Made by a program: the position numbers and the translations under genes. A model generated the notes under the pieces. It searched no databases and had not been told where the DNA came from. It was given only the letters and a program-made list of their open reading frames with translations. Shown here in pieces: positions 1-64,000 of a stretch of DNA of 64,000 nt (its first letter is position 1; the number at the start of each line of letters is the position of its first letter). The DNA is from Aurantiacibacter sp. MUD11 (GTDB lineage Bacteria; Pseudomonadota; Alphaproteobacteria; Sphingomonadales; Sphingomonadaceae), in the NCBI RefSeq assembly GCF_026967575.1, contig NZ_CP114054.1, positions 1,240,001-1,304,000 on the forward strand, written 5' to 3'.

Positions 1-1
1 T

Positions 2-619
2 TCGCGCCTCTGCCACGACATGCTCAGCCCCGTCGGTGCGCTCAACAACGGGTTGGAACTGCTGGCGGAAGAGAAGGACCCGACGATGCGGCAGCGCTGC
101 CTCGACCTGCTGGAGCAGAGCGCGCGCATTTCCGCGCACAAGCTGAAATTCTTCCGCCTCGCCTATGGCGCCGCCGGCGGCTTCGGCGAGCAGGTACCGG
201 TCGAGGAACCGCGCGAGCTGCTGGCCGCGCTGACCAGCAACGACGAACGCCTGACGCTGGATTGGGCGGTCGGCGAGGCGAGCCTGTCCAAGCCGGCCGT
301 GAAGGTGCTGCTGAACCTGGCCGCCATGGGCCTCGATTCCCTGGTACGCGGCGGCACGCTGTCGGTCGGCGCGGAGCGGAACGACGGCAATACGGAAATC
401 GCCATCCGCGCCTCCGGCCCGCGCGTCGCTTTCGACGCCAATATCGGCAAGGCGCTGGAAGGCAGCCTCGCCCCGGAAGAACTGTCCGGCCGCACGGCCC
501 CGGCACACATGATCCGGCTGATCGTCGACCGCGATGGCGGCGCGGTGCAGTATCACCATGGTGAAGGAGCGCTGGTGCTCGGCGCGGTCCTGCCTGATCC
601 AGAGGGCCTGATCGGCTGA
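2..619 (+). CDS. chpT: Histidine phosphotransferase ChpT (5' end outside window)
   Basis: ChpT relays phosphate from the hybrid kinase CckA to the cell-cycle regulators CtrA and CpdR in the cytoplasm. The frame is open from base 2 with no start, so the gene begins upstream. The first visible residues include CHDMLSPVGALNNGLELL, the H-box helix of the family; the His at bases 14-16 is the expected phospho-acceptor. The remaining ~150 residues match the degenerate kinase-like C-terminal domain, without recognisable ATP-binding N or G boxes, as expected for a pseudo-kinase phosphotransferase. The stop at 617-619 is followed after 4 bases by an amidase gene, suggesting co-transcription. ChpT is typical of alphaproteobacteria and supports the taxonomic placement. 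Confidence 0.9.
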   Translation, partial: SRLCHDMLSPVGALNNGLELLAEEKDPTMRQRCLDLLEQSARISAHKLKFFRLAYGAAGGFGEQVPVEEPRELLAALTSNDERLTLDWAVGEASLSKPAVKVLLNLAAMGLDSLVRGGTLSVGAERNDGNTEIAIRASGPRVAFDANIGKALEGSLAPEELSGRTAPAHMIRLIVDRDGGAVQYHHGEGALVLGAVLPDPEGLIG

Positions 620-623
620 TCCG

Positions 624-1331
624 ATGCGGGACGAACTGGTCCATCGCGAACAGCTCTCGCCCAACTTCGACGAGCGCAGCCTGCCGATTTCGATGGTGGT
701 GCTGCACTATACCGAGATGAAGCCGGTCGAGACCGCGCTGGAGAGGATGTGCGACCCGGAAGCCAAGGTCAGCGCGCATTACTGCATCACCGAGGAAGGC
801 GAGGTCATCCGCCTGGTGCCGGAAAACAAGCGCGCCTGGCACGCCGGGCTGTCCTACTGGCGCGGGCACAAGGATGTGAACTCGGCCAGCATCGGGATCG
901 AGCTGGACCATCCCGGCCACGCGCTGGGCTATCGCGAATTCACCGATGCGCAGTTCGAGGCTCTCGTCCCGCTGCTGGGCCGCATCGTGAAGGAACACGA
1001 CATTCCGCGCGCCAATGTGGTCGGCCATTCGGACGTGGCACCGGCGCGCAAGATCGATCCCGGCGAGCTGTTTCCGTGGGACCGGCTGGCCGAATATCAC
1101 CTCTGCCTGGCGCGTCCGACCAAGCTGGAGCGCGGCGATCCGTTCGACAACGATGCCAGTTTCTACCTCGCGCTGGAGCGGTTCGGATACGACATCACCG
1201 ACGGTCACAAGGCCGTGGAGGCCTTCCAGCGCCGCTGGCGACCGGAAATGATCAATGGCGTAGTCGACGGCGAGGTGCGTGCGATCCTTTTCCAATTGCT
1301 CTTGGATCGCGACCGCGGACTCACTAGATAG
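624..1331 (+). CDS. N-acetylmuramoyl-L-alanine amidase (Amidase_2, AmiD-like)
   Basis: Zinc amidase predicted to cleave the bond between N-acetylmuramic acid and L-alanine in peptidoglycan or muropeptides. An Amidase_2 domain covers about residues 20-160. The expected zinc ligands are visible: His in VVLHYTE (near 28), His in VVGHSDVAP (near 135) and Asp in KIDPGELFPW (near 145). The C-terminal ~70 residues look like a small helical peptidoglycan-binding domain, as in AmiD. No signal peptide is seen, so it may act in the cytoplasm on recycled muropeptides like AmpD, or be exported by an unrecognised route. It starts 4 bases after chpT and its stop nearly touches the RNase P RNA gene. Confidence 0.85.
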   Translation: MRDELVHREQLSPNFDERSLPISMVVLHYTEMKPVETALERMCDPEAKVSAHYCITEEGEVIRLVPENKRAWHAGLSYWRGHKDVNSASIGIELDHPGHALGYREFTDAQFEALVPLLGRIVKEHDIPRANVVGHSDVAPARKIDPGELFPWDRLAEYHLCLARPTKLERGDPFDNDASFYLALERFGYDITDGHKAVEAFQRRWRPEMINGVVDGEVRAILFQLLLDRDRGLTR

Positions 1332-1333
1332 GG

Positions 1334-1752
1334 CCTGCCGGGGAGCCGGGCAGCCGCGGTGTCATTGTCCTTTTGGGCAAGATACCGAGGAAAGTCCGGG
1401 CTCCACGAAACAAGGGTGGCGGGTAACGCCCGCCGCGGGTAACCGCAGGGAAAGTGCCACAGAGAGTATACCGCCGATGGCCCCTAAAGGGCACAGGCAA
1501 GGGTGAAAGGGTGCGGCAAGAGCGCACCGGGGACCTGGTGACAGGGCCCGCATGGCAAACCCCACCCGGAGCAAGACCGCATAGGGGTCTCGCGCCTGGC
1601 GACAGGCAGGAGCGTTTCGCTCCGAGAGATCCGGGTTGGTCGCTGGAGCGTCGGGAGCAATCCCGCGCGTAAGATGAATGGCTGCCCCCGCAGCGCTGGT
1701 CGGCAACGAAACCGGCTGCGGGACAGAACCCGGCTTACAGGCTCCCCGGCAC
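1334..1752 (+). ncRNA. rnpB: RNase P RNA (type A)
   Basis: Catalytic RNA of ribonuclease P, which matures tRNA 5' ends. The universally conserved elements are present: GAGGAAAGTCCGGGCTCC near 1386-1404 (P4 5' side) and ACAGAACCCGGCTTACAGG near 1723-1741 (P4 3' side). P1 is a perfect 10-bp pairing of 1337-1346 with 1741-1750, and P2 pairs CAGCCG near 1351 with CGGCTG near 1711. Length of about 420 nt is usual. The exact ends are inferred from P1. The gene starts 2-3 bases after the amidase stop codon and ends against the stop codon of the convergent phosphatase gene, leaving no room for a separate terminator. Confidence 0.96.
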
Positions 1753-1753
1753 C

Positions 1754-2563
1754 TTACTGGCTGACCAGGCTACCCGAAATCGAGATACTGCCCTCACCGT
1801 CGTCAATCGCGGAGAGGAAACGGCGTGACTGCCCTTCAAGCACCAGCGCCGTCAGCCGGCCGTGCATGTAGGCACCGGTATCGATACCGATCCGGTTCCC
1901 TTGGTCGACCGGTTCCTCGGCAATGGTGTGGCCATGCACCACGACGAATTCATGCGGTTCCTGATGGCTCAGGAACGGTTCGCGGATCCACCGCAGCTTG
2001 CCGACATTCTGCTGCTCGAGCGGCACGCCCGGTTCGATGCCGGCGTGCACGAACAGGTAGTCACCGATCCTGATCATGTCCTCGAAGCCGGCGATGAAAT
2101 CGAGGTCTTCCTGCGGCACCGCCGCGGCCATCATCTCCTGGACCTCGTCGATCGATGCGCGCGTATAGGCCTTCTTGTCCAAGCCGTAACTCAACACCGT
2201 TTCCCGCCCGCCATGGCGCAGGAAGTGGCGCAGCATGTCGAGATTGTCGAAGCTGCGGAGGAACATTTCCTCGTGGTTGCCGATCAGCACGCGCACCTTG
2301 CGAAACTTCATCCACTCCCGCGCGAGGGCGATGACGTTGATGCTGTCGGGTCCGCGATCGACCAGGTCGCCCAGCAGGATCACGGTCGTATCGGCCGGGC
2401 CGGCATCGCGATTGTCCTGCTCGATCGCCTCGATCAGCGAAATGAACAGATCGCTGCGGCCGTGGATGTCGCCCACGGCATAGACGCGTTCGCCCTCCGG
2501 CACGCTCGCCGTGATATGCGGAAGCTCGGGCTCCGCCTTCTTGGATCGAAAGAATTGGAACAT
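1754..2563 (-). CDS. Metallophosphoesterase, serine/threonine phosphatase (PPP) family
   Basis: A 269-residue calcineurin-like phosphatase. The metal-binding signatures are intact and in order: GDIHGR (31-36), GDLVDRG (65-71), GNHE (95-98), then His in VHAG and VVHGHT toward the C-terminus. These coordinate two metal ions for hydrolysis of phosphoprotein or dinucleoside polyphosphate substrates; the actual substrate cannot be told from sequence. The open frame extends 356 codons further upstream, but the ATG at 2561-2563 begins a normal MFQFFRSKK-type N-terminus and the extension is antisense to the porin gene. The 3' end abuts rnpB. It is divergent from the porin across a 285-bp region rich in palindromes. 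Confidence 0.88.
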   Translation of the reverse strand: MFQFFRSKKAEPELPHITASVPEGERVYAVGDIHGRSDLFISLIEAIEQDNRDAGPADTTVILLGDLVDRGPDSINVIALAREWMKFRKVRVLIGNHEEMFLRSFDNLDMLRHFLRHGGRETVLSYGLDKKAYTRASIDEVQEMMAAAVPQEDLDFIAGFEDMIRIGDYLFVHAGIEPGVPLEQQNVGKLRWIREPFLSHQEPHEFVVVHGHTIAEEPVDQGNRIGIDTGAYMHGRLTALVLEGQSRRFLSAIDDGEGSISISGSLVSQ

Positions 2564-2594
2564 CGTCGTCAGTTCACACCCACATAGTGACAAC

Positions 2595-2606
2595 GCACGA
2601 GCGTGC
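2595..2606. promoter_or_regulatory. Inverted repeat upstream of metallophosphatase
   Basis: GCACG, 2-base spacer, CGTGC: a perfect 5-bp dyad 32 bases upstream of the phosphatase start codon. It is short, so it could be a regulator half-site pair or chance. Confidence 0.3.
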
Positions 2607-2702
2607 AATCGGTTGGCGAGACTGACGCGGAAATATCGATTCGAACTGTCACGGTGCTGAATGTGATGCCAAAAACACACACATTCATAGCGCCACTGCG
2701 AC

Positions 2703-2755
2703 ATTGCGCAATTTCTCTTGTGCATTGCACAATGAGTGTGCATGTTCGTTGCGCA
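2703..2755. promoter_or_regulatory. Cluster of palindromes (TTGYGCA family) between phosphatase and porin
   Basis: The 2564-2848 divergent intergenic region is visibly more AT-rich than its surroundings. It contains a perfect 10-bp palindrome ATTGCGCAAT (2703-2712), a perfect 15-bp palindrome TTGTGCATTGCACAA (2718-2732) and a further TTGCGCA (2749-2755). All share the half-site TTGYGCA. The spacing and repetition look like an operator array controlling the porin and/or the phosphatase. The binding protein is unknown. Confidence 0.5.
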
Positions 2756-2848
2756 TTCACGGAGAATGGGCACACAAACGAGGCCCTCACGTGAGTAGCG
2801 CAGGTGGGACGAAGCATTGTTCACCACAAGCAATTGAGGAAATTGCCC

Positions 2849-3586
2849 ATGCTTACGTCCGTCCGCAGCCTCACGGCTGCTTCTGTTTTCGCACTTTCCA
2901 CTGCCCTCGCGGCTCCTGCAATGGCGCAGGACGATGATGATGGCGGTATCGGTGTCGAACTCTCCGGCAATGTTGCCATCGTTTCCGACTACCGTTTCCG
3001 CGGCGTCTCCTTCTCCGACGGCGATATCGCGCTGCAGGGCGGCATCGACGCTGCCATCGGCGGTTTCTATGTCGGTACCTGGGGTTCGACCATCAGCGGC
3101 GGCTCCGCCTACGGCGAGCTCGAGCTCGACGTCTACGCCGGTTATGCCGGTGAAGCCGGCGCCATCACCTACGATGTCGGCCTGCTGTACTACATCTACC
3201 CGACCGGCGACGTCGCCGGCTTCGACAGCGACTACTTCGAACCCTACGCCTCGATCGGCACCACGCTCGGCCCGGTGGGCGCGACCGTCGGTGTCGCCTA
3301 TGCCTGGGAACAGGATTCGCTGGGCGGCGGTGACAACTTCTACATCTACACCGATCTGGAAGCTGGCATCCCCGACACGCCGATCACCCTGAGCGCGCAC
3401 CTCGGCTACACCGATGGCGTGTTCGCCACCGACCTGGACGGCGACTCGCTCGATTGGGGTCTTGGCGCATCGTTCGCCGTGACTGACAGCCTGTCGCTCG
3501 GCGTGAACTACGTCGACACCGAAGGCCCGAGCATCGAAGATTTCACCGACGCCGGTTTCTTCTTCACCATCGGTTACTCGATGTAA
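2849..3586 (+). CDS. TorF-family putative outer-membrane porin
   Basis: A 245-residue outer-membrane beta-barrel protein of the TorF / Gcw_chp family. The N-terminus is a classic signal peptide, with cleavage expected after APAMA, followed by an acidic QDDDD stretch. The rest alternates short hydrophobic/aromatic beta strands with Gly/Asp-rich turns and ends in FFFTIGYSM, close to the aromatic C-terminal signature for outer-membrane insertion. An in-frame GTG 45 bases upstream would extend the protein, but the ATG at 2849 gives a proper signal peptide and follows GAGGA at 2836-2840. Solute specificity cannot be read from sequence. A strong intrinsic terminator follows. Confidence 0.85.
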   Translation: MLTSVRSLTAASVFALSTALAAPAMAQDDDDGGIGVELSGNVAIVSDYRFRGVSFSDGDIALQGGIDAAIGGFYVGTWGSTISGGSAYGELELDVYAGYAGEAGAITYDVGLLYYIYPTGDVAGFDSDYFEPYASIGTTLGPVGATVGVAYAWEQDSLGGGDNFYIYTDLEAGIPDTPITLSAHLGYTDGVFATDLDGDSLDWGLGASFAVTDSLSLGVNYVDTEGPSIEDFTDAGFFFTIGYSM

Positions 3587-3614
3587 CCAGTTTCGCTCGC
3601 AAGCGAGGAACGGG

Positions 3615-3650
3615 AGGGCCCGTACCGGCAACGGTGCGGGCCCTTTCGTT
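3615..3650 (+). terminator. Intrinsic terminator after porin
   Basis: A 13-bp stem (3615-3627 with 3632-3644, one G-T pair) with a 4-base loop is followed by TTCGTTT. It lies 28 bases after the porin stop and before the convergent SIMPL gene. Confidence 0.85.
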
Positions 3651-3668
3651 TGGGCGAGCGACAGGCGC

Positions 3669-4409
3669 CTAGTCGAGCATGAAGTCGACGGTGGTCACCA
3701 CCCGTACCTTCTTGAACGGCGAATCGGCGGCACCCCAGCCGTCGGCATCGCCATCGCGTGCGGTGATGGAGAAATAGCCCTGCGTGGCGCGGCGGATGCT
3801 GCCGACGTCCGCGCCCGAATCCAGCGCAAACTGTTCTGCCGCGGCGCGCGCGTCCTGCGTCGCCTCCGCCACCATTTCCGGCTTGATGTCGTTGAGCCCG
3901 GTGAAGGTGAAGCTCATGTTCGAGCTTTGCAGCAGCACTCCGCGGCGCACCAGTTCGAACTCCTGCCGCACCGCCTGCTGGGCGCGCTCGATGTCCTCGG
4001 TGCGCAGGCTCATCCGCTGGTTCACGGTATAGCGCGTGATCCCGTCATCGGGGGTGTAGCTGGACGCGTTCACCGACACGGGCTGGAGGGCATCCCCCGG
4101 AAATCCCAGGTCGGCGAAGAACTCGCGCAACTGCTCGGTATCGCGGTCCACGCTGTTCTGGGCGGCTGCCAGGTTCCCCGCCGTGGCGGAGTAGGACAGC
4201 GTCCACACCGCCAGGTCGGCCACGACGTCACGCTCCGCCAGGCCGCGCACCGTCACCGTGCGATCCGCCATCTTGGCCCGCACCAGCCCGTCTCCGGTCA
4301 TGAAACCGCCCACGGCAAGCCCGATGGCCAGTATTCCCGAAGCGAGGACCAGCGGCCTCTTCCAGAAAGCGGTGGCTTGGGGCGTTGTCTCGTCGCTATA
4401 GTCGGTCAT
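3669..4409 (-). CDS. SIMPL domain (DUF541) periplasmic protein
   Basis: A 246-residue protein with a short cytoplasmic N-terminus, one transmembrane segment or uncleaved signal anchor at about residues 19-40, and a SIMPL (DUF541) domain over the rest. The domain carries its usual opening, TVTVRGLAERDVVADLAVW, and the conserved C-terminal region with VRVVTTVDFML. The family is widespread in Gram-negative bacteria and has been linked to oxidative stress protection, but its molecular function is unresolved. It sits between the porin terminator and a divergent glyoxalase gene, 89 bases away, with no operon partner. Confidence 0.85.
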   Translation of the reverse strand: MTDYSDETTPQATAFWKRPLVLASGILAIGLAVGGFMTGDGLVRAKMADRTVTVRGLAERDVVADLAVWTLSYSATAGNLAAAQNSVDRDTEQLREFFADLGFPGDALQPVSVNASSYTPDDGITRYTVNQRMSLRTEDIERAQQAVRQEFELVRRGVLLQSSNMSFTFTGLNDIKPEMVAEATQDARAAAEQFALDSGADVGSIRRATQGYFSITARDGDADGWGAADSPFKKVRVVTTVDFMLD

Positions 4410-4498
4410 GGCTGCTCTCCCGGTTGGCGTGTGATGATGTCACCTAAGGTTTGAGCGATGAACCGTGTTTGAATAGCGACGAATGGAGTTCCTGACTG

Positions 4499-4936
4499 AT
4501 GGTCAAATACCTGCACACGATGATCCGGGTGAGCGATCTCGATGCCACGATCGACTTCTTCAAGCTGATCGGGCTGGAGGAAGTAAAGCGGAAGGATGTC
4601 GAGGCCGGGCGCTTCACGCTCGTCTTCCTTGCCGCGCCGGGCCAGAAGGACGTTGCCGAGGTGGAACTGACCTATAACTGGCCGCCCGAAGACGGCAGCG
4701 CACCGGAGGAATACACCGGCGGTCGCAACTTCGGCCACCTCGCCTACCGGGTGGAGAATATCTACGAGACCTGCCAGCGCCTGATGGACGCCGGCGTCAC
4801 CATCAATCGCCCCCCGCGCGATGGCCACATGGCCTTCGTCCGCTCCCCCGACGGCATCTCCGTGGAACTGCTGCAGGACGGTCATCTCGAGCCGCAGGAG
4901 CCCTGGGCGAGCATGGGGAATATCGGCAGCTGGTAG
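4499..4936 (+). CDS. gloA: Lactoylglutathione lyase (glyoxalase I)
   Basis: Converts the hemithioacetal of methylglyoxal and glutathione to S-lactoylglutathione in the cytoplasm. It is a 145-residue VOC-fold protein of normal bacterial length. The four metal ligands of nickel-type glyoxalase I line up as His6, Glu56, His80 ([11 protein letters not shown]) and Glu123 (GISVELLQ). The start at 4499 gives [11 protein letters not shown], typical of the family. It lies 54 bases upstream of der on the same strand. Confidence 0.93.
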
Positions 4937-4990
4937 GTTTGCGGTGAGGTCACCCTTGCCAAGCACCCTGCAAAGCGCCACCTGCGCCGC

Positions 4991-6487
4991 ATGAAACCGC
5001 GCAAGCTCCCCCAGGTGGTCATCATTGGCCGCCCCAATGTCGGCAAGTCGACCATGTTCAACCGCCTGGTTGGCAAGCGGCTGGCGCTGGTCGATGACCA
5101 GCCGGGCGTCACGCGTGACCGGCGCATGGGCGAAGCCGGCCTGCTGGGGCTGGAGTTCGAAGCGGTCGACACCGCCGGCTGGGAGAACGAGGACGATGCC
5201 TCCCTCCCCGGCCGAATGCGCGCACAGACGCAGGTTTCGCTGAAGGGCGCAGACGCAGCGCTGTTCGTGATCGACGCGCGCGCCGGGCTGACCCCGCTGG
5301 ACGAGGAAATCGGCCAGTGGCTGCGCGAGCAGGAAGTGCCTGTCGTCCTCGTCGCCAACAAGTCGGAAGGCAGCGCGGGCGAGGCGGGCATCCTCGAAAG
5401 CTATTCGCTGGGCCTGGGCGACCCTGTGCCGATCAGCGCCGAGCATGGCGAAGGCATTGCCGATCTCTATTCCGCCCTGATCCCGCTGATCGGCGAGAAG
5501 GCCGAACAGCTGGAACTGGAAGCCGAGGCCGAAGCCGCCATCGCCGCTGACGAAGCCGCCAAGCGCGCCGCGGAGGCTGCCGAAGCAGGCGAGGAGCTGG
5601 TCGAGATCGACCCCACGGCTCCGCTCAGCCTCGCCATCGTCGGGCGCCCGAACGCCGGCAAGTCCACGCTGATCAACCGCCTGTTGCAGGAAGACCGCCT
5701 GCTGACCGGCCCGGAAGCGGGGATCACCCGCGATTCCATCGCCGTCGACTGGCGCTGGACCGATCCGGAATCGGGCGAAGAGCGGATCATCAAGCTGATC
5801 GACACCGCCGGCATGCGCAAGCGCGCCAAGGTGGTCGACAAGCTGGAGAAGCTCTCGGTCGCCGATGGCTTGCGCGCCGTGGACTACGCCGAAGTCGTGG
5901 TCTTGCTGCTGGATGCGACGCGCGGGCTTGAAGTGCAGGACCTCAAGATCGCCAACCAGGTGCTCGAGGAAGGCCGGGCACTGATGATCGCGATCAACAA
6001 GTGGGACATTGCCGAGGACCCCTCTGCGCTGTTCAACGGCATTCGCGCCGCGCTCGAAGAAGGTCTCGCCCAGCTGCGCGGCGTGCCGCTGTTCGCGGTC
6101 TCCGCCATGACCGGCAAGGGCCTCGACCAGATGCTGGCCGCCGCCTTCAAGCTGCGCGACGACTGGAGCCGCCGCGTCCCGACGGCTGCGCTCAACCGCT
6201 GGTTCGACGATGCGCTGGCTGCCAACCCGCCGCCCGCGCCGGGCGGCCGGCGGATCAAGCTGCGCTACATCACCCAGGTCGGCACGCGCCCGCCGCGCTT
6301 TGTCATTTTCGGCACGCGGCTGGACGACCTGCCGGCCAGCTACGAACGCTACCTGCTCAACGGCATCCGCAAGCAACTGGGCTTCGGCGCCGTGCCCGTG
6401 CGGCTGACGCTCAAGTCACCGAAGAATCCCTATGATTCAAACAAGGGTGGCGGCGGCAAGTTCAGCGGCGGGCAGGGTCGCGACTAG
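4991..6487 (+). CDS. der: Ribosome biogenesis GTPase Der (EngA)
   Basis: Tandem-GTPase factor needed for 50S subunit assembly. Two complete G domains are visible: the first begins with GRPNVGKS at 13-20, the second with GRPNAGKS near 218-225. Each has a DTAGW/DTAGM G3 motif, and NK(S/W)-type G4 motifs are visible (NKSE and NKWD). A C-terminal KH-like domain covers about 380-480. Between the G domains is an unusually Ala/Glu-rich linker of about 40 residues (roughly 175-210). Length is 498 residues, slightly longer than the common ~440-490. The Gly/Lys-rich tail (KGGGGKFSGG) is a common basic ending. DUF2721 follows after 9 bases. Confidence 0.96.
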   Translation: MKPRKLPQVVIIGRPNVGKSTMFNRLVGKRLALVDDQPGVTRDRRMGEAGLLGLEFEAVDTAGWENEDDASLPGRMRAQTQVSLKGADAALFVIDARAGLTPLDEEIGQWLREQEVPVVLVANKSEGSAGEAGILESYSLGLGDPVPISAEHGEGIADLYSALIPLIGEKAEQLELEAEAEAAIAADEAAKRAAEAAEAGEELVEIDPTAPLSLAIVGRPNAGKSTLINRLLQEDRLLTGPEAGITRDSIAVDWRWTDPESGEERIIKLIDTAGMRKRAKVVDKLEKLSVADGLRAVDYAEVVVLLLDATRGLEVQDLKIANQVLEEGRALMIAINKWDIAEDPSALFNGIRAALEEGLAQLRGVPLFAVSAMTGKGLDQMLAAAFKLRDDWSRRVPTAALNRWFDDALAANPPPAPGGRRIKLRYITQVGTRPPRFVIFGTRLDDLPASYERYLLNGIRKQLGFGAVPVRLTLKSPKNPYDSNKGGGGKFSGGQGRD

Positions 6488-6496
6488 GGAGCAGCC

Positions 6497-7018
6497 ATGC
6501 TCGATACGCTTTCCATTGCCGGCGACCTGATCGAACGCACGTCGAGCACGCTGCGGGTGCAGAACATCGTCCAGCTCAGCCTGGCACCGGTATTCCTGCT
6601 GGCCGCGATCGGTGCGGTGCTGAACGTGATGAACACCCGATTGGGCTGGCTGATCGACCGGATCGACCAGATCGAGCGGCGCCTGATCAAGGGCAGCGCC
6701 GGTCGCGAGGGCGAGGAACTGCCGGCCCTGCGCCAGCGGCAGAGCTATGCGCAGTGGGCGGTCAACCTCACCACTTCCGCCGCGCTGACCATCTGCCTGG
6801 TGATCGCCGCGCTGTTCGTCTCCGCCTTCATCCGTCCGCAGATCGGCAGCGTGGTCGCGCTGGCGTGGATCGCCACCATGGCGCAGGTGTTCGCCGCGCT
6901 GACGCTATTCCTGATGGAAACCCGTCTCGCCACCGCCAACGCGCGCGAGCGCCGCCTGCGCAGCCGCGAGATTATCGAGCGGCAGGCAGGCGAGGATAGC
7001 GGAAGCGAGGAAGGCTAG
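6497..7018 (+). CDS. DUF2721 membrane protein
   Basis: A 173-residue membrane protein. Hydrophobic segments lie at about residues 25-45, 92-115 and 120-140, separated by a charged cytoplasmic stretch rich in Arg and Glu (DRIDQIERRL). The arrangement and the N-terminal NIVQLSLAPVFLLAAIG match DUF2721 family proteins, which have no established function. It starts 9 bases after der, so it is probably co-transcribed. Its stop overlaps the bacterioferritin stop by 4 bases (CTAG) in convergent orientation. Confidence 0.75.
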   Translation: MLDTLSIAGDLIERTSSTLRVQNIVQLSLAPVFLLAAIGAVLNVMNTRLGWLIDRIDQIERRLIKGSAGREGEELPALRQRQSYAQWAVNLTTSAALTICLVIAALFVSAFIRPQIGSVVALAWIATMAQVFAALTLFLMETRLATANARERRLRSREIIERQAGEDSGSEEG

Positions 7019-7506
7019 CCCTCCTCGCCGTCTCCGGCAGGATTGCTGTTCAGCTGCACGTAGTTCTGCAGGCCCATGCGCTCGATCATGTCGAACTGCG
7101 TCTCGAGGAAGTCGACGTGCTCTTCCTCGCTCGAGAGGATGCTGGCGAACAGGTCGCGGCTGACATAGTCGCGCACGCTCTCGCAGTGTTCGATGGCATC
7201 GCGCAGCAGCGGGATGGCTTCGTTCTCCATCGCCAGGTCGGCCTTGAGGATCTCCTCCACCGTCTCACCCACCTTCAGCTTGTGCATGGCCTGGAAGTTG
7301 GGGAGGCCGTTGAGGAACAGGATGCGCTCCGCCAGCTGGTCGGCGTGCTTCATCTCGTCGATCGACTCGTGGCGTTCGTATTCAGCCAGCTTGTGCACGC
7401 CCCAGTCGTCCAGCACGCGATAATGCAGCCAGTACTGGTTGATCGCGGTCAGCTCGTTGGTGAGCGCCTTGTTGAGGAATTCGATGACCTTCTCGTCACC
7501 CTTCAT
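7015..7506 (-). CDS. bfr: Bacterioferritin
   Basis: Heme-containing iron-storage subunit that assembles into a 24-mer cage in the cytoplasm. All ferroxidase ligands are present: Glu18, Glu51, His54, Glu94, Glu127 and His130. Met52 (HESIDEMKHAD), the axial heme ligand at subunit interfaces, is also conserved, so this is a true Bfr rather than a plain ferritin. Length 163 residues; the start MKGDEKVIEFLN at 7506 is the family's standard N-terminus, and an in-frame extension to 7560 is not supported. The Bfd ferredoxin gene lies 135 bases upstream in the same orientation, with a possible Fur-type box between them. Confidence 0.96.
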   Translation of the reverse strand: MKGDEKVIEFLNKALTNELTAINQYWLHYRVLDDWGVHKLAEYERHESIDEMKHADQLAERILFLNGLPNFQAMHKLKVGETVEEILKADLAMENEAIPLLRDAIEHCESVRDYVSRDLFASILSSEEEHVDFLETQFDMIERMGLQNYVQLNSNPAGDGEEG

Positions 7507-7614
7507 GTGATGTCTCCCGGCTCGTGTGCGTGATGCATTCTTGCTCGCGCGGGCGCGCATTTGGCAAGCGAAACCGGGCCGGAAACATGCGAAAAACCGC
7601 AGAAATCTGCGCTA

Positions 7615-7631
7615 ATGCGAATGCGTATCAG
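7615..7631 (-). promoter_or_regulatory. Possible Fur-type box upstream of bfr
   Basis: Read on the minus strand, this 17-mer matches the well-formed box at 62662-62678 at 12 of 17 positions. It lies about 110 bases upstream of the bfr start. It is weaker than the box upstream of bfd. Confidence 0.35.
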
Positions 7632-7641
7632 GATAGGAAAA

Positions 7642-7833
7642 TCAGGCCGCTTCGAGCGGCTGCGGCAGGGCTGCGCGCTCTTCCGCGATCAGCTCTTCCG
7701 CCTCGTCGAGACAATGGCCGCAGTTCGGTCGCTTGCCGAGCTTGGCATAGACCGTTTCCGCACAACCATCGTGCTGCCGCGCGGCCTGGCGCAGTTCGCA
7801 TTCACGGATGGCATTGCAGACGCAGGTGTACAT
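7642..7833 (-). CDS. bfd: Bacterioferritin-associated ferredoxin (Bfd)
   Basis: Small [2Fe-2S] protein that delivers electrons to Bfr to reduce and release stored iron. The 63-residue sequence has the Bfd/Fer2_BFD cysteine pattern, CxC near the start (Cys4, Cys6) and CxxC (Cys38, Cys41) in PNCGHC. A fifth Cys (24) is outside the pattern. The N-terminus MYTCVCNAIRE is typical. It is encoded just upstream of bfr in the same direction, and a 17-bp Fur-like palindrome lies 62 bases ahead of its start codon, so iron-dependent control is likely. Confidence 0.92.
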   Translation of the reverse strand: MYTCVCNAIRECELRQAARQHDGCAETVYAKLGKRPNCGHCLDEAEELIAEERAALPQPLEAA

Positions 7834-7894
7834 GCGGGGCGATTCTCTCTTTCGCCTGCGAAATTACTGCGAATGGGTTGCAATAGCAAGTGTC

Positions 7895-7911
7895 TTGCGA
7901 ATAATTCTCAA
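7895..7911. promoter_or_regulatory. Fur-type iron box upstream of bfd
   Basis: TTGCGAATAATTCTCAA is a 17-bp palindrome with a single mismatched pair. It shares the core AATNATTCTCAA with the box ahead of the TonB receptor at 62662. It sits between the end of the DUF418 gene and bfd. Confidence 0.65.
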
Positions 7912-7913
7912 AA

Positions 7914-9191
7914 TCACCTGCGGAGGGGAAACAGCTTCCAGTAGGTGAGGCAGCGCCACAACCATTCGAGCGGGCCGTAGCGATACTTCGCCAGCCACGG
8001 ACGAGACCAGGCCAGCATCACCGCCCAGCCCAGCGCCACGACGAGGTAGAGCTCCGGACGCGTCAGTTCACCCCACAGCCCGCCGGCCCAGGGGTGAAAG
8101 ATCAGCATCATCAGCACCGAGGTGCCGATATAGTTGGTGAAGGCCGCGCGGCCGGCGGCCGAAAGCCGCTCCGCCAGCCAGCCGCTCGCATTGTTGCCAT
8201 AGATCGCCAGCAGCAGTGCCAGCCCGATGATCATGGGCAGCCGCGGCAGGGTGGCAAAGGCCATCATCGCCGACAGGGTGCCCCAATAGGTATAGCCGCC
8301 TTCCCGCACCCACAGCGCCATCGCCAGGTTCAGCACGCCGCCGAACAGCAGCAGGCCCCAGCCCCACGCCCTTCGCTTGCCGGTGGAGCCGCCCGGGCTG
8401 AACCAGCCGTAGCGGTAGAAGGCCATGCCGATCAGCATCAGCGGCAGAGTCTCGAACACCATCAGGATAACGGCATCGATCGGATCGCCGCCATGCTCGG
8501 AGAAATTGTGGCTGACGTAATCGGCGTAGCTGCCTTCCGTCATGATCGGGATTTCGGCGCGATCGTCTTCCAGCGACGCCTGCTTCGCCTCGGCGATGGA
8601 GCCGCGCGCTTCCGACATCTCTTCGCCCTCGCCAGCGAAGGTTTCGGCGATGAAATAGGCAGAGCCGATGGCCAGCGCATAGATCAGCGCCCCCACCACG
8701 TATCCGATCAGCCCCAGCGTCAGCAGCTTGCCTGCCGTCATGCGCAGGAACAGCACGCCCACCATGCCGGCGCAGGCGTAAAGCGTAAGAATGTCGCCGC
8801 GCCAGATGAAAAAGTAGTGGACCAGGCCGAACAGCAGCAACCACGCCAGCCGCCGCACCTGCAACCAGCGCGACGATCCGCGGTCCCACGCGCGCTCCAT
8901 GAACAAGGCCATGCCCGCCCCGAACAACAGCGAGAACAGGCCGCGCATCTTGCCGTCGACCAGCACGAACTGCACCACCCACAGCCAGTCTGCCGTCGCA
9001 TCGTGCCCGGACAGGAATGCACTGGGCCACGAATAGGCGCTCCACGGCTGACCGAAGGCGACGATATTGGCGGCAAGGATGCCCAGCACGGCGAACCCGC
9101 GAATGAAGTCGAGACTGGAAATGCGCTCACCAGTTGTGGCCGGAGCCAGCGCCTCCGGCTCTGCGTCAGGCGTGGCTTGTAGGTCAGTCAT
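7914..9191 (-). CDS. DUF418 membrane protein (YeiB-like)
   Basis: A 425-residue polytopic membrane protein. An N-terminal acyltransferase-like segment reads SSLDFIRGFAVLGILAANI, typical of DUF418/heparan-alpha-glucosaminide acetyltransferase-like proteins. About ten hydrophobic helices follow. The C-terminal DUF418 domain contains GRAAFTNYIGTSVLMMLIF and the PLEWLWR motif near the end, both characteristic. A hydrophilic, Glu-rich loop lies around residues 185-225. The biochemical role of the family is not established; membrane-linked acyl transfer or transport are suggestions only. It reads toward bfd but is separated from it by the Fur box. Confidence 0.85.
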   Translation of the reverse strand: MTDLQATPDAEPEALAPATTGERISSLDFIRGFAVLGILAANIVAFGQPWSAYSWPSAFLSGHDATADWLWVVQFVLVDGKMRGLFSLLFGAGMALFMERAWDRGSSRWLQVRRLAWLLLFGLVHYFFIWRGDILTLYACAGMVGVLFLRMTAGKLLTLGLIGYVVGALIYALAIGSAYFIAETFAGEGEEMSEARGSIAEAKQASLEDDRAEIPIMTEGSYADYVSHNFSEHGGDPIDAVILMVFETLPLMLIGMAFYRYGWFSPGGSTGKRRAWGWGLLLFGGVLNLAMALWVREGGYTYWGTLSAMMAFATLPRLPMIIGLALLLAIYGNNASGWLAERLSAAGRAAFTNYIGTSVLMMLIFHPWAGGLWGELTRPELYLVVALGWAVMLAWSRPWLAKYRYGPLEWLWRCLTYWKLFPLRR

Positions 9192-9259
9192 GCTGGTTAC
9201 CCCCGGTGCGTCCCGGGAAGCCTTATGGACAGCAATGACTTGCTTGGAAAGCGGTCAGC

Positions 9260-10474
9260 TCAATTGCGCGTGACGAGGCAATCGAAGCCGGCGCGCTGCA
9301 GGCTGGAGCAGGCCGCTGTCGCCTCGGCGCGGGTGGCATAACCGCCCGCCAGAACGCGCGTCACGCGGCCCGTGGGCACCAGCATCCGCTCGCGCCCGGC
9401 CACTTCCGGACGGTTCGCCACGCGGTCCCACATGCGCTCTGCATTGCCCGGCACGCCGAACGCGCCCAACTGCACCCGCCACGGCCCGCTGGCGGATTGC
9501 GGAGCCGGAGTTGCCGCCTGTGGCACCGGTGCAGGCGCCGGACGCGGCGAAGGCGCGCGCGCCACCTCTGCTGGCTGCGGCGGCTGGACGGCGGCGGGGC
9601 GTGGCGAAGCGGCGGGAGGCGCAGCCGCGACCTGCGTTGCACCTGGTGCGTAGCTGGCCCCGGCCATTGCCGGGTCTTCGGTGCCGGTAGCCTCGCCGGC
9701 CTGCTCCACCGCATCGCGGGCAGCGGCAACCGACGGGGAAACTTCGACGCTTGGAATCGGGCGCGGCACGGCAGGCGACTGCACGGACGGGGACTCCACT
9801 TGCTGAGGCATGGGCCGCGGGGACGGTACGCTGGCAGCCGGGGCCGCCTGCGCGCCGAGATCGGCGGCGGCGAGTTCCACCGAGCGGGCTTCGGTCGCCT
9901 GCTGCTCCAGCTGGAGGGCCATCGCCGCCCCGCTCTGGCGCTGCTCCAGCGGAATATGCTCGTCCATCTGCGCGATGGCGGGGGCTGCTTGCGGCAAGCC
10001 GGAACCGTTGGCCAGCGTCAGCAAGGCATAGGCACGCACCCAGTCGCGCTCCACCAGGTCGCCGTTGAAATGAGCGACGCCCAGCAGGTACTGCGCGCGC
10101 GGATCGCCGCGATTGGCGGCGGACTGCACATAGGGCAGCGCTTCCTCGCGGCGGCCATCCTGGAACAGCATCAGGCCATAGGTATCGGCAGCCTGCACAT
10201 GGCCCGCCTGCGCGGCAGCCAGGTACAGCTGCTCCGCCCGGACCAGGTCGGTCGGTACCCCGCGACCAAGACGGTAGGCCTGGCCCAGGTTGAACATGGC
10301 ATCGGGGTCACCCGCTTCCGCCGGCCCCTGCCATTCAGCCACGGCGGCGGCATAGTCGCCACGCGCCCAGGCATCGACGCCATCGCGCACACCGGCGGAG
10401 AGCGGCGTGGCAAGGGCAAGTGCGGCCAGCGCCAGCAGGGCCTTGTTCGCTACGGTTCGCTTGCATTCGGACAT
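9260..10474 (-). CDS. Sel1-repeat and SPOR-domain envelope protein
   Basis: A 404-residue secreted or periplasmic protein. It has an N-terminal signal peptide (LLALAALALATPLSAG), then Sel1-like/TPR helical repeats at about 35-170 (DPDAMFNLGQAYRLGRG and GDPRAQYLLGVAHFNG are clear repeat units). A long Pro/Ala/Ser-rich linker covers about 190-325, and a C-terminal SPOR domain starts at GPWRVQLGAFG. SPOR domains bind denuded glycan strands at division sites. The ATG at 10474 is preferred over an upstream in-frame start at 10600 because it puts the signal peptide at the N-terminus. It is divergent from the ParA/RHH/SPOR operon, which encodes a second protein of similar plan. Confidence 0.85.
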   Translation of the reverse strand: MSECKRTVANKALLALAALALATPLSAGVRDGVDAWARGDYAAAVAEWQGPAEAGDPDAMFNLGQAYRLGRGVPTDLVRAEQLYLAAAQAGHVQAADTYGLMLFQDGRREEALPYVQSAANRGDPRAQYLLGVAHFNGDLVERDWVRAYALLTLANGSGLPQAAPAIAQMDEHIPLEQRQSGAAMALQLEQQATEARSVELAAADLGAQAAPAASVPSPRPMPQQVESPSVQSPAVPRPIPSVEVSPSVAAARDAVEQAGEATGTEDPAMAGASYAPGATQVAAAPPAASPRPAAVQPPQPAEVARAPSPRPAPAPVPQAATPAPQSASGPWRVQLGAFGVPGNAERMWDRVANRPEVAGRERMLVPTGRVTRVLAGGYATRAEATAACSSLQRAGFDCLVTRN

Positions 10475-10645
10475 GGCAGGTCTCGCGTCCCCTGAACTTT
10501 CGATTGGGCCTGCCATAGTAAACAGGCCGTTAGCAAAGCGTTTATCGCCCGTCGGAAATCCTCGCGCCGATATAAGGAGCCCGCCCGGCAATCGTCGCAA
10601 GTGGCAGTGGCTGCGACGAAAAAGTCTCCACCCCCGCTCTGCAAA

Positions 10646-10660
10646 TTAACTCAAAATAAA
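10646..10660 (+). promoter_or_regulatory. CtrA-like site in SPOR/ParA divergent region
   Basis: The 10475-10736 region separates two divergent transcription units. It contains TTAA, 7 bases, TAAA, one base away from the CtrA consensus TTAA-N7-TTAA. It also has a perfect 10-bp palindrome GTCAATTGAC at 10711-10720 just ahead of the parA ribosome-binding site, and a GTCGCA...TGCGAC inverted repeat near 10586-10609. A single near-match of this length occurs by chance, so confidence is low. Confidence 0.3.
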
Positions 10661-10736
10661 CGGTATCCTGCGAAGCCATTACGCGAAGGCCCGTGGAACG
10701 ACTTGTACGGGTCAATTGACTCAAGGGGGAATCGCC

Positions 10737-11456
10737 TTGCGCGTATTGGCATTGGCATCGCAGAAGGGTGGATCTGGCAAGACCACTTTGTCCGGTCACC
10801 TGGCCGTGCAGGCCCAGCGGGCCGGCGCTGGCCCAGTCGTCCTGATCGATATCGACCCGCAGGGTTCGCTCGCCGACTGGTGGAACGAGCGAGAGGCGGA
10901 ATATCCCGCTTTCGCCCAGACCACCGTGGCGCGCCTGGCAAATGACCTGGCGATCTTGCGGCAACAGGGCTTCAAGCTGGCCGTGATCGACACGCCGCCC
11001 GCCATCACCATGGCAATCCAGAGCGTAATCTCGGTCGCCGAGCTGATGGTCGTCCCGACCCGTCCCAGCCCGCACGACCTGCGTGCCGTTGGCGCCACGG
11101 TCGACCTGTGCGAACGCGCCGGCAAGCCGCTGATCTTCGTGGTCAACGCCGCCACGCCCAAGGCCAAAATCACTTCGGAAGCCGCCGTCGCGCTGTCGCA
11201 GCACGGCACCGTCGCCCCGATCACCATTCACCACCGCACCGATTTCGCGGCCTCGATGATCGATGGCCGCACGGTCATGGAAATCGAGCCCGAAGGCCGC
11301 AGCGCGCAGGAAGTCGTCGCGCTCTGGCACTACATTGCCGACCGGCTCGAGAAGAACTTCCGCCGCACCGTCTTTGCCGCTCCGGGCAAGGCTGCCGCGG
11401 TCAACGGCGCGCATCGTCCCGCCGCCAGCAACTTCGGTCGTCGGGTAGCCCAGTAA
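10737..11456 (+). CDS. Orphan ParA-family ATPase
   Basis: A deviant-Walker ATPase of the ParA/MinD superfamily, 239 residues. Walker A is QKGGSGKTT at about 9-17, with both the signature and catalytic Lys. Walker A' is IDTPPA near 88 and the switch region is DIDPQGSLADWW near 38. Such ATPases position DNA or protein complexes. No parB or parS-like gene is adjacent, so this is not the chromosomal segregation pair. The TTG start at 10737 follows AAGGGGGA at correct spacing; an upstream TTG at 10716 would overlap that site. The C-terminal ~20 residues are basic and Ala-rich. The RHH gene follows with a TAATG overlap, indicating translational coupling. Confidence 0.87.
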   Translation: MRVLALASQKGGSGKTTLSGHLAVQAQRAGAGPVVLIDIDPQGSLADWWNEREAEYPAFAQTTVARLANDLAILRQQGFKLAVIDTPPAITMAIQSVISVAELMVVPTRPSPHDLRAVGATVDLCERAGKPLIFVVNAATPKAKITSEAAVALSQHGTVAPITIHHRTDFAASMIDGRTVMEIEPEGRSAQEVVALWHYIADRLEKNFRRTVFAAPGKAAAVNGAHRPAASNFGRRVAQ

Positions 11457-11962
11457 TGGGCAACGCCATGACCGAGACCAACCCGTTTGCATCGCTCGGA
11501 CCGATGCTGCTGGCGCGCAAGGGCACGGCCAAGCCGGCCATGCGCGCGCAGCTGACGCCCGACGATCGCGTCGCCGAACTTGGCGATGATTTCGACAACC
11601 TCGCCGCCAGCCAGTCGGACCTTGGATGGGATGACATGGGTGACGACCAAGTCGAAACCCACGGCAATGACAACCATGTTGTCCAGTTGCCTGTGACCCG
11701 CACCAAGACGGCCACGAAAAGCCCGGTCCAGCGCAAGGCGGCCAGCACCCCGGCGCGCCGCAAGGCAGCCGAAAGGGGTCGCCGCGCGGCCTTCACCCTG
11801 CGTCTGGACAGCGAGCGTCACATGAAGCTGCGCCTCGCCAGCACGATGCAGGAATGCAGCGCGCAGGAACTGGTGACCGCCGCGCTCGACAAGTTTCTCG
11901 AAGACATTCCCGAACTCGATTCCATCGCCGCACATCTCGCGGGCAAGAAAAGCCAGGCCTGA
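11456..11962 (+). CDS. Ribbon-helix-helix-like protein, partner of ParA
   Basis: A 168-residue protein starting at the ATG that overlaps the parA stop; an internal ATG at 11468 (MTETNPF) is an alternative. The N-terminal ~60 residues are acidic and probably flexible (LGDDFDNLAASQSDLGWDD). A basic Lys/Arg/Ala-rich linker spans about 80-108. The C-terminal ~55 residues look like a ribbon-helix-helix or CopG-like domain (AAFTLRLDSERHMKLR followed by two helices). By position it could be the DNA-binding or adaptor partner of the ParA ATPase, replacing ParB. This role is inference from gene order. No closer family was recognised. Confidence 0.65.
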   Translation: MGNAMTETNPFASLGPMLLARKGTAKPAMRAQLTPDDRVAELGDDFDNLAASQSDLGWDDMGDDQVETHGNDNHVVQLPVTRTKTATKSPVQRKAASTPARRKAAERGRRAAFTLRLDSERHMKLRLASTMQECSAQELVTAALDKFLEDIPELDSIAAHLAGKKSQA

Positions 11963-11976
11963 AGGGGGACTTTCCG

Positions 11977-13395
11977 ATGACCGCCAAGCACCACAGCTCG
12001 AAAACCCGGCGCAACCCGATGATCGGACTCGGCCTGACGACCGCGATGGCCGCCGTCATGCTGACCGGGTGCACCAGCACCGCCGCACCGCGCGCCGAGG
12101 TTGCCGCTGCCGATGCGCAGCGCGCCATGGACAGCGGTCAGTCCAGCGAGGCGATCCAGCACGCCGAGGCCGCAGTTGCCGCAGATCCGCGCAATGCCGG
12201 CTATCGCGCCATGCTGGGCAATTCCTATCTCGAGGAAGGTCGCTTCGCCTCCGCCTCGACCAGCTTTGCCGACGCCATGGCGCTGGGCGACAACAGCCCG
12301 CGCGCCGCGCTCAGCTATGCCCTGGCGCTGACCGGTGAAGGCCGTTTCGCCGAAGCCGCCTCGGTCCTCAACGACTGGGAAGGCGAAATCGCCGCAGCCG
12401 ACCTTGGCCTGGCCTTTGCGCTGGCCGGTGAGCCGGAACGCGGCATCCACGTGCTGACCAACGCCATCCGTTCGGGCAACAACACGGTCAAGACGCGTCA
12501 GAACCTTGCCTATGCCTACGCCGTCGCCGGCCGCTGGCGCGAAGCCCGCCAGATGGTGGCGCAGGACGTGCCTGCCGACCAGGTCGGTGCGCGCATGCAG
12601 CAGTGGGCGCAGCTGACCCATGCCGAGGCCTACCAGCGCCGCGTTGCCGGCCTGCTGGGTGTGCCCGCAGGCGTGCGCGATGCCGGCCAGCCGATGCATC
12701 TCGCCCTCGCCAATCATCCGCGCGACGAGCAGCTTGCTGCCGAAGCCAGCGGCTATGCCGCGGCGGAAACCGAGGTTGCCGTCGCCAGCGTTCCTGCCAG
12801 CGGCAGCGAACTGCCGTCTGTCGACTCGCCGGACATCGGCCTCGACACCTACGCCGAGCGCGAAGGAACGCCGCCGACCAATTTCGCCGAGGCTTTCGCC
12901 ACCGAAGCGCCTTCGGGTGCCTCGATGGCCGCCGTCACCACTGATACGGTGCGCTTCGTCAGCAACCCTGTCGTGCAGTCTACACCGGTTCGCCACGGTG
13001 CTGCCGCCGAAGCGCGTCAGCCTTCGCCGCGTCCGGCTCCGCGCGCTGCCACGGCACGCTCGACGACCCCGGTCGCCAGCGCTGCGGCCGCCGATGGCAC
13101 CCACCTGGTGCAGCTTGGCAGCTTCTCCAGCGAACAGGGCGCTCGCCGCGCCTGGGGCATCTACGTCAGCCGTCACCCGGAACTGGCCAATCACGAGATG
13201 GTCATCACCGAGGCGGTGGTACGCGGCAAGCGCTACTGGCGCGTGTCGGCTGCCGGTTTCGACGTGGCTTCCAGCCGCTCGATGTGCCGCAGTGTGAACA
13301 GCTCGAGCGCCGGCGAAGGCTGCATCACCTGGGCTGCCAGCAGCCCGCTGCCCGGCGCTGTCGACCGTGGCGGGACGATGTTCGCCCGCCGCTAA
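11977..13395 (+). CDS. TPR and SPOR-domain lipoprotein
   Basis: A 472-residue predicted outer-membrane lipoprotein. The N-terminus has a basic stretch, hydrophobic helix and lipobox LTGC near residue 29. TPR-like repeats span about 40-200, with AAVAADPRNAGYRAMLGNSYLEEGRF the clearest unit (residues grouped around Pro-Arg-Asn). A Ser/Pro/Ala-rich linker follows, and a C-terminal SPOR domain begins at GTHLVQLGSFSSEQGA. The start at 11977 is chosen because it gives a complete lipoprotein signal and follows GAAGGGGGA. It is the third gene of the ParA-RHH unit, 14 bases after the RHH gene, and ends in a strong terminator. Peptidoglycan binding at the septum is expected from the SPOR domain. Confidence 0.85.
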   Translation: MTAKHHSSKTRRNPMIGLGLTTAMAAVMLTGCTSTAAPRAEVAAADAQRAMDSGQSSEAIQHAEAAVAADPRNAGYRAMLGNSYLEEGRFASASTSFADAMALGDNSPRAALSYALALTGEGRFAEAASVLNDWEGEIAAADLGLAFALAGEPERGIHVLTNAIRSGNNTVKTRQNLAYAYAVAGRWREARQMVAQDVPADQVGARMQQWAQLTHAEAYQRRVAGLLGVPAGVRDAGQPMHLALANHPRDEQLAAEASGYAAAETEVAVASVPASGSELPSVDSPDIGLDTYAEREGTPPTNFAEAFATEAPSGASMAAVTTDTVRFVSNPVVQSTPVRHGAAAEARQPSPRPAPRAATARSTTPVASAAAADGTHLVQLGSFSSEQGARRAWGIYVSRHPELANHEMVITEAVVRGKRYWRVSAAGFDVASSRSMCRSVNSSSAGEGCITWAASSPLPGAVDRGGTMFARR

Positions 13396-13423
13396 GGTTT
13401 CTCCTTCGAAGACCAACTGGGAA

Positions 13424-13460
13424 ACCCCTCTCCGCTTCGTGCGGGGAGGGGTCTTTTTTT
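13424..13460 (+). terminator. Intrinsic terminator of the ParA/RHH/SPOR operon
   Basis: A 12-bp stem (13424-13435 with 13441-13452, one mismatch or wobble), a 5-base TTCGT loop and CTTTTTTT. This is the strongest intrinsic terminator in the window. Confidence 0.93.
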
Positions 13461-13464
13461 GCCG

Positions 13465-14226
13465 CTAGAGCGAATAGCCGCCGTCGGTGACCAGCGTGGT
13501 GCCGGTGATGGTGCCCGATGCGTCGGATAGCAGGAACAGCACCTGCTGGGCGATTTCTTCCGCGCTTTCGAAGCGGCCCAGCGGGGTCATCCCCTCGGCC
13601 ATGGCGGCCAGCGCCCCGGCGCGGTCGCCCTGGTGTTTAGCCACCAGGTCCTCGAAAAACGGCATGCCGTCCCAGATCGCGGTGTCGACTCCGCCCGGTG
13701 CGATGGCGTTGACGCGGATCTTGCGCGGCGCGCCTTCCTTGGCGGCAATCTTGGCGAGGTGGATCACCCCGGCCTTGGACGCGCCGTAGGGGCCGATGCC
13801 CGGTTCCGCCTTCACGCCCGCGACAGAAGCGGTGAGCACGATCGAGGCACCCTCCCCCGCCTGCCGCATGGCCGTGCGCAGCGAGAGGAACAGGCCGTCG
13901 ATATTGACCGCCATCACCTTGCGCCAGGCAGCGAAATCCATCTTGGCGACGGGCGCGGCAGTACCCGCGATACCGGCATTGAGGAATGCCGCGTCGAGCT
14001 TGCCGCCAGCTTCCTCGATCCGCTGCCACAGCGCCTCGTCAGCCACGTCGCCAGCGAAGTGCGAAACCTCGCAGTCGAGGTCGAGAGCGCGCATCCGGTC
14101 TTTGTCAAGGTCGACGAGCACGAGGTGCTCTGCCCCGGCATCTGCCAGCGCCTGAGCGGCGGCGGCGCCAATACCGGAGGCGGCGCCGGTGACCAGCACC
14201 CGCTTGCCTGAGAAATCAAAGCTCAA
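13465..14226 (-). CDS. Short-chain dehydrogenase/reductase
   Basis: A 253-residue classical SDR. The NAD(P)-binding motif TGAASGIG lies near 13-20, and the NAG motif near 84 reads LNAGIAG. The catalytic Ser is in VLTASVAG and the YxxxK motif is YGASKAG near 148-152. An acidic residue after beta-strand 2 (VLVDLDKDR) suggests NAD preference. The frame starts at a TTG (14224-14226) overlapping the end of the dihydroorotase-like gene by 11 bases; [14 protein letters not shown] is a normal SDR N-terminus, so the TTG start is credible. Substrate is unknown. It is probably co-transcribed with pyrB and the gene upstream. Confidence 0.85.
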   Translation of the reverse strand: MSFDFSGKRVLVTGAASGIGAAAAQALADAGAEHLVLVDLDKDRMRALDLDCEVSHFAGDVADEALWQRIEEAGGKLDAAFLNAGIAGTAAPVAKMDFAAWRKVMAVNIDGLFLSLRTAMRQAGEGASIVLTASVAGVKAEPGIGPYGASKAGVIHLAKIAAKEGAPRKIRVNAIAPGGVDTAIWDGMPFFEDLVAKHQGDRAGALAAMAEGMTPLGRFESAEEIAQQVLFLLSDASGTITGTTLVTDGGYSL

Positions 14227-15433
14227 TGGACACCCCGCCCTTCCACAACGCCGTCACCCTGCCCTGCACCGGCTGGCGGTCGAACGGCGTATTGCCAGCA
14301 GCTGCCGCCATTTCGCGGCTGTCGACTACCCACGGTGCTTCCGGGTCAAGCAGGGCGATGTCGGCTTCATTGCCCGTCGCCAGTTCCCCGGCTTCCGCGC
14401 CCAGCAGCCGTGCCGGGTTGCGCGCCAGCAGGTCGAAGGCGCGGGGTATGTCGATCACCCCGTCGCGCACCAGCGTGAGCGTCATGGGAAGCAGCGTCTC
14501 GGCCCCTGCCATGCCCGGAGCGGCGTCGGCGAAGGGCAGGTTCTTGTCCTCCGGCCCGCGCGGATCGTGGCCGCTGGAAATAACACCGATCGTGCCGTCG
14601 CCGATGGCTTCGACCACCGCCTGCCGATCGTCTTCCTCGCGCAGCGGCGGGGAGAGGCGGTGGAAAGTGCGATAGTCGCCCAGCGACAGGTCGGAGAGCA
14701 TGAAGTGCGCCGGGGTGACGCCCGCCGTGATGGCGACGCCGCGCGACTTGGCGGCGCGAACCAGGTCCAGCCCTGCCCGCGTCGTCACCTGCCGCGCATG
14801 GATGCGCGCGCCGGTCATCTCGGCCAGTGCGATGTCGCGCGCCAGCGCCAGCGTCTCGGCTTCCTTGGGCGCGCTGGGCAGGCCGAGGCGCGTCGCCATC
14901 TCGCCCGCCGTGGCGGCCGCATTGCCGGCGATCCCGGCATCTTCCGCGTGAGTGACCACCACCATGTCGAGCATGGCGGCATATTGCAGCAGCCGCAGCA
15001 TCACGCCGCTGTTGCCTATCCACTTGCGCCCCGTGGCAATCGCCCGTGCCCCGGCATCGCGCATCAGCGCGATTTCGGCCAGCTGGTCTCCGGCAAGCCC
15101 TTGGGTGGCGGCGGCAAGCGGGTGGACCCACAGGTCCGGCTTGCCGCTCTGGGCAAGGAAACGCACGCGCGCGGGGTGATCCAGCGGCGGTGACTGGTCG
15201 GGCATCAGCGCAGCGCGGGTGATGCCGCCGAAATGGAAGGCCGGCTTGTCGATTTCGAACACGCCGAGGTCGACGATACCGGGCACCACCAGCTTGCCCC
15301 TGGCGTCGACCGTTTCGCCAGCGTCAACGCCATCGACGATCACGCCGTCCTGGCAATGCAGCACTGCCTCTTTCAAGCCCTCTGGCGTGACCAGCGTGCC
15401 TCCGGTGATGGACAGGGGATTGAGCTGCTTCAT
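14216..15433 (-). CDS. Dihydroorotase-like protein, probably non-catalytic (PyrC')
   Basis: An amidohydrolase-fold protein of 405 residues in the dihydroorotase complex family. Active dihydroorotases carry a metal-binding HxH after the PG(x)DxH segment; here the equivalent reads [14 protein letters not shown], with no His pair. Other parts of the fold are kept, including THAED near 170 and [10 protein letters not shown] near 275. This resembles the inactive subunit that [19 protein letters not shown] transcarbamoylase in several bacteria, and it is encoded right after pyrB with an ATGA overlap. The ATG at 15433 has GGAG 7 bases upstream; a GTG at 15439 is less likely. True dihydroorotase activity is then expected from a gene elsewhere. 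Confidence 0.82.
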
Positions 15434-16461
15434 ACCCACTCTCCTTCACCCCAGCCGCTGACGCCGCGGCGCTTTCGCGTCAGCACGTCGAGGCAGGCCA
15501 TGCGCATGGCCACGCCCATTTCCACCTGCGAGGTGATGATCGAGCGGTCGACGAGATCGGCCACGTTGCTGTCGATTTCCACCCCGCGGTTCATCGGCCC
15601 GGGATGCATCACCAGCGCGTCGGGCCTGGCCAGCGCCAGCCGCTCCAGCGTCAGGCCGTAGAGGTGGCGATATTCGCGCGGAGACGGGATGTACTGCCCG
15701 TCCATCCGTTCGTTCTGCAGGCGCAGCATCATCACCACGTCGGCCCCGTCCAGCGCAGCCTCGAAGTCGTGGAACACCTGCGCGCCCATCCGCTCGATCC
15801 CGGCGGGCATCAGCGAAGGGGGTGCACAAAGGCGCACAGAGGCACCGAGCGCCTGTAGGCAGAGGATATTCGAGCGCGCCACGCGGCTGTGCAGGATGTC
15901 ACCGCAGATCGTCACCGTCAGCCCGGTGAAGTCCTCCGAAGTGTAACCCCGATCGCGCAACGCGTTGCGCAGCGCCAGTGCATCCAGCAGCGCCTGCGTC
16001 GGATGTTCGTGCTGGCCATCGCCGGCATTGAGCACCGGGCAATCCACCTTGCCCGCGATCAGGCCCACGGCGCCGCTGCTGCCATGGCGGATGACGATGG
16101 CGTCGGGCTTCATGGCATTGAGCGTGACCGCCGTGTCGATCAGCGTCTCGCCCTTCTTAACGCTCGACTGCGCCGCGTGCATGTTGACCACGTCCGCGCC
16201 CAGCCGCTTGCCGGCAATCTCGAACGACAGCAGCGTGCGGGTGGAGTTTTCGAAGAAGGCGTTGATGATCGTCAGCCCGGCCAGCTTGTCGGTATGCTTG
16301 CTGGCCTGGCGGTTGAAGGCGACGTACTGCTCGGCCTCCGCCAGCAGGTAGAGGATCTCGTGCCGCTCGAGCGCGCCGATGGCGATCAGGTCACGATGCG
16401 GAAAAGCGCGGCCGCCCGCGGGAAAGCGGTGGCTGGCAGAGGTTTCGGTCGACGATGTCAT
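15430..16461 (-). CDS. pyrB: Aspartate carbamoyltransferase catalytic subunit
   Basis: Condenses carbamoyl phosphate with [10 protein letters not shown] in pyrimidine biosynthesis. The carbamoyl-phosphate motif FENSTRT is near 68-74 and the HPTQ motif is in [11 protein letters not shown]; the [16 protein letters not shown] MLRLQNERM and [10 protein letters not shown] segments are intact. Length is 343 residues including a ~30-residue N-terminal extension before the conserved [10 protein letters not shown]. The ATG at 16461 is preferred to one 13 codons upstream because the latter lacks family similarity. The gene overlaps the dihydroorotase-like gene by 4 bases, fitting a PyrB-PyrC' complex. 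It is divergent from sppA across 112 bases. Confidence 0.95.
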
Positions 16462-16573
16462 TAAAGCCACGCCCTTAGTCGAGGGATGTCGCCCGCTCAA
16501 GGCTTATGTCTGGCGCAGCCCCGCGGGAGTACCTAAATAGAACGCAAGTCTCGCCATTTTCACAGGGGTTCGC

Positions 16574-18475
16574 ATGAGTTTCGCACGCAAGGTCTGGCGC
16601 TTGCTGGTCGGCATCAAGGACGGTCTCGCGCTGATTTTCCTGCTGCTGTTCTTCACCGCGCTGTTCGCGGTGCTCAGCGCGCGGCCGAACCCCGGCTTCG
16701 TGCGCGAAGGGGCGCTGCTGCTGGATATCAACGGCCAGGTGGTGGAAGAGGTTGCCCCGATCGACCCGCTACAGGCCTTGATTTCACAGACCGTGCCGGT
16801 GCGCGAATATGCCGCACGCGACCTTGTCCGCGCCATCGACGCCGCCGCCGCCGACGCTCGCATCGAGGTGTTGGCGCTCGACCTTACCGGCTTCCTCGGC
16901 GGGGGCGCGGTGCACATGTCGGAAATCGCCGGCGCGCTCGATCGCTTCTCCGCCGCAGGCAAGCCGATCTACACCTATGCCTATGCCTATGGCGACGACG
17001 CCATGCTGCTGGCAGCGCATTCCGACGAGATCTGGGTGGACCCGATGGGCGGCGTGGCCATCACCGGGCCAGGCGGCGAAAGCCTCTATTTCGCCGGGGC
17101 GCTGGACCGCTTCAACGTCACCGCCAATGTCTACCGCGTGGGCACCTACAAGAGCGCGGTGGAGCAGTGGACCGATCGCGGCATGTCGCCCGAAGCGCGC
17201 GAGAACCTGTCGCAACTGGTCGCCACGCTGTGGCAGGAATGGCGCGCCAACGTCCGCGCCGCGCGTCCGCAGGCCGATATCGAACTGGTGACCACCGATG
17301 TTGCCGGCTGGCTGGCCGCATCCAACGGCAATATCGCCGAAGCCTCGCTCGCCGCCGGTCTGGCAGACCGCGTGGGCACCCGCGTCGAATGGGGTGAGCG
17401 CATCGCCACCGAAGTGGGCGCCGATGAATGGTCCGACGAGCCGGGCGCCTTTGCCTCCACCCTCTACGATCCCTGGCTGGCCGAAGTGCGGCAGGGCGTA
17501 TCGTTCGGCAACAAGGGCCGCATCGCCGTGGTCACGGTGGATGGCGAAATCAGCGATGGCGAGGCCGGACCCGGCTCTGCCGGCGCCGCCCGCATCGCCC
17601 GCCTGCTCGACGAGGCCCTCGATGATGATCTGGACGCGCTGGTGGTGCGGGTGAATTCGCCTGGCGGCACGGTGACCGGCTCCGAGACGATTCGCCGCGC
17701 CATTCTGCGCCATCGCGATGCCGGCATCCCGATTGCCGTTTCCATGGGCAATTACGCCGCCAGCGGCGGTTACTGGATCGCCACTCCCGCGCAGCGCATC
17801 TTTGCCGAGCCGGAAACGCTGACCGGTTCCATTGGCGTGTTCCTGGTCGTGCCCAGTTTCGAACAGTTGCTGGCCGAATACGGCGTCACCACCGACGGCG
17901 TGCAGGCGACGGCCCTGTCCGGCCAGCCGGACGTGCTGGCCGGTTTCACGCCCGAAGCCGATGCCGTGCTGCAGGCTACCACCGCCAGCTTCTACACCCG
18001 CTTCCTGACGCTGGTTTCCGAAGCCCGCGGGATTTCGATGGAACGCGCGGACGAGCTTGGCCAGGGCCGCGTCTGGGATGGCGGCGCCGCGCGGCAGCTT
18101 GGCCTGGTGGACCAGTTTGGCGACCTTGACGCCGCCATCGCCTGGGCCGCCGAACGGGCGGAACTGGAAGAGGGCGAATACCAGGTCCGCTACCTCGGCT
18201 CCGATGCACCGAAGTACGACACGCTGCTGGCGCAACTGCTGCTGGGCGGCAGCGATGCGCAGGAGGAAGCGCGCGATGTTGCCGGTATCTTCGCCGGGCA
18301 GCAGATGGCGCAGCTGCACCGCGTACTGGATGATTTCGACCGGCTGATGGCCGTCGAAGGCGTGCAGGCGCGCTGCCTGGAGTGCACGGCCATGCCCGCG
18401 ACGCACCGTTCGCGGGGCGCAAGCTCGCCCTCTCGCTCGTGGTTGGAAGTGGCAGGACGCCTGCTTGGCAATTGA
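16574..18475 (+). CDS. sppA: Signal peptide peptidase SppA, 67-kDa type
   Basis: Membrane-anchored Ser/Lys protease that degrades cleaved signal peptides in the periplasm. The N-terminus has one transmembrane anchor at about 18-38. Two tandem S49 domains follow. The general-base Lys is in VGTYKSAVEQW (near 193) and the nucleophilic Ser is in NYAASGGYW (near 397). Length of 633 residues matches the long enterobacterial form rather than the short ~36-kDa form. The last ~35 residues contain CLEC and are basic and low in hydrophobicity; no known domain was recognised there. It is transcribed toward tRNA-Val, 56 bases downstream. Confidence 0.94.
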   Translation: MSFARKVWRLLVGIKDGLALIFLLLFFTALFAVLSARPNPGFVREGALLLDINGQVVEEVAPIDPLQALISQTVPVREYAARDLVRAIDAAAADARIEVLALDLTGFLGGGAVHMSEIAGALDRFSAAGKPIYTYAYAYGDDAMLLAAHSDEIWVDPMGGVAITGPGGESLYFAGALDRFNVTANVYRVGTYKSAVEQWTDRGMSPEARENLSQLVATLWQEWRANVRAARPQADIELVTTDVAGWLAASNGNIAEASLAAGLADRVGTRVEWGERIATEVGADEWSDEPGAFASTLYDPWLAEVRQGVSFGNKGRIAVVTVDGEISDGEAGPGSAGAARIARLLDEALDDDLDALVVRVNSPGGTVTGSETIRRAILRHRDAGIPIAVSMGNYAASGGYWIATPAQRIFAEPETLTGSIGVFLVVPSFEQLLAEYGVTTDGVQATALSGQPDVLAGFTPEADAVLQATTASFYTRFLTLVSEARGISMERADELGQGRVWDGGAARQLGLVDQFGDLDAAIAWAAERAELEEGEYQVRYLGSDAPKYDTLLAQLLLGGSDAQEEARDVAGIFAGQQMAQLHRVLDDFDRLMAVEGVQARCLECTAMPATHRSRGASSPSRSWLEVAGRLLGN

Positions 18476-18531
18476 GGTGCTTGTCAGGGCGCGCCGAAAC
18501 CCGTAAAGGCCCGCCCCTGCCAAGAATCGGC

Positions 18532-18606
18532 GGGCGCGTAGCTCAGTGGTAGAGCACACCCTTCACACGGGTGGGGTCGCAAGTTCAATCCTTGCCGCGC
18601 CCACCA
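18532..18606 (+). tRNA. tRNA-Val (anticodon CAC)
   Basis: A full cloverleaf: acceptor GGGCGCG (18532-18538) pairs with CGCGCCC (18596-18602), the D-arm contains GCTC..GAGC, and the anticodon loop TTCACAC (18562-18568) has CAC at 18564-18566. The T-arm holds GTTCAATCC, and the 3' CCA is encoded (18604-18606). It decodes GUG. It lies convergent to the predicted small RNA that ends at 18645. Confidence 0.97.
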
Positions 18607-18644
18607 TTTCCCGCAGATCCCGGCAATCATCCCAGCGCACAGAC

Positions 18645-18672
18645 AAAAGACCCCCGCAGACAGCTGCAGGGG
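18645..18672 (-). terminator. Intrinsic terminator of the candidate sRNA
   Basis: On the minus strand a 9-bp stem (18664-18672 with 18651-18659, one G-T pair) with loop CTGT is followed by TCTTTT (18650-18645). No minus-strand protein gene ends nearby, so the terminator itself argues for a short transcript. Confidence 0.75.
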
Positions 18673-18826
18673 CCAGGTGGCAACGAACGAGGGTCGTCCG
18701 TCGCAGGGTCGCTTCGGAAACTGGTTCGAGACCTGCCGCGTGGTTTGGGCCGCTTCGGCTCCACCCCTCGAACTGGGGCTGGTGGTCGCCCCCTGTTGCG
18801 GCCCAGCCCCCGCTGCAGGTCTCGAT
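18645..18826 (-). ncRNA. Candidate structured small RNA next to a CRP-family gene
   Basis: The 18607-18975 stretch has no convincing protein gene. On the minus strand it has the layout of an independent sRNA of about 182 nt: a promoter-like element at 18833-18861, a predicted start near 18826, folded modules and an intrinsic terminator. Module 1 is a long arm: a perfect 10-bp stem pairs 18815-18824 with 18727-18736, and a perfect 8-bp stem pairs 18798-18805 with 18746-18753, enclosing a CCCC/GGGG apical hairpin. Module 2 is an 8-bp hairpin (18683-18690 with 18694-18701, loop CCC on the RNA). Module 3 is the terminator. No signature of 6S, SRP RNA or tmRNA was found. Function is unknown; control by the neighbouring CRP-like protein is inferred from the site at 18860. 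Confidence 0.65.
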
Positions 18827-18832
18827 GACCTC

Positions 18833-18861
18833 TAGCTACGGCACGATTTGCAGGCAGTCTG
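18833..18861 (-). promoter_or_regulatory. Predicted promoter of the candidate sRNA
   Basis: On the minus strand, TAGCTA at 18838-18833 can serve as the -10 element. A 17-bp spacer precedes a weak -35 (CAGACT, 18861-18856). A poor -35 overlapping an activator site is typical of activator-dependent promoters. The predicted +1 is near 18826. Confidence 0.5.
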
Positions 18862-18875
18862 TGACGCACATCACT
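18860..18875. promoter_or_regulatory. CRP-type binding site between sRNA and CRP-family gene
   Basis: TGTGACGCACATCACT matches TGTGA-N6-TCACA at 9 of 10 defined positions. Its centre, 18867.5, is 41.5 bp upstream of the predicted sRNA start at 18826, the position of a class II CRP/FNR activator site. It is also 101 bp upstream of the start codon of the CRP-family gene on the other strand, so autoregulation is possible. Confidence 0.7.
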
Positions 18876-18975
18876 CATCGCGGAAAATTTGCTGTTAAGG
18901 GTAACTCCGCAGGGATGGACGGCGATTGTCCCGCGACTTCCGCCGGACTAGCCCTTCCCAACAGGAGGCCGGGTG

Positions 18976-19674
18976 ATGACCGAACGCGACAACCTGATCG
19001 AGCAAGTGGCTCCGGACTCGCTGCTCCGCGCGCTTGAGCCGGCCCAGCTTGAAGAGCTGCTGCGATCCTCCAACCGGCGCGACCTGAAACGTGGCGAAGT
19101 GATCATCTCGCAGGGCGACGATGTTGGCGACTTTGCGGTGGTCCTGCTGTCGGGTAGCTTGAAAATCTCGATGGTCAGCGTGAACGGCCGCGAGATCATC
19201 CTCAACTATTGCAGCCCCGGCGACGTGGTCGGCGAAATCACCCTGCTCGACAGCGGGCCGCGCACCGCATCGGTCAGCGCTGCCGAGCCCAGTTCGGTGC
19301 TGGTCATCCCGGCACCCGCGTTCGAACAGGTGGCGCTAACGAACCCGGCGTCGATGATTGGCCTGCTGCGCGCCATGGCCAGCCGTCTGCGCCAGCTCAA
19401 CCGGGTGGTGGAGAGCGACCGCGCCTTTTCTATGGCTCCGCGCCTCGCCCGCGCCATGGTCCGCCTGCTCGATCCGGAAGACCGCGAGAACGGCAAGCTC
19501 CGCCACAATCCCAGCCAGGGTGACCTTGGCGCTTTCGCCGGTCTGGCGCGGGAAAACGTCAACCGGCTGCTTGCCGAATGGGAAGATCAAGGGATTGTGG
19601 AACGCAATGGCCGCGGACTGGAAGTGCGCGAGCGCGAATACCTCGAATTCCTCGCCGAGTTCGGGGACGACTAA
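18976..19674 (+). CDS. CRP/FNR-family transcriptional regulator
   Basis: A 232-residue activator/repressor with an N-terminal cyclic-nucleotide-binding domain (about 15-135) and a C-terminal winged helix. The phosphate-binding cassette GEITLLDSGPRTASV keeps the Glu and Arg that contact cAMP in CRP. The recognition helix reads ARENVNRLL, matching the RE...R spacing that CRP uses to read TGTGA. No N-terminal FNR-type cysteine cluster exists, so it is not an oxygen sensor of the FNR kind. The ATG at 18976 lies 7 bases after AGGAGG. A TGTGA-N6-TCAC site sits upstream, between this gene and the divergent sRNA candidate. Whether the ligand is cAMP is inferred, not shown. Confidence 0.9.
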   Translation: MTERDNLIEQVAPDSLLRALEPAQLEELLRSSNRRDLKRGEVIISQGDDVGDFAVVLLSGSLKISMVSVNGREIILNYCSPGDVVGEITLLDSGPRTASVSAAEPSSVLVIPAPAFEQVALTNPASMIGLLRAMASRLRQLNRVVESDRAFSMAPRLARAMVRLLDPEDRENGKLRHNPSQGDLGAFAGLARENVNRLLAEWEDQGIVERNGRGLEVREREYLEFLAEFGDD

Positions 19675-19682
19675 CCCCGCAA

Positions 19683-21038
19683 TCAGACTGCCTTGAATAC
19701 CGCGGAAACCGATAGCCCGGCGGAAGTCGAGCTGAACTCCAGCTCGCTGCCATTGTCGGCGCAGATTTCCCGCGCGATCGCCAGGCCCAGCCCCGAACCG
19801 GGAACCATGCTGTCGAAGCGAGAGCCGATGTCGCAGGCGTGCGCAATCTGCTCCTCGGTCATGCCCGGGCCATCGTCGCTGACAGTGATCCTCACCTCCG
19901 CTTCGCCGACCCGCGCTACCGCAAGTCGAACCTCGCCGCGCGCCCACTTGCCGGCGTTGTCGAGCAGGATGGACAGCAGCTCCGCCAGGCCGATCGGATC
20001 TACCGCCAGCACGACCGGATCGCGAGGTACTTCGGAGCGGAAGACGGTGTTCGGATGCAGCCGCCGCATGGCCTTCAGGATTGGTTCGACCAGTTCCGGC
20101 AGCTTCGCCCGGTTGCCCGGCGCGCGCGCGCCGGCGGCAGAACGCGTGCGGGCCAGCTGGTAATCAATCTGGTTCTGCATCGCCTCCGCTTGCTGCAGCA
20201 GCACCTTCCCGCTGTCCTCGCAATGCTCGCGCTCGCTCAAGCGCTCGGCTTCATCGGTAATCACCGCCAGCGGCGTGCGCAGCGAATGGGCAAGGTTGCC
20301 CGCCTGCACCCTGGCGCGCGAGACAATGTCGGCATTGCTGCGGATATAGGCGTTGAGGTCGGTCACCAGCGGGGCGATTTCCGATGGATAACTCCCCTCC
20401 AGCCGTTCGGCGCGCGCATTGCGGACGCGGGCGATGGCTCGTCCGAGCCGCGTCAGGGGACGCAAGCCGAAGGAGATGATCGCGGCACCTGTCAGCAGCA
20501 GCAGCAGGGCGAGGCTGGTCAGCCAGGCGGTGAGGTCGCGATTGAAGGAGGCGATGTCTTCGTCCAGTTCGCTCTGGTCCGTCGCGATGACGACATGCAC
20601 CTCATCTCCCTCAGGCGTATGCATGATCATGCCGTAGGTGATCGTCGGGCCGGTCGGGCCATCCTCGATCTCATGTGCGACATTGGGCGAATGGGCGACA
20701 CTCTCATCCAGCGAACCGCGCGTCATGCTGGCCGACTTGAGCACCGGCTGGTTCGGAACGCTCACCTGCCAGTAGAAACCTGACAGCGGCACTTCGTAGC
20801 GCGGGTCGGAAAGCGGGCGCGACAAGCGGGGTGCCCCGGAATCATCGATCTGAGTGAGGCGCGCCAGTTCGCGCACATGCACTTCCAGCTCCTCGTGATA
20901 CATCTCCTCGATATGCGTGGCGAACACCCGCGTCGCGGTGAACCAGATACCGCCGATGCCAAGCGCCACCCAGACGGTGATCGCGAAGATGAACCGGAGC
21001 CGCAGGCTGCCGGACGCGGTGGTGACGTCAGCGTTCAT
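19683..21038 (-). CDS. Two-component sensor histidine kinase (PhoQ/QseC-like)
   Basis: A 451-residue membrane kinase. Transmembrane helices lie near residues 14-35 and 172-194, enclosing a ~135-residue periplasmic sensor domain. A HAMP region follows, then the H-box AHSLRTPLAV and an ATPase domain with N box DNAGKWA, G1 DDGPGM and G2 GSGLGLA. The periplasmic domain is rich in Asp/Glu and His (HIEEMYHEELEVH), consistent with metal-ion sensing, though not proof. Its start overlaps the response-regulator stop by 4 bases (ATGA), so the pair is translated together. The neighbouring divergent operon is a heavy-metal RND pump, the likely target. Confidence 0.9.
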   Translation of the reverse strand: MNADVTTASGSLRLRFIFAITVWVALGIGGIWFTATRVFATHIEEMYHEELEVHVRELARLTQIDDSGAPRLSRPLSDPRYEVPLSGFYWQVSVPNQPVLKSASMTRGSLDESVAHSPNVAHEIEDGPTGPTITYGMIMHTPEGDEVHVVIATDQSELDEDIASFNRDLTAWLTSLALLLLLTGAAIISFGLRPLTRLGRAIARVRNARAERLEGSYPSEIAPLVTDLNAYIRSNADIVSRARVQAGNLAHSLRTPLAVITDEAERLSEREHCEDSGKVLLQQAEAMQNQIDYQLARTRSAAGARAPGNRAKLPELVEPILKAMRRLHPNTVFRSEVPRDPVVLAVDPIGLAELLSILLDNAGKWARGEVRLAVARVGEAEVRITVSDDGPGMTEEQIAHACDIGSRFDSMVPGSGLGLAIAREICADNGSELEFSSTSAGLSVSAVFKAV

Positions 21039-21688
21039 TCGAACCGATACCCCATGCCGCGCAGCGTGGTGATGCGATCCCTGCCGATCTTGCGACGCAG
21101 GCGACCCACCAGGACTTCGACTGTGTTGAGCTCGCGCTCGGTATCCAGGTCGTAGAGGTCTTCCAGGATTTGCGCCTGCGACAACACCTGTCCGGCACGG
21201 CGCATGAAGAGATGCAGCAGCCCGAATTCCCGGCGGCTGAGCGACAGCGGCTCGCCATCGTCCTCCACCGTGCGACCGATCGGATCGAGCTGCAGCTTGC
21301 CCGCGCGCAGGACACTGTCGCGCTTGCCCATCTGACGGCGGAACAACGCATTCAGCCGCGCCTGCAATTCCTCAAACCGCACCGGTTTCACGACGAAGTC
21401 GTCCGCTCCGCAATTGAGTCCTTCGACCTTGTCCTGCCAGCTGCCGCGGGCAGTCAGGATCAGGATCGGGCAATCGACACCGCGCGCACGCCATTGCCGC
21501 AGCAGTTCCAGCCCGTCGCCATCGGGCAGCCCCAGGTCGAGGATGACCGCCGCCATGCTGTCGAGGTCGGGCCAGTCCTCCCCCTCGGCGCGACTGGTGG
21601 CAAGGTCCACCGCATAGCCGACACCGCGCAGGCGGTCGCCCAGTCGGGCGCCCAGCAGCGGGTCGTCTTCTACCAGCAGGACGCGCAT
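21035..21688 (-). CDS. OmpR/PhoP-family response regulator
   Basis: A 217-residue regulator with a receiver domain (residues 1-115; acidic pocket EDD at 7-9, phospho-acceptor Asp51, Lys in VVKPVRF) and an OmpR-type winged-helix DNA-binding domain at about 125-217 (ELNTVEVLVGRLRRKIG). The ATG at 21688 is preferred because the next upstream start adds 34 residues unlike any receiver domain. It is translated with the kinase gene. The 111-bp gap to the divergent RND operon carries repeated CTGACAAG elements that are good candidates for its binding site. Confidence 0.92.
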   Translation of the reverse strand: MRVLLVEDDPLLGARLGDRLRGVGYAVDLATSRAEGEDWPDLDSMAAVILDLGLPDGDGLELLRQWRARGVDCPILILTARGSWQDKVEGLNCGADDFVVKPVRFEELQARLNALFRRQMGKRDSVLRAGKLQLDPIGRTVEDDGEPLSLSRREFGLLHLFMRRAGQVLSQAQILEDLYDLDTERELNTVEVLVGRLRRKIGRDRITTLRGMGYRFE

Positions 21689-21713
21689 CGGCAGCCTTTC
21701 GCAAGTGCAGGAG

Positions 21714-21731
21714 TCATGCACACCTGCATGA
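21714..21731. promoter_or_regulatory. Perfect inverted repeat upstream of the response regulator
   Basis: TCATGCA, 4-base spacer, TGCATGA: a perfect 7-bp dyad lying 26 bases upstream of the response-regulator start codon, within the divergent control region. Confidence 0.45.
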
Positions 21732-21740
21732 AAGATGAAA

Positions 21741-21777
21741 CTGACAAGAAGCTGCCATGCTGACAAGTTCTTGTCAG
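21741..21777. promoter_or_regulatory. CTGACAAG operator array ahead of the RND efflux operon
   Basis: CTGACAAG occurs at 21741-21748 and again at 21760-21767. Its exact inverse CTTGTCAG is at 21770-21777, forming a perfect 8+8 palindrome with a 2-base spacer. The two direct copies are 19 bp apart, about two helical turns, as is common for OmpR-type sites. The palindrome ends 22 bases before the start codon of the adaptor gene. Confidence 0.6.
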
Positions 21778-21799
21778 TTTCGCGCGGCATTGTCCGGGT

Positions 21800-22900
21800 A
21801 TGAAACGCCGCCTTTCGAAACCCCTGCTGCCCGGGCTGCTCCTGCCCGGGTTGCTCCTGTCCAGCCTCGCCGCCTGTTCGGAAACCCCCTCGTCCGACAC
21901 CCCGCAGGATGGCGAGGCTGGAACCCGGGAAATTGCCCTAGCGATCGATACCGCCACGGCCGAGGCGGCAAGCGGTATCCCGCTGGGTAGCGTGCCCGGC
22001 CGTATCGTCCTGCCGCCGGAAGCCCGCGTCGCGGTGACGCCACCGTTCCCGGGCGCTGCAGTCCGCGTCTACGTTATCGAAGGCCAGGCGGTGGCGCGCG
22101 GCGCCCCGCTGGCGCTGGTGCGGGCGGCGGAACCGATCTCGATCCGTGGTGACCTGAGCCGCGCCGCAAGCGAGGTCGAACTGGCCCATGCGCAGGCCAG
22201 CAGGGTTCGCCAGCTGGCAGAGGAAGGCATCGTCGCCGAGGCCCGCGCGCAGGAGGCCGAAGCGCGGCTCCAACAAGCGCGCGCCACCTTGGCCGAAACC
22301 CAGCGACTGGCATCCATGTCAGGCGCCGGAGCCGACGGCACGATGACCTTGCGCGCGCCGATTGCGGGGCGCGTGGCACATGTCGGCGTGGAGACCGGTG
22401 CCGGCGTGGACGGCATGGAAGCGCCCTTCGTGATCGAGGCCGCCGGTCCCTTGCGCATCGAATTGCAGTTGCCCGAACGGCTCGCGCGGCAGGTTCGCCC
22501 GGGCATGGGCGTGGAAGTCCAGCTTCCCGGAAGCGACGGGCAGGTCACTCCCGTGGGCGGCCAAATCCTCACCGTGGCCCCCTCCATCGAACCGCAAAGC
22601 CGGTCGGTCATGGCCACGGCCACCATTGGCGCGGCCCCCGGACTGGTGCCGGGACAGAACGTGATGGTGGTCATCAGCGGTTCGAGCGGCGGCGAAGGCG
22701 TCTCCGTCCCGGCCGCCGCCGTGACCCGCATCGGCGGCGAAGATCATGTCTTCGTCCGCGAGGATGGAGACTTTACTCCGCGCCCGGTGCAGGTGGTCGC
22801 CAATGCCGGTGGGCGAGCGGTGATCTCCGAAGGACTGGCCGCCGGCGAGGTCGTTGCCACCAGCTCGATAACCGAACTGAAGGCCGCTTCGGCGGAATAG
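21800..22900 (+). CDS. RND efflux periplasmic adaptor (CzcB/CusB-like) lipoprotein
   Basis: Membrane-fusion protein linking an inner-membrane RND pump to an outer-membrane channel. The 366-residue protein has a lipoprotein signal ending in LAAC (near residue 26), a beta-barrel/lipoyl region around VYVIEGQAVARGAPL, a coiled-coil hairpin at about 115-175 (Glu/Ala/Arg-rich), and a second lipoyl half with LRAPIAGRVAHVGVETG. No His- or Met-rich metal-binding N-terminus of the CzcB/CusB kind is seen. It is the first gene of the adaptor-pump-channel operon and is divergent from the two-component system, with the pump gene 9 bases downstream. Confidence 0.9.
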   Translation: MKRRLSKPLLPGLLLPGLLLSSLAACSETPSSDTPQDGEAGTREIALAIDTATAEAASGIPLGSVPGRIVLPPEARVAVTPPFPGAAVRVYVIEGQAVARGAPLALVRAAEPISIRGDLSRAASEVELAHAQASRVRQLAEEGIVAEARAQEAEARLQQARATLAETQRLASMSGAGADGTMTLRAPIAGRVAHVGVETGAGVDGMEAPFVIEAAGPLRIELQLPERLARQVRPGMGVEVQLPGSDGQVTPVGGQILTVAPSIEPQSRSVMATATIGAAPGLVPGQNVMVVISGSSGGEGVSVPAAAVTRIGGEDHVFVREDGDFTPRPVQVVANAGGRAVISEGLAAGEVVATSSITELKAASAE

Positions 22901-22909
22901 GGCCGGACC

Positions 22910-25900
22910 ATGCTGCGCGCCCTGATCGAAAAGGCCCTGTCGCTCCGGCTCGCGGTGATCGCACTGGCGCTGATCCTGGCAGGGTTCGGCGCATGGTCCT
23001 TCGCCCGGCTGCCGATCGATGCCTTTCCCGACATCAGCTCCACCCAGGTGAAAATCATCCTGCGCGCGCCCGGGATGACCCCGGAAGAGGTCGAAAGCCG
23101 CGTCATCACCCCCATCGAAATGGAAATGCTCGGCATCCCGGACCAGACCGTGCTGCGCTCGGTGGCCAAGTACGCGATCGCTGACATCACCATCGATTTC
23201 GAGGACGGGACAGATATCTACTGGGCGCGCCAGCAGGTCTCCGAACGGCTTGGCGCGGTGATGGCAGACCTTCCCGGCACAGTCGAAGGCGGCATGGCGC
23301 CGATCTCCACCCCGCTGTCGGACATGTACATGTTCACGCTGGAGGGGCCGCAGGACCTGGCCGAGAAGCGCCGCGTGCTGGACTGGATCATCCGTCCCGC
23401 GCTGCGCACCGTACCGGGTGTCGCCGACGTGAATGCGCTGGGCGGCTATGTCGAAACCTTCGAAGTCGCGCCCGACAATTCCGCGCTGGCCGCCGTGGGT
23501 CTCTCCACCGCCGACATTGCCGAGGCCACCGAAAGCGGCAACCGCAACGATGGTGCCGGGCGGTTGACCACGGGCGAGGAAGCCCTGATCGTGCGCACCA
23601 CCGGCGCGATCCGGACGCTGGACGACCTCGCGAACACGGTCGTGCGGGCCAACGGCGGGGCGGTCGTCCGCCTGAGCGATGTCGCCGAAATCCGCACCGG
23701 CAGCCTCACTCGCTATGGCGCCGTCACCAAGGACGGCGAAGGCGAAGCGGTGCAGGGCCTGGTGATCGGCCTGCGCGGTGCGGATGCATCGCAGGTCGTT
23801 GCCGGAGTCGAGCAAAGGCTGGAGGAGATCGCACCGAGCCTGCCCGACGGCATGGCGGTCAACGTCTTCTACGACCGTTCCGACCTCATCACCCGCGCCG
23901 TGGGCACGGTGGAGAGCGCGCTGCTCGAAGCCACGGTGCTGGTGGTGCTGCTCCTGCTGCTGTTCCTCGGCGATTTCCGCGCCTCGGTAATCGTCGCGCT
24001 GGCACTGCCCATGGCCGCGTTGCTGACCTTCATCTTCATGCGGGCAATCGGCCTGACAGCCAACCTGATGAGCCTTGGCGGCCTGGCCATCGCGGTCGGG
24101 ATACTGGTCGATGGCGCCGTAGTGGTGGTCGAGAACGTGGTCGAGCGCATGGCCGATCCGAAACATGCGAAGAGCAGCAAGGCCTACAACATCCTTGTCG
24201 CCAGCGCCGAAGTGTCCAAGCCGGTCGCCTCGGGCCTGGCCATCATCGCCGTGGTGTTCCTGCCGCTGCTCACGCTGGAGGGGCTGGAAGGCAAGCTGTT
24301 CTCGCCTGTCGCCCTAACCATCGTGCTGGCCCTGCTGTCAGCGCTGCTGCTCTCGCTCACGCTGATTCCGGTAATCGCCTACTACCTGCTGAAGGTGAAG
24401 GAGGGGCACCACGAACCGTGGCTGATGCGCAGGATTGCCCCGCGCTACCGTGTGCTGCTGGGGGGAGCCTTCGCCCGCCAGAAGCTGGTGTTTGGCATCG
24501 CCGGCGCTTCGCTGGCGGTCACAGCGCTCGCCTACACGGTGACCGGCAAGACCTTCCTGCCGGTGATGGACGAAGGATCGGTCGTCATGCAGCTCGCCAA
24601 GCTGCCCTCCGTCTCGCTCGAACACTCGCTCGAGGGCGATCTCGCCGTCGAGCGCGCGATCATGGAGGAAGTGCCCGAAGTGGAGGCCATCATCTCCCGT
24701 GTCGGCTCCGACGAGATCGGCCTCGATCCCATGGGCCTCAACGAAAGCGACGCCTTCCTGCAACTGGCCCCTCGCGACGAATGGCGCGTGTCCGACAAGG
24801 ACTGGCTGGTCGACCAGCTGCGCGAAGTGACCGCCCGCTTCCCCGGTATCGAGCCCAGCTTCACCCAGCCGATCGATATGCGCACCTCGGAAATGCTTAC
24901 CGGTGCGCGCGGCGACCTGGCGATCAAGCTGTTCGGCCCCGATCTCGATGAGCTTTCGCGCCTCTCGGGCGAGATCCAGGCCCGGCTGGAAACGATCGAG
25001 GGCACCAGCGAGGCGATGACCGTCGCCAATGACACTGTCGACTACCTGCAGCTCGATATCGACCGCGTGGCCGCCGGGCGGCTGGGCATGCCGGTGACCG
25101 ACCTGCAGGACATGATGCGCGCGCAGGTCGAAGGGGTCCAGGCAGGCGTGGTGGCCGATGGCAACCGCCGCATTCCCATCCTCGTGCGCGGCGAAGGGCG
25201 CATGGCGGATACGCCGCAGGCCTTTGCCGACCAGGTCTACCAGTCCCCGTCGGGCCAGTTCGTGCGCGCCAGCGATGTCGCCGACTTCAACCTTGTCGAG
25301 GGTCCGGTGAAGCTGGAGCACGAGAACGGCTCCCGCTTCGCGCTGGTGCAGGCCTTCGTCACCGGGCGCGACCTGGTCGGGTATGTCGAAGAGGCGCGCG
25401 CGGATATTGCACAGAATGTCACCCTGCCCGCCGGTTACCGGCTGGAGTGGGGAGGACAGTTCGAGAACCAGCAGCGTGCCAGTGCGGGCCTGGGAATCGT
25501 GCTGCCGGTATCGGTGCTGATGATCTTCGCCATCCTTTATTTCACCCTCGGCTCGCTGCGGGCCTCGATCCTGATCCTGCTCAACATCCCCTTCGCCATG
25601 GTCGGCGGCATGGTCGCGCTGGCCGTGTCGGGCGAATACCTCTCGGTTCCCGCATCGGTCGGCTTCATCGCCCTGTTCGGCATCGCGGTGCTGAACGGGC
25701 TGGTGATGGTGTCCTACTTCCGCCAGCTGCGCAGCGAGGGCGTGCCCTTGGCCGAAGCCGTACGGCTGGGCGCGGAACGCCGGCTGCGCCCTGTACTGAT
25801 GACCGCCAGCATCGCTGCCTTCGGCCTCGTCCCATTGCTGTTTGCCACCGGCCCCGGTTCGGAAATCCAGAAACCGCTGGCGATCGTGGTGGTCGGCGGC

Positions 25901-26014
25901 CTCGTCTCCGCGACACTGCTGACCCTCGTCCTGCTGCCGATACTCTACGAGCGTTTCGGCGAGAGCGCGGGCGAGCACGCGGAAGAGGAATGGACCGAAG
26001 GAGACCTCGCATGA
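22910..26014 (+). CDS. Heavy-metal RND efflux pump (CzcA/CusA family)
   Basis: A proton-driven inner-membrane transporter of 1034 residues with the RND plan of 12 transmembrane helices and two large periplasmic loops. Overall similarity is to CzcA-type pumps, for example DPMGLNESDAFLQLAPRDEW in the periplasmic domain. The transmembrane helix 4 signature reads AVGILVDGAVVVVEN: the DGA...VEN part is CzcA-like, while the first Asp of the CzcA form (DFG) is replaced by Ala as in CusA-type pumps. Substrate ion therefore cannot be assigned from the motif. The stop overlaps the channel gene by 4 bases (ATGA). Control by the divergent two-component system is inferred. Confidence 0.92.
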   Translation: MLRALIEKALSLRLAVIALALILAGFGAWSFARLPIDAFPDISSTQVKIILRAPGMTPEEVESRVITPIEMEMLGIPDQTVLRSVAKYAIADITIDFEDGTDIYWARQQVSERLGAVMADLPGTVEGGMAPISTPLSDMYMFTLEGPQDLAEKRRVLDWIIRPALRTVPGVADVNALGGYVETFEVAPDNSALAAVGLSTADIAEATESGNRNDGAGRLTTGEEALIVRTTGAIRTLDDLANTVVRANGGAVVRLSDVAEIRTGSLTRYGAVTKDGEGEAVQGLVIGLRGADASQVVAGVEQRLEEIAPSLPDGMAVNVFYDRSDLITRAVGTVESALLEATVLVVLLLLLFLGDFRASVIVALALPMAALLTFIFMRAIGLTANLMSLGGLAIAVGILVDGAVVVVENVVERMADPKHAKSSKAYNILVASAEVSKPVASGLAIIAVVFLPLLTLEGLEGKLFSPVALTIVLALLSALLLSLTLIPVIAYYLLKVKEGHHEPWLMRRIAPRYRVLLGGAFARQKLVFGIAGASLAVTALAYTVTGKTFLPVMDEGSVVMQLAKLPSVSLEHSLEGDLAVERAIMEEVPEVEAIISRVGSDEIGLDPMGLNESDAFLQLAPRDEWRVSDKDWLVDQLREVTARFPGIEPSFTQPIDMRTSEMLTGARGDLAIKLFGPDLDELSRLSGEIQARLETIEGTSEAMTVANDTVDYLQLDIDRVAAGRLGMPVTDLQDMMRAQVEGVQAGVVADGNRRIPILVRGEGRMADTPQAFADQVYQSPSGQFVRASDVADFNLVEGPVKLEHENGSRFALVQAFVTGRDLVGYVEEARADIAQNVTLPAGYRLEWGGQFENQQRASAGLGIVLPVSVLMIFAILYFTLGSLRASILILLNIPFAMVGGMVALAVSGEYLSVPASVGFIALFGIAVLNGLVMVSYFRQLRSEGVPLAEAVRLGAERRLRPVLMTASIAAFGLVPLLFATGPGSEIQKPLAIVVVGGLVSATLLTLVLLPILYERFGESAGEHAEEEWTEGDLA

Positions 26015-27234
26015 GGCTTGCCGTCGCACTGCTCCCGCTGGCTGCTCTTGCCATGCCGCTTGCCGCCGAGCCGGGCCTGCCGGACGAAGCGCAGGTGGCC
26101 GCCGCGCTCGATGCCTATCCGGCGGTCGAAGCCGCACAGCAGCGCGTCGGCGCCGCGCGCTCCTCTGCCGAGGCGCGTGCGGCCAGCCCGCACGATTTCA
26201 TCGTGACCGGCAGCTACACGCGCCGTTCGATCGAGCTTGAAGGCGATTTCGACGAGTTCAACGCCGACTTGATGCGTGGCATCCGCCTGCCCGGCAAGGC
26301 GCGGCTCGACCGCGAGATCGGCGTGCACCTTGTCGACGCGGCGGAGAACATGGCGGAGGACACGCGCCACCAGGCCGCCCTCATCCTCGCGCAGCACTGG
26401 TGGGACTGGCTCTCCGCCTCCGCCGCCGCGAAGGTGGACGAGCAGGCGGTCAGCAATCTCGAGGCAGCCCTGCGCGCGGTCCAGCGCCGGGTGGAGCTTG
26501 GCGACGCTGCCGCACTGGAAGCCGACCAGGCCGAGGCTGCGCTTGGGGCCGCCCGCGTGCGCGCCGCCCAGTCGGTGGGTGAGGCGAACCTCGCCCGAAC
26601 CCGGCTTGCCACCCATTTCCCCGCGCTGGCTCTACCCAGCGAAGCCCCCGAGATTCCCGTGCCCGAAATCGCCCAGGGCGAACTCGAACGCTATTCCGCC
26701 ATGGTCGTCGCCAACAGCCACGAAATCGCCGCTGCCGAGGCCCAGTCGCGTGCGGTCGAGGCTTCGGCGCAGCGCGCCCGGCTTGACCGGGTGGCCGATC
26801 CTTCGGTCGGTATCCGGGTCTTTTCCGAACGTGGCGGGGCCGAGACCGGTGCGGGACTGGTGTTCTCCATGCCTTTCGGCGGCAGCCGCCGCGGCGCGGT
26901 TGCAGACCAAGCCGCTGCCGAGGCCAGCGCCGCAATTGCCGATGCCCGGATGGCGCGCTTCGCGGTGAACGAGACTGCCGCGGCAGACCTGGCGCAGGCG
27001 CAATTCCGCATCGAATCCTGGCAGCGGGCCCGCGAAGGGCTGCGCGCACAGATGGCGGTCCTGTCACGGATGCGCCGCGGCCACGAACTGGGCGAGATCG
27101 ACCTTGCCGACCTGCTGTTTGCCGAGCGCATGACTCACGACGCCTTCAGCCTCGAGGTCGCCGCGCGGGCCGAAGCGCAACGGGCAATCACCCAGATCCG
27201 CATCGACAGCCACGAGCTGTGGCTGAGGGACTGA
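26011..27234 (+). CDS. TolC/CzcC-family outer-membrane efflux protein
   Basis: A 407-residue outer-membrane channel subunit completing the tripartite pump. The signal peptide (LLPLAALAMPLAAEP) is followed by two OEP-type repeats made of long Ala/Glu/Arg-rich helices. The heptad pattern is clear at about 150-190 (RRVELGDAAALEADQAEAA) and again near 360 (ELGEIDLADLLFAER). The second repeat ends with a helix close to the C-terminus, as in CzcC. The start at 26011 overlaps the pump stop codon and places the signal peptide correctly; upstream in-frame codons belong to the pump in another frame. Confidence 0.88.
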   Translation: MRLAVALLPLAALAMPLAAEPGLPDEAQVAAALDAYPAVEAAQQRVGAARSSAEARAASPHDFIVTGSYTRRSIELEGDFDEFNADLMRGIRLPGKARLDREIGVHLVDAAENMAEDTRHQAALILAQHWWDWLSASAAAKVDEQAVSNLEAALRAVQRRVELGDAAALEADQAEAALGAARVRAAQSVGEANLARTRLATHFPALALPSEAPEIPVPEIAQGELERYSAMVVANSHEIAAAEAQSRAVEASAQRARLDRVADPSVGIRVFSERGGAETGAGLVFSMPFGGSRRGAVADQAAAEASAAIADARMARFAVNETAAADLAQAQFRIESWQRAREGLRAQMAVLSRMRRGHELGEIDLADLLFAERMTHDAFSLEVAARAEAQRAITQIRIDSHELWLRD

Positions 27235-27310
27235 GCGGACCAGCGCAAAGCCCCCCGTTTCCGCTCTTTGGCTGGACAATGCCCGTGCCCCCAAGGCATA
27301 GGCCGCGACC

Positions 27311-28588
27311 ATGCATGATCTACGAATGATCCGAGAGAATCCGGAAGGCTTCGACACCGCGCTGGCACTGCGCGGGGTGGAGCCCGTGTCCGCCCGCGTC
27401 CTGGAACTGGACGAGCAGCGCCGCGCGCTTACCACGCAGTTGCAGGAAGCGCAGAGCCGCCGCAACGAGGCATCCAAAGCCATCGGCCAGGCCATGGGCC
27501 AGGGCGACAAGGACAAGGCCGAGGCGCTGAAGGCGGAAGTCGCCGAAATCAAGCAGGCCATGCCCGCGCTGGAAGAGCGCGAGAAGGCGCTCGGCACCGA
27601 GTTGAACGACCTGCTCGCCTCTATTCCCAACCTGCCCGCCGAAGGCGTGCCGGAAGGCGAGGACGAGAACGACAATCTCGAGGTCAGCCGCTGGACGACC
27701 CCGCGCACCTTCCATTTCGAAGCCAAGGAACACGCCGACATGGGCCCCGCACTCGGCATGGAGTTCGAAACGGCGGCCAGGATGTCGGGCGCGCGCTTCA
27801 CCTTCCTGCGCGGCCAGATGGCGCGCCTGCACCGCGCACTGGCGCAGTTCATGCTCGACAAGCAGACTGCCGACAACGGCTACACCGAGTGCAACCCGCC
27901 GCTGCTGGTGCGCGACGAGGCCCTGTTCGGCACCGGCCAGCTGCCCAAGTTTGCCGAGGATCAGTTCCGCGCCAACGATCACTGGCTGATCCCCACGGCA
28001 GAGGTCTCACTGACCAATTCCGTGCGGGAACAGATCATCGACGATCTATCGTCCCCCATCCGCCTGACCGCCCTCACCCCCTGCTTCCGCAGCGAGGCCG
28101 GCGCGGCGGGCAAGGACACCCGCGGCTTCATCCGCCAGCACCAGTTCGAAAAGGTGGAGCTGGTCTCGATTTGCCGTCCGGAAGACGCGCACGACGAGCA
28201 TATCCACATGGTCGAATCCGCCGAAAGCATCCTCCACGCGCTGGAACTGCCGCATCGCAAGATGCTGCTGTGCACCGGCGACATGGGCTTCGGCGCACGC
28301 AAGACCTTCGACCTGGAGGTCTGGCTGCCGGGCCAGGACGCCTATCGCGAAATCAGCTCGATCAGCTGGTGCGGCGATTTCCAGGCGCGGCGCATGAACG
28401 CGCGCTATCGTCCGGAAGACGGCGGCAAGAAGACCGAGTTCGTGCACACGCTGAACGGTTCCGGCCTCGCCGTGGGTCGCACGCTGGTGGCCGTGCTGGA
28501 AAACTACCAGCAGGAAGACGGCTCCGTCACCGTGCCCGAGGTCCTGAAGCCCTATATGGGCGGTCTCGAAAAACTGCTACCTGCCTGA
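27311..28588 (+). CDS. serS: Serine--tRNA ligase
   Basis: Charges tRNA-Ser (and tRNA-Sec where present). The 425-residue protein has the N-terminal antiparallel coiled-coil arm (about 25-105, Gln/Glu/Lys-rich), then the class II catalytic core with motif 2 ([17 protein letters not shown]) and motif 3 near the C-terminus ([19 protein letters not shown]). The start [15 protein letters not shown] at 27311 is standard. surE follows after 3 bases and a potassium-channel gene after that, so these three are likely co-transcribed. Confidence 0.97.
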
Positions 28589-28591
28589 TCG

Positions 28592-29347
28592 ATGCGCATC
28601 CTCCTTTCCAATGACGACGGCATCCACGCGCCCGGCATGGCCGTATTGGAAGAGCTGGCGGCCCAGCTGTCGGACGATGTCTGGGTCTGCGCGCCGGCAG
28701 AAGAGGCATCGGGGGCCGGCCACTCGCTGACGCTGCACCAGCCGGTGCGGCTGCGCGAACATGGCGAAAAGCGTTTCTCCGTCACCGGCACGCCGACGGA
28801 TTCGGTCAACCTCGCGCTGCGCAAGCTGTTCGCCGACAAGCTGCCCGATCTGGTGATTTCCGGCGTCAACGCGGGCGAGAACCTGGGCGACGACATCACT
28901 TATTCGGGCACCGTCTCCGCCGCCATGGAAGGTGCGCTGGCGGGCATCCCGGCCATCGCCCTGAGCCAGGCGTTCCGCGAGAACGGTCGCAGCTTCTCCG
29001 CCACCGAAGGCTGGGGCAAGCGCGTGCTGGAACCGCTGGTGGACATGGCCATGGCCAAGCGCACGCTGGTCAACGTCAACTTCCCCGCCCTGCCAGCAGA
29101 CAAGGTACGCGGCATCCGCGTGGTGCGGCAGGGCTTCCACGATTACGAGCGGGGCAGCCTGGTCGAGGGCACCGATCCGCGCGGGCGGCCCTATTACTGG
29201 TTCGGCCTGCAGGATGCCGAGCACACGCTGGACCACGGCACCGATCTGGAAGCGGTGGAAGACGGCTACATCGCCGTCACGCCCTTGCAGCTGGATCTGA
29301 CCAACCATTCCGCCATCGGCGCGCTGGCGGACAGGTTCGCCGCGTGA
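28592..29347 (+). CDS. surE: 5'/3'-nucleotidase SurE
   Basis: Metal-dependent phosphatase acting on nucleoside monophosphates and other small substrates in the cytoplasm. The 251-residue sequence opens with MRILLSNDDGIHAPGM, containing the paired Asp (8, 9) that bind the metal. Other conserved pieces are GTPTDSVNLAL, SGVNAGENLGDDITYSGTV (Asn and Ser ligands) and the C-terminal beta-arm region. In many proteobacteria surE neighbours pcm and nlpD; here it follows serS instead. Confidence 0.95.
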   Translation: MRILLSNDDGIHAPGMAVLEELAAQLSDDVWVCAPAEEASGAGHSLTLHQPVRLREHGEKRFSVTGTPTDSVNLALRKLFADKLPDLVISGVNAGENLGDDITYSGTVSAAMEGALAGIPAIALSQAFRENGRSFSATEGWGKRVLEPLVDMAMAKRTLVNVNFPALPADKVRGIRVVRQGFHDYERGSLVEGTDPRGRPYYWFGLQDAEHTLDHGTDLEAVEDGYIAVTPLQLDLTNHSAIGALADRFAA

Positions 29348-29364
29348 CGGGTTGCCGCTGAGCC

Positions 29365-30465
29365 ATGGCGCGATCGCACACTAGGCCCCGTTCGGACCGC
29401 AAGCGGCTTGCCAAGCGGCGGTTCGCGCCGCTGCGCCGCGCGGTAAAGATCCCGGTCTGGGGCGACCTCGGCATCCGGCTGGGCCTCGCGCTGTTCCTGA
29501 TTTTCGTCGTGGTCATGATCCACTGGTGGGACCGCGAAGGACTGGTCGACAATCTCGACGGCCACGTCAGCTTCCTCGACGTGATCTATTTCACCATGAT
29601 CTCCATCACCACCACCGGCTTTGGCGACATTGCGCCCATCAGCGACCGCGCGCGGCTGGTGGAGGCGGTAATCGTGACGCCGGTCCGTTTCGCCGTGCTG
29701 TTCATCTTCGTCGGCACCGCCTACAACTTCCTCATCAAGCGCAGCTGGGAGAAATTCCGCATGGCCCGCATCCAGGAACAGCTTTCCAACCACGTCGTCG
29801 TGCTGGGCTTCGGCATCTCCGGCTCGGAGGCCGTGGGCGAACTTATCGAGCGCGGCACCGATCCCGCCTGCATCGTCGTGATGGACATGGACGAGGAACG
29901 GCTGGAGCAGGCCGAGGCGCTGGGCTGCAACGTGATCGAGGCCGACGCCACGCGCGACGAGAACCTCGAGGCCGTGCGCATCGACCAGGCGCAGACCGTG
30001 CTGGTTTCCGCCGGGCGCGACGACAGCTCGATCCTGATCGTGCTGACCGTGCGCCACTTGGCGCCCAAGGTGCCGATCAGCGTGGTGGTGCGCGCTGCCG
30101 ACAACGAACTGCTGGCGCGGCAGGCGGGCGCGGACAACGTGATCAACCCGGTGCGTTTCACCGGCCTGCTGCTGGCGGGCAGCGCGCGCGGCGCGCATAT
30201 CGCCGATTACCTGGGCGACCTCGCCTCTGTCACTGGCCGCGTGAAGCTGGTCGAGCGCGAGGTGCTGCCCGAGGAAATCGGCAAGCCGCTGAGCGACCTC
30301 GCCACCGGCGGGCGCGGCCTGCGCATCTATCGCAACGGCACTGCCTGCGGCTTCTGGGAGCACGAGGCCGATTGCCTGCAGGCCGGCGACATCGTCGTCG
30401 AAATCCTGCCGACCGAGCCGGAAAACGGTGTCGGCGATGCCGAAGTCCTCGCCTCCACCGACTAG
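29365..30465 (+). CDS. Two-pore-helix potassium channel with RCK (TrkA) domains
   Basis: A 366-residue ion channel. The N-terminal basic segment is followed by two transmembrane helices (about 35-60 and 95-125) flanking a pore loop. The filter sequence TTTGFGDIAPIS replaces the standard TVGYGD Tyr with Phe (GFGD), a variant found in several functional K+ channels. A TrkA-N domain starts at HVVVLGFGISGSEAVGEL (a Rossmann GxGxxG-like fold), and a TrkA-C domain covers about 285-355. Ligand or nucleotide gating of K+ flux is expected. It begins 17 bases after surE. Confidence 0.88.
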   Translation: MARSHTRPRSDRKRLAKRRFAPLRRAVKIPVWGDLGIRLGLALFLIFVVVMIHWWDREGLVDNLDGHVSFLDVIYFTMISITTTGFGDIAPISDRARLVEAVIVTPVRFAVLFIFVGTAYNFLIKRSWEKFRMARIQEQLSNHVVVLGFGISGSEAVGELIERGTDPACIVVMDMDEERLEQAEALGCNVIEADATRDENLEAVRIDQAQTVLVSAGRDDSSILIVLTVRHLAPKVPISVVVRAADNELLARQAGADNVINPVRFTGLLLAGSARGAHIADYLGDLASVTGRVKLVEREVLPEEIGKPLSDLATGGRGLRIYRNGTACGFWEHEADCLQAGDIVVEILPTEPENGVGDAEVLASTD

Positions 30466-30471
30466 CGCACC

Positions 30472-30879
30472 CTATCCCATCAGGATGAACACGCCGCCCG
30501 CCGCGGCCATGCCGACGATGAAGTAGCCGGCATCGATGGCGAACAGCTTGCCCGGCTTCATCTGGTACAGGTAATTGATGCCAATGGCCGGGGCCATGAT
30601 GGTCGCGGCGAAGCCGACTGCCATCATCATCACGATATGCGGCTGCCCGCTGGACCGCGCGACGCTGTGACCCAGCATGGTCACCACCAGCATCTCGAAC
30701 AGGAAGCACAGCAGCATGATCAGCCAGGTCGGATTGCGGCCCGGCTGCTTGACCGTTTCCTCGTTCACGCCGGTCAGTCCCATCCAGGTCTTGCCGAACA
30801 GCGGGCCGTACCAGACAGCACCGATCAGGAAGAACGCGACGCTGCCCAGCAGCACCGCAAGCAGGTTGATATCGCCCAT
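30472..30879 (-). CDS. DUF1761 membrane protein
   Basis: A 135-residue protein with four predicted transmembrane helices (about 5-25, 50-72, 82-104, 115-133). The family-typical N-terminus reads MGDINLLAVLLGSVAFFLIGAVWYGPLFGKTWM cut here at its conserved VWYGP and FGKTW pieces. DUF1761 has no known function. The ATG at 30879 is chosen over one 11 codons upstream because it starts directly at the first helix. It is convergent with the potassium channel gene, 6 bases apart, and divergent from rimO. Confidence 0.8.
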   Translation of the reverse strand: MGDINLLAVLLGSVAFFLIGAVWYGPLFGKTWMGLTGVNEETVKQPGRNPTWLIMLLCFLFEMLVVTMLGHSVARSSGQPHIVMMMAVGFAATIMAPAIGINYLYQMKPGKLFAIDAGYFIVGMAAAGGVFILMG

Positions 30880-30955
30880 GTTCCCAACTCCCCCGAAGTC
30901 TCTCCTGCGCAAAGTCTAGCGCAAAGGCCCGCACGCGTGTAGGGGGCCGCCCGTC

Positions 30956-32329
30956 ATGGCATCGCAAATACCCGAACAGAAGCGCGTGGGCATGGTCAGC
31001 CTCGGCTGTCCCAAGGCGCTGGTCGATTCAGAGCGCATTCTCACGAAGCTGCGCGCCGATGGCTATGCCATGAGCCCCGACTATGCCGGGGCCGACGTGG
31101 TGCTGGTAAACACCTGCGGCTTCCTCGATTCCGCCAAGGAGGAGAGCCTCGAAGCGATTGGCGAGGCGATCAACGAGAACGGCCGCGTCATCGTGACCGG
31201 CTGCATGGGTGACGAGGCGGAGTTGATCCGCAAGCGTTTCCCGCAGGTTCTCGCGATTACCGGCGCGCACCAGTACGAAGACGTGGTGGAAGCGGTGCAC
31301 GAAGCCGCGCCGCCTTCGCAAGGGCCGTTCATCGACCTCGTCCCGCAGCCGACCGACCAGATGGTGAAGCTGACCCCGCGTCACTACAGCTACCTGAAGA
31401 TTTCCGAGGGCTGCAATCACTCCTGCGCCTTCTGCATTATCCCGCAGCTGCGTGGGAAACTGGCCAGCCGCCGGATCGACGCCGTGCTGCGCGAGGCGGA
31501 GAAGCTGGTCGCTGCCGGGACCAAGGAATTGCTGGTTATCAGCCAGGACACCTCCGCCTACGGTGTCGATACCCGGCACGAGGAACGCATGTGGAAGGGG
31601 CACCCGGTCCGTGCCCACATGACCGACCTGGCCCGCGAACTGGGCCAACTGGACATCGGCGGCGGCGTGCCGCCGTGGGTGCGGCTGCACTACGTCTATC
31701 CCTATCCGCACGTCGACCAAGTCATCCCGCTGATGGCCGAAGGGCTGCTGACACCCTACCTCGACATTCCCTTCCAGCACGCCAGCCCGAAGGTGCTGAA
31801 GGCGATGAAGCGCCCGGCGAACGAGGCCAAGGTGCTCGAACGGCTGAAGTCGTGGCGGGAAATCTGCCCGGAGATCGCCATCCGCTCCAGCTTCGTGGTC
31901 GGCTTCCCCGGTGAGACCGAGGAGGACTTCCAGTACCTGCTCGACTGGCTGGAAGAAGCCCAGCTCGACCGTGTCGGGGCCTTCCGGTTCGAACCGGTCG
32001 AAGGCGCGCAGGCCAATGCCCTGCCCGATCCGGTGCCCGAAGAGGTGAAGGAAGAACGCTACGCCCGCGTGATGGAGGTCACCGAGCGGATCAGCGCCGC
32101 CAAGCTGGAGGCCAAGATCGGCAAGACCCTGCCCGTCATCATCGACGAGGTCGGCGAGCCGGACGAGGACGGCGACATCGGCGCAACCGGTCGTTCACAG
32201 GCCGATGCGCCGGAAATCGACGGACAGGTGTTCCTGCGCAACGTGCCCGCCACGCTGGTGGCTGGCGATATCGTGCAGGTGAACGTCGAGGACGCCGACG
32301 CACACGACCTGTTCGGCGTTATTGCCTGA
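30956..32329 (+). CDS. rimO: Ribosomal protein S12 methylthiotransferase RimO
   Basis: Radical-SAM enzyme that adds a methylthio group to an Asp of ribosomal protein S12. The 457-residue protein has the N-terminal UPF0004 domain with its three cluster Cys ([27 protein letters not shown]). The radical-SAM CxxxCxxC reads CNHSCAFC (about 146-153), and a C-terminal TRAM domain follows. The [10 protein letters not shown] opening distinguishes RimO from MiaB. The GTG/ATG choice is not an issue: ATG at 30956 gives a normal N-terminus. Confidence 0.96.
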
Positions 32330-32355
32330 CGGCGATCAACGATGCGCGATCAGCG

Positions 32356-33096
32356 CTATTCCGGGGCGCTGGCTGAATATTCGAGGGCAAAGCTGGGGTC
32401 GCATTCGTAGGGGTAGACGTGCTCACCCTCGCGCAGCTCCCATTCGATCCAGCGCGCACCGTTGTTGGCCAGCATCCTTGGGTCGGAGAACCACTGCGTC
32501 GCCACCAGTCGCCCGGTCGTTTCGTCGACGCGATAGCGTTCGATCATGCGCACTTGGTCACTGTGGTCGAGGCCGTTGTTGGTAATGGTGGAGACGGCGA
32601 TATGGCTGGTCTCGATTACCAGCTCGTCACCCTCCCAGTGGCCGGTGGAGAAGCCCATCTTCGAATGCGGGTAGCCCTCCGGCGCCTCGCGGCCATCCAT
32701 AAACACCAGTCGCACCTGGTCGAAATATTCGTTGCGGATGACGATCAGCTCGTCGGTCTGGTGGATCTCGAACGGGAACGGGCCTTGCAGGGCGTAGATT
32801 ATGCTGGGCGGCAGGCACACGCGCTCGAGCGCGAACTCGTCTTCCGGCTGCCAGCTCTCGGCGCGCGCCAGCGCCTCCTCGGTCAATTCCAGTCCGCCAT
32901 ATTCGCCGCGCGGGAATTCGACCACGCCGGTGTCCTCCACCAGCACGGTATCGGGCGGCAGTTTCGCCAGCATGTCGGGGGCAGGCTCGCCAAAGTCGAA
33001 GACGGGACCCCAGAAACCGGACAGGTCCGGCGGCGCATCCTGCGCAGCGGCCGGCGTGCTGGCGAGCAGCAGGACTGCGACGAGCGGCCTAATCAT
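32356..33096 (-). CDS. Uncharacterised exported protein
   Basis: A 246-residue protein with a clear signal peptide (LVAVLLLASTPAAAQ) and a mature part beginning DAPPDLSGFWGPVFDF. It contains VCLPPSIIYALQGPFPFEIHQTDE, conserved-looking YFDQVRLVFMDGREAPEGYPHSKMG cut at its Gly/Trp-rich turns, and GHWEGDELVIETSHI. This pattern (short beta strands, STGHWEGDTLVV-type motif) is common in a family of periplasmic proteins of unknown function found beside DUF6152 genes. The start at 33096 overlaps the DUF6152 stop by 8 bases, so both are one transcription unit. Confidence 0.65.
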   Translation of the reverse strand: MIRPLVAVLLLASTPAAAQDAPPDLSGFWGPVFDFGEPAPDMLAKLPPDTVLVEDTGVVEFPRGEYGGLELTEEALARAESWQPEDEFALERVCLPPSIIYALQGPFPFEIHQTDELIVIRNEYFDQVRLVFMDGREAPEGYPHSKMGFSTGHWEGDELVIETSHIAVSTITNNGLDHSDQVRMIERYRVDETTGRLVATQWFSDPRMLANNGARWIEWELREGEHVYPYECDPSFALEYSASAPE

Positions 33097-33463
33097 CGTT
33101 CCGCCCGAACGGGGCAGTGCCGATGAGGGCGCCCGATGCATCGCGCGCCTCCTGCAGCCGCATGTAGTTCCGCCCGTCGCGGGCCCGCCAGCCGGAAATG
33201 GTCACCCGTTGTCCGGGGCGCAGGCTGGCGCGGGTCCACCCGCGGCGGCGCAGGACGACAGGGGCATTGGTCTCGGCGCGCCATTCTTCCCCGTCGACAT
33301 CGAACACCACGGTGCCGTGCGGATTGGTGAAGCGGAACGCGGTGACCGTGCCTTGCAGCGTCACATGGTCCTGCGGATCGAAATAGACCGCGAAGGAATG
33401 ATGGGCGGCGGACGGCAAGCTCGCCAGTCCCAATCCCAGTGCCACAAGTCCCGCAAACCGCAT
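33089..33463 (-). CDS. DUF6152 family exported protein
   Basis: A 124-residue exported protein. The signal peptide is followed by AHHSFAVYFDPQDHVTLQG, with the HHSF motif near the mature N-terminus. FRFTNPHG follows about 25 residues later, together the hallmarks of the DUF6152 family. The fold is probably a small beta barrel (OB-like). The paired His residues suggest metal binding, which is unproven. It is the first gene of a two-gene unit with the protein encoded at 32356-33096. Confidence 0.75.
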   Translation of the reverse strand: MRFAGLVALGLGLASLPSAAHHSFAVYFDPQDHVTLQGTVTAFRFTNPHGTVVFDVDGEEWRAETNAPVVLRRRGWTRASLRPGQRVTISGWRARDGRNYMRLQEARDASGALIGTAPFGRNDD

Positions 33464-33537
33464 TGCAAATCCTCCCGCTCCGACTCTTGCCGCGAAAAGC
33501 GAGTGCGGTCCAGCGGCGGCATCGCTATGGCGGGGAC

Positions 33538-33954
33538 ATGCAACAGGATCAGCACCGCTTTACCATCCATACCGCCGGCCAGGCGCTGTACGAGTTTACC
33601 GACGAGGTGGCCCGCTGGCTGGACGGCACCGGCATCGACACCGGCCTCGTCACCCTATTCTGCCGCCACACCTCGGCCAGCCTGCTGATCAACGAGAACG
33701 CCGCCCCCGCCGTTCAGCGCGACCTGCTGCGCTGGCTGTCGCAGACCGTCCCCGAAGGCCCGCACTACGAACATGACAGTGAAGGACCGGACGACATGCC
33801 CGCGCATATCCGCACCATGCTGACCGGCGCTTCGCTCAGCGCGCCTGTGGCAGGTGGCCGCATGCTGCTGGGCACCTGGCAGGGCCTCTACCTTGCCGAG
33901 CATCGCCGCGCCCCGCACAGCCGCGAAATCGTGGCGCACGTCATCGGCGATTAG
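33538..33954 (+). CDS. YjbQ/UPF0047 family protein
   Basis: A 138-residue protein of the YjbQ (UPF0047) family. The conserved core reads FCRHTSASLLINENA (about 42-56), followed by the His/Glu/Asp-rich YEHDSEGPDDMPAHI and GTWQGLYLAEHR. The family forms trimers with a putative metal site and some members have weak thiamin-phosphate synthase activity; the physiological role is unclear. The start at 33538 gives the usual length; the open frame continues 33 codons upstream without similarity. A transglutaminase-like gene follows after 37 bases. Confidence 0.87.
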   Translation: MQQDQHRFTIHTAGQALYEFTDEVARWLDGTGIDTGLVTLFCRHTSASLLINENAAPAVQRDLLRWLSQTVPEGPHYEHDSEGPDDMPAHIRTMLTGASLSAPVAGGRMLLGTWQGLYLAEHRRAPHSREIVAHVIGD

Positions 33955-33991
33955 TCGAAACCTCCCGCCCTCCTGCACGTTCGTTCCGCAT

Positions 33992-34792
33992 ATGCCCATC
34001 GACATTTCCGCCCGGTTCGCCTTCCACCTCGACCAGCCGACCGACCTGCTGTTGCAGTTCGAGGCGGCGGCCATCCCGGAACAGAAGATCCTCTCCAGCG
34101 AGACCCGGCTGGCCGAGGCGATGCATGTCGCCCGCGTACCCGCGCAGGACAGCATCGGCGAACGCATCTGGGTGCGCGCACTGGGCGACTATTCGGTCGA
34201 GTATTCGGCCCGGGTCGCCGTGGAACGACTGGCGCCGGAACTTGGCTCGCTGGCGATGGTCGACCCGCACGAGCTGCCCGGCGAGGCGGTCGGATACCTG
34301 TTCGATTCCCGCTATTGCCAGGCCGACCGGATGCAGAGCTTCGTCGCCGATCGTTTCGGCAAGCTGGAAGGCGGTGCCAAGGTCGCCGCCATGCGCGACT
34401 GGATCGCGGAGAACTTCCATTACGTGCCCGGCGCCAGCACCCCCAACACCACCGCGCTCGACAGTTTCGTGGAACGGCGCGGTATCTGCCGCGACTATGC
34501 GCACGTGCTGGTCACCTTCGCCCGCGCCTCCACCATCCCCGCCCGCTATGTCGCCTGCTATGCGCCGGGCGTGGAACCGCAGGACTTCCATGCCGTGGCC
34601 GAGGTGTTCCTCAACGATCCGACCGCGCCGGGCGGTGGCGCCTGGTACCTCGTCGATGCGACCGGCATGGCCGACCCGGCCAAGACCGCCAAGATCGGCA
34701 TCGGCCGCGATGCCGCCGACGTTTCCTTCCTGACCAGCTTCGGCCTCTCCCGCTTCGATTCCAGTGAGGTGCAGGTTACGGAAACGAAATGA
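33992..34792 (+). CDS. Transglutaminase-like cysteine protease family protein
   Basis: A 266-residue cytoplasmic protein with a transglutaminase-like core. The catalytic triad is visible as Cys in RRGICRDYAHV (about 167), His in DFHAVAEVFL (about 206) and Asp in LVDATGMA. The N-terminal half is a beta-rich region typical of bacterial transglutaminase-like proteins. The usual activity of such proteins is peptide hydrolysis rather than cross-linking. The ATG at 33992 is chosen because upstream codons overlap the YjbQ gene in another frame. Confidence 0.88.
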   Translation: MPIDISARFAFHLDQPTDLLLQFEAAAIPEQKILSSETRLAEAMHVARVPAQDSIGERIWVRALGDYSVEYSARVAVERLAPELGSLAMVDPHELPGEAVGYLFDSRYCQADRMQSFVADRFGKLEGGAKVAAMRDWIAENFHYVPGASTPNTTALDSFVERRGICRDYAHVLVTFARASTIPARYVACYAPGVEPQDFHAVAEVFLNDPTAPGGGAWYLVDATGMADPAKTAKIGIGRDAADVSFLTSFGLSRFDSSEVQVTETK

Positions 34793-34804
34793 GCACACGG
34801 CTAG

Positions 34805-34822
34805 CTTGTGAACGTTCACAAG
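34805..34822. promoter_or_regulatory. 18-bp perfect palindromic operator upstream of zwf
   Basis: CTTGTGAACGTTCACAAG is a perfect palindrome beginning 12 bases after the upstream stop codon. It contains TTGT-N8-ACAA, the arrangement bound by HexR-type (RpiR family) regulators of zwf/edd genes, and a central AACGTT like LacI-family operators. A sugar-catabolism repressor of either family is the likely reader; none is encoded in the window. Confidence 0.75.
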
Positions 34823-34845
34823 TTCAGCTAGGAGTGGTTTCAAAG

Positions 34846-34865
34846 GATAATGTTGCGCTGCAACA
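34846..34865 (+). promoter_or_regulatory. Putative -10 element and second palindrome upstream of zwf
   Basis: GATAAT (34846-34851) resembles a -10 hexamer. It runs into TGTTGCGCTGCAACA (34851-34865), a perfect 6+6 inverted repeat with a 3-base spacer where transcription would start. GGAGG follows at 34867-34871. Confidence 0.45.
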
Positions 34866-34919
34866 TGGAGGATGTCTACAATTGTCGAATACGACCACTC
34901 AGTCAGCCGGGGATCGCGC

Positions 34920-36350
34920 GTGAGTACAAGGGCACAAACGCTAATCCTGTTCGGGGCCACCGGCGACCTGTCGCAACGGATGCTCCTCCCCTCGCTTTGC
35001 GCGCTTGATGCGGAGGATCTGCTGGGCGAAGAGCTGCAGATCGTCGGCACGGCCCGGTCGCAGCTTTCGGACGGAGAATTCCGCAATTTCGCCCGCGCCG
35101 CGATAGAGAAATACCTGCCCGCCGAACGGCGCGGCAGCATGGCCGGGTTCATCAACCGGCTGAGCTACAGCCAGCTCGATGTGACCACGCCCGAAGGTTA
35201 CAAGGAACTGGCCGACAAAGTCGGGCCGGATCGCCAGGTGGCGACTTTCCTGTCCACCGCGCCCAGCCTGTTCAAGCCGACCATCGAAGGCCTCGCAGCG
35301 CATGGCCTGGCCGCCGATAATGCGCGCATCTGCCTGGAGAAGCCGCTCGGCACGGACCTCGAAAGCTCCTGCGCCATCAACGATGCCGTGGCCGCGGCTT
35401 ACCCGGAAGACCGCATCTTTCGCATCGACCATTACCTCGGCAAGGAGACGGTGCAGAACCTGATCGCGCTGCGCTTTGCCAACATCCTGTTCGAACCGCT
35501 GTGGAACGCCCAGCATATCGAGCACGTGCAGATCACCGTCGCGGAAACGGTGGGGCTGGAAAGCCGCGTCGATTTCTACGACGGCGCGGGCGCCCTGCGT
35601 GACATGGTGCAGAACCACATGCTGCAACTGCTGGCGCTCGTGGCGATGGAACCGCCCGGCAGCTTTGAAGCTGGCGCCGTGCGCGACGAGAAGGTGAAGG
35701 TGCTGCGCGCGCTACGTGGGCTGACCGACGAGGAAAGCGTCACCGGTCAGTACAAGGGCGGTGCCTCCAGCGGGGAGATCGTGCCCGGCTACGCGGAGGA
35801 ACTGGGTCGCATGAGCACGACCGAGACCTTCGTCGCGCTGAAGGCGCATATCGACAACTGGCGGTGGCAGGGCGTGCCCTTCTACCTGCGCACCGGCAAG
35901 CGCCTGCCCGAGCGCGTGACCGAAATCATCGTGCACTTCCGCAACGTGCCGCACTCCATCTTCCCTGGCGCGCGGCTGTGCCCCAACAAGCTGGTGATCG
36001 GCATCCAGCCGGAGGAGAACATCACCCTCTCGCTGATGGCCAAGGTGCCCGGCATCGAACACGAGGGGATGACGCTGCGCGAAGTACCGCTGAACATCGC
36101 CATGCCCGACGCCTTTACCGGCAAGCACAAGCGGATCGCCTACGAGCGCCTGCTGCTGGACCTGATCAACGGCGACCAGACGCTGTTCGTCCGCCGCGAC
36201 GAGGTGGAGGCACAGTGGCAATGGATCGACGCCATCCGCGCCGGGTGGGAGGAAAGCGGCAAGACGCCGAAGCCCTACAATGCCGGCAGCTGGGGGCCGA
36301 GTGCCGCCATTGCGCTGGCCGAACGCGACGGAGTGAGCTGGCATGAGTAA
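34920..36350 (+). CDS. zwf: Glucose-6-phosphate 1-dehydrogenase
   Basis: Oxidises glucose 6-phosphate to 6-phosphogluconolactone, the entry step of the Entner-Doudoroff pathway. It has [10 protein letters not shown] at the nucleotide-binding N-terminus and the active-site segment [13 protein letters not shown] (near 175). Length is 476 residues from the GTG at 34920, which follows GGGGA by 6 bases and gives [15 protein letters not shown]. An ATG at 34872 would add 16 residues, but its GGAGG abuts the start codon with no spacer, so it is less likely unless the message is read differently. The stop overlaps edd by 8 bases. This is the first gene of a five-gene operon. Confidence 0.93.
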
Positions 36351-38157
36351 GTTGCATCCCACCATCGAGCGCGTCACCGACCGTATCATCGAGAAGTCGA
36401 AGGCCAGCCGCAGCGCCTATCTCGACCTGATCGACCGCGAGGCCGACAACCAGCCCGAACGCGGCCAGGTGAGCTGCTCCAACCTCGCCCACGCCTTTGC
36501 CGGGGCGCTGGAGGACCAGGAAGCGCTGAAGACCAATGCAGGGCCGAACATCGGCGTGGTCACGGCCTACAACGATATGCTCAGCGCGCATCAACCGTAT
36601 GGGCGCTACCCGGAACGGCTGAAGATCTACGCCCGCGAAGTGGGTGCCACCGCGCAGGTTGCCGGCGGCACGCCCGCCATGTGCGACGGGGTGACGCAGG
36701 GCGAGACGGGCATGGAACTGAGCCTGTTCAGCCGCGACGTGATCGCGCTCAGCACTGGCGTGGCCCTCAGCCATGCCATGTACGACGGCATGCTGCTGCT
36801 GGGCATTTGCGACAAGATCGTGCCCGGCCTGCTGATGGGCGCCTTGCGCTTCGGCCACCTGCCCGCCGTCTTCGTGCCGAGCGGCCCGATGCCAAGTGGC
36901 GTTTCCAACAAGGAGAAGCAGCGCGTCCGCCAGCTCTATGCGGAGGGCAAGGCGACACGGGCCGAGTTGCTCGAAAGCGAACTGGGCAGCTATCACTCGC
37001 CCGGCACCTGCACCTTCTACGGCACGGCCAATTCCAACCAGATGATGATGGAGCTGATGGGTCTTCACGTGCCTGGCGCAGCCTTCTTCCAGCCGGGCAC
37101 CAAGATCCGCCAGGCGCTGGACCGCGCCGCCGTGCACCGCGTGGCGGCGATGGGACGCGGCGGCAACGACTATCGCCCGCTCGGTCACTGTGTAGACGAG
37201 AAGGCGATCGTCAACGCCGCCGTCGGCCTGCTGGCAACGGGCGGATCGACCAACCACGCCATCCATATCCCCGCCTTCGCGCGGGCAGCCGGCGTGCAGA
37301 TCGACTGGACCGACCTGTCCGAACTCTCCAGCGCCGTGCCGCTGCTGGCGCGCGTCTATCCCAATGGCTCGGGCGACGTGAACCACTTCCACGATGCCGG
37401 CGGAATGGGCTTCGTGATCAAGGAACTGCTCGGCGCGGGCCTGGCGCACGCCGACGTGCTCGGCGTCGGCGAGGAACGCGGCATGGGCCAGTACAGCCAG
37501 GAACCGTGGCTGGACGAGGACAAGCTCGACTGGCGCGATGTCGGCGAGAGCGGCGACGATGAAATGTTACGTCCCGCCAACGATCCTTTCCAGCCCGATG
37601 GCGGGATGCGGCTGGTGCAGGGCAACCTGGGCCGCGCCTGTTTCAAGTCCTCCGCCGTCGACAAGGAACGCTGGACCATCGAGGCACCCTGCCGCGTGTT
37701 CCAGACCCAGCACGAGGTGGCCGAAGCCTTCAAGGCGGGCGAGCTGGACCGCGATGTCGTGGTGGTCGTCCGTTTCCAGGGGCCGCGCGCAAACGGCATG
37801 CCGGAACTGCACAAGCTTACCCCGCCGCTGGGCGTCCTGCAGGATCGCGGATACCGCGTGGCGCTGGTCACCGATGGCCGCATGAGCGGCGCCAGCGGCA
37901 AGGTGCCTTCTGCCATCCATTGCTCGCCCGAAGCGCTGGGCGGCGGCCCGCTCTCGCTACTGCGCGATGGCGACATGGTGAAGGTCTGCGCCGCCACCGG
38001 CGAGCTGTCGACCACGGCGGACCTTGCCACCCGCACGCCCGCGCCCGATCCGGCGCCCGAAAGCGGCACCGGACGCGAACTGTTCGCCATGTTCCGCAAC
38101 ATGGCCGACGAAGCCGAAAAGGGTGGCAGCGCCATGCTCGCCACGGCAGGACTATGA
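36343..38157 (+). CDS. edd: Phosphogluconate dehydratase
   Basis: Dehydrates 6-phosphogluconate to 2-keto-3-deoxy-6-phosphogluconate (KDPG), the signature Entner-Doudoroff step. This 604-residue IlvD/Edd-family Fe-S enzyme shows the cluster Cys in [20 protein letters not shown] and [10 protein letters not shown], and a third in the [14 protein letters not shown] region. The C-terminal domain has [17 protein letters not shown]. Length and motifs indicate Edd rather than dihydroxy-acid dehydratase. It starts inside zwf and overlaps glk by ATGA. No 6-phosphogluconolactonase gene lies between zwf and edd. Confidence 0.96.
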
Positions 38158-39134
38158 CCGAGATCGTCTCCGTCGACATCGGCGGCACCCACGCCCGCTT
38201 TGCCATCGCCAGCCGGCACCCTGACGGCACGATCACGCTTGACGAGCCAATCACCCTGCACACCGAGGATCACGCCAGCTTCCAGACCGCCTGGGAGGAT
38301 TACCGCGCGCGCAAGGGCGGCACACTGCCCGATGCCGTCAGCATGGCGATTGCCGGACCGGTGGGAGGCGACGTGATCCGCTTCACCAACAATCCCTGGA
38401 TCATCCGTCCGGCGCTGGTGCAGGAGAAGCTGGGCGTCTCCACCCATACCATCGTCAACGATTTCGAGGCCGTGGCCCATGCCGTGGCGCGTGCGGGGGA
38501 TGACGAGTTCCTGCACCTGACCGGCCCCGAAGGCCCGCTGCCGCCGACCGGCAGGCTTACCGTCATGGGTCCGGGCACGGGGCTTGGCGTGGCGCATCTC
38601 TATCGCGAGCCGGACGGCACCTACCGGGTCTCCGCCACCGAGGGCGGCCATATCGACTTTGCCCCACTCGACCCAATCGAAGATGCGATCCTCGCCCGCC
38701 TGCGCAAACGCCACACCCGCGTCTCGGTGGAGCGCGTGGTGGCCGGCCCCGCGATCGTCGACATCTACAATACCCTCGCTGCACTGGAGGGTCGCGCGGT
38801 GAAGGAACAGGACGACGTGGCAATCTGGACCGCGGGCATGGAAGGCACCGACAGTCTCGCCGCCGCTGCAGTGGACCGCTTCTGCCTTTCGCTCGGATCG
38901 GTCGCAGGCGACATGGCGCTGGCGCACGGCGCCAAAGCGGTCGTCATCGCCGGCGGACTGGGGTATCGTCTGCGCAACATCCTGCCCAAGTCGGGCTTTG
39001 CCGAACGCTTCTGCGCCAAGGGCCGCTTTGCCGGCCTGATGGAAAAGCTGCCGGTCAAGCTCATCACTCACCCGCAGCCGGGCCTGTTCGGTGCAGCTGC
39101 CGCCTACTTCCAGAGCCACGGAGACGCCGCATGA
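38154..39134 (+). CDS. glk: Glucokinase
   Basis: Phosphorylates glucose with ATP to supply Zwf. It is a 326-residue member of the bacterial glucokinase (Glk, non-ROK) family. The phosphate-binding opening reads [12 protein letters not shown] (8-19), the sugar-binding/catalytic region is [14 protein letters not shown] with the catalytic Asp near 100, and the adenosine motif is GPGTGLGVA. Translational coupling is by a 4-base ATGA overlap at both ends, with edd and eda, so the four pathway enzymes should be made together. Confidence 0.93.
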
Positions 39135-39766
39135 GCGACACCAGAGCCTACTCGCCAAGCGAGATCGAACGCGTGATGCGCATGGGTCCGGTAATCCCGG
39201 TGCTGGTGGTGGAAGATGTCGGCAAGGCGCGCGAGCAAGCCGAGGCGCTTGTCGAAGGCGGGCTGAAGGTGCTGGAAGTCACCCTGCGCACGCCTGACGC
39301 GCTGGAAGCGATCAAGCGGATGAACCTCGTCCCCGGCGCGGTTGTCGGCGCGGGCACGGTTACCAATGCCCGCCAGTTACGCGAAGCGCTCGATGCCGGC
39401 AGCGAATTCATCGTCTCGCCCGGCCTGACGCAGCCTCTGGGCGAAGCGGCCGTGAAATCCGGCGTACCCTTCCTGCCCGGCACGGCCACGGCGGGCGACA
39501 TCATGCGCGGGCTGGACCTCGGCCTGACACACTTCAAGTTCTTCCCGGCCATGGCGGCGGGCGGAATTCCGGCGCTGAAGGCGCTGGCAGCGCCCTTCGG
39601 CCAGTGCCGTTTCTGCCCGACCGGCGGGATTTCGGTGGACACCGCGGCCGACTGGCTGGCGCTCCCCTACGTCCATTGCGTCGGCGGCAGCTGGGTCGCG
39701 CCGAAAGGTGCCTCACCCGAGGAAATTACGGAGCTGGCCCGCGCCGCATGCGGCCTGGCTGCATGA
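39131..39766 (+). CDS. eda: KDPG aldolase (2-dehydro-3-deoxyphosphogluconate aldolase)
   Basis: Splits KDPG into pyruvate and glyceraldehyde 3-phosphate. The 211-residue class I aldolase has the catalytic Glu in LEVTLRTPDAL (near 50) and the Schiff-base Lys in LTHFKFFPA (near 138). The phosphate loop is CPTGGIS near 160. It overlaps glk and the PEP carboxylase gene by 4 bases each. Confidence 0.96.
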   Translation: MSDTRAYSPSEIERVMRMGPVIPVLVVEDVGKAREQAEALVEGGLKVLEVTLRTPDALEAIKRMNLVPGAVVGAGTVTNARQLREALDAGSEFIVSPGLTQPLGEAAVKSGVPFLPGTATAGDIMRGLDLGLTHFKFFPAMAAGGIPALKALAAPFGQCRFCPTGGISVDTAADWLALPYVHCVGGSWVAPKGASPEEITELARAACGLAA

Positions 39767-42537
39767 CCAGCTACTCCGACCTGACCGAACGCCTGCAGGA
39801 ACTGCACCAGCGCACGGGCGAAACACCGCTGTTCAACCCGGTCTTCCAGCTGGGGCACGATCTCTCCCGCCAGCTCGAGGCAGGCGAACTGACGCTCGAC
39901 GATTTCGAGCGGCTGATTGCCGAACTCGAAGTCGCCGCGCTGGAACAACGCGCGCAGCGGGTCCAGCGGATGGTCTCGCCGATTGCCAGCGACGAGAACG
40001 AGGCAGCCCTCGCGGCATCGCTGGACTGCCCCGACTTCGCCGGGTTCAAGGCGCGCTGGGAACGACCGCAGCTGCACGCGGTCTTCACCGCGCACCCGAC
40101 GTTCCTGCTGACACCCGACCAGTCCGACGCCGTCGCCACCACCGCGTCGGGCACCGATGCGATCAGCGCGGCTTGCGTGGGCGGAGAGCGGCCACAGGTC
40201 ACCCTGACCTACGAACACCAGCGGGCCATGCGCGCCATCGGCCACGCGCAGGAAGCCCGCAGCGCCATCGTCGCGCAATTGCTGCGCCACGCGCGCGAGC
40301 ACTGGCCGGAGAGCTGGACTGAACTGCAACCGCTGCCGTTCCGCTTCGCCACTTGGGTCGGCTACGACATGGATGGCCGCACGGACATCACCTGGTCCAA
40401 TTCCATCGGTTTCCGCTTGTCGGAGAAGGCCGAGCGGCTGCAACGCTATGTCGCCAGCCTGGAAGCAATCGACGCCGACCACGCCTTGCTGGCGGAACTG
40501 CGTCCCGCCGCGCTCTATGCGCTTGAACGCGCGCAGGATTTCGCTGCCGACCTGTCCGATCCCGCCGCGCTGTCCGTCGCCGCCAACCGCCTCACCGCCA
40601 GCGATCCGCGCAAGCTTCTGAGCCTCACCCCGTTTATCGACGCGCTGGAGGCCGAGGCCCGCGAGGCCGACGATGCCGACCGGGCAATCAAGCTGAAAAC
40701 CCTTGCCGCCGCCATGCGCGCCGATGGCCTTGGCATGGGCTGGATCCATTTCCGGGTGAACGCCAAGCAGCTGCACAACGCCATCCGCCGCCGGATCGAC
40801 CCCGAGGGCAACCTCGACCTCGCCAGCAAGGGCGCGGTGGTGCACCTGCGCCGCGCGATCGAGGAAATCCAGCCGCGCCGCAGTAACTTCGGCGCGCTGG
40901 CGATAGAGGCCAGCACCGCCACCCGGCAGTTTCTCGCCATGGCGCAGATCCTTGCCCATATCGATGTCGACGCGCCGATCCGCATGCTGATCGCCGAGTG
41001 CGAGGAGCCGGCGACAGTCCTCGCTGCGCTCTATTTCGCCAAGCTTTTCGCGATTGAGGACAAGGTCGACATCTCGCCCCTGTTCGAGACCGAGACCGCG
41101 CTGGAACACGGCGGCCGCTTCCTCGACGAACTGCTGGCAGAGCCGGTCTACCAGCAATATGCCAAGGGCCGCGGGCGTGTCGCCATCCAGACGGGTTTCT
41201 CCGACGCCGGGCGCTTTGTGGGTCAGATCCCCGCCAGCCTTGCCATCGAACGTCTTCAGGGCCGCCTATCCGCAGCCATGGAAGAGAACGGCCTGACCGA
41301 TGTCGCGGCGCTGATCTTCAACACCCACGGCGAGTCCATGGGTCGCGGCGCACATCCCAACAACATGGCCGACAGGCTCGACTGGGCGCTCAGCCCCTGG
41401 GCCAAGCGGCGCTTCGCCCGTGCAGGCATCACGCTCGAGCCGGAAGTCAGCTTCCAGGGCGGCGATGGCTACCTGTGGTTCTCCACCCCCGAACTGGCGC
41501 GCGCCATGCTCACCCGCATTGCCGTGCTGCGTCCGGCGGAAACCGACGCCGATGCGCCGAAGGACACCTTCTACCAGCGCACTGACCTGAGCCTGGATTT
41601 CTACCGCGCGGTGAAGGAACACCAGCGCGAGCACCTGGAGAGCCGCACCTACAGCCGCGCGATCACCGCATTCGGGCTGGGCCTGCTCAATTCCACCGGC
41701 AGCCGCGTCAGCCGCCGCCAGAGCGACCTTTCGGCGGACCGCGAGATGAGCCTGCGGCAGATCCGCGCCATTCCGCACAACGCCGTGCTGCAACAGCTGG
41801 GCTATCCGGTGAACGTGATTGCCGGGGTCGGTACCGCCACCCACGGCAATTACGAGGAACTTGGCGCACTGCTGGCGGAAAGCCCGCGCGGGCGCGAACT
41901 CGTCCGGCTGGTGCGCGCCGCCAATGCGCTGGCAAGCGTGAAGACGGTCGCCGCCTATGGCGAGCTGTTCAACTCCGCCTATTGGGCCAGCCGGCCCTAT
42001 CGCGGCACCGAAACGCACCTCGCCGCCGCTTGCGAGAGCCTGAGCGAATACCTGGTGAAGGACGACCGCGTGGGCGTGTTCCGCCGCCTTGCCAGCCGCC
42101 TGCGCGTCGATGCGATGAAGCTGCACCGCCTGCTGGACCACGTTCCCGACGAGACGCCGGTGGAGAACCGCGAGGACAAGCGCCGAATGATCGGCGTGCT
42201 GCAATCGCTGCGCCTCGCCTTGTTCCAGGCGATGTTTATCCGCGCCGTCAGCGTGCCGGTATTCAGCCGCGCCAACGACGTGTCGCGCGACGACGTGCTG
42301 GAAATGGTCTTTACCCTGCGCGTGGACGAGGCGCTGGCGCAGTTGCGGCGCGCGTACCCCACGCAGTTCCCGCGCATCGACCGCTTCGACCTGACCGAGC
42401 CGACCGACTGGCCGGACGGCGGCGACGAGGGATACGAGGCCATCCACCGCGACTTCATCGACCCGATCGAGCGCGCCTATGCCCTCTCGCTGCGGGTAAC
42501 CACGGCCATCGCCAACATCTTCGGCGCGCATGGTTAA
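39763..42537 (+). CDS. ppc: Divergent phosphoenolpyruvate carboxylase
   Basis: A 924-residue PEP carboxylase-family protein, which would refill oxaloacetate from the PEP made downstream of the Entner-Doudoroff route. Landmarks align with the family but differ: TAHPT is followed by Phe rather than Glu (near 110). The GYSDS(A)KDAG-type segment reads GFSDAGRFVG, with Arg at the usual Lys. The HGRGG loop reads THGESMGRGAHP, while GSRVSRRQSD...LRQIRAIPHNAVLQQ matches the C-terminal Arg loop. Whether it is fully active or a subfamily with altered chemistry is open. The ATG at 39763 overlaps the eda stop; the frame upstream of it lies antiphase inside eda. The stop codon lies within a perfect 18-bp palindrome. 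Confidence 0.85.
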   Translation: MTSYSDLTERLQELHQRTGETPLFNPVFQLGHDLSRQLEAGELTLDDFERLIAELEVAALEQRAQRVQRMVSPIASDENEAALAASLDCPDFAGFKARWERPQLHAVFTAHPTFLLTPDQSDAVATTASGTDAISAACVGGERPQVTLTYEHQRAMRAIGHAQEARSAIVAQLLRHAREHWPESWTELQPLPFRFATWVGYDMDGRTDITWSNSIGFRLSEKAERLQRYVASLEAIDADHALLAELRPAALYALERAQDFAADLSDPAALSVAANRLTASDPRKLLSLTPFIDALEAEAREADDADRAIKLKTLAAAMRADGLGMGWIHFRVNAKQLHNAIRRRIDPEGNLDLASKGAVVHLRRAIEEIQPRRSNFGALAIEASTATRQFLAMAQILAHIDVDAPIRMLIAECEEPATVLAALYFAKLFAIEDKVDISPLFETETALEHGGRFLDELLAEPVYQQYAKGRGRVAIQTGFSDAGRFVGQIPASLAIERLQGRLSAAMEENGLTDVAALIFNTHGESMGRGAHPNNMADRLDWALSPWAKRRFARAGITLEPEVSFQGGDGYLWFSTPELARAMLTRIAVLRPAETDADAPKDTFYQRTDLSLDFYRAVKEHQREHLESRTYSRAITAFGLGLLNSTGSRVSRRQSDLSADREMSLRQIRAIPHNAVLQQLGYPVNVIAGVGTATHGNYEELGALLAESPRGRELVRLVRAANALASVKTVAAYGELFNSAYWASRPYRGTETHLAAACESLSEYLVKDDRVGVFRRLASRLRVDAMKLHRLLDHVPDETPVENREDKRRMIGVLQSLRLALFQAMFIRAVSVPVFSRANDVSRDDVLEMVFTLRVDEALAQLRRAYPTQFPRIDRFDLTEPTDWPDGGDEGYEAIHRDFIDPIERAYALSLRVTTAIANIFGAHG

Positions 42538-42549
42538 GCCGGCTTAACC
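42532..42549. repeat. 18-bp perfect palindrome across the ppc stop codon
   Basis: GGTTAAGCCGGCTTAACC includes the TAA stop of ppc. There is no T-run after it, so it is not an ordinary intrinsic terminator. It could be a short mRNA-stabilising hairpin or a protein site; two TTAA half-sites are 6 bases apart. Confidence 0.6.
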
Positions 42550-42630
42550 GGTCGACCTCCACCGTTCCAAAACTGGACGCGCGTACGTGCGCGATGGAAA
42601 TTCGCGCCGGTTTAGGGCATTACACTGCGC

Positions 42631-43305
42631 ATGAACGCCGGGTTCAAATGGATTGCAGGCCTTGTGCTGGCCGTGGCCGCAGTTGCTGGCGGGGCGATCG
42701 CCTACGGCCAGTCCGAGGGCGGCGAGCAGGGCGTCGAGGCGGTGCTGAGCGAAGGCTCTGCCGCGGTCGACGATGCCATCGAGTTCGTCGCCAACGAGGT
42801 GGTGCAGGAGACCCCGGCCTACGATCCGGACGATCCCTTTGTTATCAAGCGTATACTGCCCATCGAAGGGCCGATCCGCTACGGCGAATGGCACTGGGAC
42901 GACGAGGGCGTACCCGACGGCCCGCTGGTGATGACGGTGGACCTGCAGGCCCGCGTCATCAGCGTGTTCCGCAACGGCTATGAAATCGGCGCAGCCGCCG
43001 CGCTGCTCGGCACGCCGGAACATCCGACCCCGGTCGGCACCTTCCCGATCCTGACCAAGGAACGCCACAACGTTTCCGAGAAATACGGCAATGCGCCGAT
43101 GCCCTGGACCCTGCGACTGACCTGGGACGGCGTGGCCGTGCACGGCGGCTCCACGGTCGAACTGGGCTATGCCAGCCACGGTTGCATCAGCGTGCCCGAC
43201 GAATTCGCCAGCCGCCTGTTCGACATTGCCGAAGTGGGCGACGTGGTGATCATCACCGACGGCGTGATGACCGGCGTCGGCGGCTCGCTGGCGACTGACA
43301 GCTAA
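42631..43305 (+). CDS. L,D-transpeptidase (YkuD domain)
   Basis: Forms 3-3 peptidoglycan cross-links or attaches proteins to peptidoglycan in the periplasm. The 224-residue protein has an N-terminal signal anchor (about 5-26), a linker, and a YkuD domain with the active-site signature HGGSTVELGYASHGCISVP, in which His and Cys (near 192) form the catalytic pair. Length is typical of small Gram-negative YkuD proteins. The stop overlaps the convergent tilS stop by 4 bases. Confidence 0.87.
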   Translation: MNAGFKWIAGLVLAVAAVAGGAIAYGQSEGGEQGVEAVLSEGSAAVDDAIEFVANEVVQETPAYDPDDPFVIKRILPIEGPIRYGEWHWDDEGVPDGPLVMTVDLQARVISVFRNGYEIGAAAALLGTPEHPTPVGTFPILTKERHNVSEKYGNAPMPWTLRLTWDGVAVHGGSTVELGYASHGCISVPDEFASRLFDIAEVGDVVIITDGVMTGVGGSLATDS

Positions 43306-44261
43306 CCCGTCTTTCGCGGCGGCTCCGGGCTGAGCAGCCACTGTCCATTTTGCTCACGGGCCAATACGCCCGCGACGTTGCCACCCTCTCCACGCTCCAA
43401 CCGGTTCAGCAGCCGCGCGACATCGCCGCCGCGCGGCCTGCCCCCCATCTTTTCCATCGCCTGCGCCAGCACGCGGCGATTGATCTCGCGCAGCGGACCG
43501 GGCGTGATGGAATAGCCAGCGGCGGTTTGCGTCACCATCTCCGGCCACAGGCTGGTCGCGTAACCCTGCAAGGCTTCGTAGGCTTCCGCGAGATTGCTGG
43601 CGGATTGCGCCAGCGCCTGCGGATCGAGCCAGTCACAGCCCGCCAGCGCCTGCCGCATGCGGACCCGTTCGAAGCGATCGTCGGCATTGCTGGGATCCTC
43701 GGCGACCCGCTGCCCGACCTGTTCGACGACGGCCGCCAACTCGGCGCGGCGGAAACCCAGCAATGGGCGGATGATGTGAAGGTCGAAATCATCGTGCCAC
43801 TGGTCCGGGCGGACCCCGGCAAGACCGGCCACTCCGCTGCCGCGATTCAGCCGCATCAGCAGGGTCTCGGCCTGGTCGTCGACATGATGCGCAGTCGCCA
43901 CCATGTGCAGGTTTCGACGGCTGCACCACTCGCCAAGCGCCCGGTAACGCGCCTCGCGCGCCTTGGCCTGGACATTGCCCTCGGCCACCTCGACGGTCAG
44001 AACCTCGCACGGCACGCCGCGCTCCTCGCAGGCGGCAACCACCAGCGCACATTCGTCCCTGGCTTCGGGGCGCAGGCCGTGGTCGACCGTGGCGACCTCG
44101 AAGCCGCCCGGAATGGCGTCATGCGCCAGCAGCAGCATGGCCATGGAATCCGGCCCGCCGCTGACGGCGAGGCCGATCTTGCCAGCATCGGGATTCAGCC
44201 GGTCGAGCGCCTGCTTGAAGCGCGCGACCAGGTCGGCCTTACTCGCAGTCGACGCGCCCAT
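43302..44261 (-). CDS. tilS: tRNA(Ile)-lysidine synthase
   Basis: Modifies C34 of tRNA-Ile(CAU) to lysidine so that it reads AUA. The 319-residue ATP-pyrophosphatase-family enzyme has the PP-loop SGGPDS at about 34-39, the VDHGLRPEA segment, and the AxTAHHVDDQAET motif (VATAHHVDDQAETLLMRL). It is shorter than the ~430-residue E. coli form; several alphaproteobacterial TilS proteins lack the C-terminal tRNA-binding extensions. It overlaps the CpoB-like gene by 23 bases. Confidence 0.93.
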   Translation of the reverse strand: MGASTASKADLVARFKQALDRLNPDAGKIGLAVSGGPDSMAMLLLAHDAIPGGFEVATVDHGLRPEARDECALVVAACEERGVPCEVLTVEVAEGNVQAKAREARYRALGEWCSRRNLHMVATAHHVDDQAETLLMRLNRGSGVAGLAGVRPDQWHDDFDLHIIRPLLGFRRAELAAVVEQVGQRVAEDPSNADDRFERVRMRQALAGCDWLDPQALAQSASNLAEAYEALQGYATSLWPEMVTQTAAGYSITPGPLREINRRVLAQAMEKMGGRPRGGDVARLLNRLERGEGGNVAGVLAREQNGQWLLSPEPPRKTG

Positions 44262-45198
44262 TCAGGCCACTGTACTGGTCGAGCAGTTCGCCTGCCGCCA
44301 ATGCCGGGTATTCGTCGCCGAACACGGCCAGCGCGGTGCAGGCGCGGCGGGTATCGCCGAGCGCGATCATCGATTCCGCCAGGTACAGCAGGCTGTGCGG
44401 GGCGCGGATGCCGGTCGGGTCGGAATTGTAGTTCTCGAGGAAATGCGTCGCGGCCGCGCGCGGCTCTCCAGCGTCGAGGAAGGCGCGGCCCAGCAGGTTG
44501 CGGCCATAGGAGCGGCGCCAGTGTTCGGGATAGCTGTCCAGGTACAGCGCCAGCTGCTGTTGCGCCTCGGGATAGAAGCCCGCGTCCCACAGGCGGAAGC
44601 CATAGACATATTCGTCGTCACCGGCATCGCCCGTCGCCGGCTTGGCGATGGCTTGCACGGCGGCAAGGCGCTCGTCGGTGGGACCGGCAGGGGCCTCAGT
44701 CTCGTCTTCCTCCACCGCGATTTCGACCGTCTCGTCCTCACCCGGCACGGGAATGACCCCGGTAGAGCCATTGCCGGTGCTCGCCTGCGTGGCAGAGGTG
44801 TTGCCGGGGTTGGCGGCAACCGCGCGCGCTTCCAGTTCGATCACGCGGCGTTCCAGCGTCGACAGCGCGTTCTCGTTGACCTCGGTCGCGGCGGTCAGGC
44901 GGGCCAGCTGCTGCTCGATCGCGTCGAGCCGCGCCAGCACGTCGGTCAGCGCCGAGGTGGCGACCTGCGGCGTGGCCGTCTGGCCCTGCTGCTGTTGCTG
45001 CGGCGTGATCTCGGGCTCGAAGAAACGCTCGTCACCGCCGGGGAAGACGGCGCGCTGCAAGGCCCGGATTTCGGCTTCGATCCGCTGCAGGCGGTTATCG
45101 ACCTGCGCCGCTGCGGGGGCGGGGACCGCGACGGCTATCAGGCCAGCACAAATGGCCGCACGGCCAATCGTAAAGGGGGCCTTGAACTTCGCAATCAT
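44239..45198 (-). CDS. CpoB/YbgF-like TPR protein
   Basis: A 319-residue periplasmic protein with a signal peptide (AICAGLIAVAVPAPAAAQ) and a short coiled-coil N-terminal domain, VDNRLQRIEAEIRALQRAVF, as in YbgF. A Gln/Thr/Glu-rich variable stretch covers about 65-165, and a C-terminal TPR region follows (YVYGFRLWDAGFYPEAQQQLALY). CpoB coordinates peptidoglycan synthesis with outer-membrane constriction through Tol-Pal, but no tol genes are nearby here. The ATG at 45198 is preferred to a start 19 codons upstream because it places the signal peptide properly. Gene order ptsP - RodZ-like - this gene - tilS suggests one envelope/translation cluster. Confidence 0.8.
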   Translation of the reverse strand: MIAKFKAPFTIGRAAICAGLIAVAVPAPAAAQVDNRLQRIEAEIRALQRAVFPGGDERFFEPEITPQQQQQGQTATPQVATSALTDVLARLDAIEQQLARLTAATEVNENALSTLERRVIELEARAVAANPGNTSATQASTGNGSTGVIPVPGEDETVEIAVEEDETEAPAGPTDERLAAVQAIAKPATGDAGDDEYVYGFRLWDAGFYPEAQQQLALYLDSYPEHWRRSYGRNLLGRAFLDAGEPRAAATHFLENYNSDPTGIRAPHSLLYLAESMIALGDTRRACTALAVFGDEYPALAAGELLDQYSGLNGRVDCE

Positions 45199-45320
45199 CG
45201 CCGGTGCTCTCCTCAAATCTGCGCAAATCGCGCCTGTCCTGCCAGACGTTACCAAGATAGTCGATTAACCAGGGGGCGAAAGCGCCAGGCGCGCGGGTAT
45301 CCCCCAGGAAAATCTGCGCG

Positions 45321-46424
45321 CTAGCTCGGCTCGGCCGCGACCTGCGGCTCGTCCGGGTCGGTCTCGGCCGGCTCGGCGCGCGGCGGGGCGGTAGCCGCCG
45401 GGCTGGGCGTGGCCGTAGCCGGCGCGGCTGGCGGCCGGGCCTGGGTCGGCGTGGCCGTCGGCGTCGGTCGGGGCGTCGGCTGGGTAGCAGGCGTGCTGGT
45501 GGCCGTGGCGGTCGCGGTCGGACGCGGCTGCGGTGGGGAAGCAGCTTGCGTGGCCGTTGCAGTCGGCGCTCCGTCCTCTGCCGACGGGGTTCCCCCGCCA
45601 AAGCCGATGGTCGCTGCGCCGCCAGTCCGCCCCAGCAGGGCAGCAGCGGAAATCGGCACGTCCTGGATCGTCTCCACCTCGGTCGAGAGCTTGCGCACCG
45701 GGCGACCGCCGATGGTGATCGCCAAGCGGTCCGGTCGGCCGGTGATGATCTGCGGCTCCACGGCATCGGCAGGCACGGTGAAGCTTTCACCCTCGCGCAT
45801 CATGCCTTCGCGTAGCACGCGGCCATTGCCATCGTAGAAACGCACCCATGTCTCGCCCTCCGCGGTGAACACGACCTCGCCCGAGGCGTCGATCGGCTCC
45901 GCAGCTTCCTGTTCCGCGGCCTGCTGCTCGGCCAGTGCGGCGGCCTGTTCCTGCTCCTGCTGTTCCACCAGCGAGGGCAGTTCGGCCGCCGGGGCAAACA
46001 GTGCGCGGGCGGCAAAGAAGATTCCGACCAGCAGGATGGCGACCGCGATCAGCGAGAACCACAGCAGCCCGCCGCCGGGAGCGCGTGCCGGATCACCCGG
46101 CTCGAACGAGCGGCGCGATGCCGGATCGTCCACCTGGCCGATCGGCGAAGCATCCATTTCCGCGCGCACCATGGCGACCACGTCTTCCTGGTCGAGGTCC
46201 ACCGTCCGGGCGAAGGTGCGGGCGAAACCGATGGCATAGGTACGTCCCGGCAAGGCCGAGAAGTTGCCTTCCTCGATCTCTTCCAGGTGGCGGCGGGAAA
46301 TGCGCGTCTCCGAGGCGACCTGGTCTATCGTCAGCCCCTTGCGTTCGCGCGCCGCGCGCAATTGCGGGCCAACGCCGGGAGGCACTGCTTCCGTTTCAGC
46401 CATATCGTCTTCGGTATCGGTCAT
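45321..46424 (-). CDS. RodZ-like HTH membrane protein
   Basis: A 367-residue bitopic protein with the RodZ plan. An N-terminal helix-turn-helix domain lies at about 20-85 (LRAARERKGLTIDQVASETRISRRHLEEIE), one transmembrane segment at about 120-142, and a periplasmic DUF4115-like beta domain at about 180-265. RodZ couples MreB to the cell-wall synthesis machinery. The last ~90 residues are a low-complexity Pro/Thr/Ala tract (TATATSTPATQPTPRPTP), longer than usual and probably disordered. It is transcribed from the ptsP side with a 99-base gap, and the CpoB-like gene follows 122 bases further on. Confidence 0.75.
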   Translation of the reverse strand: MTDTEDDMAETEAVPPGVGPQLRAARERKGLTIDQVASETRISRRHLEEIEEGNFSALPGRTYAIGFARTFARTVDLDQEDVVAMVRAEMDASPIGQVDDPASRRSFEPGDPARAPGGGLLWFSLIAVAILLVGIFFAARALFAPAAELPSLVEQQEQEQAAALAEQQAAEQEAAEPIDASGEVVFTAEGETWVRFYDGNGRVLREGMMREGESFTVPADAVEPQIITGRPDRLAITIGGRPVRKLSTEVETIQDVPISAAALLGRTGGAATIGFGGGTPSAEDGAPTATATQAASPPQPRPTATATATSTPATQPTPRPTPTATPTQARPPAAPATATPSPAATAPPRAEPAETDPDEPQVAAEPS

Positions 46425-46523
46425 TACCGCTCCAGCTGGGGGTGCTGGGTCTGTGCGAACCCTTCAATCGGTACCACAATCGGTTGGGCCACTTGGAGTC
46501 AAGCGATTGTGCAGTGCGCAACG

Positions 46524-48794
46524 CTATTCGACGTCGATTTCGCGCGCTTCGGCCCATGCCTGCAATTCCGCCCTCAGGTTTTCCGGCGGATTGGCCAGCC
46601 AGCCGGCCATCGCTTCGCTGATCTCGCGCGTGTCCACCTTGCGCACCAGTTCCTTGATCGGGCCGACCGCGGCGGGCGTGATCGACAGGCGCCGGATGCC
46701 CAGGCCAAGCAGCGCGAGCGCTTCCAACCGGCGCCCACCCATCTCGCCGCACACGCCGAGATTCACCGGATGGCCGACACAGCCCTGCACCACCCGGCGC
46801 AGGAACCGCATGATGGCCGGGCTGACCCAGTCGTACCGTTCCGCTAGCCGCGGATTGGCGCGGTCCGCCGCGAACAGGAACTGCGTCAGGTCGTTGGTGC
46901 CGATGGAAACGAAGGACAGTCGCGGCAGCAACAGGTCCAGCGTTTCCGCCAGCGCGGGCACTTCCAGCATCACGCCGTAGTTGATGGCGCTGGGCAACTG
47001 GTGCTTGCGCTTCTTCAGATAGGCCAACTGGTGATCGAACACCTCCTTGGCCGCGTCGAATTCCCACGGTTCGGAGACCATGGGGAACATCACGTTCAAC
47101 TCGCGCCCGGCGGCGCCTTCCAGCAGCGCGCGGGCCTGCGCCTTCATCAGCCCCTCGCGCTCCAGCGCCAGCCGCAGCGCGCGCCAGCCCATGGCCGGGT
47201 TCTCGTCCTCCTTGGAGGCGTCGCTGGAAATGTAGGGAATCGACTTGTCGCCCCCGATATCCACCGTGCGGAAGATCACCGGCTTGCCCTTCGCCGCATC
47301 CAGTACGTCGCGATAGAGCCGCGCCTGCCGCTCGCGCTGCGGCAGGGTGGAGGAGACGAGGAACTGGAACTCGGTACGATAGAGGCCGATGCCGTCGGCG
47401 CCGGTCATCGCCAGCATGCCGACATCGTCGCGCAGGCCGGCGTTCATCATCACCTCGATCCGCTCGCCATCGCGGGTGAAGGGTTCCACCTCGCGCAACT
47501 TGGCATAGGCAGCCTGCTTCTCGCGGCTGCGGGCGAAGCGCGTCTCGAAAGCGGAGAGCACGCCCGCCGAGGGGCGCAGCGTCACCTTGCCGGCATCGCC
47601 ATCCACCAGCATCTCGTCGCCTTCGCGCACAAGCCCGCGGACATTGGCCACGCGCCCGATCACCGGCACGCCCATGGCGCGCGCCACGATCACCACGTGC
47701 GCGGTCAGGCTGCCTTCTTCCAGCACCACGCCCTTCAGGCGGCGCTTGTCGTATTCCAGCAGTTCGGCCGGGCCGAGGTTCTTGGCGACGAGGATCGAAT
47801 CCTGCGTCAGGCCCTTCTGCGCCGCCGTGCCCAGCTGGCCGGATACGATGCGGATCAGCCGGTTCGCCAGGTCCTCCAGGTCGTGCATGCGATCCTGCAG
47901 CAGCGGGTCCTGGATTTCGCGCATGCGCATGCGGGTGCGCTGCTGCACGCGCTCGATCGCGGCTTCCGCCGTCAGGCCAGAATCGATCGCCTCGTTGATG
48001 CGGCGGCTCCAGCCTTCATCGTAGGCGAACATCTTGTAGGTCTCGAGCACCTGCTCGTGCTCGCCGCCGACGCCGAACTCGGCCTGGTTGGCCATGTTGT
48101 CGATCTGCTCGCGCATGCGATCGAAGGCGAGGTAGACGCGCTCGCGCTCGGCCTCGATATCCTCGGCCACCGTCTGTTCGATATGCACGCGCGGCTGGTG
48201 GAACACCGCCTTGCCGATGGCGAGCCCGGTCACCAGCTTCAGTCCGGAAATGACTTCCTGCCCGCTCTGCGCTTCGGCCCGGTCGCCCATTGCCTCGGCA
48301 TCCACCAGCCCGGCGTTGTTGATCAGTTCGGCCAGCACCATGGCGACCGTCTGCAGCGCCTCGATCTCGACCTCTTCGTACTTGCGCGGGTCGACATGCT
48401 GCACGGTCAGCACGCCGATGGCGCGTTCGCGGCGCACGATCGGCACGCCGGCGAAGGAGTGGAACTTTTCCTCCCCGGTTTCCGGCTTGTACTGAAATTC
48501 CGGGTGCGTCGCCGCCTCGGCCAGGTTCAGCGTCTCGATATTCTGCGCGATGGTTCCGGTCAGGCCCTCGCCCACGCCAAGGCGGGTGACGTGCACCGCC
48601 GCCTGGTTCAACCCGCGCGTGGCGAACAGTTCCAGCATGCCTTCGCGCAGCAGATAGATCGAGCAGACCTCGCTATCGAGCGATTCGCCGATCAGTTCGA
48701 CGACCTGGTTGAGCTTGGCCTGCGTATGGGTACGCGAAGCCATCACCTCGTGCAGGCGTGTCAGAATCTGGCGTGCGGAGGAAGCGGCGGTCAT
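46524..48794 (-). CDS. ptsP: PTS-Ntr enzyme I with GAF domain (PtsP)
   Basis: First phosphotransferase of the nitrogen-type PTS: it moves phosphate from PEP to NPr. The 756-residue protein has an N-terminal GAF domain (about 5-165, ending near GVLTVQHVDPRKY) followed by enzyme I. The PEP-utiliser active site is LTAHVVIVARAMGVPVIG with phospho-His near 366, and the C-terminal PEP-binding barrel includes FRTVDIGGDK, SIGTNDLTQ and VCGEMGG. The usual active-site sequence is SHxAILAR; here it is TAHVVIVAR, with His retained. The GAF domain senses glutamine or 2-oxoglutarate in other alphaproteobacteria. No ptsO or ptsN is in the window. Confidence 0.95.
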   Translation of the reverse strand: MTAASSARQILTRLHEVMASRTHTQAKLNQVVELIGESLDSEVCSIYLLREGMLELFATRGLNQAAVHVTRLGVGEGLTGTIAQNIETLNLAEAATHPEFQYKPETGEEKFHSFAGVPIVRRERAIGVLTVQHVDPRKYEEVEIEALQTVAMVLAELINNAGLVDAEAMGDRAEAQSGQEVISGLKLVTGLAIGKAVFHQPRVHIEQTVAEDIEAERERVYLAFDRMREQIDNMANQAEFGVGGEHEQVLETYKMFAYDEGWSRRINEAIDSGLTAEAAIERVQQRTRMRMREIQDPLLQDRMHDLEDLANRLIRIVSGQLGTAAQKGLTQDSILVAKNLGPAELLEYDKRRLKGVVLEEGSLTAHVVIVARAMGVPVIGRVANVRGLVREGDEMLVDGDAGKVTLRPSAGVLSAFETRFARSREKQAAYAKLREVEPFTRDGERIEVMMNAGLRDDVGMLAMTGADGIGLYRTEFQFLVSSTLPQRERQARLYRDVLDAAKGKPVIFRTVDIGGDKSIPYISSDASKEDENPAMGWRALRLALEREGLMKAQARALLEGAAGRELNVMFPMVSEPWEFDAAKEVFDHQLAYLKKRKHQLPSAINYGVMLEVPALAETLDLLLPRLSFVSIGTNDLTQFLFAADRANPRLAERYDWVSPAIMRFLRRVVQGCVGHPVNLGVCGEMGGRRLEALALLGLGIRRLSITPAAVGPIKELVRKVDTREISEAMAGWLANPPENLRAELQAWAEAREIDVE

Positions 48795-48852
48795 TGCCTA
48801 ACCGCCTATAGCACAGACAGGGTTTTGCAAATTCTTGCGCGTTCGTGCGTCG

Positions 48853-49008
48853 TCAGTGCAGCGCGATCTCTTCCTTGATGCGCAGCTTCTGCTTCTTGAG
48901 TGCCTGGATCTTCGCGCTGTCGGGCGACGGGCGGTTCATCTCTTCCCGCAACCGCTTATCAAGCCCTTCGTGTTTCCGCTGGAGGGCGTGAACGTGCGAA
49001 GTTTCCAT
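48853..49008 (-). CDS. YdcH/DUF465 small protein
   Basis: A 51-residue coiled-coil protein, short enough to be missed by ORF length filters. The translation starts METSHVHALQRKHEGLDKRL and ends LKKQKLRIKEEIALH, matching the DUF465 (YdcH) family of highly charged helical hairpin proteins of unknown function. Most residues are Lys, Arg, Glu, Leu and Ala, consistent with two antiparallel helices. The start at 49008 is an ATG. It lies divergent to a second, longer DUF465 gene at 49135. Confidence 0.85.
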   Translation of the reverse strand: METSHVHALQRKHEGLDKRLREEMNRPSPDSAKIQALKKQKLRIKEEIALH

Positions 49009-49134
49009 GAGCAGTCTCCTTCTCGGTCTGAAGCCGGAGGGCCCGGCTTCGGGGGTGACCCGGCGCGGCGACTCGCAACGGCGAATGCCGCGTGATTGTC
49101 ATCAAACCATAATAGTCCTAATTCTCCAACCACC

Positions 49135-49404
49135 ATGGCGATGAACCGCCCTCATTCGGGGCTGCGCCGCCGATGGCTGGGATGGGACGAGCGAGCACGG
49201 GCCGGCATGACCGAAGACGAAATGCGCAAACGCCTTGCCGCGTTGCAGGTGGAACACCGCGATCTCGATATCGCGATCGGCGCGCTGATCGCCACTGACG
49301 GGCCGGACCAACTGCAGGTCGCGCGCCTGAAGAAGCGCAAGCTGCGCCTGAAGGACCAGATCGCCCAGATCGAGGACTACCTGACCCCCGACATCATCGC
49401 CTGA
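49135..49404 (+). CDS. YdcH/DUF465-like small protein, longer paralogue
   Basis: An 89-residue protein from the ATG at 49135; a TTG at 49096 would add 13 Ser/Asn/Pro residues unlike the family. The C-terminal half resembles DUF465: MTEDEMRKRLAALQVEHRDL then VARLKKRKLRLKDQIAQIE, matching the LKKQKLRIKEEI segment of the divergent 51-residue protein. The N-terminal ~30 residues (RRRWLGWDERARAG) are an extra basic, Trp-containing extension. No ribosome-binding site is obvious. Function unknown; it may interact with the shorter protein since both are predicted coiled coils. Confidence 0.7.
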   Translation: MAMNRPHSGLRRRWLGWDERARAGMTEDEMRKRLAALQVEHRDLDIAIGALIATDGPDQLQVARLKKRKLRLKDQIAQIEDYLTPDIIA

Positions 49405-49528
49405 AACGGATTTGCGACGTTCCACCGGGCCAATTCCGTATCCCAACGGGACACGGTGGATTCCCTGTCGAGATTAACCACGGCGAAAGTGGCACACCTT
49501 CCGGCGAATCACTAGAACGCAGGGGTCC

Positions 49529-49996
49529 ATGACAGAGCCAGCCACCATCTCTCCGTCGATCATCGAAACCTTGTACGAAGACGCTCTGCTGCTGGCCGAC
49601 GAAGCGCGCGTCACTTTCGATTACGACGATGCCGTGGGTTGCGGTGCTCCCGACGAGGCGACCACCCGCGTGGCGATTTCGTGCGAGGCGCTGCGCACCA
49701 CCACGCGGATGATGCACGCAATCGCCTGGCTGCTGAACCAGCGCGCCTATTTCGCCGGGGAGATCACCGAATTCCAGTTGCGCCGTCACGGTCGCCTGCC
49801 GCCGCCGCAGCCGGTGTCCGATGCCGAGCAACGTGCGCTCCTGCCCGACTACATCCGCGACCTGGTGGATCGTTCGGTGGCGTTCTACGCACGCATCGAG
49901 CGGCTCGACCGGGCATGGCGCGACCGGTTCGAACTGCGTCCCGCCGCCGTCCATCGCCTGCGCGAACGGCTCGGCTACGCCTTCGCCGCGCGCTAG
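49529..49996 (+). CDS. DUF1465 family protein (RcdA-like)
   Basis: A 155-residue all-helical protein of the DUF1465 family, the family of RcdA, which delivers CtrA to ClpXP during the Caulobacter cell cycle. The conserved block CEALRTTTRMMHAIAWLLNQRAYFAGEI (shown here as RTTTRMMHAIAWLLNQRA) is clear, as is the C-terminal helix pair. The assignment to the same cellular role is by family membership and by co-occurrence with ChpT in this window. The stop overlaps that of glpK by 4 bases (CTAG). Confidence 0.75.
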   Translation: MTEPATISPSIIETLYEDALLLADEARVTFDYDDAVGCGAPDEATTRVAISCEALRTTTRMMHAIAWLLNQRAYFAGEITEFQLRRHGRLPPPQPVSDAEQRALLPDYIRDLVDRSVAFYARIERLDRAWRDRFELRPAAVHRLRERLGYAFAAR

Positions 49997-51462
49997 ACCT
50001 TCGCTATCGCCGCATCCCAGTTGTCGATGCGCTGCTGGCGCGTCGCGGCATCCATCTTCGGTTCGAAGCGGGTGGTGGTGCCGATCATGTGGTTCGCCGC
50101 GTCTTCCAGGCTGGCATGGATGCCCGCGCCGCAAGCGGCCAGCATGGCGGCGCCCAGTGCCGTCGTTTCGACAAAATCGGGGCGCGTCACCGGAAGTCCG
50201 AGAATGTCGGAAATGTCCTGCGCCATCCAGTTGTTGACGGCCATGCCGCCATCGATGTGCAGCCCCGTCCATTGCGCGCCGTCGGCGGCATAGGCCTGCG
50301 CCAGATCGTAGGTCTGGTGCGCCATCGCCTCCAATGCCGCGCGGGCGATGTGCGCCCGGCCGGTATCGAACCCGAGGCCGGAGATGATGCCGCGCGCCTC
50401 CGGCCGCCAGTGCGGCGCGCCGAGGCCTGACAAGGCAGGTACGATCACCACCCCGCCATTGTCGTCCAGGCTGCGGGCCAGCTCCTCGGTCTCCGATGCG
50501 ACGACCAGCAGGCCCAGCGTGTCACGCAGGTACTTGATCAGGCTGCCGGCCACGAACACCGCGCCTTCGATGGCATAGTGCCGTTCGCCGTCGCACTGGT
50601 AGAGTACGGTGCCGAGCAGGCGGTTGTCCGAGGTCGGCACTTCTCCGCCGGTATTGGCGAGGATGAAGGCGCCGGTGCCGTAGGTCGCCTTGGTCTGGCC
50701 CGCGTTCAGGCAGCCCTGCCCGATGGTGGCCGACTGCTGGTCACCCGCCATGCCGCAGATCGGGATCGGCGCGCCGAACAGTTCCGTGGTGCCGAGCTCG
50801 CCTGCACAATCGATGACTTCGGGCAGCGCCGCCTTGGGCACGTCCAGCAATGCGCACAGCTCGTCATCCCAATCGGCACCATCGAGCGCCAGCAGCAGCG
50901 TGCGACTGGCATTGCTCGCGTCGCTGGCGTGGTGCGCGCCGCCGGTCAGCTTCCACAGCAGCCAGCTTTCGACCGTGCCGAACGCGAGTGTCCCCCTGTC
51001 CGCCGCCGCACGCACCTCGGGCACGTTGTCGAGCATCCAGCGCATCTTGGTGCCAGAGAAGTAGGGGTCGAGCAGAAGGCCGGTCTTGGCACGCACCAGC
51101 TCTTCATGGCCCGCCGTCTTCAGGTGGGCGCAGAAATCGGCGGTGCGGCGATCCTGCCAGACGATGGCGCGCGTTAGCGGCTCTCCCGTTGCCTTGTCCC
51201 AGGCCACCACCGTCTCGCGCTGGTTGGTGATGCCGATGGCCCCGATGGCCTCTACCCCTCCCGCCTTCTCCAACATCTCCCGCGCGCAGGAGAGTGTCTT
51301 GTCCCAGATCTCCGACGCGTCATGCTCAACCCAGCCGGAGCGCGGATAGTGCTGCATCAGCTCGTGCTGCTCCACACCGTGCAGCTTGCCATCGGGGCCG
51401 AACAACATGGCACGGGTGCTGGTGGTCCCCTCGTCGAGGACGAGGATTAGCGGGTCGGTCAT
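49993..51462 (-). CDS. glpK: Glycerol kinase
   Basis: ATP-dependent phosphorylation of glycerol to sn-glycerol 3-phosphate. This 489-residue FGGY-family kinase has the phosphate-binding DEGTTSTRA (about 10-18), the substrate loop region NQRETVVAWDK, and GMAGDQQSA and TYGTGAFIL in the ATP domain, with GGMAVNNWMAQ near the C-terminus. The ATG at 51462 has AGAGG 7 bases upstream; an ATG at 51468 lies almost on top of that site. No glpF or glpD is adjacent, and the divergent MBL gene begins only about 34 bases away, so the promoter must overlap coding sequence. Confidence 0.95.
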   Translation of the reverse strand: MTDPLILVLDEGTTSTRAMLFGPDGKLHGVEQHELMQHYPRSGWVEHDASEIWDKTLSCAREMLEKAGGVEAIGAIGITNQRETVVAWDKATGEPLTRAIVWQDRRTADFCAHLKTAGHEELVRAKTGLLLDPYFSGTKMRWMLDNVPEVRAAADRGTLAFGTVESWLLWKLTGGAHHASDASNASRTLLLALDGADWDDELCALLDVPKAALPEVIDCAGELGTTELFGAPIPICGMAGDQQSATIGQGCLNAGQTKATYGTGAFILANTGGEVPTSDNRLLGTVLYQCDGERHYAIEGAVFVAGSLIKYLRDTLGLLVVASETEELARSLDDNGGVVIVPALSGLGAPHWRPEARGIISGLGFDTGRAHIARAALEAMAHQTYDLAQAYAADGAQWTGLHIDGGMAVNNWMAQDISDILGLPVTRPDFVETTALGAAMLAACGAGIHASLEDAANHMIGTTTRFEPKMDAATRQQRIDNWDAAIAKV

Positions 51463-51496
51463 TGGCATTCCTCTCTCACGCCGCCATATGCGCAGC

Positions 51497-52369
51497 ATGG
51501 CACTGCCCCCGCAACCCTGGCCGACCGGCCAAGTCGAACAACTCGAACCGCTGGTGCGGCGCGTGCTGGCACCCAATGCCTCGCCGTGGACCTACACCGG
51601 CACGCAGACCTATCTGATCGGCACTGACGAGGGGCTGGCGGTAATCGATCCCGGCCCGGCGGAGGCGGACCATCTCGCCGCGCTGGAGGCTGCCATCGGC
51701 AGCGCGAAGGTCGCCGCCATCATGTGCACGCATACCCACCGCGACCACTCGCCCGCCGCCAGCCCGCTGGCCGCCGCGACCGGCGCGCCCGTAGTAGGCT
51801 GCGCGCCGCTGGTGCTGGAAAGCCAGCACCCGCGCATCGACGCGCCGTTCGACAAGGACTACGCGCCCGATCGCGTGCTGGAGGATGGCGAGGCGATGAC
51901 CGGCCCCGGCTGGACGCTGACTGCCGTCGCCACGCCCGGCCACACCTCCAACCACCTGTGCTTCGCGCTGGAGGAAAGCGGCGCGCTGTTCACCGGCGAC
52001 CACGTGATGGGCTGGTCCACCAGCGTGGTCGTGCCGCCCGATGGCGACATGGCGGATTACCTCGCCAGCCTGTCCCGCCTTTACGAGCGCGAGCAGGACC
52101 GCATCTATTACCCGGCCCACGGTCCCGCCGTGCAGAAGCCGCGCCAGCTGGTGCGCGGGATGATCGGCCACCGCCGCGCGCGAGAGCGGCAGGTGCTCAA
52201 GCTGCTGGCCGAGGAAGCCCGCGCCATCGAGGCGCTGGTGCCGGTGATGTACAAGGGCGTGGACGAGCGACTGTGGCCGGCGGCGGCGCAAAGCGTGCTG
52301 GCTCACCTGCTTGACTTGGAACAGCGCGGCATGGTCGCGCGAGACGGCGAGACCTGGCTGGCGCATTGA
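51497..52369 (+). CDS. MBL-fold hydrolase (lactamase B2-like)
   Basis: A 290-residue metallo-beta-lactamase-fold hydrolase. The HxHxDH metal motif is CTHTHRDHSPA, with further ligands in ATPGHTSNHLCF, LFTGDHVMG and YYPAHGP, all in correct order. A C-terminal winged-helix-like region (about 215-285) follows, typical of lactamase-B2-type proteins. Substrate is unknown; related proteins hydrolyse thioesters or small esters. The ATG at 51497 (MALPPQPWP) is chosen; an ATG at 51488 is equally open. Confidence 0.83.
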   Translation: MALPPQPWPTGQVEQLEPLVRRVLAPNASPWTYTGTQTYLIGTDEGLAVIDPGPAEADHLAALEAAIGSAKVAAIMCTHTHRDHSPAASPLAAATGAPVVGCAPLVLESQHPRIDAPFDKDYAPDRVLEDGEAMTGPGWTLTAVATPGHTSNHLCFALEESGALFTGDHVMGWSTSVVVPPDGDMADYLASLSRLYEREQDRIYYPAHGPAVQKPRQLVRGMIGHRRARERQVLKLLAEEARAIEALVPVMYKGVDERLWPAAAQSVLAHLLDLEQRGMVARDGETWLAH

Positions 52370-52385
52370 GCGCGCGGCTGCCCCG

Positions 52386-53600
52386 CTAGCTATCCTCTTC
52401 CAGCACCGCCGCCATCGGCGTGGTGCGCGGCAGCGACTGGAACGCCTGCTGGTCTTCGGTCGGCAACGACTTCCTCGCCATCATGCGCCAGACGCCAAAA
52501 CCGGCACACAGGAGGGCAATCGCCCCGATCGTGCCGAACAGGCCTGCCGGCCCCGACACCGCCATTGCCGCAGAGCCGATCATCGGCCCCGCCACCGCGC
52601 CAATCGAATAGACCAGCACCAGCCCGCTGCTCGCGCTCACCCGTTCTTTCTCGCCGACATGGTCGTTCGAGTGGGCAACGCAAAGCGGATAGAGCGCGAA
52701 GGCGAAGCCGCCGAACAGCGCGCCGGGCAGGAAGATCGCCGCCGGTCCCCGCGCCAGCGCCAGCACCACGGACAGGATGGCAACCACCACCAGACACACG
52801 ACGATCACCTGCCGCCGGTCGAACCGGTCGGACAGCAGCCCCAGCGGATATTGCAGCAGCACGCCCCCGGTGATGACGCAGGAAGTGAACAGCGCCACTT
52901 GCGCCAGCGGCAGGCCAATGCGCTGCACGAAGACCGCGCCCAGCGCGTAGAAGGCGCCCAGCATCAGGCCCGTTGCCAAGGTGCCGACCACGCCCAGCGG
53001 CGACACCGCGTAGAGCCGCTTCAGCGAAAACGGCGCGATCTCGTCGATCGTGGGCTGGTCGATCTGCGTCAGCAGCACCGGCAGCACGGCCAGCGACAGC
53101 AGGATGGCGGAGACCATGAAGGGCAAGGCCGGGGCATTGTCGCCAAGGTTGAGCAGGAACTGGCCGACGGCCTGACCGGCATAGAGCGCGACCATGTAGC
53201 TCGCCAGCACGGCGCTGCGGTTGCTCGGCCTCGCCAGCTGGTTGAGCCAGCTTTCCAAGCAGACGTAGACGCCGCTCATCACGAAACCGTCGACGAGCCG
53301 CAGCACTATCCACGCGGCGGGATGGTCGATCACCGCATAGGTCAGGCTGCTGGCGGAATAGATGGATACGAAAGCGGCAAAGGCCCGGATATGCCCGATG
53401 CGCGAGATCAGTGGCGACACCTTGAGCGCGCCCAGCGTCAGCCCGCCGAAATAGCAGGTGGCGGCAAGGCCGATCAGCAGGTCGCCTGCCCCGCCCTGCT
53501 CCAGGCGGATGGCGATCAGCGTGGACAGGAACCCGCTGCCGGCCATCAGCACGAAGATCGCCAGCAACAGCGTGCGCACGGAATTCAGTGAAGCCAACAT
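52386..53600 (-). CDS. MFS transporter
   Basis: A 404-residue major facilitator with 12 predicted hydrophobic helices and a hydrophilic central loop. The cytoplasmic loop between helices 2 and 3 reads SRIGHIRAFAAFV, a variant of the MFS GxxxDRxGRR motif. Similarity is to YcaD-like permeases of unknown substrate. The ATG at 53600 is preferred to one 33 codons upstream since the first helix starts at residue 10 from it. The stop is 17 bases from the convergent MBL gene end. Confidence 0.8.
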   Translation of the reverse strand: MLASLNSVRTLLLAIFVLMAGSGFLSTLIAIRLEQGGAGDLLIGLAATCYFGGLTLGALKVSPLISRIGHIRAFAAFVSIYSASSLTYAVIDHPAAWIVLRLVDGFVMSGVYVCLESWLNQLARPSNRSAVLASYMVALYAGQAVGQFLLNLGDNAPALPFMVSAILLSLAVLPVLLTQIDQPTIDEIAPFSLKRLYAVSPLGVVGTLATGLMLGAFYALGAVFVQRIGLPLAQVALFTSCVITGGVLLQYPLGLLSDRFDRRQVIVVCLVVVAILSVVLALARGPAAIFLPGALFGGFAFALYPLCVAHSNDHVGEKERVSASSGLVLVYSIGAVAGPMIGSAAMAVSGPAGLFGTIGAIALLCAGFGVWRMMARKSLPTEDQQAFQSLPRTTPMAAVLEEDS

Positions 53601-53753
53601 TGGCGCTGCCGATAGTCTTCTTGCCGGCCCAAAGCCAGAGCAGCCGGAACGATCCACCGTGGTGCAGGCCCGGCCCGCCCGACCATCGCAAACTTGCAAA
53701 TCTCGCTAAGATTATTAGCCCTCTGCATGGGGAAACACTCGGGGGGACACGAG

Positions 53754-54524
53754 ATGGCGACATCGCCGGCGCAGATTTTCGTCTGGGAAAACGCATTCTA
53801 CCGCAAGGTCGCCATCGGCATTGCCTTGCTGATGCTGGTGGGCTTCGGCCTGTTCAACCTTGCCGGGCTGACCGACGTGCGACAGATGCCGACAAGCACG
53901 CACCTGCACGGCGTCATCATGTTCAGCTGGTTGCTGCTGTTCGTGGTGCAGAACTTCCTGGGTGCAGGAAAGAACCTCTCGCTGCATCGCAAGCTGGGCT
54001 GGTTCGGCGCCGCGCTGGCCGTGGTGGCCGTCGTCACCGCGTGGCAGACCGGCATCGTCACCACCTCGCTCGATCGCGCGCCGCCGGTATTCTACCCGCC
54101 CTATTTCCTCGCGCTGAACTTCATCCAGCCGCTGTTCTTCGCCGGTTTCATCGCTGCCGCCATCACCATGCGCAAGCAGACGGACTGGCACCGTCGGCTG
54201 ATGCTTGGCGCCATCATCGTCGTCGCAGAACCCCCCCTTGGACGCCTGTCGATCATGCTGGCCGTGCCGCTGCTGGGCGGGCCGGACAACGCCATTCCGC
54301 TGTTGTCGGCCAACCAGTGGATGATCCCGCTGATTGAAATGACCGCGCAGCTGCTGATCGTCGGCTTCATCGCCTGGCGCGATGCCAAGGCACGCGGCAG
54401 CGTGCACCCGGCAATCAAGTGCATCGCGCTGGCAGTGCCCGCGTTCTACGCGTCGCTATGGCTGCTCGCCGCCGTGCCGCCCTTCGCCGAATATGCCTTC
54501 GCCCTGAAAGGCAGCGCGCTTTAG
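53754..54524 (+). CDS. Uncharacterised seven-helix membrane protein
   Basis: A 256-residue integral membrane protein with about seven hydrophobic helices and short loops. Conserved-looking features include THLHGVIMFSWLLLFVVQNF near residue 45 and LSLHRKLGWFGA near 75 (paired His in adjacent helices, as seen in heme-coordinating or quinone-linked membrane proteins). WHRRLMLGAIIVVAEPPLGRLSIM cut at its WHRRLMLGA part is also notable. No family was recognised with certainty. The ATG at 53754 follows GGGGGGA; a start at 53727 is also open. It is divergent from the MFS gene and 70 bases before nadA. Confidence 0.55.
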   Translation: MATSPAQIFVWENAFYRKVAIGIALLMLVGFGLFNLAGLTDVRQMPTSTHLHGVIMFSWLLLFVVQNFLGAGKNLSLHRKLGWFGAALAVVAVVTAWQTGIVTTSLDRAPPVFYPPYFLALNFIQPLFFAGFIAAAITMRKQTDWHRRLMLGAIIVVAEPPLGRLSIMLAVPLLGGPDNAIPLLSANQWMIPLIEMTAQLLIVGFIAWRDAKARGSVHPAIKCIALAVPAFYASLWLLAAVPPFAEYAFALKGSAL

Positions 54525-54594
54525 GAACCCCCTCGCCTCGCCGTCCATTCCGTCTATAAGCGCCACCAAACGCCACACATGACGGGGCCAAGAC

Positions 54595-55590
54595 ATGACC
54601 GACCAGACCGCCATCCCGGCAGGCATCGACCTGCGTGAAGAGATCGACCGTCTCCGCAAGGAGAAGAACGCGATCATCCTGGCGCACTATTACCAGACGC
54701 CCGACCTGCAGGACATTGCCGACTTCGTGGGCGACAGCCTGGAGCTGAGCAAGAAGGCGGCGGAAACCGATGCCGACGTCATCGCCTTCTGCGGCGTGAA
54801 ATTCATGGCCGAAACGGCGAAGATCCTCTCGCCAGAAAAGATCGTGGTGCTGCCCGACATGGAAGCGGGCTGCTCGCTGGAAGACTCCTGTCCGCCGGAC
54901 AAGTTCGCCGCCTTCCGCGCCAAGCATCCGGACCATATCGCGCTGACCTACATCAACTGTTCGACCGAGGTGAAAGCCCTGTCGGACATCATCGTCACCA
55001 GCTCCTCGGCAGAAACGATCCTGGCGCAGATTCCGGAAGACCAGCCGATCATCTTCGGGCCGGACCGGCACCTGGGCGGCTATCTCAGCCGCAAGTTCAA
55101 CCGCGACATGCTGCTGTGGCCGGGCGTGTGCATCGTGCACGAGGCCTTCAGCGAGAAGGAACTGCTGAAGCTGAAGGCGCAGCATCCCGACGCGCCGATT
55201 GCCGCTCACCCGGAATGCCCGCCGCACATCATCGACCACGCCGACTATGTCGGTTCCACCAGCGGCATCCTGAATTTCGCCAAGACCTTCGACGGCGACA
55301 CGCTGATCGTCGCGACCGAGCCGCACATCATCCACCAGATGGAAAAGGCGCTGCCCGAGAAGAACTTCATCGGCGCGCCGGGCGCGGACGGCAACTGCAG
55401 CTGCAACATCTGCCCCTACATGGCGCTCAACACGATGGAGAAGCTGTACCTCTGCCTGCGCGACCTGGAGCCGCGCATCGAGATCGAGGAAGAGCTGCGC
55501 CTGAAAGCCAAGGCCAGCCTCGACCGCATGCTGGAAATGGCTGCAGGCACCGTCGGCAAGGGTGACCTGGGCACTCCGAGCGGGGATTGA
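54595..55590 (+). CDS. nadA: Quinolinate synthase A
   Basis: Condenses [14 protein letters not shown] and dihydroxyacetone phosphate to quinolinate in NAD biosynthesis. The 331-residue Fe-S enzyme retains the three cluster Cys regions: AFCGVKFMAETAKIL, the mid-sequence MEAGCSLEDSCP with YINCSTEVKA, and the C-terminal NCSCNICPYMALN. HYYQTPDLQDIADFVGDSL in the first domain is also typical. nadB and nadC are not nearby, so the NAD genes are dispersed. The start follows a GGGGCCAAGAC leader. Confidence 0.95.
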   Translation: MTDQTAIPAGIDLREEIDRLRKEKNAIILAHYYQTPDLQDIADFVGDSLELSKKAAETDADVIAFCGVKFMAETAKILSPEKIVVLPDMEAGCSLEDSCPPDKFAAFRAKHPDHIALTYINCSTEVKALSDIIVTSSSAETILAQIPEDQPIIFGPDRHLGGYLSRKFNRDMLLWPGVCIVHEAFSEKELLKLKAQHPDAPIAAHPECPPHIIDHADYVGSTSGILNFAKTFDGDTLIVATEPHIIHQMEKALPEKNFIGAPGADGNCSCNICPYMALNTMEKLYLCLRDLEPRIEIEEELRLKAKASLDRMLEMAAGTVGKGDLGTPSGD

Positions 55591-55641
55591 GTCGGGCGAA
55601 GCGTTCGCCGCCGGTTCATCGGGCGCAGCTAGCGTCACCCG

Positions 55642-56016
55642 ATGGCTGTCCATCGCTTCCTTGGGAAGACCGCAACGCTAGCGGTGCTGCTGGTGTTCTT
55701 CACTAGCCTCGCCGCCGTGCTCCACGTGCGCGCTGCCATCGCGAACGGAGCATTGGACGAGCCTCATATCTGCCTGAACGAGAACCATTATGACTGGCGG
55801 AAAGGTGATTATCCGACCGAACGCACGGTCTGGTTGAGTGCCGATCAGGTGCGCTACCATCACCTCCAGCACTCGCAAGCCAACATGCGAGACTGGCATT
55901 TGCAGGGTGCCTTTGCCGGTCTCGGCATCTGGCTGGGTTATTCCGAGGACAGGCGCCAACGCATGGCGGAGCGTGTCGTTGCAGGCATGCCTGACTGCCC
56001 TCCCCGTCACCGCTGA
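55642..56016 (+). CDS. Uncharacterised small secreted or anchored protein
   Basis: A 124-residue protein with an N-terminal hydrophobic stretch (about 10-33) that could be a signal peptide or anchor, then a short soluble domain with NENHYDWRKGDYPTERTVWL and a second weakly hydrophobic segment near GAFAGLGIWLGYSED. Two Cys occur in the mature part. No known family was recognised. Codon use and GC content look like those of the flanking genes. It stands alone between nadA and the DUF2254 gene. Confidence 0.5.
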   Translation: MAVHRFLGKTATLAVLLVFFTSLAAVLHVRAAIANGALDEPHICLNENHYDWRKGDYPTERTVWLSADQVRYHHLQHSQANMRDWHLQGAFAGLGIWLGYSEDRRQRMAERVVAGMPDCPPRHR

Positions 56017-56052
56017 CGCAACCTAACCCCCTTTTCATGCGTTACCCCCTGC

Positions 56053-57378
56053 ATGAAAGCGGAAATCCTGTGGGCGTGGCGGCGGCTTAACGCCAATTAC
56101 TGGTTCTACCCTGCGCTATTCGCGGCGCTGGCGCTGGTGCTCGCCTTTGCCTGCATCTGGGCCGACCGCAACGGCTGGGCGGAGTTCCTGAACGACGTCG
56201 AATGGCTCGCCCCGGCGCGGCCGCAGGGGGCGTCGAACATGTTGCAGGTGATTGCCGGCAGCATGATCGCGGTCGCCTCCACGGTGTTTTCGATCACCAT
56301 CGTCGCGGTCAGCTATGCCAGCAGCACCTATGGCCCGCGCCTGCTGACCAATTTCATGGAGGACCGCGGCAACCAGCTCTCGCTGGCGACCTTCATCGGC
56401 ACATTCGTCTACGCGCTCACCGTGCTCCGCACCGTGCGCACGGAGGATGAGAGTGCGGCCCTCAATGTCGATGCCGCTACCACCGCCCTGCCCGGCTTCG
56501 TGCCGCAATTGTCGCTACTGGTGGCCTTCGTGCTGATGGCCGTGTCTGTCGGCGTGCTGGTCTATTTCCTCAACCACGTCCCCTCGGCCATCCGCATCAA
56601 CAAGGTGATCGAGGGCATTGGCTCTCGTCTGATGAGCATGATCGCCAAGACCTATCCCGAAAAAGGTGATGACGATGGCCCCTCCGAACGGTCGCGTGGT
56701 CGCCAGTTGCTGGCTGAAAAGGCCGGCTACATCCAGCTGATCGATTTCGAAGATCTCGCCGGTCGCGCGCGCGCGAGCGATTTCGAGGTCACGCTGCTGG
56801 TGCGCACCGGCGACTTCCTGCACGAAGGCCTGCCGATCCTCGAGATCACGCGGGGCAGCTGTTCGGAGGAGGAGATGGACAAGCTGCGCATGTGCTTCAC
56901 GCAGGGCTTTGCCCGCACGCCCGAGCAGGATCCGCAGTTCCTGATCGATGAGCTGGTGGAAATCGGCCTGCGTGCGCTGTCACCGGGCATCAACGACCCG
57001 TTCACCGCGGTAACCTCGCTGCACTGGCTGGGCGCGGCGACCGCCGAACTGGGCTGTCGCCGATTGGTGAAAGACGTTTGCGGGGATGGCGAGGATGACT
57101 GCCCCGTGCTCCCCAAACCCGACGATTTCGCCCATTACGTGCGGCGCGGCTTCGGTGCCATCCGCAGCGCGGTGGCGACCAGCCCCATCGCCGCCAAGAT
57201 CATGCTGGAGACGCTGCGCAATGCCGCCGCGACGATTACCGCACCGCAGCGTCGCCTGCTGCTGCTGGAGGAGGCGAAGTACCTGCTGCAGCAGTCGCGA
57301 CTGGCGCTGAGCGGGCCGGACCTGCGCGAGGTGGAGGAACGCTACGCCGAACTGGAAGGCGACTTCACACCGGGTTGA
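56053..57378 (+). CDS. DUF2254 membrane protein
   Basis: A 441-residue protein whose N-terminal ~190 residues contain four hydrophobic helices with family-typical MLQVIAGSMIAVASTVFSITIVAVSYASSTYGPRLL (quoted here only as STVFSITIVAVS and YGPRLL). The C-terminal ~230 residues form a soluble domain including the conserved RTPEQDPQFLIDELVEIGLRALSPGINDPFTA (key pieces DPQF and ALSPGINDP). DUF2254 is widespread and uncharacterised. Its last 14 bases overlap the convergent DMT-transporter gene. Confidence 0.85.
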   Translation: MKAEILWAWRRLNANYWFYPALFAALALVLAFACIWADRNGWAEFLNDVEWLAPARPQGASNMLQVIAGSMIAVASTVFSITIVAVSYASSTYGPRLLTNFMEDRGNQLSLATFIGTFVYALTVLRTVRTEDESAALNVDAATTALPGFVPQLSLLVAFVLMAVSVGVLVYFLNHVPSAIRINKVIEGIGSRLMSMIAKTYPEKGDDDGPSERSRGRQLLAEKAGYIQLIDFEDLAGRARASDFEVTLLVRTGDFLHEGLPILEITRGSCSEEEMDKLRMCFTQGFARTPEQDPQFLIDELVEIGLRALSPGINDPFTAVTSLHWLGAATAELGCRRLVKDVCGDGEDDCPVLPKPDDFAHYVRRGFGAIRSAVATSPIAAKIMLETLRNAAATITAPQRRLLLLEEAKYLLQQSRLALSGPDLREVEERYAELEGDFTPG

Positions 57379-58273
57379 CGCGCGGACGCGGCACGGCCTT
57401 GGGCGCGGTGATCCGCGCCAGCACCAGCGCGCTCGCCACCAGCACGATGCCGAGCATGTCGAGTGGCACCAGCAATTCGCCAAAGGCCAGCCAGCCGATC
57501 AGCGCGGCGACGGCGGGCTGGGTCAGCAGGCCGATGCCGATCACCAGCGGCGGGAACAGCCGCAGCGCATAGACCAGCAGGCCCTGCCCCACGATCTGGC
57601 TGGAAAAGGCGAGGATCACCACCGGCGTCCAGTCGGTCGGCCACACCGGCTCGCCCAGCGCCAGCGCCACGCCCAGCAGCACCGGCGTGCTGCCCAGCCC
57701 CGCCAAAGCCAGCAGGCTCCAACTGCCCAGCTGCTTGCGCGCGTCCTGCAGGATCAGCAGGTAACCGGCGTAGAGTAGGCCAGCGAGCAGGCAGAACAGG
57801 TCGCCGACCAGGTTCGCGGTCGACAGTTCCAGCGATCGGCCCAGCAGGATCGTGCTGCCCGCCAGCGCAGCCACAATCGCCAGCCATTCCTTGCCCGCAG
57901 GCAGGCGGCGGATCATGACGAAGCCCCAGACCATCAGGATGACGCTGCCCGAATTGCCGAACAGCACCGCATTGGCCAGCCGCGTATCGCCGATGCCGAC
58001 ATGCCAGCTGGCGATGTCGAGGCCGAAGAATACCCCGCCCGCCAGCACCACCAGCAGGCTGCGGCGCGAGATGCCGGAGAATTTCTCTCCGCCGATCCGG
58101 GCGAACAGGAACAGGAACGGCAGCGCCAACGCCAGCCGCCAGAAACCTGCGCTCACCGGGCCGGTATCGGCCAGCCGAACCAGCCACGGGCCGCAGGCCA
58201 GCGCCACGTTGCCGCCGATCAGCGCGGCAAAGTGCCAGGGACTCGCAGCAACTGGCGTGGTTGAATTCGACAT
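57365..58273 (-). CDS. EamA/DMT-family transporter
   Basis: A 302-residue drug/metabolite-type transporter with ten hydrophobic helices arranged as two EamA repeats (about 15-145 and 155-290). Short hydrophilic loops and a basic C-terminus (PRPRVNPV) follow the pattern. Substrate cannot be predicted. It is divergent from the ene-reductase gene across 56 bases and convergent with the DUF2254 gene. Confidence 0.85.
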   Translation of the reverse strand: MSNSTTPVAASPWHFAALIGGNVALACGPWLVRLADTGPVSAGFWRLALALPFLFLFARIGGEKFSGISRRSLLVVLAGGVFFGLDIASWHVGIGDTRLANAVLFGNSGSVILMVWGFVMIRRLPAGKEWLAIVAALAGSTILLGRSLELSTANLVGDLFCLLAGLLYAGYLLILQDARKQLGSWSLLALAGLGSTPVLLGVALALGEPVWPTDWTPVVILAFSSQIVGQGLLVYALRLFPPLVIGIGLLTQPAVAALIGWLAFGELLVPLDMLGIVLVASALVLARITAPKAVPRPRVNPV

Positions 58274-58329
58274 TTTCCACCCCTAGCTCGCTGTTTCGGC
58301 GAGACCAGCAGAAAAGCGAGTTCCCCATC

Positions 58330-59448
58330 ATGCACGACGCCCTCTTCACCCCGGTCACGCTCGGCGCGATCACGGCTGCCAACCGCATTTTCATGGCGCC
58401 GCTCACGCGCGCCCGTGCCACCATGCCGGGGCGCGTACCCAATGCCATGATGCAGACCTACTACCGCCAGCGTGCCGGCGCCGGACTGATCATCAGCGAA
58501 GCGACCGGCATCAGCGTGGAAGGGTCCGGCTGGCCAACCGCGCCGGGCATCTGGAGCGAGGAGCAGGTCGAAGGTTGGAAGCCGGTGACCGAGGCGGTGC
58601 ATGAAGCTGGCGGCAGGATCGTGCTCCAGCTCTGGCACATGGGCCGCACCGTGCACCCCGATTTCCTTGGCGGTCAGCCGCCCGTCTCGGCCAGCGCCAC
58701 CACCGCGCCGGGCCATGCGCACACTCCCACCGGACGGCAGCCTTACGAACAGGCGCGCGCCCTGCCCAAGGACGAGATTCCGCGCGTGGTGGAAGACTAT
58801 GCGAAGGCCACCGCCAATGCGAAGGCCGCAGGTTTCGACGGCGTGCAGCTGCACGGCGCGAATGGCTACCTGGTCGACCAGTTTTTGCGCTCCTCCAGCA
58901 ATCTGCGCGACGATGAATACGGCGGCTCGCCGCAGAACCGCGTGCGCTTCATGCGCGAGGTGCTGGAAGCCATCATCGGCGAATGGAGCGCGGACCGCGT
59001 CGGCATCCGCCTTTCGCCCAATGGCGACACGCAGGGCGTCGACGATCCCGATCCGGCCTCCATCTTCGGTGAAGCGGCGAAGGTGGCGCAGGAACTGGGC
59101 CTGAACCATGTCGAGCTGCGCCAGCCGGGGCCGGACGGCACCTTCGGCGCGACCGAGGTGCCGCAGCAGGACGCGCTATTCCGCGAACACTACAAGGGCG
59201 TGCTGGTACTCAACAGCGACTACACGGCCGAGAAAGCCGCCGCCGACGTGGAGAGTGGCCGCGCCGATGCGATCAGCTTCGGGCGCCCCTTCATCTCCAA
59301 TCCGGACCTTCCCGAACGCATCCGCGTGGGTGCGCCGTGGGCGGAAAACGTGAATGTTCCGGAAAGCTGGTATATGCCCGGCGCGGCAGGCTATGTCGAT
59401 TATCCGACATGGGCGGAAGAGCAGGCTGCCAAGGCCGACGCGGAGTAA
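58330..59448 (+). CDS. Old yellow enzyme-type alkene reductase
   Basis: FMN-dependent ene-reductase that reduces activated C=C bonds with NAD(P)H. The 372-residue protein has the OYE barrel. FMAPLTRARA lies near 20-30, QLWHMGRTVHPD carries a conserved His/Gln region, and DGVQLHGANGYLVDQFLRSSSN lies near 165-190 (core piece HGANGYLVDQF). FGRPFISNPDL near the C-terminus completes the phosphate-binding part. The ATG at 58330 gives the normal N-terminus; codons upstream overlap the promoter region. A CitE-like lyase gene starts 3 bases after the stop. Confidence 0.92.
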   Translation: MHDALFTPVTLGAITAANRIFMAPLTRARATMPGRVPNAMMQTYYRQRAGAGLIISEATGISVEGSGWPTAPGIWSEEQVEGWKPVTEAVHEAGGRIVLQLWHMGRTVHPDFLGGQPPVSASATTAPGHAHTPTGRQPYEQARALPKDEIPRVVEDYAKATANAKAAGFDGVQLHGANGYLVDQFLRSSSNLRDDEYGGSPQNRVRFMREVLEAIIGEWSADRVGIRLSPNGDTQGVDDPDPASIFGEAAKVAQELGLNHVELRQPGPDGTFGATEVPQQDALFREHYKGVLVLNSDYTAEKAAADVESGRADAISFGRPFISNPDLPERIRVGAPWAENVNVPESWYMPGAAGYVDYPTWAEEQAAKADAE

Positions 59449-59451
59449 TTC

Positions 59452-60342
59452 ATGAAGCAACGCAGCTGGTTGTTCGTCCCCGGCGACAGCGAGAAGAAGC
59501 TTACCAAGGCCCCCGCCACCGGGGCCGACGTGGTGATCGTGGACCTTGAGGACGCGGTCGCGCCGGAGGCGAAGGCCACCGCACGCCACTTCGCGCGCGA
59601 ATGGCTGATGACCAACAAGGAGCAGTTGCTCGCCGGCGAGAAGCAACAGCACTGGGTGCGCATCAACCCGCTCGATTCGGGCATCTGGAAGGAAGACCTG
59701 GCAGCCGTGCTGCCGGGTAAGCCCGACGGGATCGTGGTGCCCAAGGCCGCCGGACCGGACCAGCTGCGACTGTTGATGGCCGAACTTTACGAGCTGGAGC
59801 AGCGCAGCGGGGTGCAACCCAATGCGACGCGCCTGCTGCCGCTGGTGAGCGAGACCGCGCATGCCGCGCTGACGCTGACGGCCTATGGCGATCCGGCCAA
59901 TGCCATTCCCCGCCTGCTGGGCCTCACCTGGGGCGCGGAAGACCTGTCCGCCGCGATCGGTGCGGTGCGCAAGCGTGATAGCCGGGGCGTGTGGACCGAC
60001 CTGTTCCGCATGGTGCGGGCGCAGGTGCTGCTCACCGCCCATGCCGCCGGCGTCTCCGCCATCGACACCCTGCATGCTGACTTCCGCGACGAGGAAGGCC
60101 TGCAGCGCGTGGCGCGCGAGAGCTACGAGGACGGCTTCGCCGGAATGCTAGCCATCCACCCGGCACAGGTGCCGATCATCAATGCCGCCTTCACGCCCAG
60201 CCACGAGGAACTGGCCGAGGCGCAGGCCATCGTCGATGCCTTCGCCGCCAATCCCGGCGTCGGCGCATTGCAGATCGACGGCCGGATGATTGACCAGCCG
60301 CACCACGAACAGGCCAAGAAGCTGCTGGCGCGTTCGCGCTAG
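59452..60342 (+). CDS. HpcH/HpaI aldolase or citrate-lyase family (CitE-like) protein
   Basis: A 296-residue CoA-ester lyase-like enzyme. The barrel motifs are SWLFVPGDSEKKL, IVDLEDAVAPEAKATAR (DLEDAV binds Mg), the Glu-containing LPLVSETAHA, and TWGAEDLSAAIGA. The C-terminal GMLAIHPAQVPIIN lid completes the fold. Related proteins cleave malyl-CoA, methylmalyl-CoA or citramalyl-CoA; the substrate here is open. It is co-transcribed with the ene-reductase (3-base gap), which hints at a degradative pathway for an unsaturated acid or its CoA ester; this is inference. Confidence 0.87.
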   Translation: MKQRSWLFVPGDSEKKLTKAPATGADVVIVDLEDAVAPEAKATARHFAREWLMTNKEQLLAGEKQQHWVRINPLDSGIWKEDLAAVLPGKPDGIVVPKAAGPDQLRLLMAELYELEQRSGVQPNATRLLPLVSETAHAALTLTAYGDPANAIPRLLGLTWGAEDLSAAIGAVRKRDSRGVWTDLFRMVRAQVLLTAHAAGVSAIDTLHADFRDEEGLQRVARESYEDGFAGMLAIHPAQVPIINAAFTPSHEELAEAQAIVDAFAANPGVGALQIDGRMIDQPHHEQAKKLLARSR

Positions 60343-60345
60343 GGT

Positions 60346-60651
60346 CTATTCGGCAGGTTCTGCCGGAGCTTCCACCGCGGCAGGTTCGGCGCTCGTTGCG
60401 GCAGGATCTTCCGCGGCCGCTTCGCCTTCCTCGGCGGCTGGCGAAGCCGGTGCCGGACTCGCTACCACCAACGGCGCCTGCGAACGGACCCTGTCGACCG
60501 GCAACATGGCATCGCTGATACTGCCTTCCAGCACTTCGCCCGATGCTTCGCGGCCATCATCCTCCGTGTCGACCTCGGCTTCGTCGCCGCAGGCCGCCAG
60601 CAACAGGACCGGGGCAAACAGGAGCATCTTGGAATAGGGGCGCATGGTCAT
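60346..60651 (-). CDS. Small acidic lipoprotein
   Basis: A 101-residue predicted lipoprotein with lipobox LLAAC (Cys near 21) after a short signal peptide. The mature part is almost entirely Glu, Asp, Ala, Pro and Val and looks disordered ([20 protein letters not shown]). The start at 60649-60651 overlaps the lipB stop by 4 bases (ATGA), so it is translated with lipB. No family was recognised. Confidence 0.6.
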
Positions 60652-61337
60652 TCACTCTCCGCTGGCGCGAGGCTGGCAAGGAACTGCCCGGCGCGCGCCA
60701 GCAATGCCTCATCCCACTCTTCCGGCGCAACCGTCTTTCCCAGTCGTTCCATGCTGGTGACCCCATATTCGGCGATTCCGCATGGCACGATCCCGCCGAA
60801 ATGCGACAGGTCGGGCGCCAGGTTCACCGCGAATCCGTGCATGGTCACCCAGCGCCGCACGCGCACGCCGATGGCGCCGATCTTGGCCTCGCTGCCGTCC
60901 ACATCCCGCGTCCAGATACCGATGCGGTCAGGCACGGCGAAGGCTTCCACCCCGAAATCCGCCAGCGTGGCGATCACCCAGTTCTCCAGCGAGTGGACGA
61001 ACAGCCGCACGTCGCGGCTGCGGCGCTTCAGGTCGAGCAGCACGTAGGTCACGCGCTGACCGGGACCGTGATAGGTGTAGCGCCCGCCACGACCGGTCTC
61101 GACCACGTCGAAGCGCGGGTCCATCAACTCGGTCACGTCGGCGCTGGTCCCGGCGGTGTAGACCGGCGGGTGCTCCAGCATCCACACCAGTTCGCGCACG
61201 ACCTCAGTTCCACCGTCAGCGGCAGCCAGCGCCTGGTTGCGCGCCTCCTGCTCGGCCAGCGCCTCGCGATAGGGCACCTGCGCGCCGGAGCGACGCCATT
61301 CGATGGCAGGATCAAGAGAAATCGGTGTGTCAGCCAT
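60648..61337 (-). CDS. lipB: Lipoyl(octanoyl) transferase
   Basis: Transfers octanoate from acyl carrier protein to lipoyl domains, the first step of lipoate assembly. The 229-residue protein has [33 protein letters not shown] (core [11 protein letters not shown]), the catalytic Lys in [14 protein letters not shown] and the catalytic Cys in [15 protein letters not shown]. The ATG at 61337 ([14 protein letters not shown]) fits the family; longer in-frame starts up to 61451 lack similarity. A small lipoprotein gene overlaps its stop codon. Confidence 0.94.
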
Positions 61338-61408
61338 GGCTGGCGATTGCGTGGCGACTTCCATCGCGTTTATCAATGGGTCGTAAGCGGTTTGGCCGGG
61401 AGTAGGCG

Positions 61409-62227
61409 ATGAAATTCGACATGGGGAAAGCCTGGAACGAGGCGATGGCAATGATTGGCGCCAATCGTGAGTTGCTGATGGTGCTGGCCGGGATCTTCTT
61501 CCTGCTGCCCACCCTGCTCGTTTCGCTGGTCGGCCCGACCATGCCCGAAATGCCGATCACTTCGGTCGAGGATTTCGAGCGCTTCGGCCAGCTTGCCCAG
61601 GCCATGTATGCCGAGTGGTGGTGGCTGTTCGTGCTGGCGACGCTGATCCAGGTGCTGGGCTACCTCTGCATGCTGGCGCTGCTGCGCGACGGCAGCCGAC
61701 CCACAGTGGGCATGGCCATAACCGATGGATTGAAGGCATTGGTGCCCGCCATCCTCGCCTATATTGTCTTTGCCGTGGGGCTGACGCTGGCGCTCGGCTT
61801 GCTCGCGGCACTGACCGCGGTGACGGCAGGCATCCTCGCGCTCGTTACCGTTCCGCTGTCGATCATCGGGGGCATCTACGTGGCGGTGAAGGTGTCGCTA
61901 TCGGCACCCGTCATCGCGGTGGAGAAGGTCTACAACCCGTTCAAGGTGCTGGCCCGCAGCTGGAAGCTGACCAAGGGCAACAGCCTGCGCCTGTTCGGCT
62001 TCTTCCTGCTGATCTTCGTCGCCTACATCGTCATCTCGGCCGTGCTCGGCCTGGTGATCGCAGGCGTGGCCGCACTGCTTGGCCCGGACAGCAGCCGCCT
62101 GGTGGTGGCCGTGATTTCCGCCATCGTCAGCGCGATTGCCACGGTGGTGATGGTGGCCGCATTGGCTGCGGCGCACCGTCAGTTGGCCGGCCCGTCGGAC
62201 GAGGCGGTGAGCGAAACCTTCTCCTGA
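61409..62227 (+). CDS. GPDP membrane-domain protein
   Basis: A 272-residue protein of about six transmembrane helices resembling the membrane domain found in glycerophosphodiester phosphodiesterase proteins (GPDPase_memb), without any phosphodiesterase domain. Conserved-looking elements are [31 protein letters not shown] helix breaks and [26 protein letters not shown] (core RSWKLTKGN). The function of this stand-alone domain is unknown. It is divergent from lipB and ends 10 bases before the convergent arsC gene. Confidence 0.7.
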
Positions 62228-62237
62228 GGCAACGACC

Positions 62238-62582
62238 TCAGAGGATTTCCTCGACCTTTTCCTTCGGGCGGCACAGGCGCACGCCCTTGTCGGTTTCCAC
62301 AAGCGGACGCTCGATCAGGATCGGCTCTGCCGCCATCGCATCCAGCACCGCGTCCGCATCGGCATCGGGCAGGCCGCGCTCCTTGGCGTCGGTGCCGCGA
62401 ATGCGCAGCCCCTCGTTCGGCGTAATGCCCGCGTCCTTGTAGAGCTGCGCCAGCTTCTCGCGGCTGGGCGGTTCCTTCAGGTATTCGATCACCTCGACAT
62501 CCACCCCGTCGCGTTCCTGCAGGATCGCCAGCGTATTGCGCGACGTGCCGCATTTCGGGTTATGCCAGATGGTCGCCTTCAT
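62238..62582 (-). CDS. arsC: Arsenate reductase, glutaredoxin-linked (ArsC)
   Basis: Reduces arsenate to arsenite with glutathione/glutaredoxin in the cytoplasm. The 114-residue ArsC-family protein has the active-site Cys in NPKCGTSRNTL (Cys11). The downstream Arg residues RIRGTD, IERPLVET and VRLCRPKEKV include the Arg set that binds the oxyanion. Length is typical of the plasmid-type E. coli ArsC fold, slightly short. No arsB, arsR or acr3 is nearby, so a role in an ars operon is not shown; some relatives (YffB-like) have other roles. Confidence 0.9.
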   Translation of the reverse strand: MKATIWHNPKCGTSRNTLAILQERDGVDVEVIEYLKEPPSREKLAQLYKDAGITPNEGLRIRGTDAKERGLPDADADAVLDAMAAEPILIERPLVETDKGVRLCRPKEKVEEIL

Positions 62583-62661
62583 CGTCTTCTCTCCTGAATG
62601 GGTCTTTGCCGCGCCCTAGCGCGGGAAAAAAATCGCGCCAATGCCGGATTTGGTGTTGCCA

Positions 62662-62678
62662 TTGATAATCATTCTCAA
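62662..62678. promoter_or_regulatory. Fur box upstream of the TonB-dependent receptor
   Basis: TTGATAATCATTCTCAA is a 17-bp palindrome with one mismatched pair and contains the Fur core GATAATCATT. It ends 37 bases before the receptor start codon. Confidence 0.85.
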
Positions 62679-62689
62679 TAGAGGCGCTC

Positions 62690-62706
62690 TTGCAAATCAG
62701 TTGCAA
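62690..62706. promoter_or_regulatory. Second Fur-like or repressor dyad ahead of the receptor
   Basis: TTGCAA, 5-base spacer, TTGCAA: a 17-bp dyad lying 28 bp downstream of the first Fur box, centre to centre, and 9 bases before the receptor start. It could be an extra iron-regulator site. Confidence 0.5.
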
Positions 62707-62715
62707 TAAAGACTC

Positions 62716-64000
62716 GTGAGGGAATTCAACATTCGTACCGTAATCGTCCGCACCGCCCTGCTCGCCACCGTCGCCGCCATCGTGCCGGCCCCTGCCCTGG
62801 CCGAAACCGCGCCGGAGACCTCCGCCGCGCCGCAGCGCGAATACCTGCCCGGCAATATCGTGGTGACCGGCGAGCGCGACAGCTACGCCAGCGACGACGG
62901 CAGCAGCGGCACCAAGACGCCGACGCCGATCATCGACGTGCCGCAGGCGGTTACCACGATCACTTCCGACCAGCTGGAGGACCAGGGTGTCACCGCGCTG
63001 AACGATGCCCTGCGCTTCGTGCCCGGCGTGTCGCTGGAAACCGGCGAAGGCCACCGCGACGAGGTGTTCATCCGCGGCCAGGAAACCACCGCCGACTTCT
63101 ACCTCGACGGCCTACGCGACGATGCACAGTACTACCGCTCGCTGTATAATGTGGAACGCGTGGAAGTGCTGAAGGGCGCCAATGCGCTGATCTTCGGCCG
63201 CGGCGCCGGTGGCGGCGCGATTAACCGCGTCAGCCGCGTGGCGATCTTCGACATGCCGCAGGTCAACGGCAGCGCGCAGCTGGACACCTTCGGCGCCTTC
63301 GCACTGACTGCCGATGCCAACATCCCGGCAGCCGAGGGCGTGGCGGTCCGCCTGATGGGCACCTACGAGGAGTTCAACAACCACCGCGACGTCTACGATG
63401 GCCGCTTCTTCGGCTTCACCCCGACCCTGTCGGCGCAGCTCGGCCCGGACACCCGCTTCTTCGCCACCTATACCTATGACGATGACGAGCGAGTGGTCGA
63501 CCGCGGCCTGCCCTCGATCAACGGCGGCCCGCTGCAGGGTTACGATGAAACCTTCTTCGGCGATGCGGACTACAACCTGTCCGATATCGAAGTGCACATC
63601 GGCCGCGCCCGACTTGAGCACGATTTCTCCGACGGCTGGAGCCTCAACGCCAGCCTGCAATACGCCGACTACGACAAGTTCTATTCCAACATCGTCCCCG
63701 GCGGCGGCACCACCGCCACCACGGTCAACCTGTCCGGCTACGAAAGCGGCACGGACCGCGTCAACGTGATCGTGCAGGCCAATATCGTCGGCCAGTTCGA
63801 GACCGGCTCGCTCGGCCACACGCTGCTGATCGGCGCGGAAGCCACCACTTCGGAAACCGATTCCGTGCGGGACCGCGTGCTGTTCAACAACGGCACTGCT
63901 ACCAGCGTCACCGTGAACCTGGCCGACACCATCGCCGTGCCGGCCTTTACCCTCGCCCCGCAGCGTGCCAGCGCCTCGGAACTGTCGACCGTGTCGCTCT
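62716..64000 (+). CDS. TonB-dependent siderophore receptor (3' end outside window)
   Basis: Outer-membrane ferric-siderophore receptor; 428 residues are visible and the gene runs past the window end. The GTG start at 62716 is the first start codon after an in-frame stop (62707-62709) and yields a clean signal peptide ending PAPALA. The plug domain follows, with IIDVPQAVTTITSDQLEDQG, the GVTALNDALRFVPGVS segment, VFIRGQET and VERVEVLKGANALIFGRGAGGGAINRV (core VLKGANALIFGRG). Beta-barrel strands begin after about residue 165. Two Fur-like boxes lie upstream, so it is probably iron-repressed. The absence of a strong ribosome-binding site is unusual. Confidence 0.93.
   Translation, partial: MREFNIRTVIVRTALLATVAAIVPAPALAETAPETSAAPQREYLPGNIVVTGERDSYASDDGSSGTKTPTPIIDVPQAVTTITSDQLEDQGVTALNDALRFVPGVSLETGEGHRDEVFIRGQETTADFYLDGLRDDAQYYRSLYNVERVEVLKGANALIFGRGAGGGAINRVSRVAIFDMPQVNGSAQLDTFGAFALTADANIPAAEGVAVRLMGTYEEFNNHRDVYDGRFFGFTPTLSAQLGPDTRFFATYTYDDDERVVDRGLPSINGGPLQGYDETFFGDADYNLSDIEVHIGRARLEHDFSDGWSLNASLQYADYDKFYSNIVPGGGTTATTVNLSGYESGTDRVNVIVQANIVGQFETGSLGHTLLIGAEATTSETDSVRDRVLFNNGTATSVTVNLADTIAVPAFTLAPQRASASELSTVSL

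Follow-up and report, generated by a model that had tools for sequence, protein, structure and literature searches.

Several bacterial small RNAs (sRNAs) are encoded divergently from their own activator, as in the OxyS/OxyR, GcvB/GcvA and SgrS/SgrR pairs, and Spot 42 and CyaR are CRP-controlled sRNAs of enterobacteria. Sphingomonads are pollutant degraders and are abundant in oligotrophic waters. In the literature that we searched, to which subscription papers mostly did not belong, we found few regulatory RNAs of sphingomonads and no description of an RNA with the GCGACCC segment reported here. The sRNA alphaR8 is defined by a single-stranded UUUCCUCCCU after a weak hairpin (PMC12559287), a 61-nt sRNA named SuhB takes part in catabolite repression in Sphingopyxis granuli (PMC6563040), and the non-coding RNAs of an S. 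granuli strain were predicted with Rfam 12 (PMC4741004).

The window that we analysed is a stretch of 64,000 nucleotides (positions 1240001–1304000 of a one-contig 2.79-Mb genome). We propose that the minus strand of 18645–18826 probably encodes an uncatalogued base-pairing sRNA that is activated by a CRP-family protein, most likely the one encoded divergently from it. Computation gives good support to a conserved sRNA gene at this place, with a class II promoter of the CRP type and a CRP-family gene beside it.

A predicted RNA gene beside a CRP/Fnr-family regulator

An earlier note on this DNA had read on the minus strand a terminator, an extra hairpin and a TAGCTA hexamer, together with a palindrome centred 41.5 bp from the predicted +1. 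Each of these is present (Table 1), and the distance from the palindrome centre at 18867.5 to 18826 is as claimed. A TGTGA-N6-TCACA-like palindrome at −41.5 of a predicted +1 is the arrangement of a class II CRP-dependent promoter. The exact form TGTGAN6TCAC occurs once in the window, and with one mismatch permitted there were 10 matches where 8.4 were expected; near-matches thus arise at the chance rate, so the palindrome alone means little.

The nested 5′ stems to which the note gave prominence fared less well. Folding yields a long 5′ hairpin whose closing stem has 11 bp, where the note had read 10, and the 8-bp stem is absent from the minimum-energy fold. Nor are these stems the main feature of the RNA: the 5′ region varies among relatives from 0 to ~150 nt, and the conserved part consists of GCGACCC, a hairpin and the terminator. 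The window RNA carries a 114-nt, mostly hairpin-forming leader ahead of GCGACCC; a comparable closing stem is found in genome G006, and the extension is missing from short forms. Both strands of 18640–18830 fold better than shuffles (z = −4.4 for the minus strand and −3.5 for the plus strand), so folding alone leaves the strand unsettled. The predicted RNA combines an intrinsic terminator and U-tail with a conserved, mostly accessible segment, as expected of an Hfq-type sRNA. A tRNA-linked transcript was rejected: tRNA-Val lies on the opposite strand, and none was found in the G006 locus.

Table 1. Features of the RNA locus and its surroundings (window positions)
Feature	Position	Strand	Remarks
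Predicted small RNA, 182 nt	18645–18826	−	From predicted +1 (18826) to end of terminator T-run
Conserved RNA core: GCGACCC, hairpin, short linker, terminator	18645–18712	−	R1 covariance match; alignments A2 and A4
GCGACCC, candidate seed	18706–18712	−	Identical in 24/24 CRP-gene-linked copies; mean P(unpaired) 0.78 in window RNA
Core hairpin	18680–18704	−	By folding; helix retained with compensatory changes in relatives
Intrinsic terminator	18645–18674	−	Stem 18649–18674, 11 pairs, 4-nt loop, T-run to 18645
5′ extension, one long hairpin	18726–18825	−	Closing stem 18815–18825 with 18726–18736
−10-like TAGCTA	18833–18838	−	A at hexamer position 2 in 24/24 CRP-gene-linked copies
CRP-type palindrome TGTGAN6TCACT (TGTGACGCACATCACT)	18860–18875	.	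Between RNA and regulator gene; centre 41.5 bp from predicted +1
CRP/Fnr-family regulator gene	18973–19674	+	cNMP_binding and HTH_Crp_2; divergent from RNA
S49-peptidase gene	16574–18475	+	Neighbour of RNA locus
tRNA-Val	18532–18606	+	Neighbour of RNA locus
Histidine kinase gene	19683–21038	−	Beyond regulator gene

The regulator gene encodes a protein with PF00027 (1.5e-22) and PF13545 (1e-13) domains, which places it in the CRP/Fnr superfamily, and its best PDB relatives are Crp/Fnr proteins. The cyclic-nucleotide cassette (GEITLLDSGPRTA) and the R-E-x-x-x-R helix pattern that the note had pointed out are both there; the latter, within the motif ARENVNR, we take to be equivalent to R180/E181/R185 of E. 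coli. The protein falls outside CRP proper as modelled by NCBIfam NF008732, scoring 74.4 bits against a curated cut-off of 266. Five other matches to it occur in the same genome. Among 39 other genomes of the genus, only G006 has a close relative (77%). In a 397-genome sample of the family these are found in G436 (64%), G196 (63%) and G417 (55%), followed by a gap to 46% and less, and in genus g62, that of G436, the gene is present in 22 of 100 genomes at E ≤ 1e-55. Comparison of the protein with named genome contigs found no relative, and a sequence-pattern scan returned 16 stretches, most of which belong to other phyla or classes, with a G006 contig (L071) among them.

The note had recognised no known family in the RNA, and Rfam bears this out. 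For the window RNA, Rfam 15 gave no family at the gathering threshold and no match beyond chance; for seven family-wide loci there was no match at E ≤ 1, relatives being sub-threshold or without a match. We rejected 6S RNA (RF00013), which has no match at the RNA locus; the 6S candidate of this genome lies elsewhere, at 226274–226445 (L033; 44.6 bits, just below the cut-off of 46.4). A bacterial RNase P class A RNA is located at window positions 1338–1753 (276 bits).

Conservation and linkage of the RNA unit in relatives

We assembled 26 loci at which the CRP-family gene has a close relative (55–100% identity, the window included); they were chosen by the protein and not by the RNA. The palindrome (at least 8 of 10 fixed bases) was present in 25 of them and the divergent RNA in 24. 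One locus (L036 in G196, 63%) has the gene and the site with the RNA missing, and another (L037 in G417, 55%) has neither site nor RNA. The TGTGA-type site, whose persistence in close homologues the note had put at issue, is kept at the same threshold in 25 of 25 upstream regions at ≥59% protein identity, and the proposed synteny of RNA, site and CRP-family gene is conserved in relatives. Five more distant CRP relatives (L045, L048, L053, L054 and L061) have a full palindrome upstream and no RNA match; a conserved site by itself could therefore reflect autoregulation.

Within the 24 RNA-bearing loci, GCGACCC is identical throughout and stands at varying distances from the start of the site (index 49, 68–70, 86–104, 120 and 163–197), which ties it to the hairpin–terminator core and not to the promoter at loci with a relative of the regulator. 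When these loci are anchored on the site, the second base of the hexamer on the RNA side, which lies 21 nt after the site, is A in every one (24/24); with a start 7 nt beyond the hexamer, the site centre falls at −41.5. In five short forms (L035, L083, L085, L086 and L091) the predicted start is GCGACCC itself. On the gene side, about as far from the palindrome, one position is T-rich, though less markedly so, which suggests that the palindrome may serve both directions. In the G006 locus (L034 1–2753, 3848–5125), the S49 peptidase and tRNA-Val do not flank the RNA–regulator unit; by reading, the flanks hold ABC-transporter, small cNMP-binding-like (weak match) and seryl-tRNA synthetase-like genes, so the unit occurs in different neighbourhoods.

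The stems are retained in relatives with compensatory changes, a check that the note had called for. Alignment A2 contains 23 sequences, 22 of them distinct, with the longer variant L093 excluded. Its 15 pairs are formed in 97.5% of cells, and 11 of the 15 have changed on both sides; none of 500 shuffles was as good, and slid structures were 44–60% paired. The terminator accounts for 11 pairs, which any intrinsic terminator would be expected to keep, and the non-terminator helix for the other four, all four with two-sided changes, the helix-1 count being limited by the imperfect alignment of variable loops by MAFFT. Of the 23 full-length models (L093 excluded), 21 leave GCGACCC unpaired more often than the median 7-mer, L081 by a very narrow margin. 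Its P(unpaired) is 0.89–0.99 in the five short forms (window value in Table 1), and long leaders reduce the predicted access in some relatives, to 0.15 in L082 and 0.26 in L099.

Across the 100 genomes of g62, a match to the R1 covariance model lay beside the gene in all 22 gene-bearing genomes (43.7–81.5 bits), and 10 of the 78 genomes without the gene had R1 matches at 31.5–41.6 bits. Because 21 of these 22 linked sequences went into building R1, the one informative point is that no strong match turned up elsewhere, and the lowest linked score (43.7) stands little above the highest unlinked one (41.6). In the window, R1 matched 18645–18717 at 42.6 bits, the window sequence being one of the 23 in the model.

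Thirteen weaker matches (L123–L135) all have GCGACCC and a terminator-like end, with no CRP palindrome (at least 8 of 10 fixed bases) within 300 nt upstream. By reading, L126–L129, L131, L133 and L135 have in common a TGCA...TGCA palindrome-like stretch immediately 5′ of the core. Their neighbours are partly similar, and a CRP gene is found in the genome of L133 and not in those of the others; these siblings are possibly 3′-UTR-derived or under another regulator. The genome studied here also has a second GCGACCC-type candidate just before the window start, at 1237341–1237417 on the plus strand (26.8 bits, E = 0.0067; L137 1501–1577). It has a hairpin and a terminator and faces a convergent sigma-70-family gene that reads as rpoH-like; by reading only, no CRP site was noticed in the 300 bases upstream.

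Spacing between the site and GCGACCC across the family

We scanned 397 genomes of the family for the pattern GTGAN6TCAC-N(20–50)-GCGACCC. Among the 150 matches listed, 26 had a spacer of 34, and spacers other than 33–35 averaged 3.9. The Poisson probability of this peak is ~1e-13 with relatedness ignored, several of the matches being close relatives. A class control of 385 genomes, five from the family and 380 from other orders, gave 117 matches outside the family, of which 3 had a spacer of 34 against a mean of 3.8 per other spacer. We conclude that the arrangement of site and GCGACCC is genuine within the family; in genomes of other orders no such peak is seen. From the 34-nt spacing peak, GCGACCC is the predicted 5′ end.

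Forty of the listed matches had a spacer of 33–35. The G436 locus L035 is among them, and of the remaining 39 we inspected 36. A script found a hairpin and T-tail after GCGACCC in 26 of these 36 pattern-derived loci. With L239, which was added from R1 and not from the pattern, terminators were found by script in 27 of 37 loci (18 of 25 at spacer 34), and these 27 span 11 genus labels, seven coming from one genus, g71. The ten loci with no script terminator are L211, L212, L217, L218, L221, L226, L228, L237, L238 and L243; most look like background, some of it coding, and L217, L218 and L228 have hairpins by eye. At L220 the script cut within the T-run, and the terminator lies further along. 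In the family-wide set, hexamer position 2 is A in 17 of 20 loci, some of which (L217, L218 and L228) have no script-found terminator.

CRP/Fnr regulators with cNMP_binding and HTH_Crp_2 domains adjoin the RNA divergently at L204, L218, L223 and L231 and in tandem at L224 and L225, and L232, a near-copy of L231, has a similar regulator frame by reading. This gives a CRP-type neighbour at 7 of the 37 family-wide loci, a possible undercount, as detection relied on phmmer with one query, which missed L223 and L232, and on Pfam for 25 chosen proteins. The other neighbours are mixed and include glutamine synthetase, aldehyde dehydrogenase, a chromate transporter and TetR, and several of those tested, that of L227 included, had no match in Pfam. 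The view of the earlier note that the sRNA lies beside its own regulator is likely to be right: the unit is conserved with the gene, although no CRP-type gene was detected beside most family copies. For the window, we regard the neighbouring gene as the likely regulator of the RNA.

A family-wide search with R1 found a match in at least 24 of 397 genomes (12 candidates scored per genome). Among the 21 match sequences displayed, five (L165, L166, L167, L170 and L171) do not contain GCGACCC and probably represent terminators matched by chance. The 6.9-Mb genome G074 has two GCGACCC RNA matches (L157/L213 and L173/L240); in both, a CRP-type site with 9 of the 10 fixed bases precedes the model match by 44 nt. 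In G401 (L164/L239), two palindromes (9 of 10 fixed bases each) lie 40 bp apart upstream of GCGACCC. By computation, the RNA unit shows conservation, fixed spacing, covariation and linkage. The case for the RNA rests on its relatives, in that 24 of 26 loci keep the whole unit and the spacing between site and core is non-random in the family.

Proposed mechanism, alternatives and comparison

In the model that we favour, a CRP-family activator, most likely the product of 18973–19674, would bind TGTGAN6TCAC at −41.5 in the class II position and turn on the RNA, and the same palindrome probably controls the regulator's own gene too. The transcript would end at the intrinsic terminator with a U-tail, the invariant GCGACCC preceding the hairpin. 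Pairing of GCGACCC with mRNAs appears, from the sequence, to be the most plausible mode of action: the segment would most likely pair with GGGUCGC-type mRNA sequences, probably with Hfq, and alter translation or decay. In short-form relatives the transcript would start at GCGACCC, to which this genome would add its 114-nt leader. Transcription, the binding protein and its ligand, the part played by Hfq, the targets and the direction of regulation are what we infer here.

The RNA could be real and its site of CRP type and yet the activator be another CRP/Fnr protein, such as the main CRP, with adjacency reflecting shared regulation. We think this unlikely, while giving it some weight: a CRP-type gene was found beside only 7 of 37 family-wide loci (detection being incomplete), and the genome has five further matches to the regulator. 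On the other hand, every g62 genome with an RNA match above 43 bits also has the gene (such matches in 22 of 22 genomes with it versus 0 of 78 without it, in a model that favours the linked form), and CRP-type genes of other lineages adjoin the RNA as well. Very unlikely, in our judgement, is the absence of any functional RNA, with the palindrome serving autoregulation only and the minus-strand hairpins being terminators or incidental inverted repeats. Such an account would accommodate the sites without an RNA match in L036, L045, L048, L053, L054 and L061 and the better-than-shuffled folding of both strands of 18640–18830, but it is opposed by the invariant GCGACCC, the fixed −10 spacing on the RNA side, the compensatory changes in the hairpin that is not the terminator, and the peak in spacing at 34 nt, seen at loci mostly without a detected CRP gene.

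The remaining alternatives accept a transcript and differ over what it is. That its main role is to capture another sRNA or a protein, as a sponge or decoy, with the long 5′ hairpin adding a binding platform, seems improbable. The constancy of GCGACCC beside a variable 5′ extension would suit this role, and CrfA is a sponge RNA in Caulobacter carbon starvation (PMC12559287); however, no complementary partner was identified, and duplex energies with suhB-type matches, which ignore the folding of each RNA on its own, were uninformative. We rejected identity with alphaR8/suhB and consider it extremely unlikely that the window RNA is even a divergent alphaR8 (MmgR/SisA–D, Rfam suhB) member. Both RNAs end in a short linker and a G+C-rich terminator, and the weak sibling L130 scored 29.3 bits with the suhB model (RF00519, cut-off 41 bits). 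Yet the window RNA has no suhB match at E ≤ 10, UUUCCUCCCU is absent from 18645–18826, and a suhB-type match over the cut-off lies elsewhere in the genome, at 2116200–2116276 (49.8 bits; L145 and L146 are suhB-type loci). A second suhB-type match, at 69279–69359, is below the cut-off (35.9 bits). It is scarcely credible to us that a small protein is encoded here, with the transcript as its leader or its message: an 83-codon minus-strand frame (18627–18878) overlaps the region, but its listed ATG is upstream of the predicted +1 and the core gaps among relatives are not multiples of three.

Returning to the sRNA that we favour, we can offer a broader picture tentatively, as one that may well prove wrong. 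The GCGACCC RNAs could be a family-wide class of sibling sRNAs that serves Sphingomonadaceae-type bacteria as the RNA arm of CRP-type (cyclic-nucleotide or carbon) signalling, with a promoter that starts the transcript exactly at the GCGACCC seed. Lineages would have coupled the RNA to different CRP/Fnr regulators; some, this genome among them, would have added a structured leader that could gate the seed, and the further copy beside the rpoH-like gene would be under other control. With its defined promoter, its predicted fixed 5′ end and a candidate regulator, this uncatalogued RNA family provides an entry to carbon or cyclic-nucleotide control in sphingomonads, and makes it testable whether one RNA family has been coupled repeatedly to different CRP/Fnr regulators.

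The alphaR8/MmgR/SisA–D RNAs (RF00519, suhB) are likewise alphaproteobacterial sRNAs, multi-copy in some genomes and linked to carbon use in the papers cited here. As described there, alphaR8 has a weak hairpin followed by UUUCCUCCCU, whereas the window RNA has GCGACCC followed by a strong hairpin. S. granuli SuhB, with its 61 nt and its part in catabolite repression (PMC6563040), may or may not be related to the window RNA. 6S RNA is similar in size (~180 nt) and, like the window RNA, has a long 5′ hairpin. Spot 42 and CyaR also have a site for a cyclic-nucleotide-type regulator at the promoter of a short, terminator-ended RNA; here, the site is at −41.5, a CRP-family gene lies next to the RNA in several lineages, and we claim no sequence relation. 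The divergent layout of regulator and sRNA around one intergenic control region is that of OxyS/OxyR, GcvB/GcvA and SgrS/SgrR, but those regulators are of the LysR or SgrR type, whereas here the regulator is of the CRP/Fnr type and the RNA is apparently unrelated.
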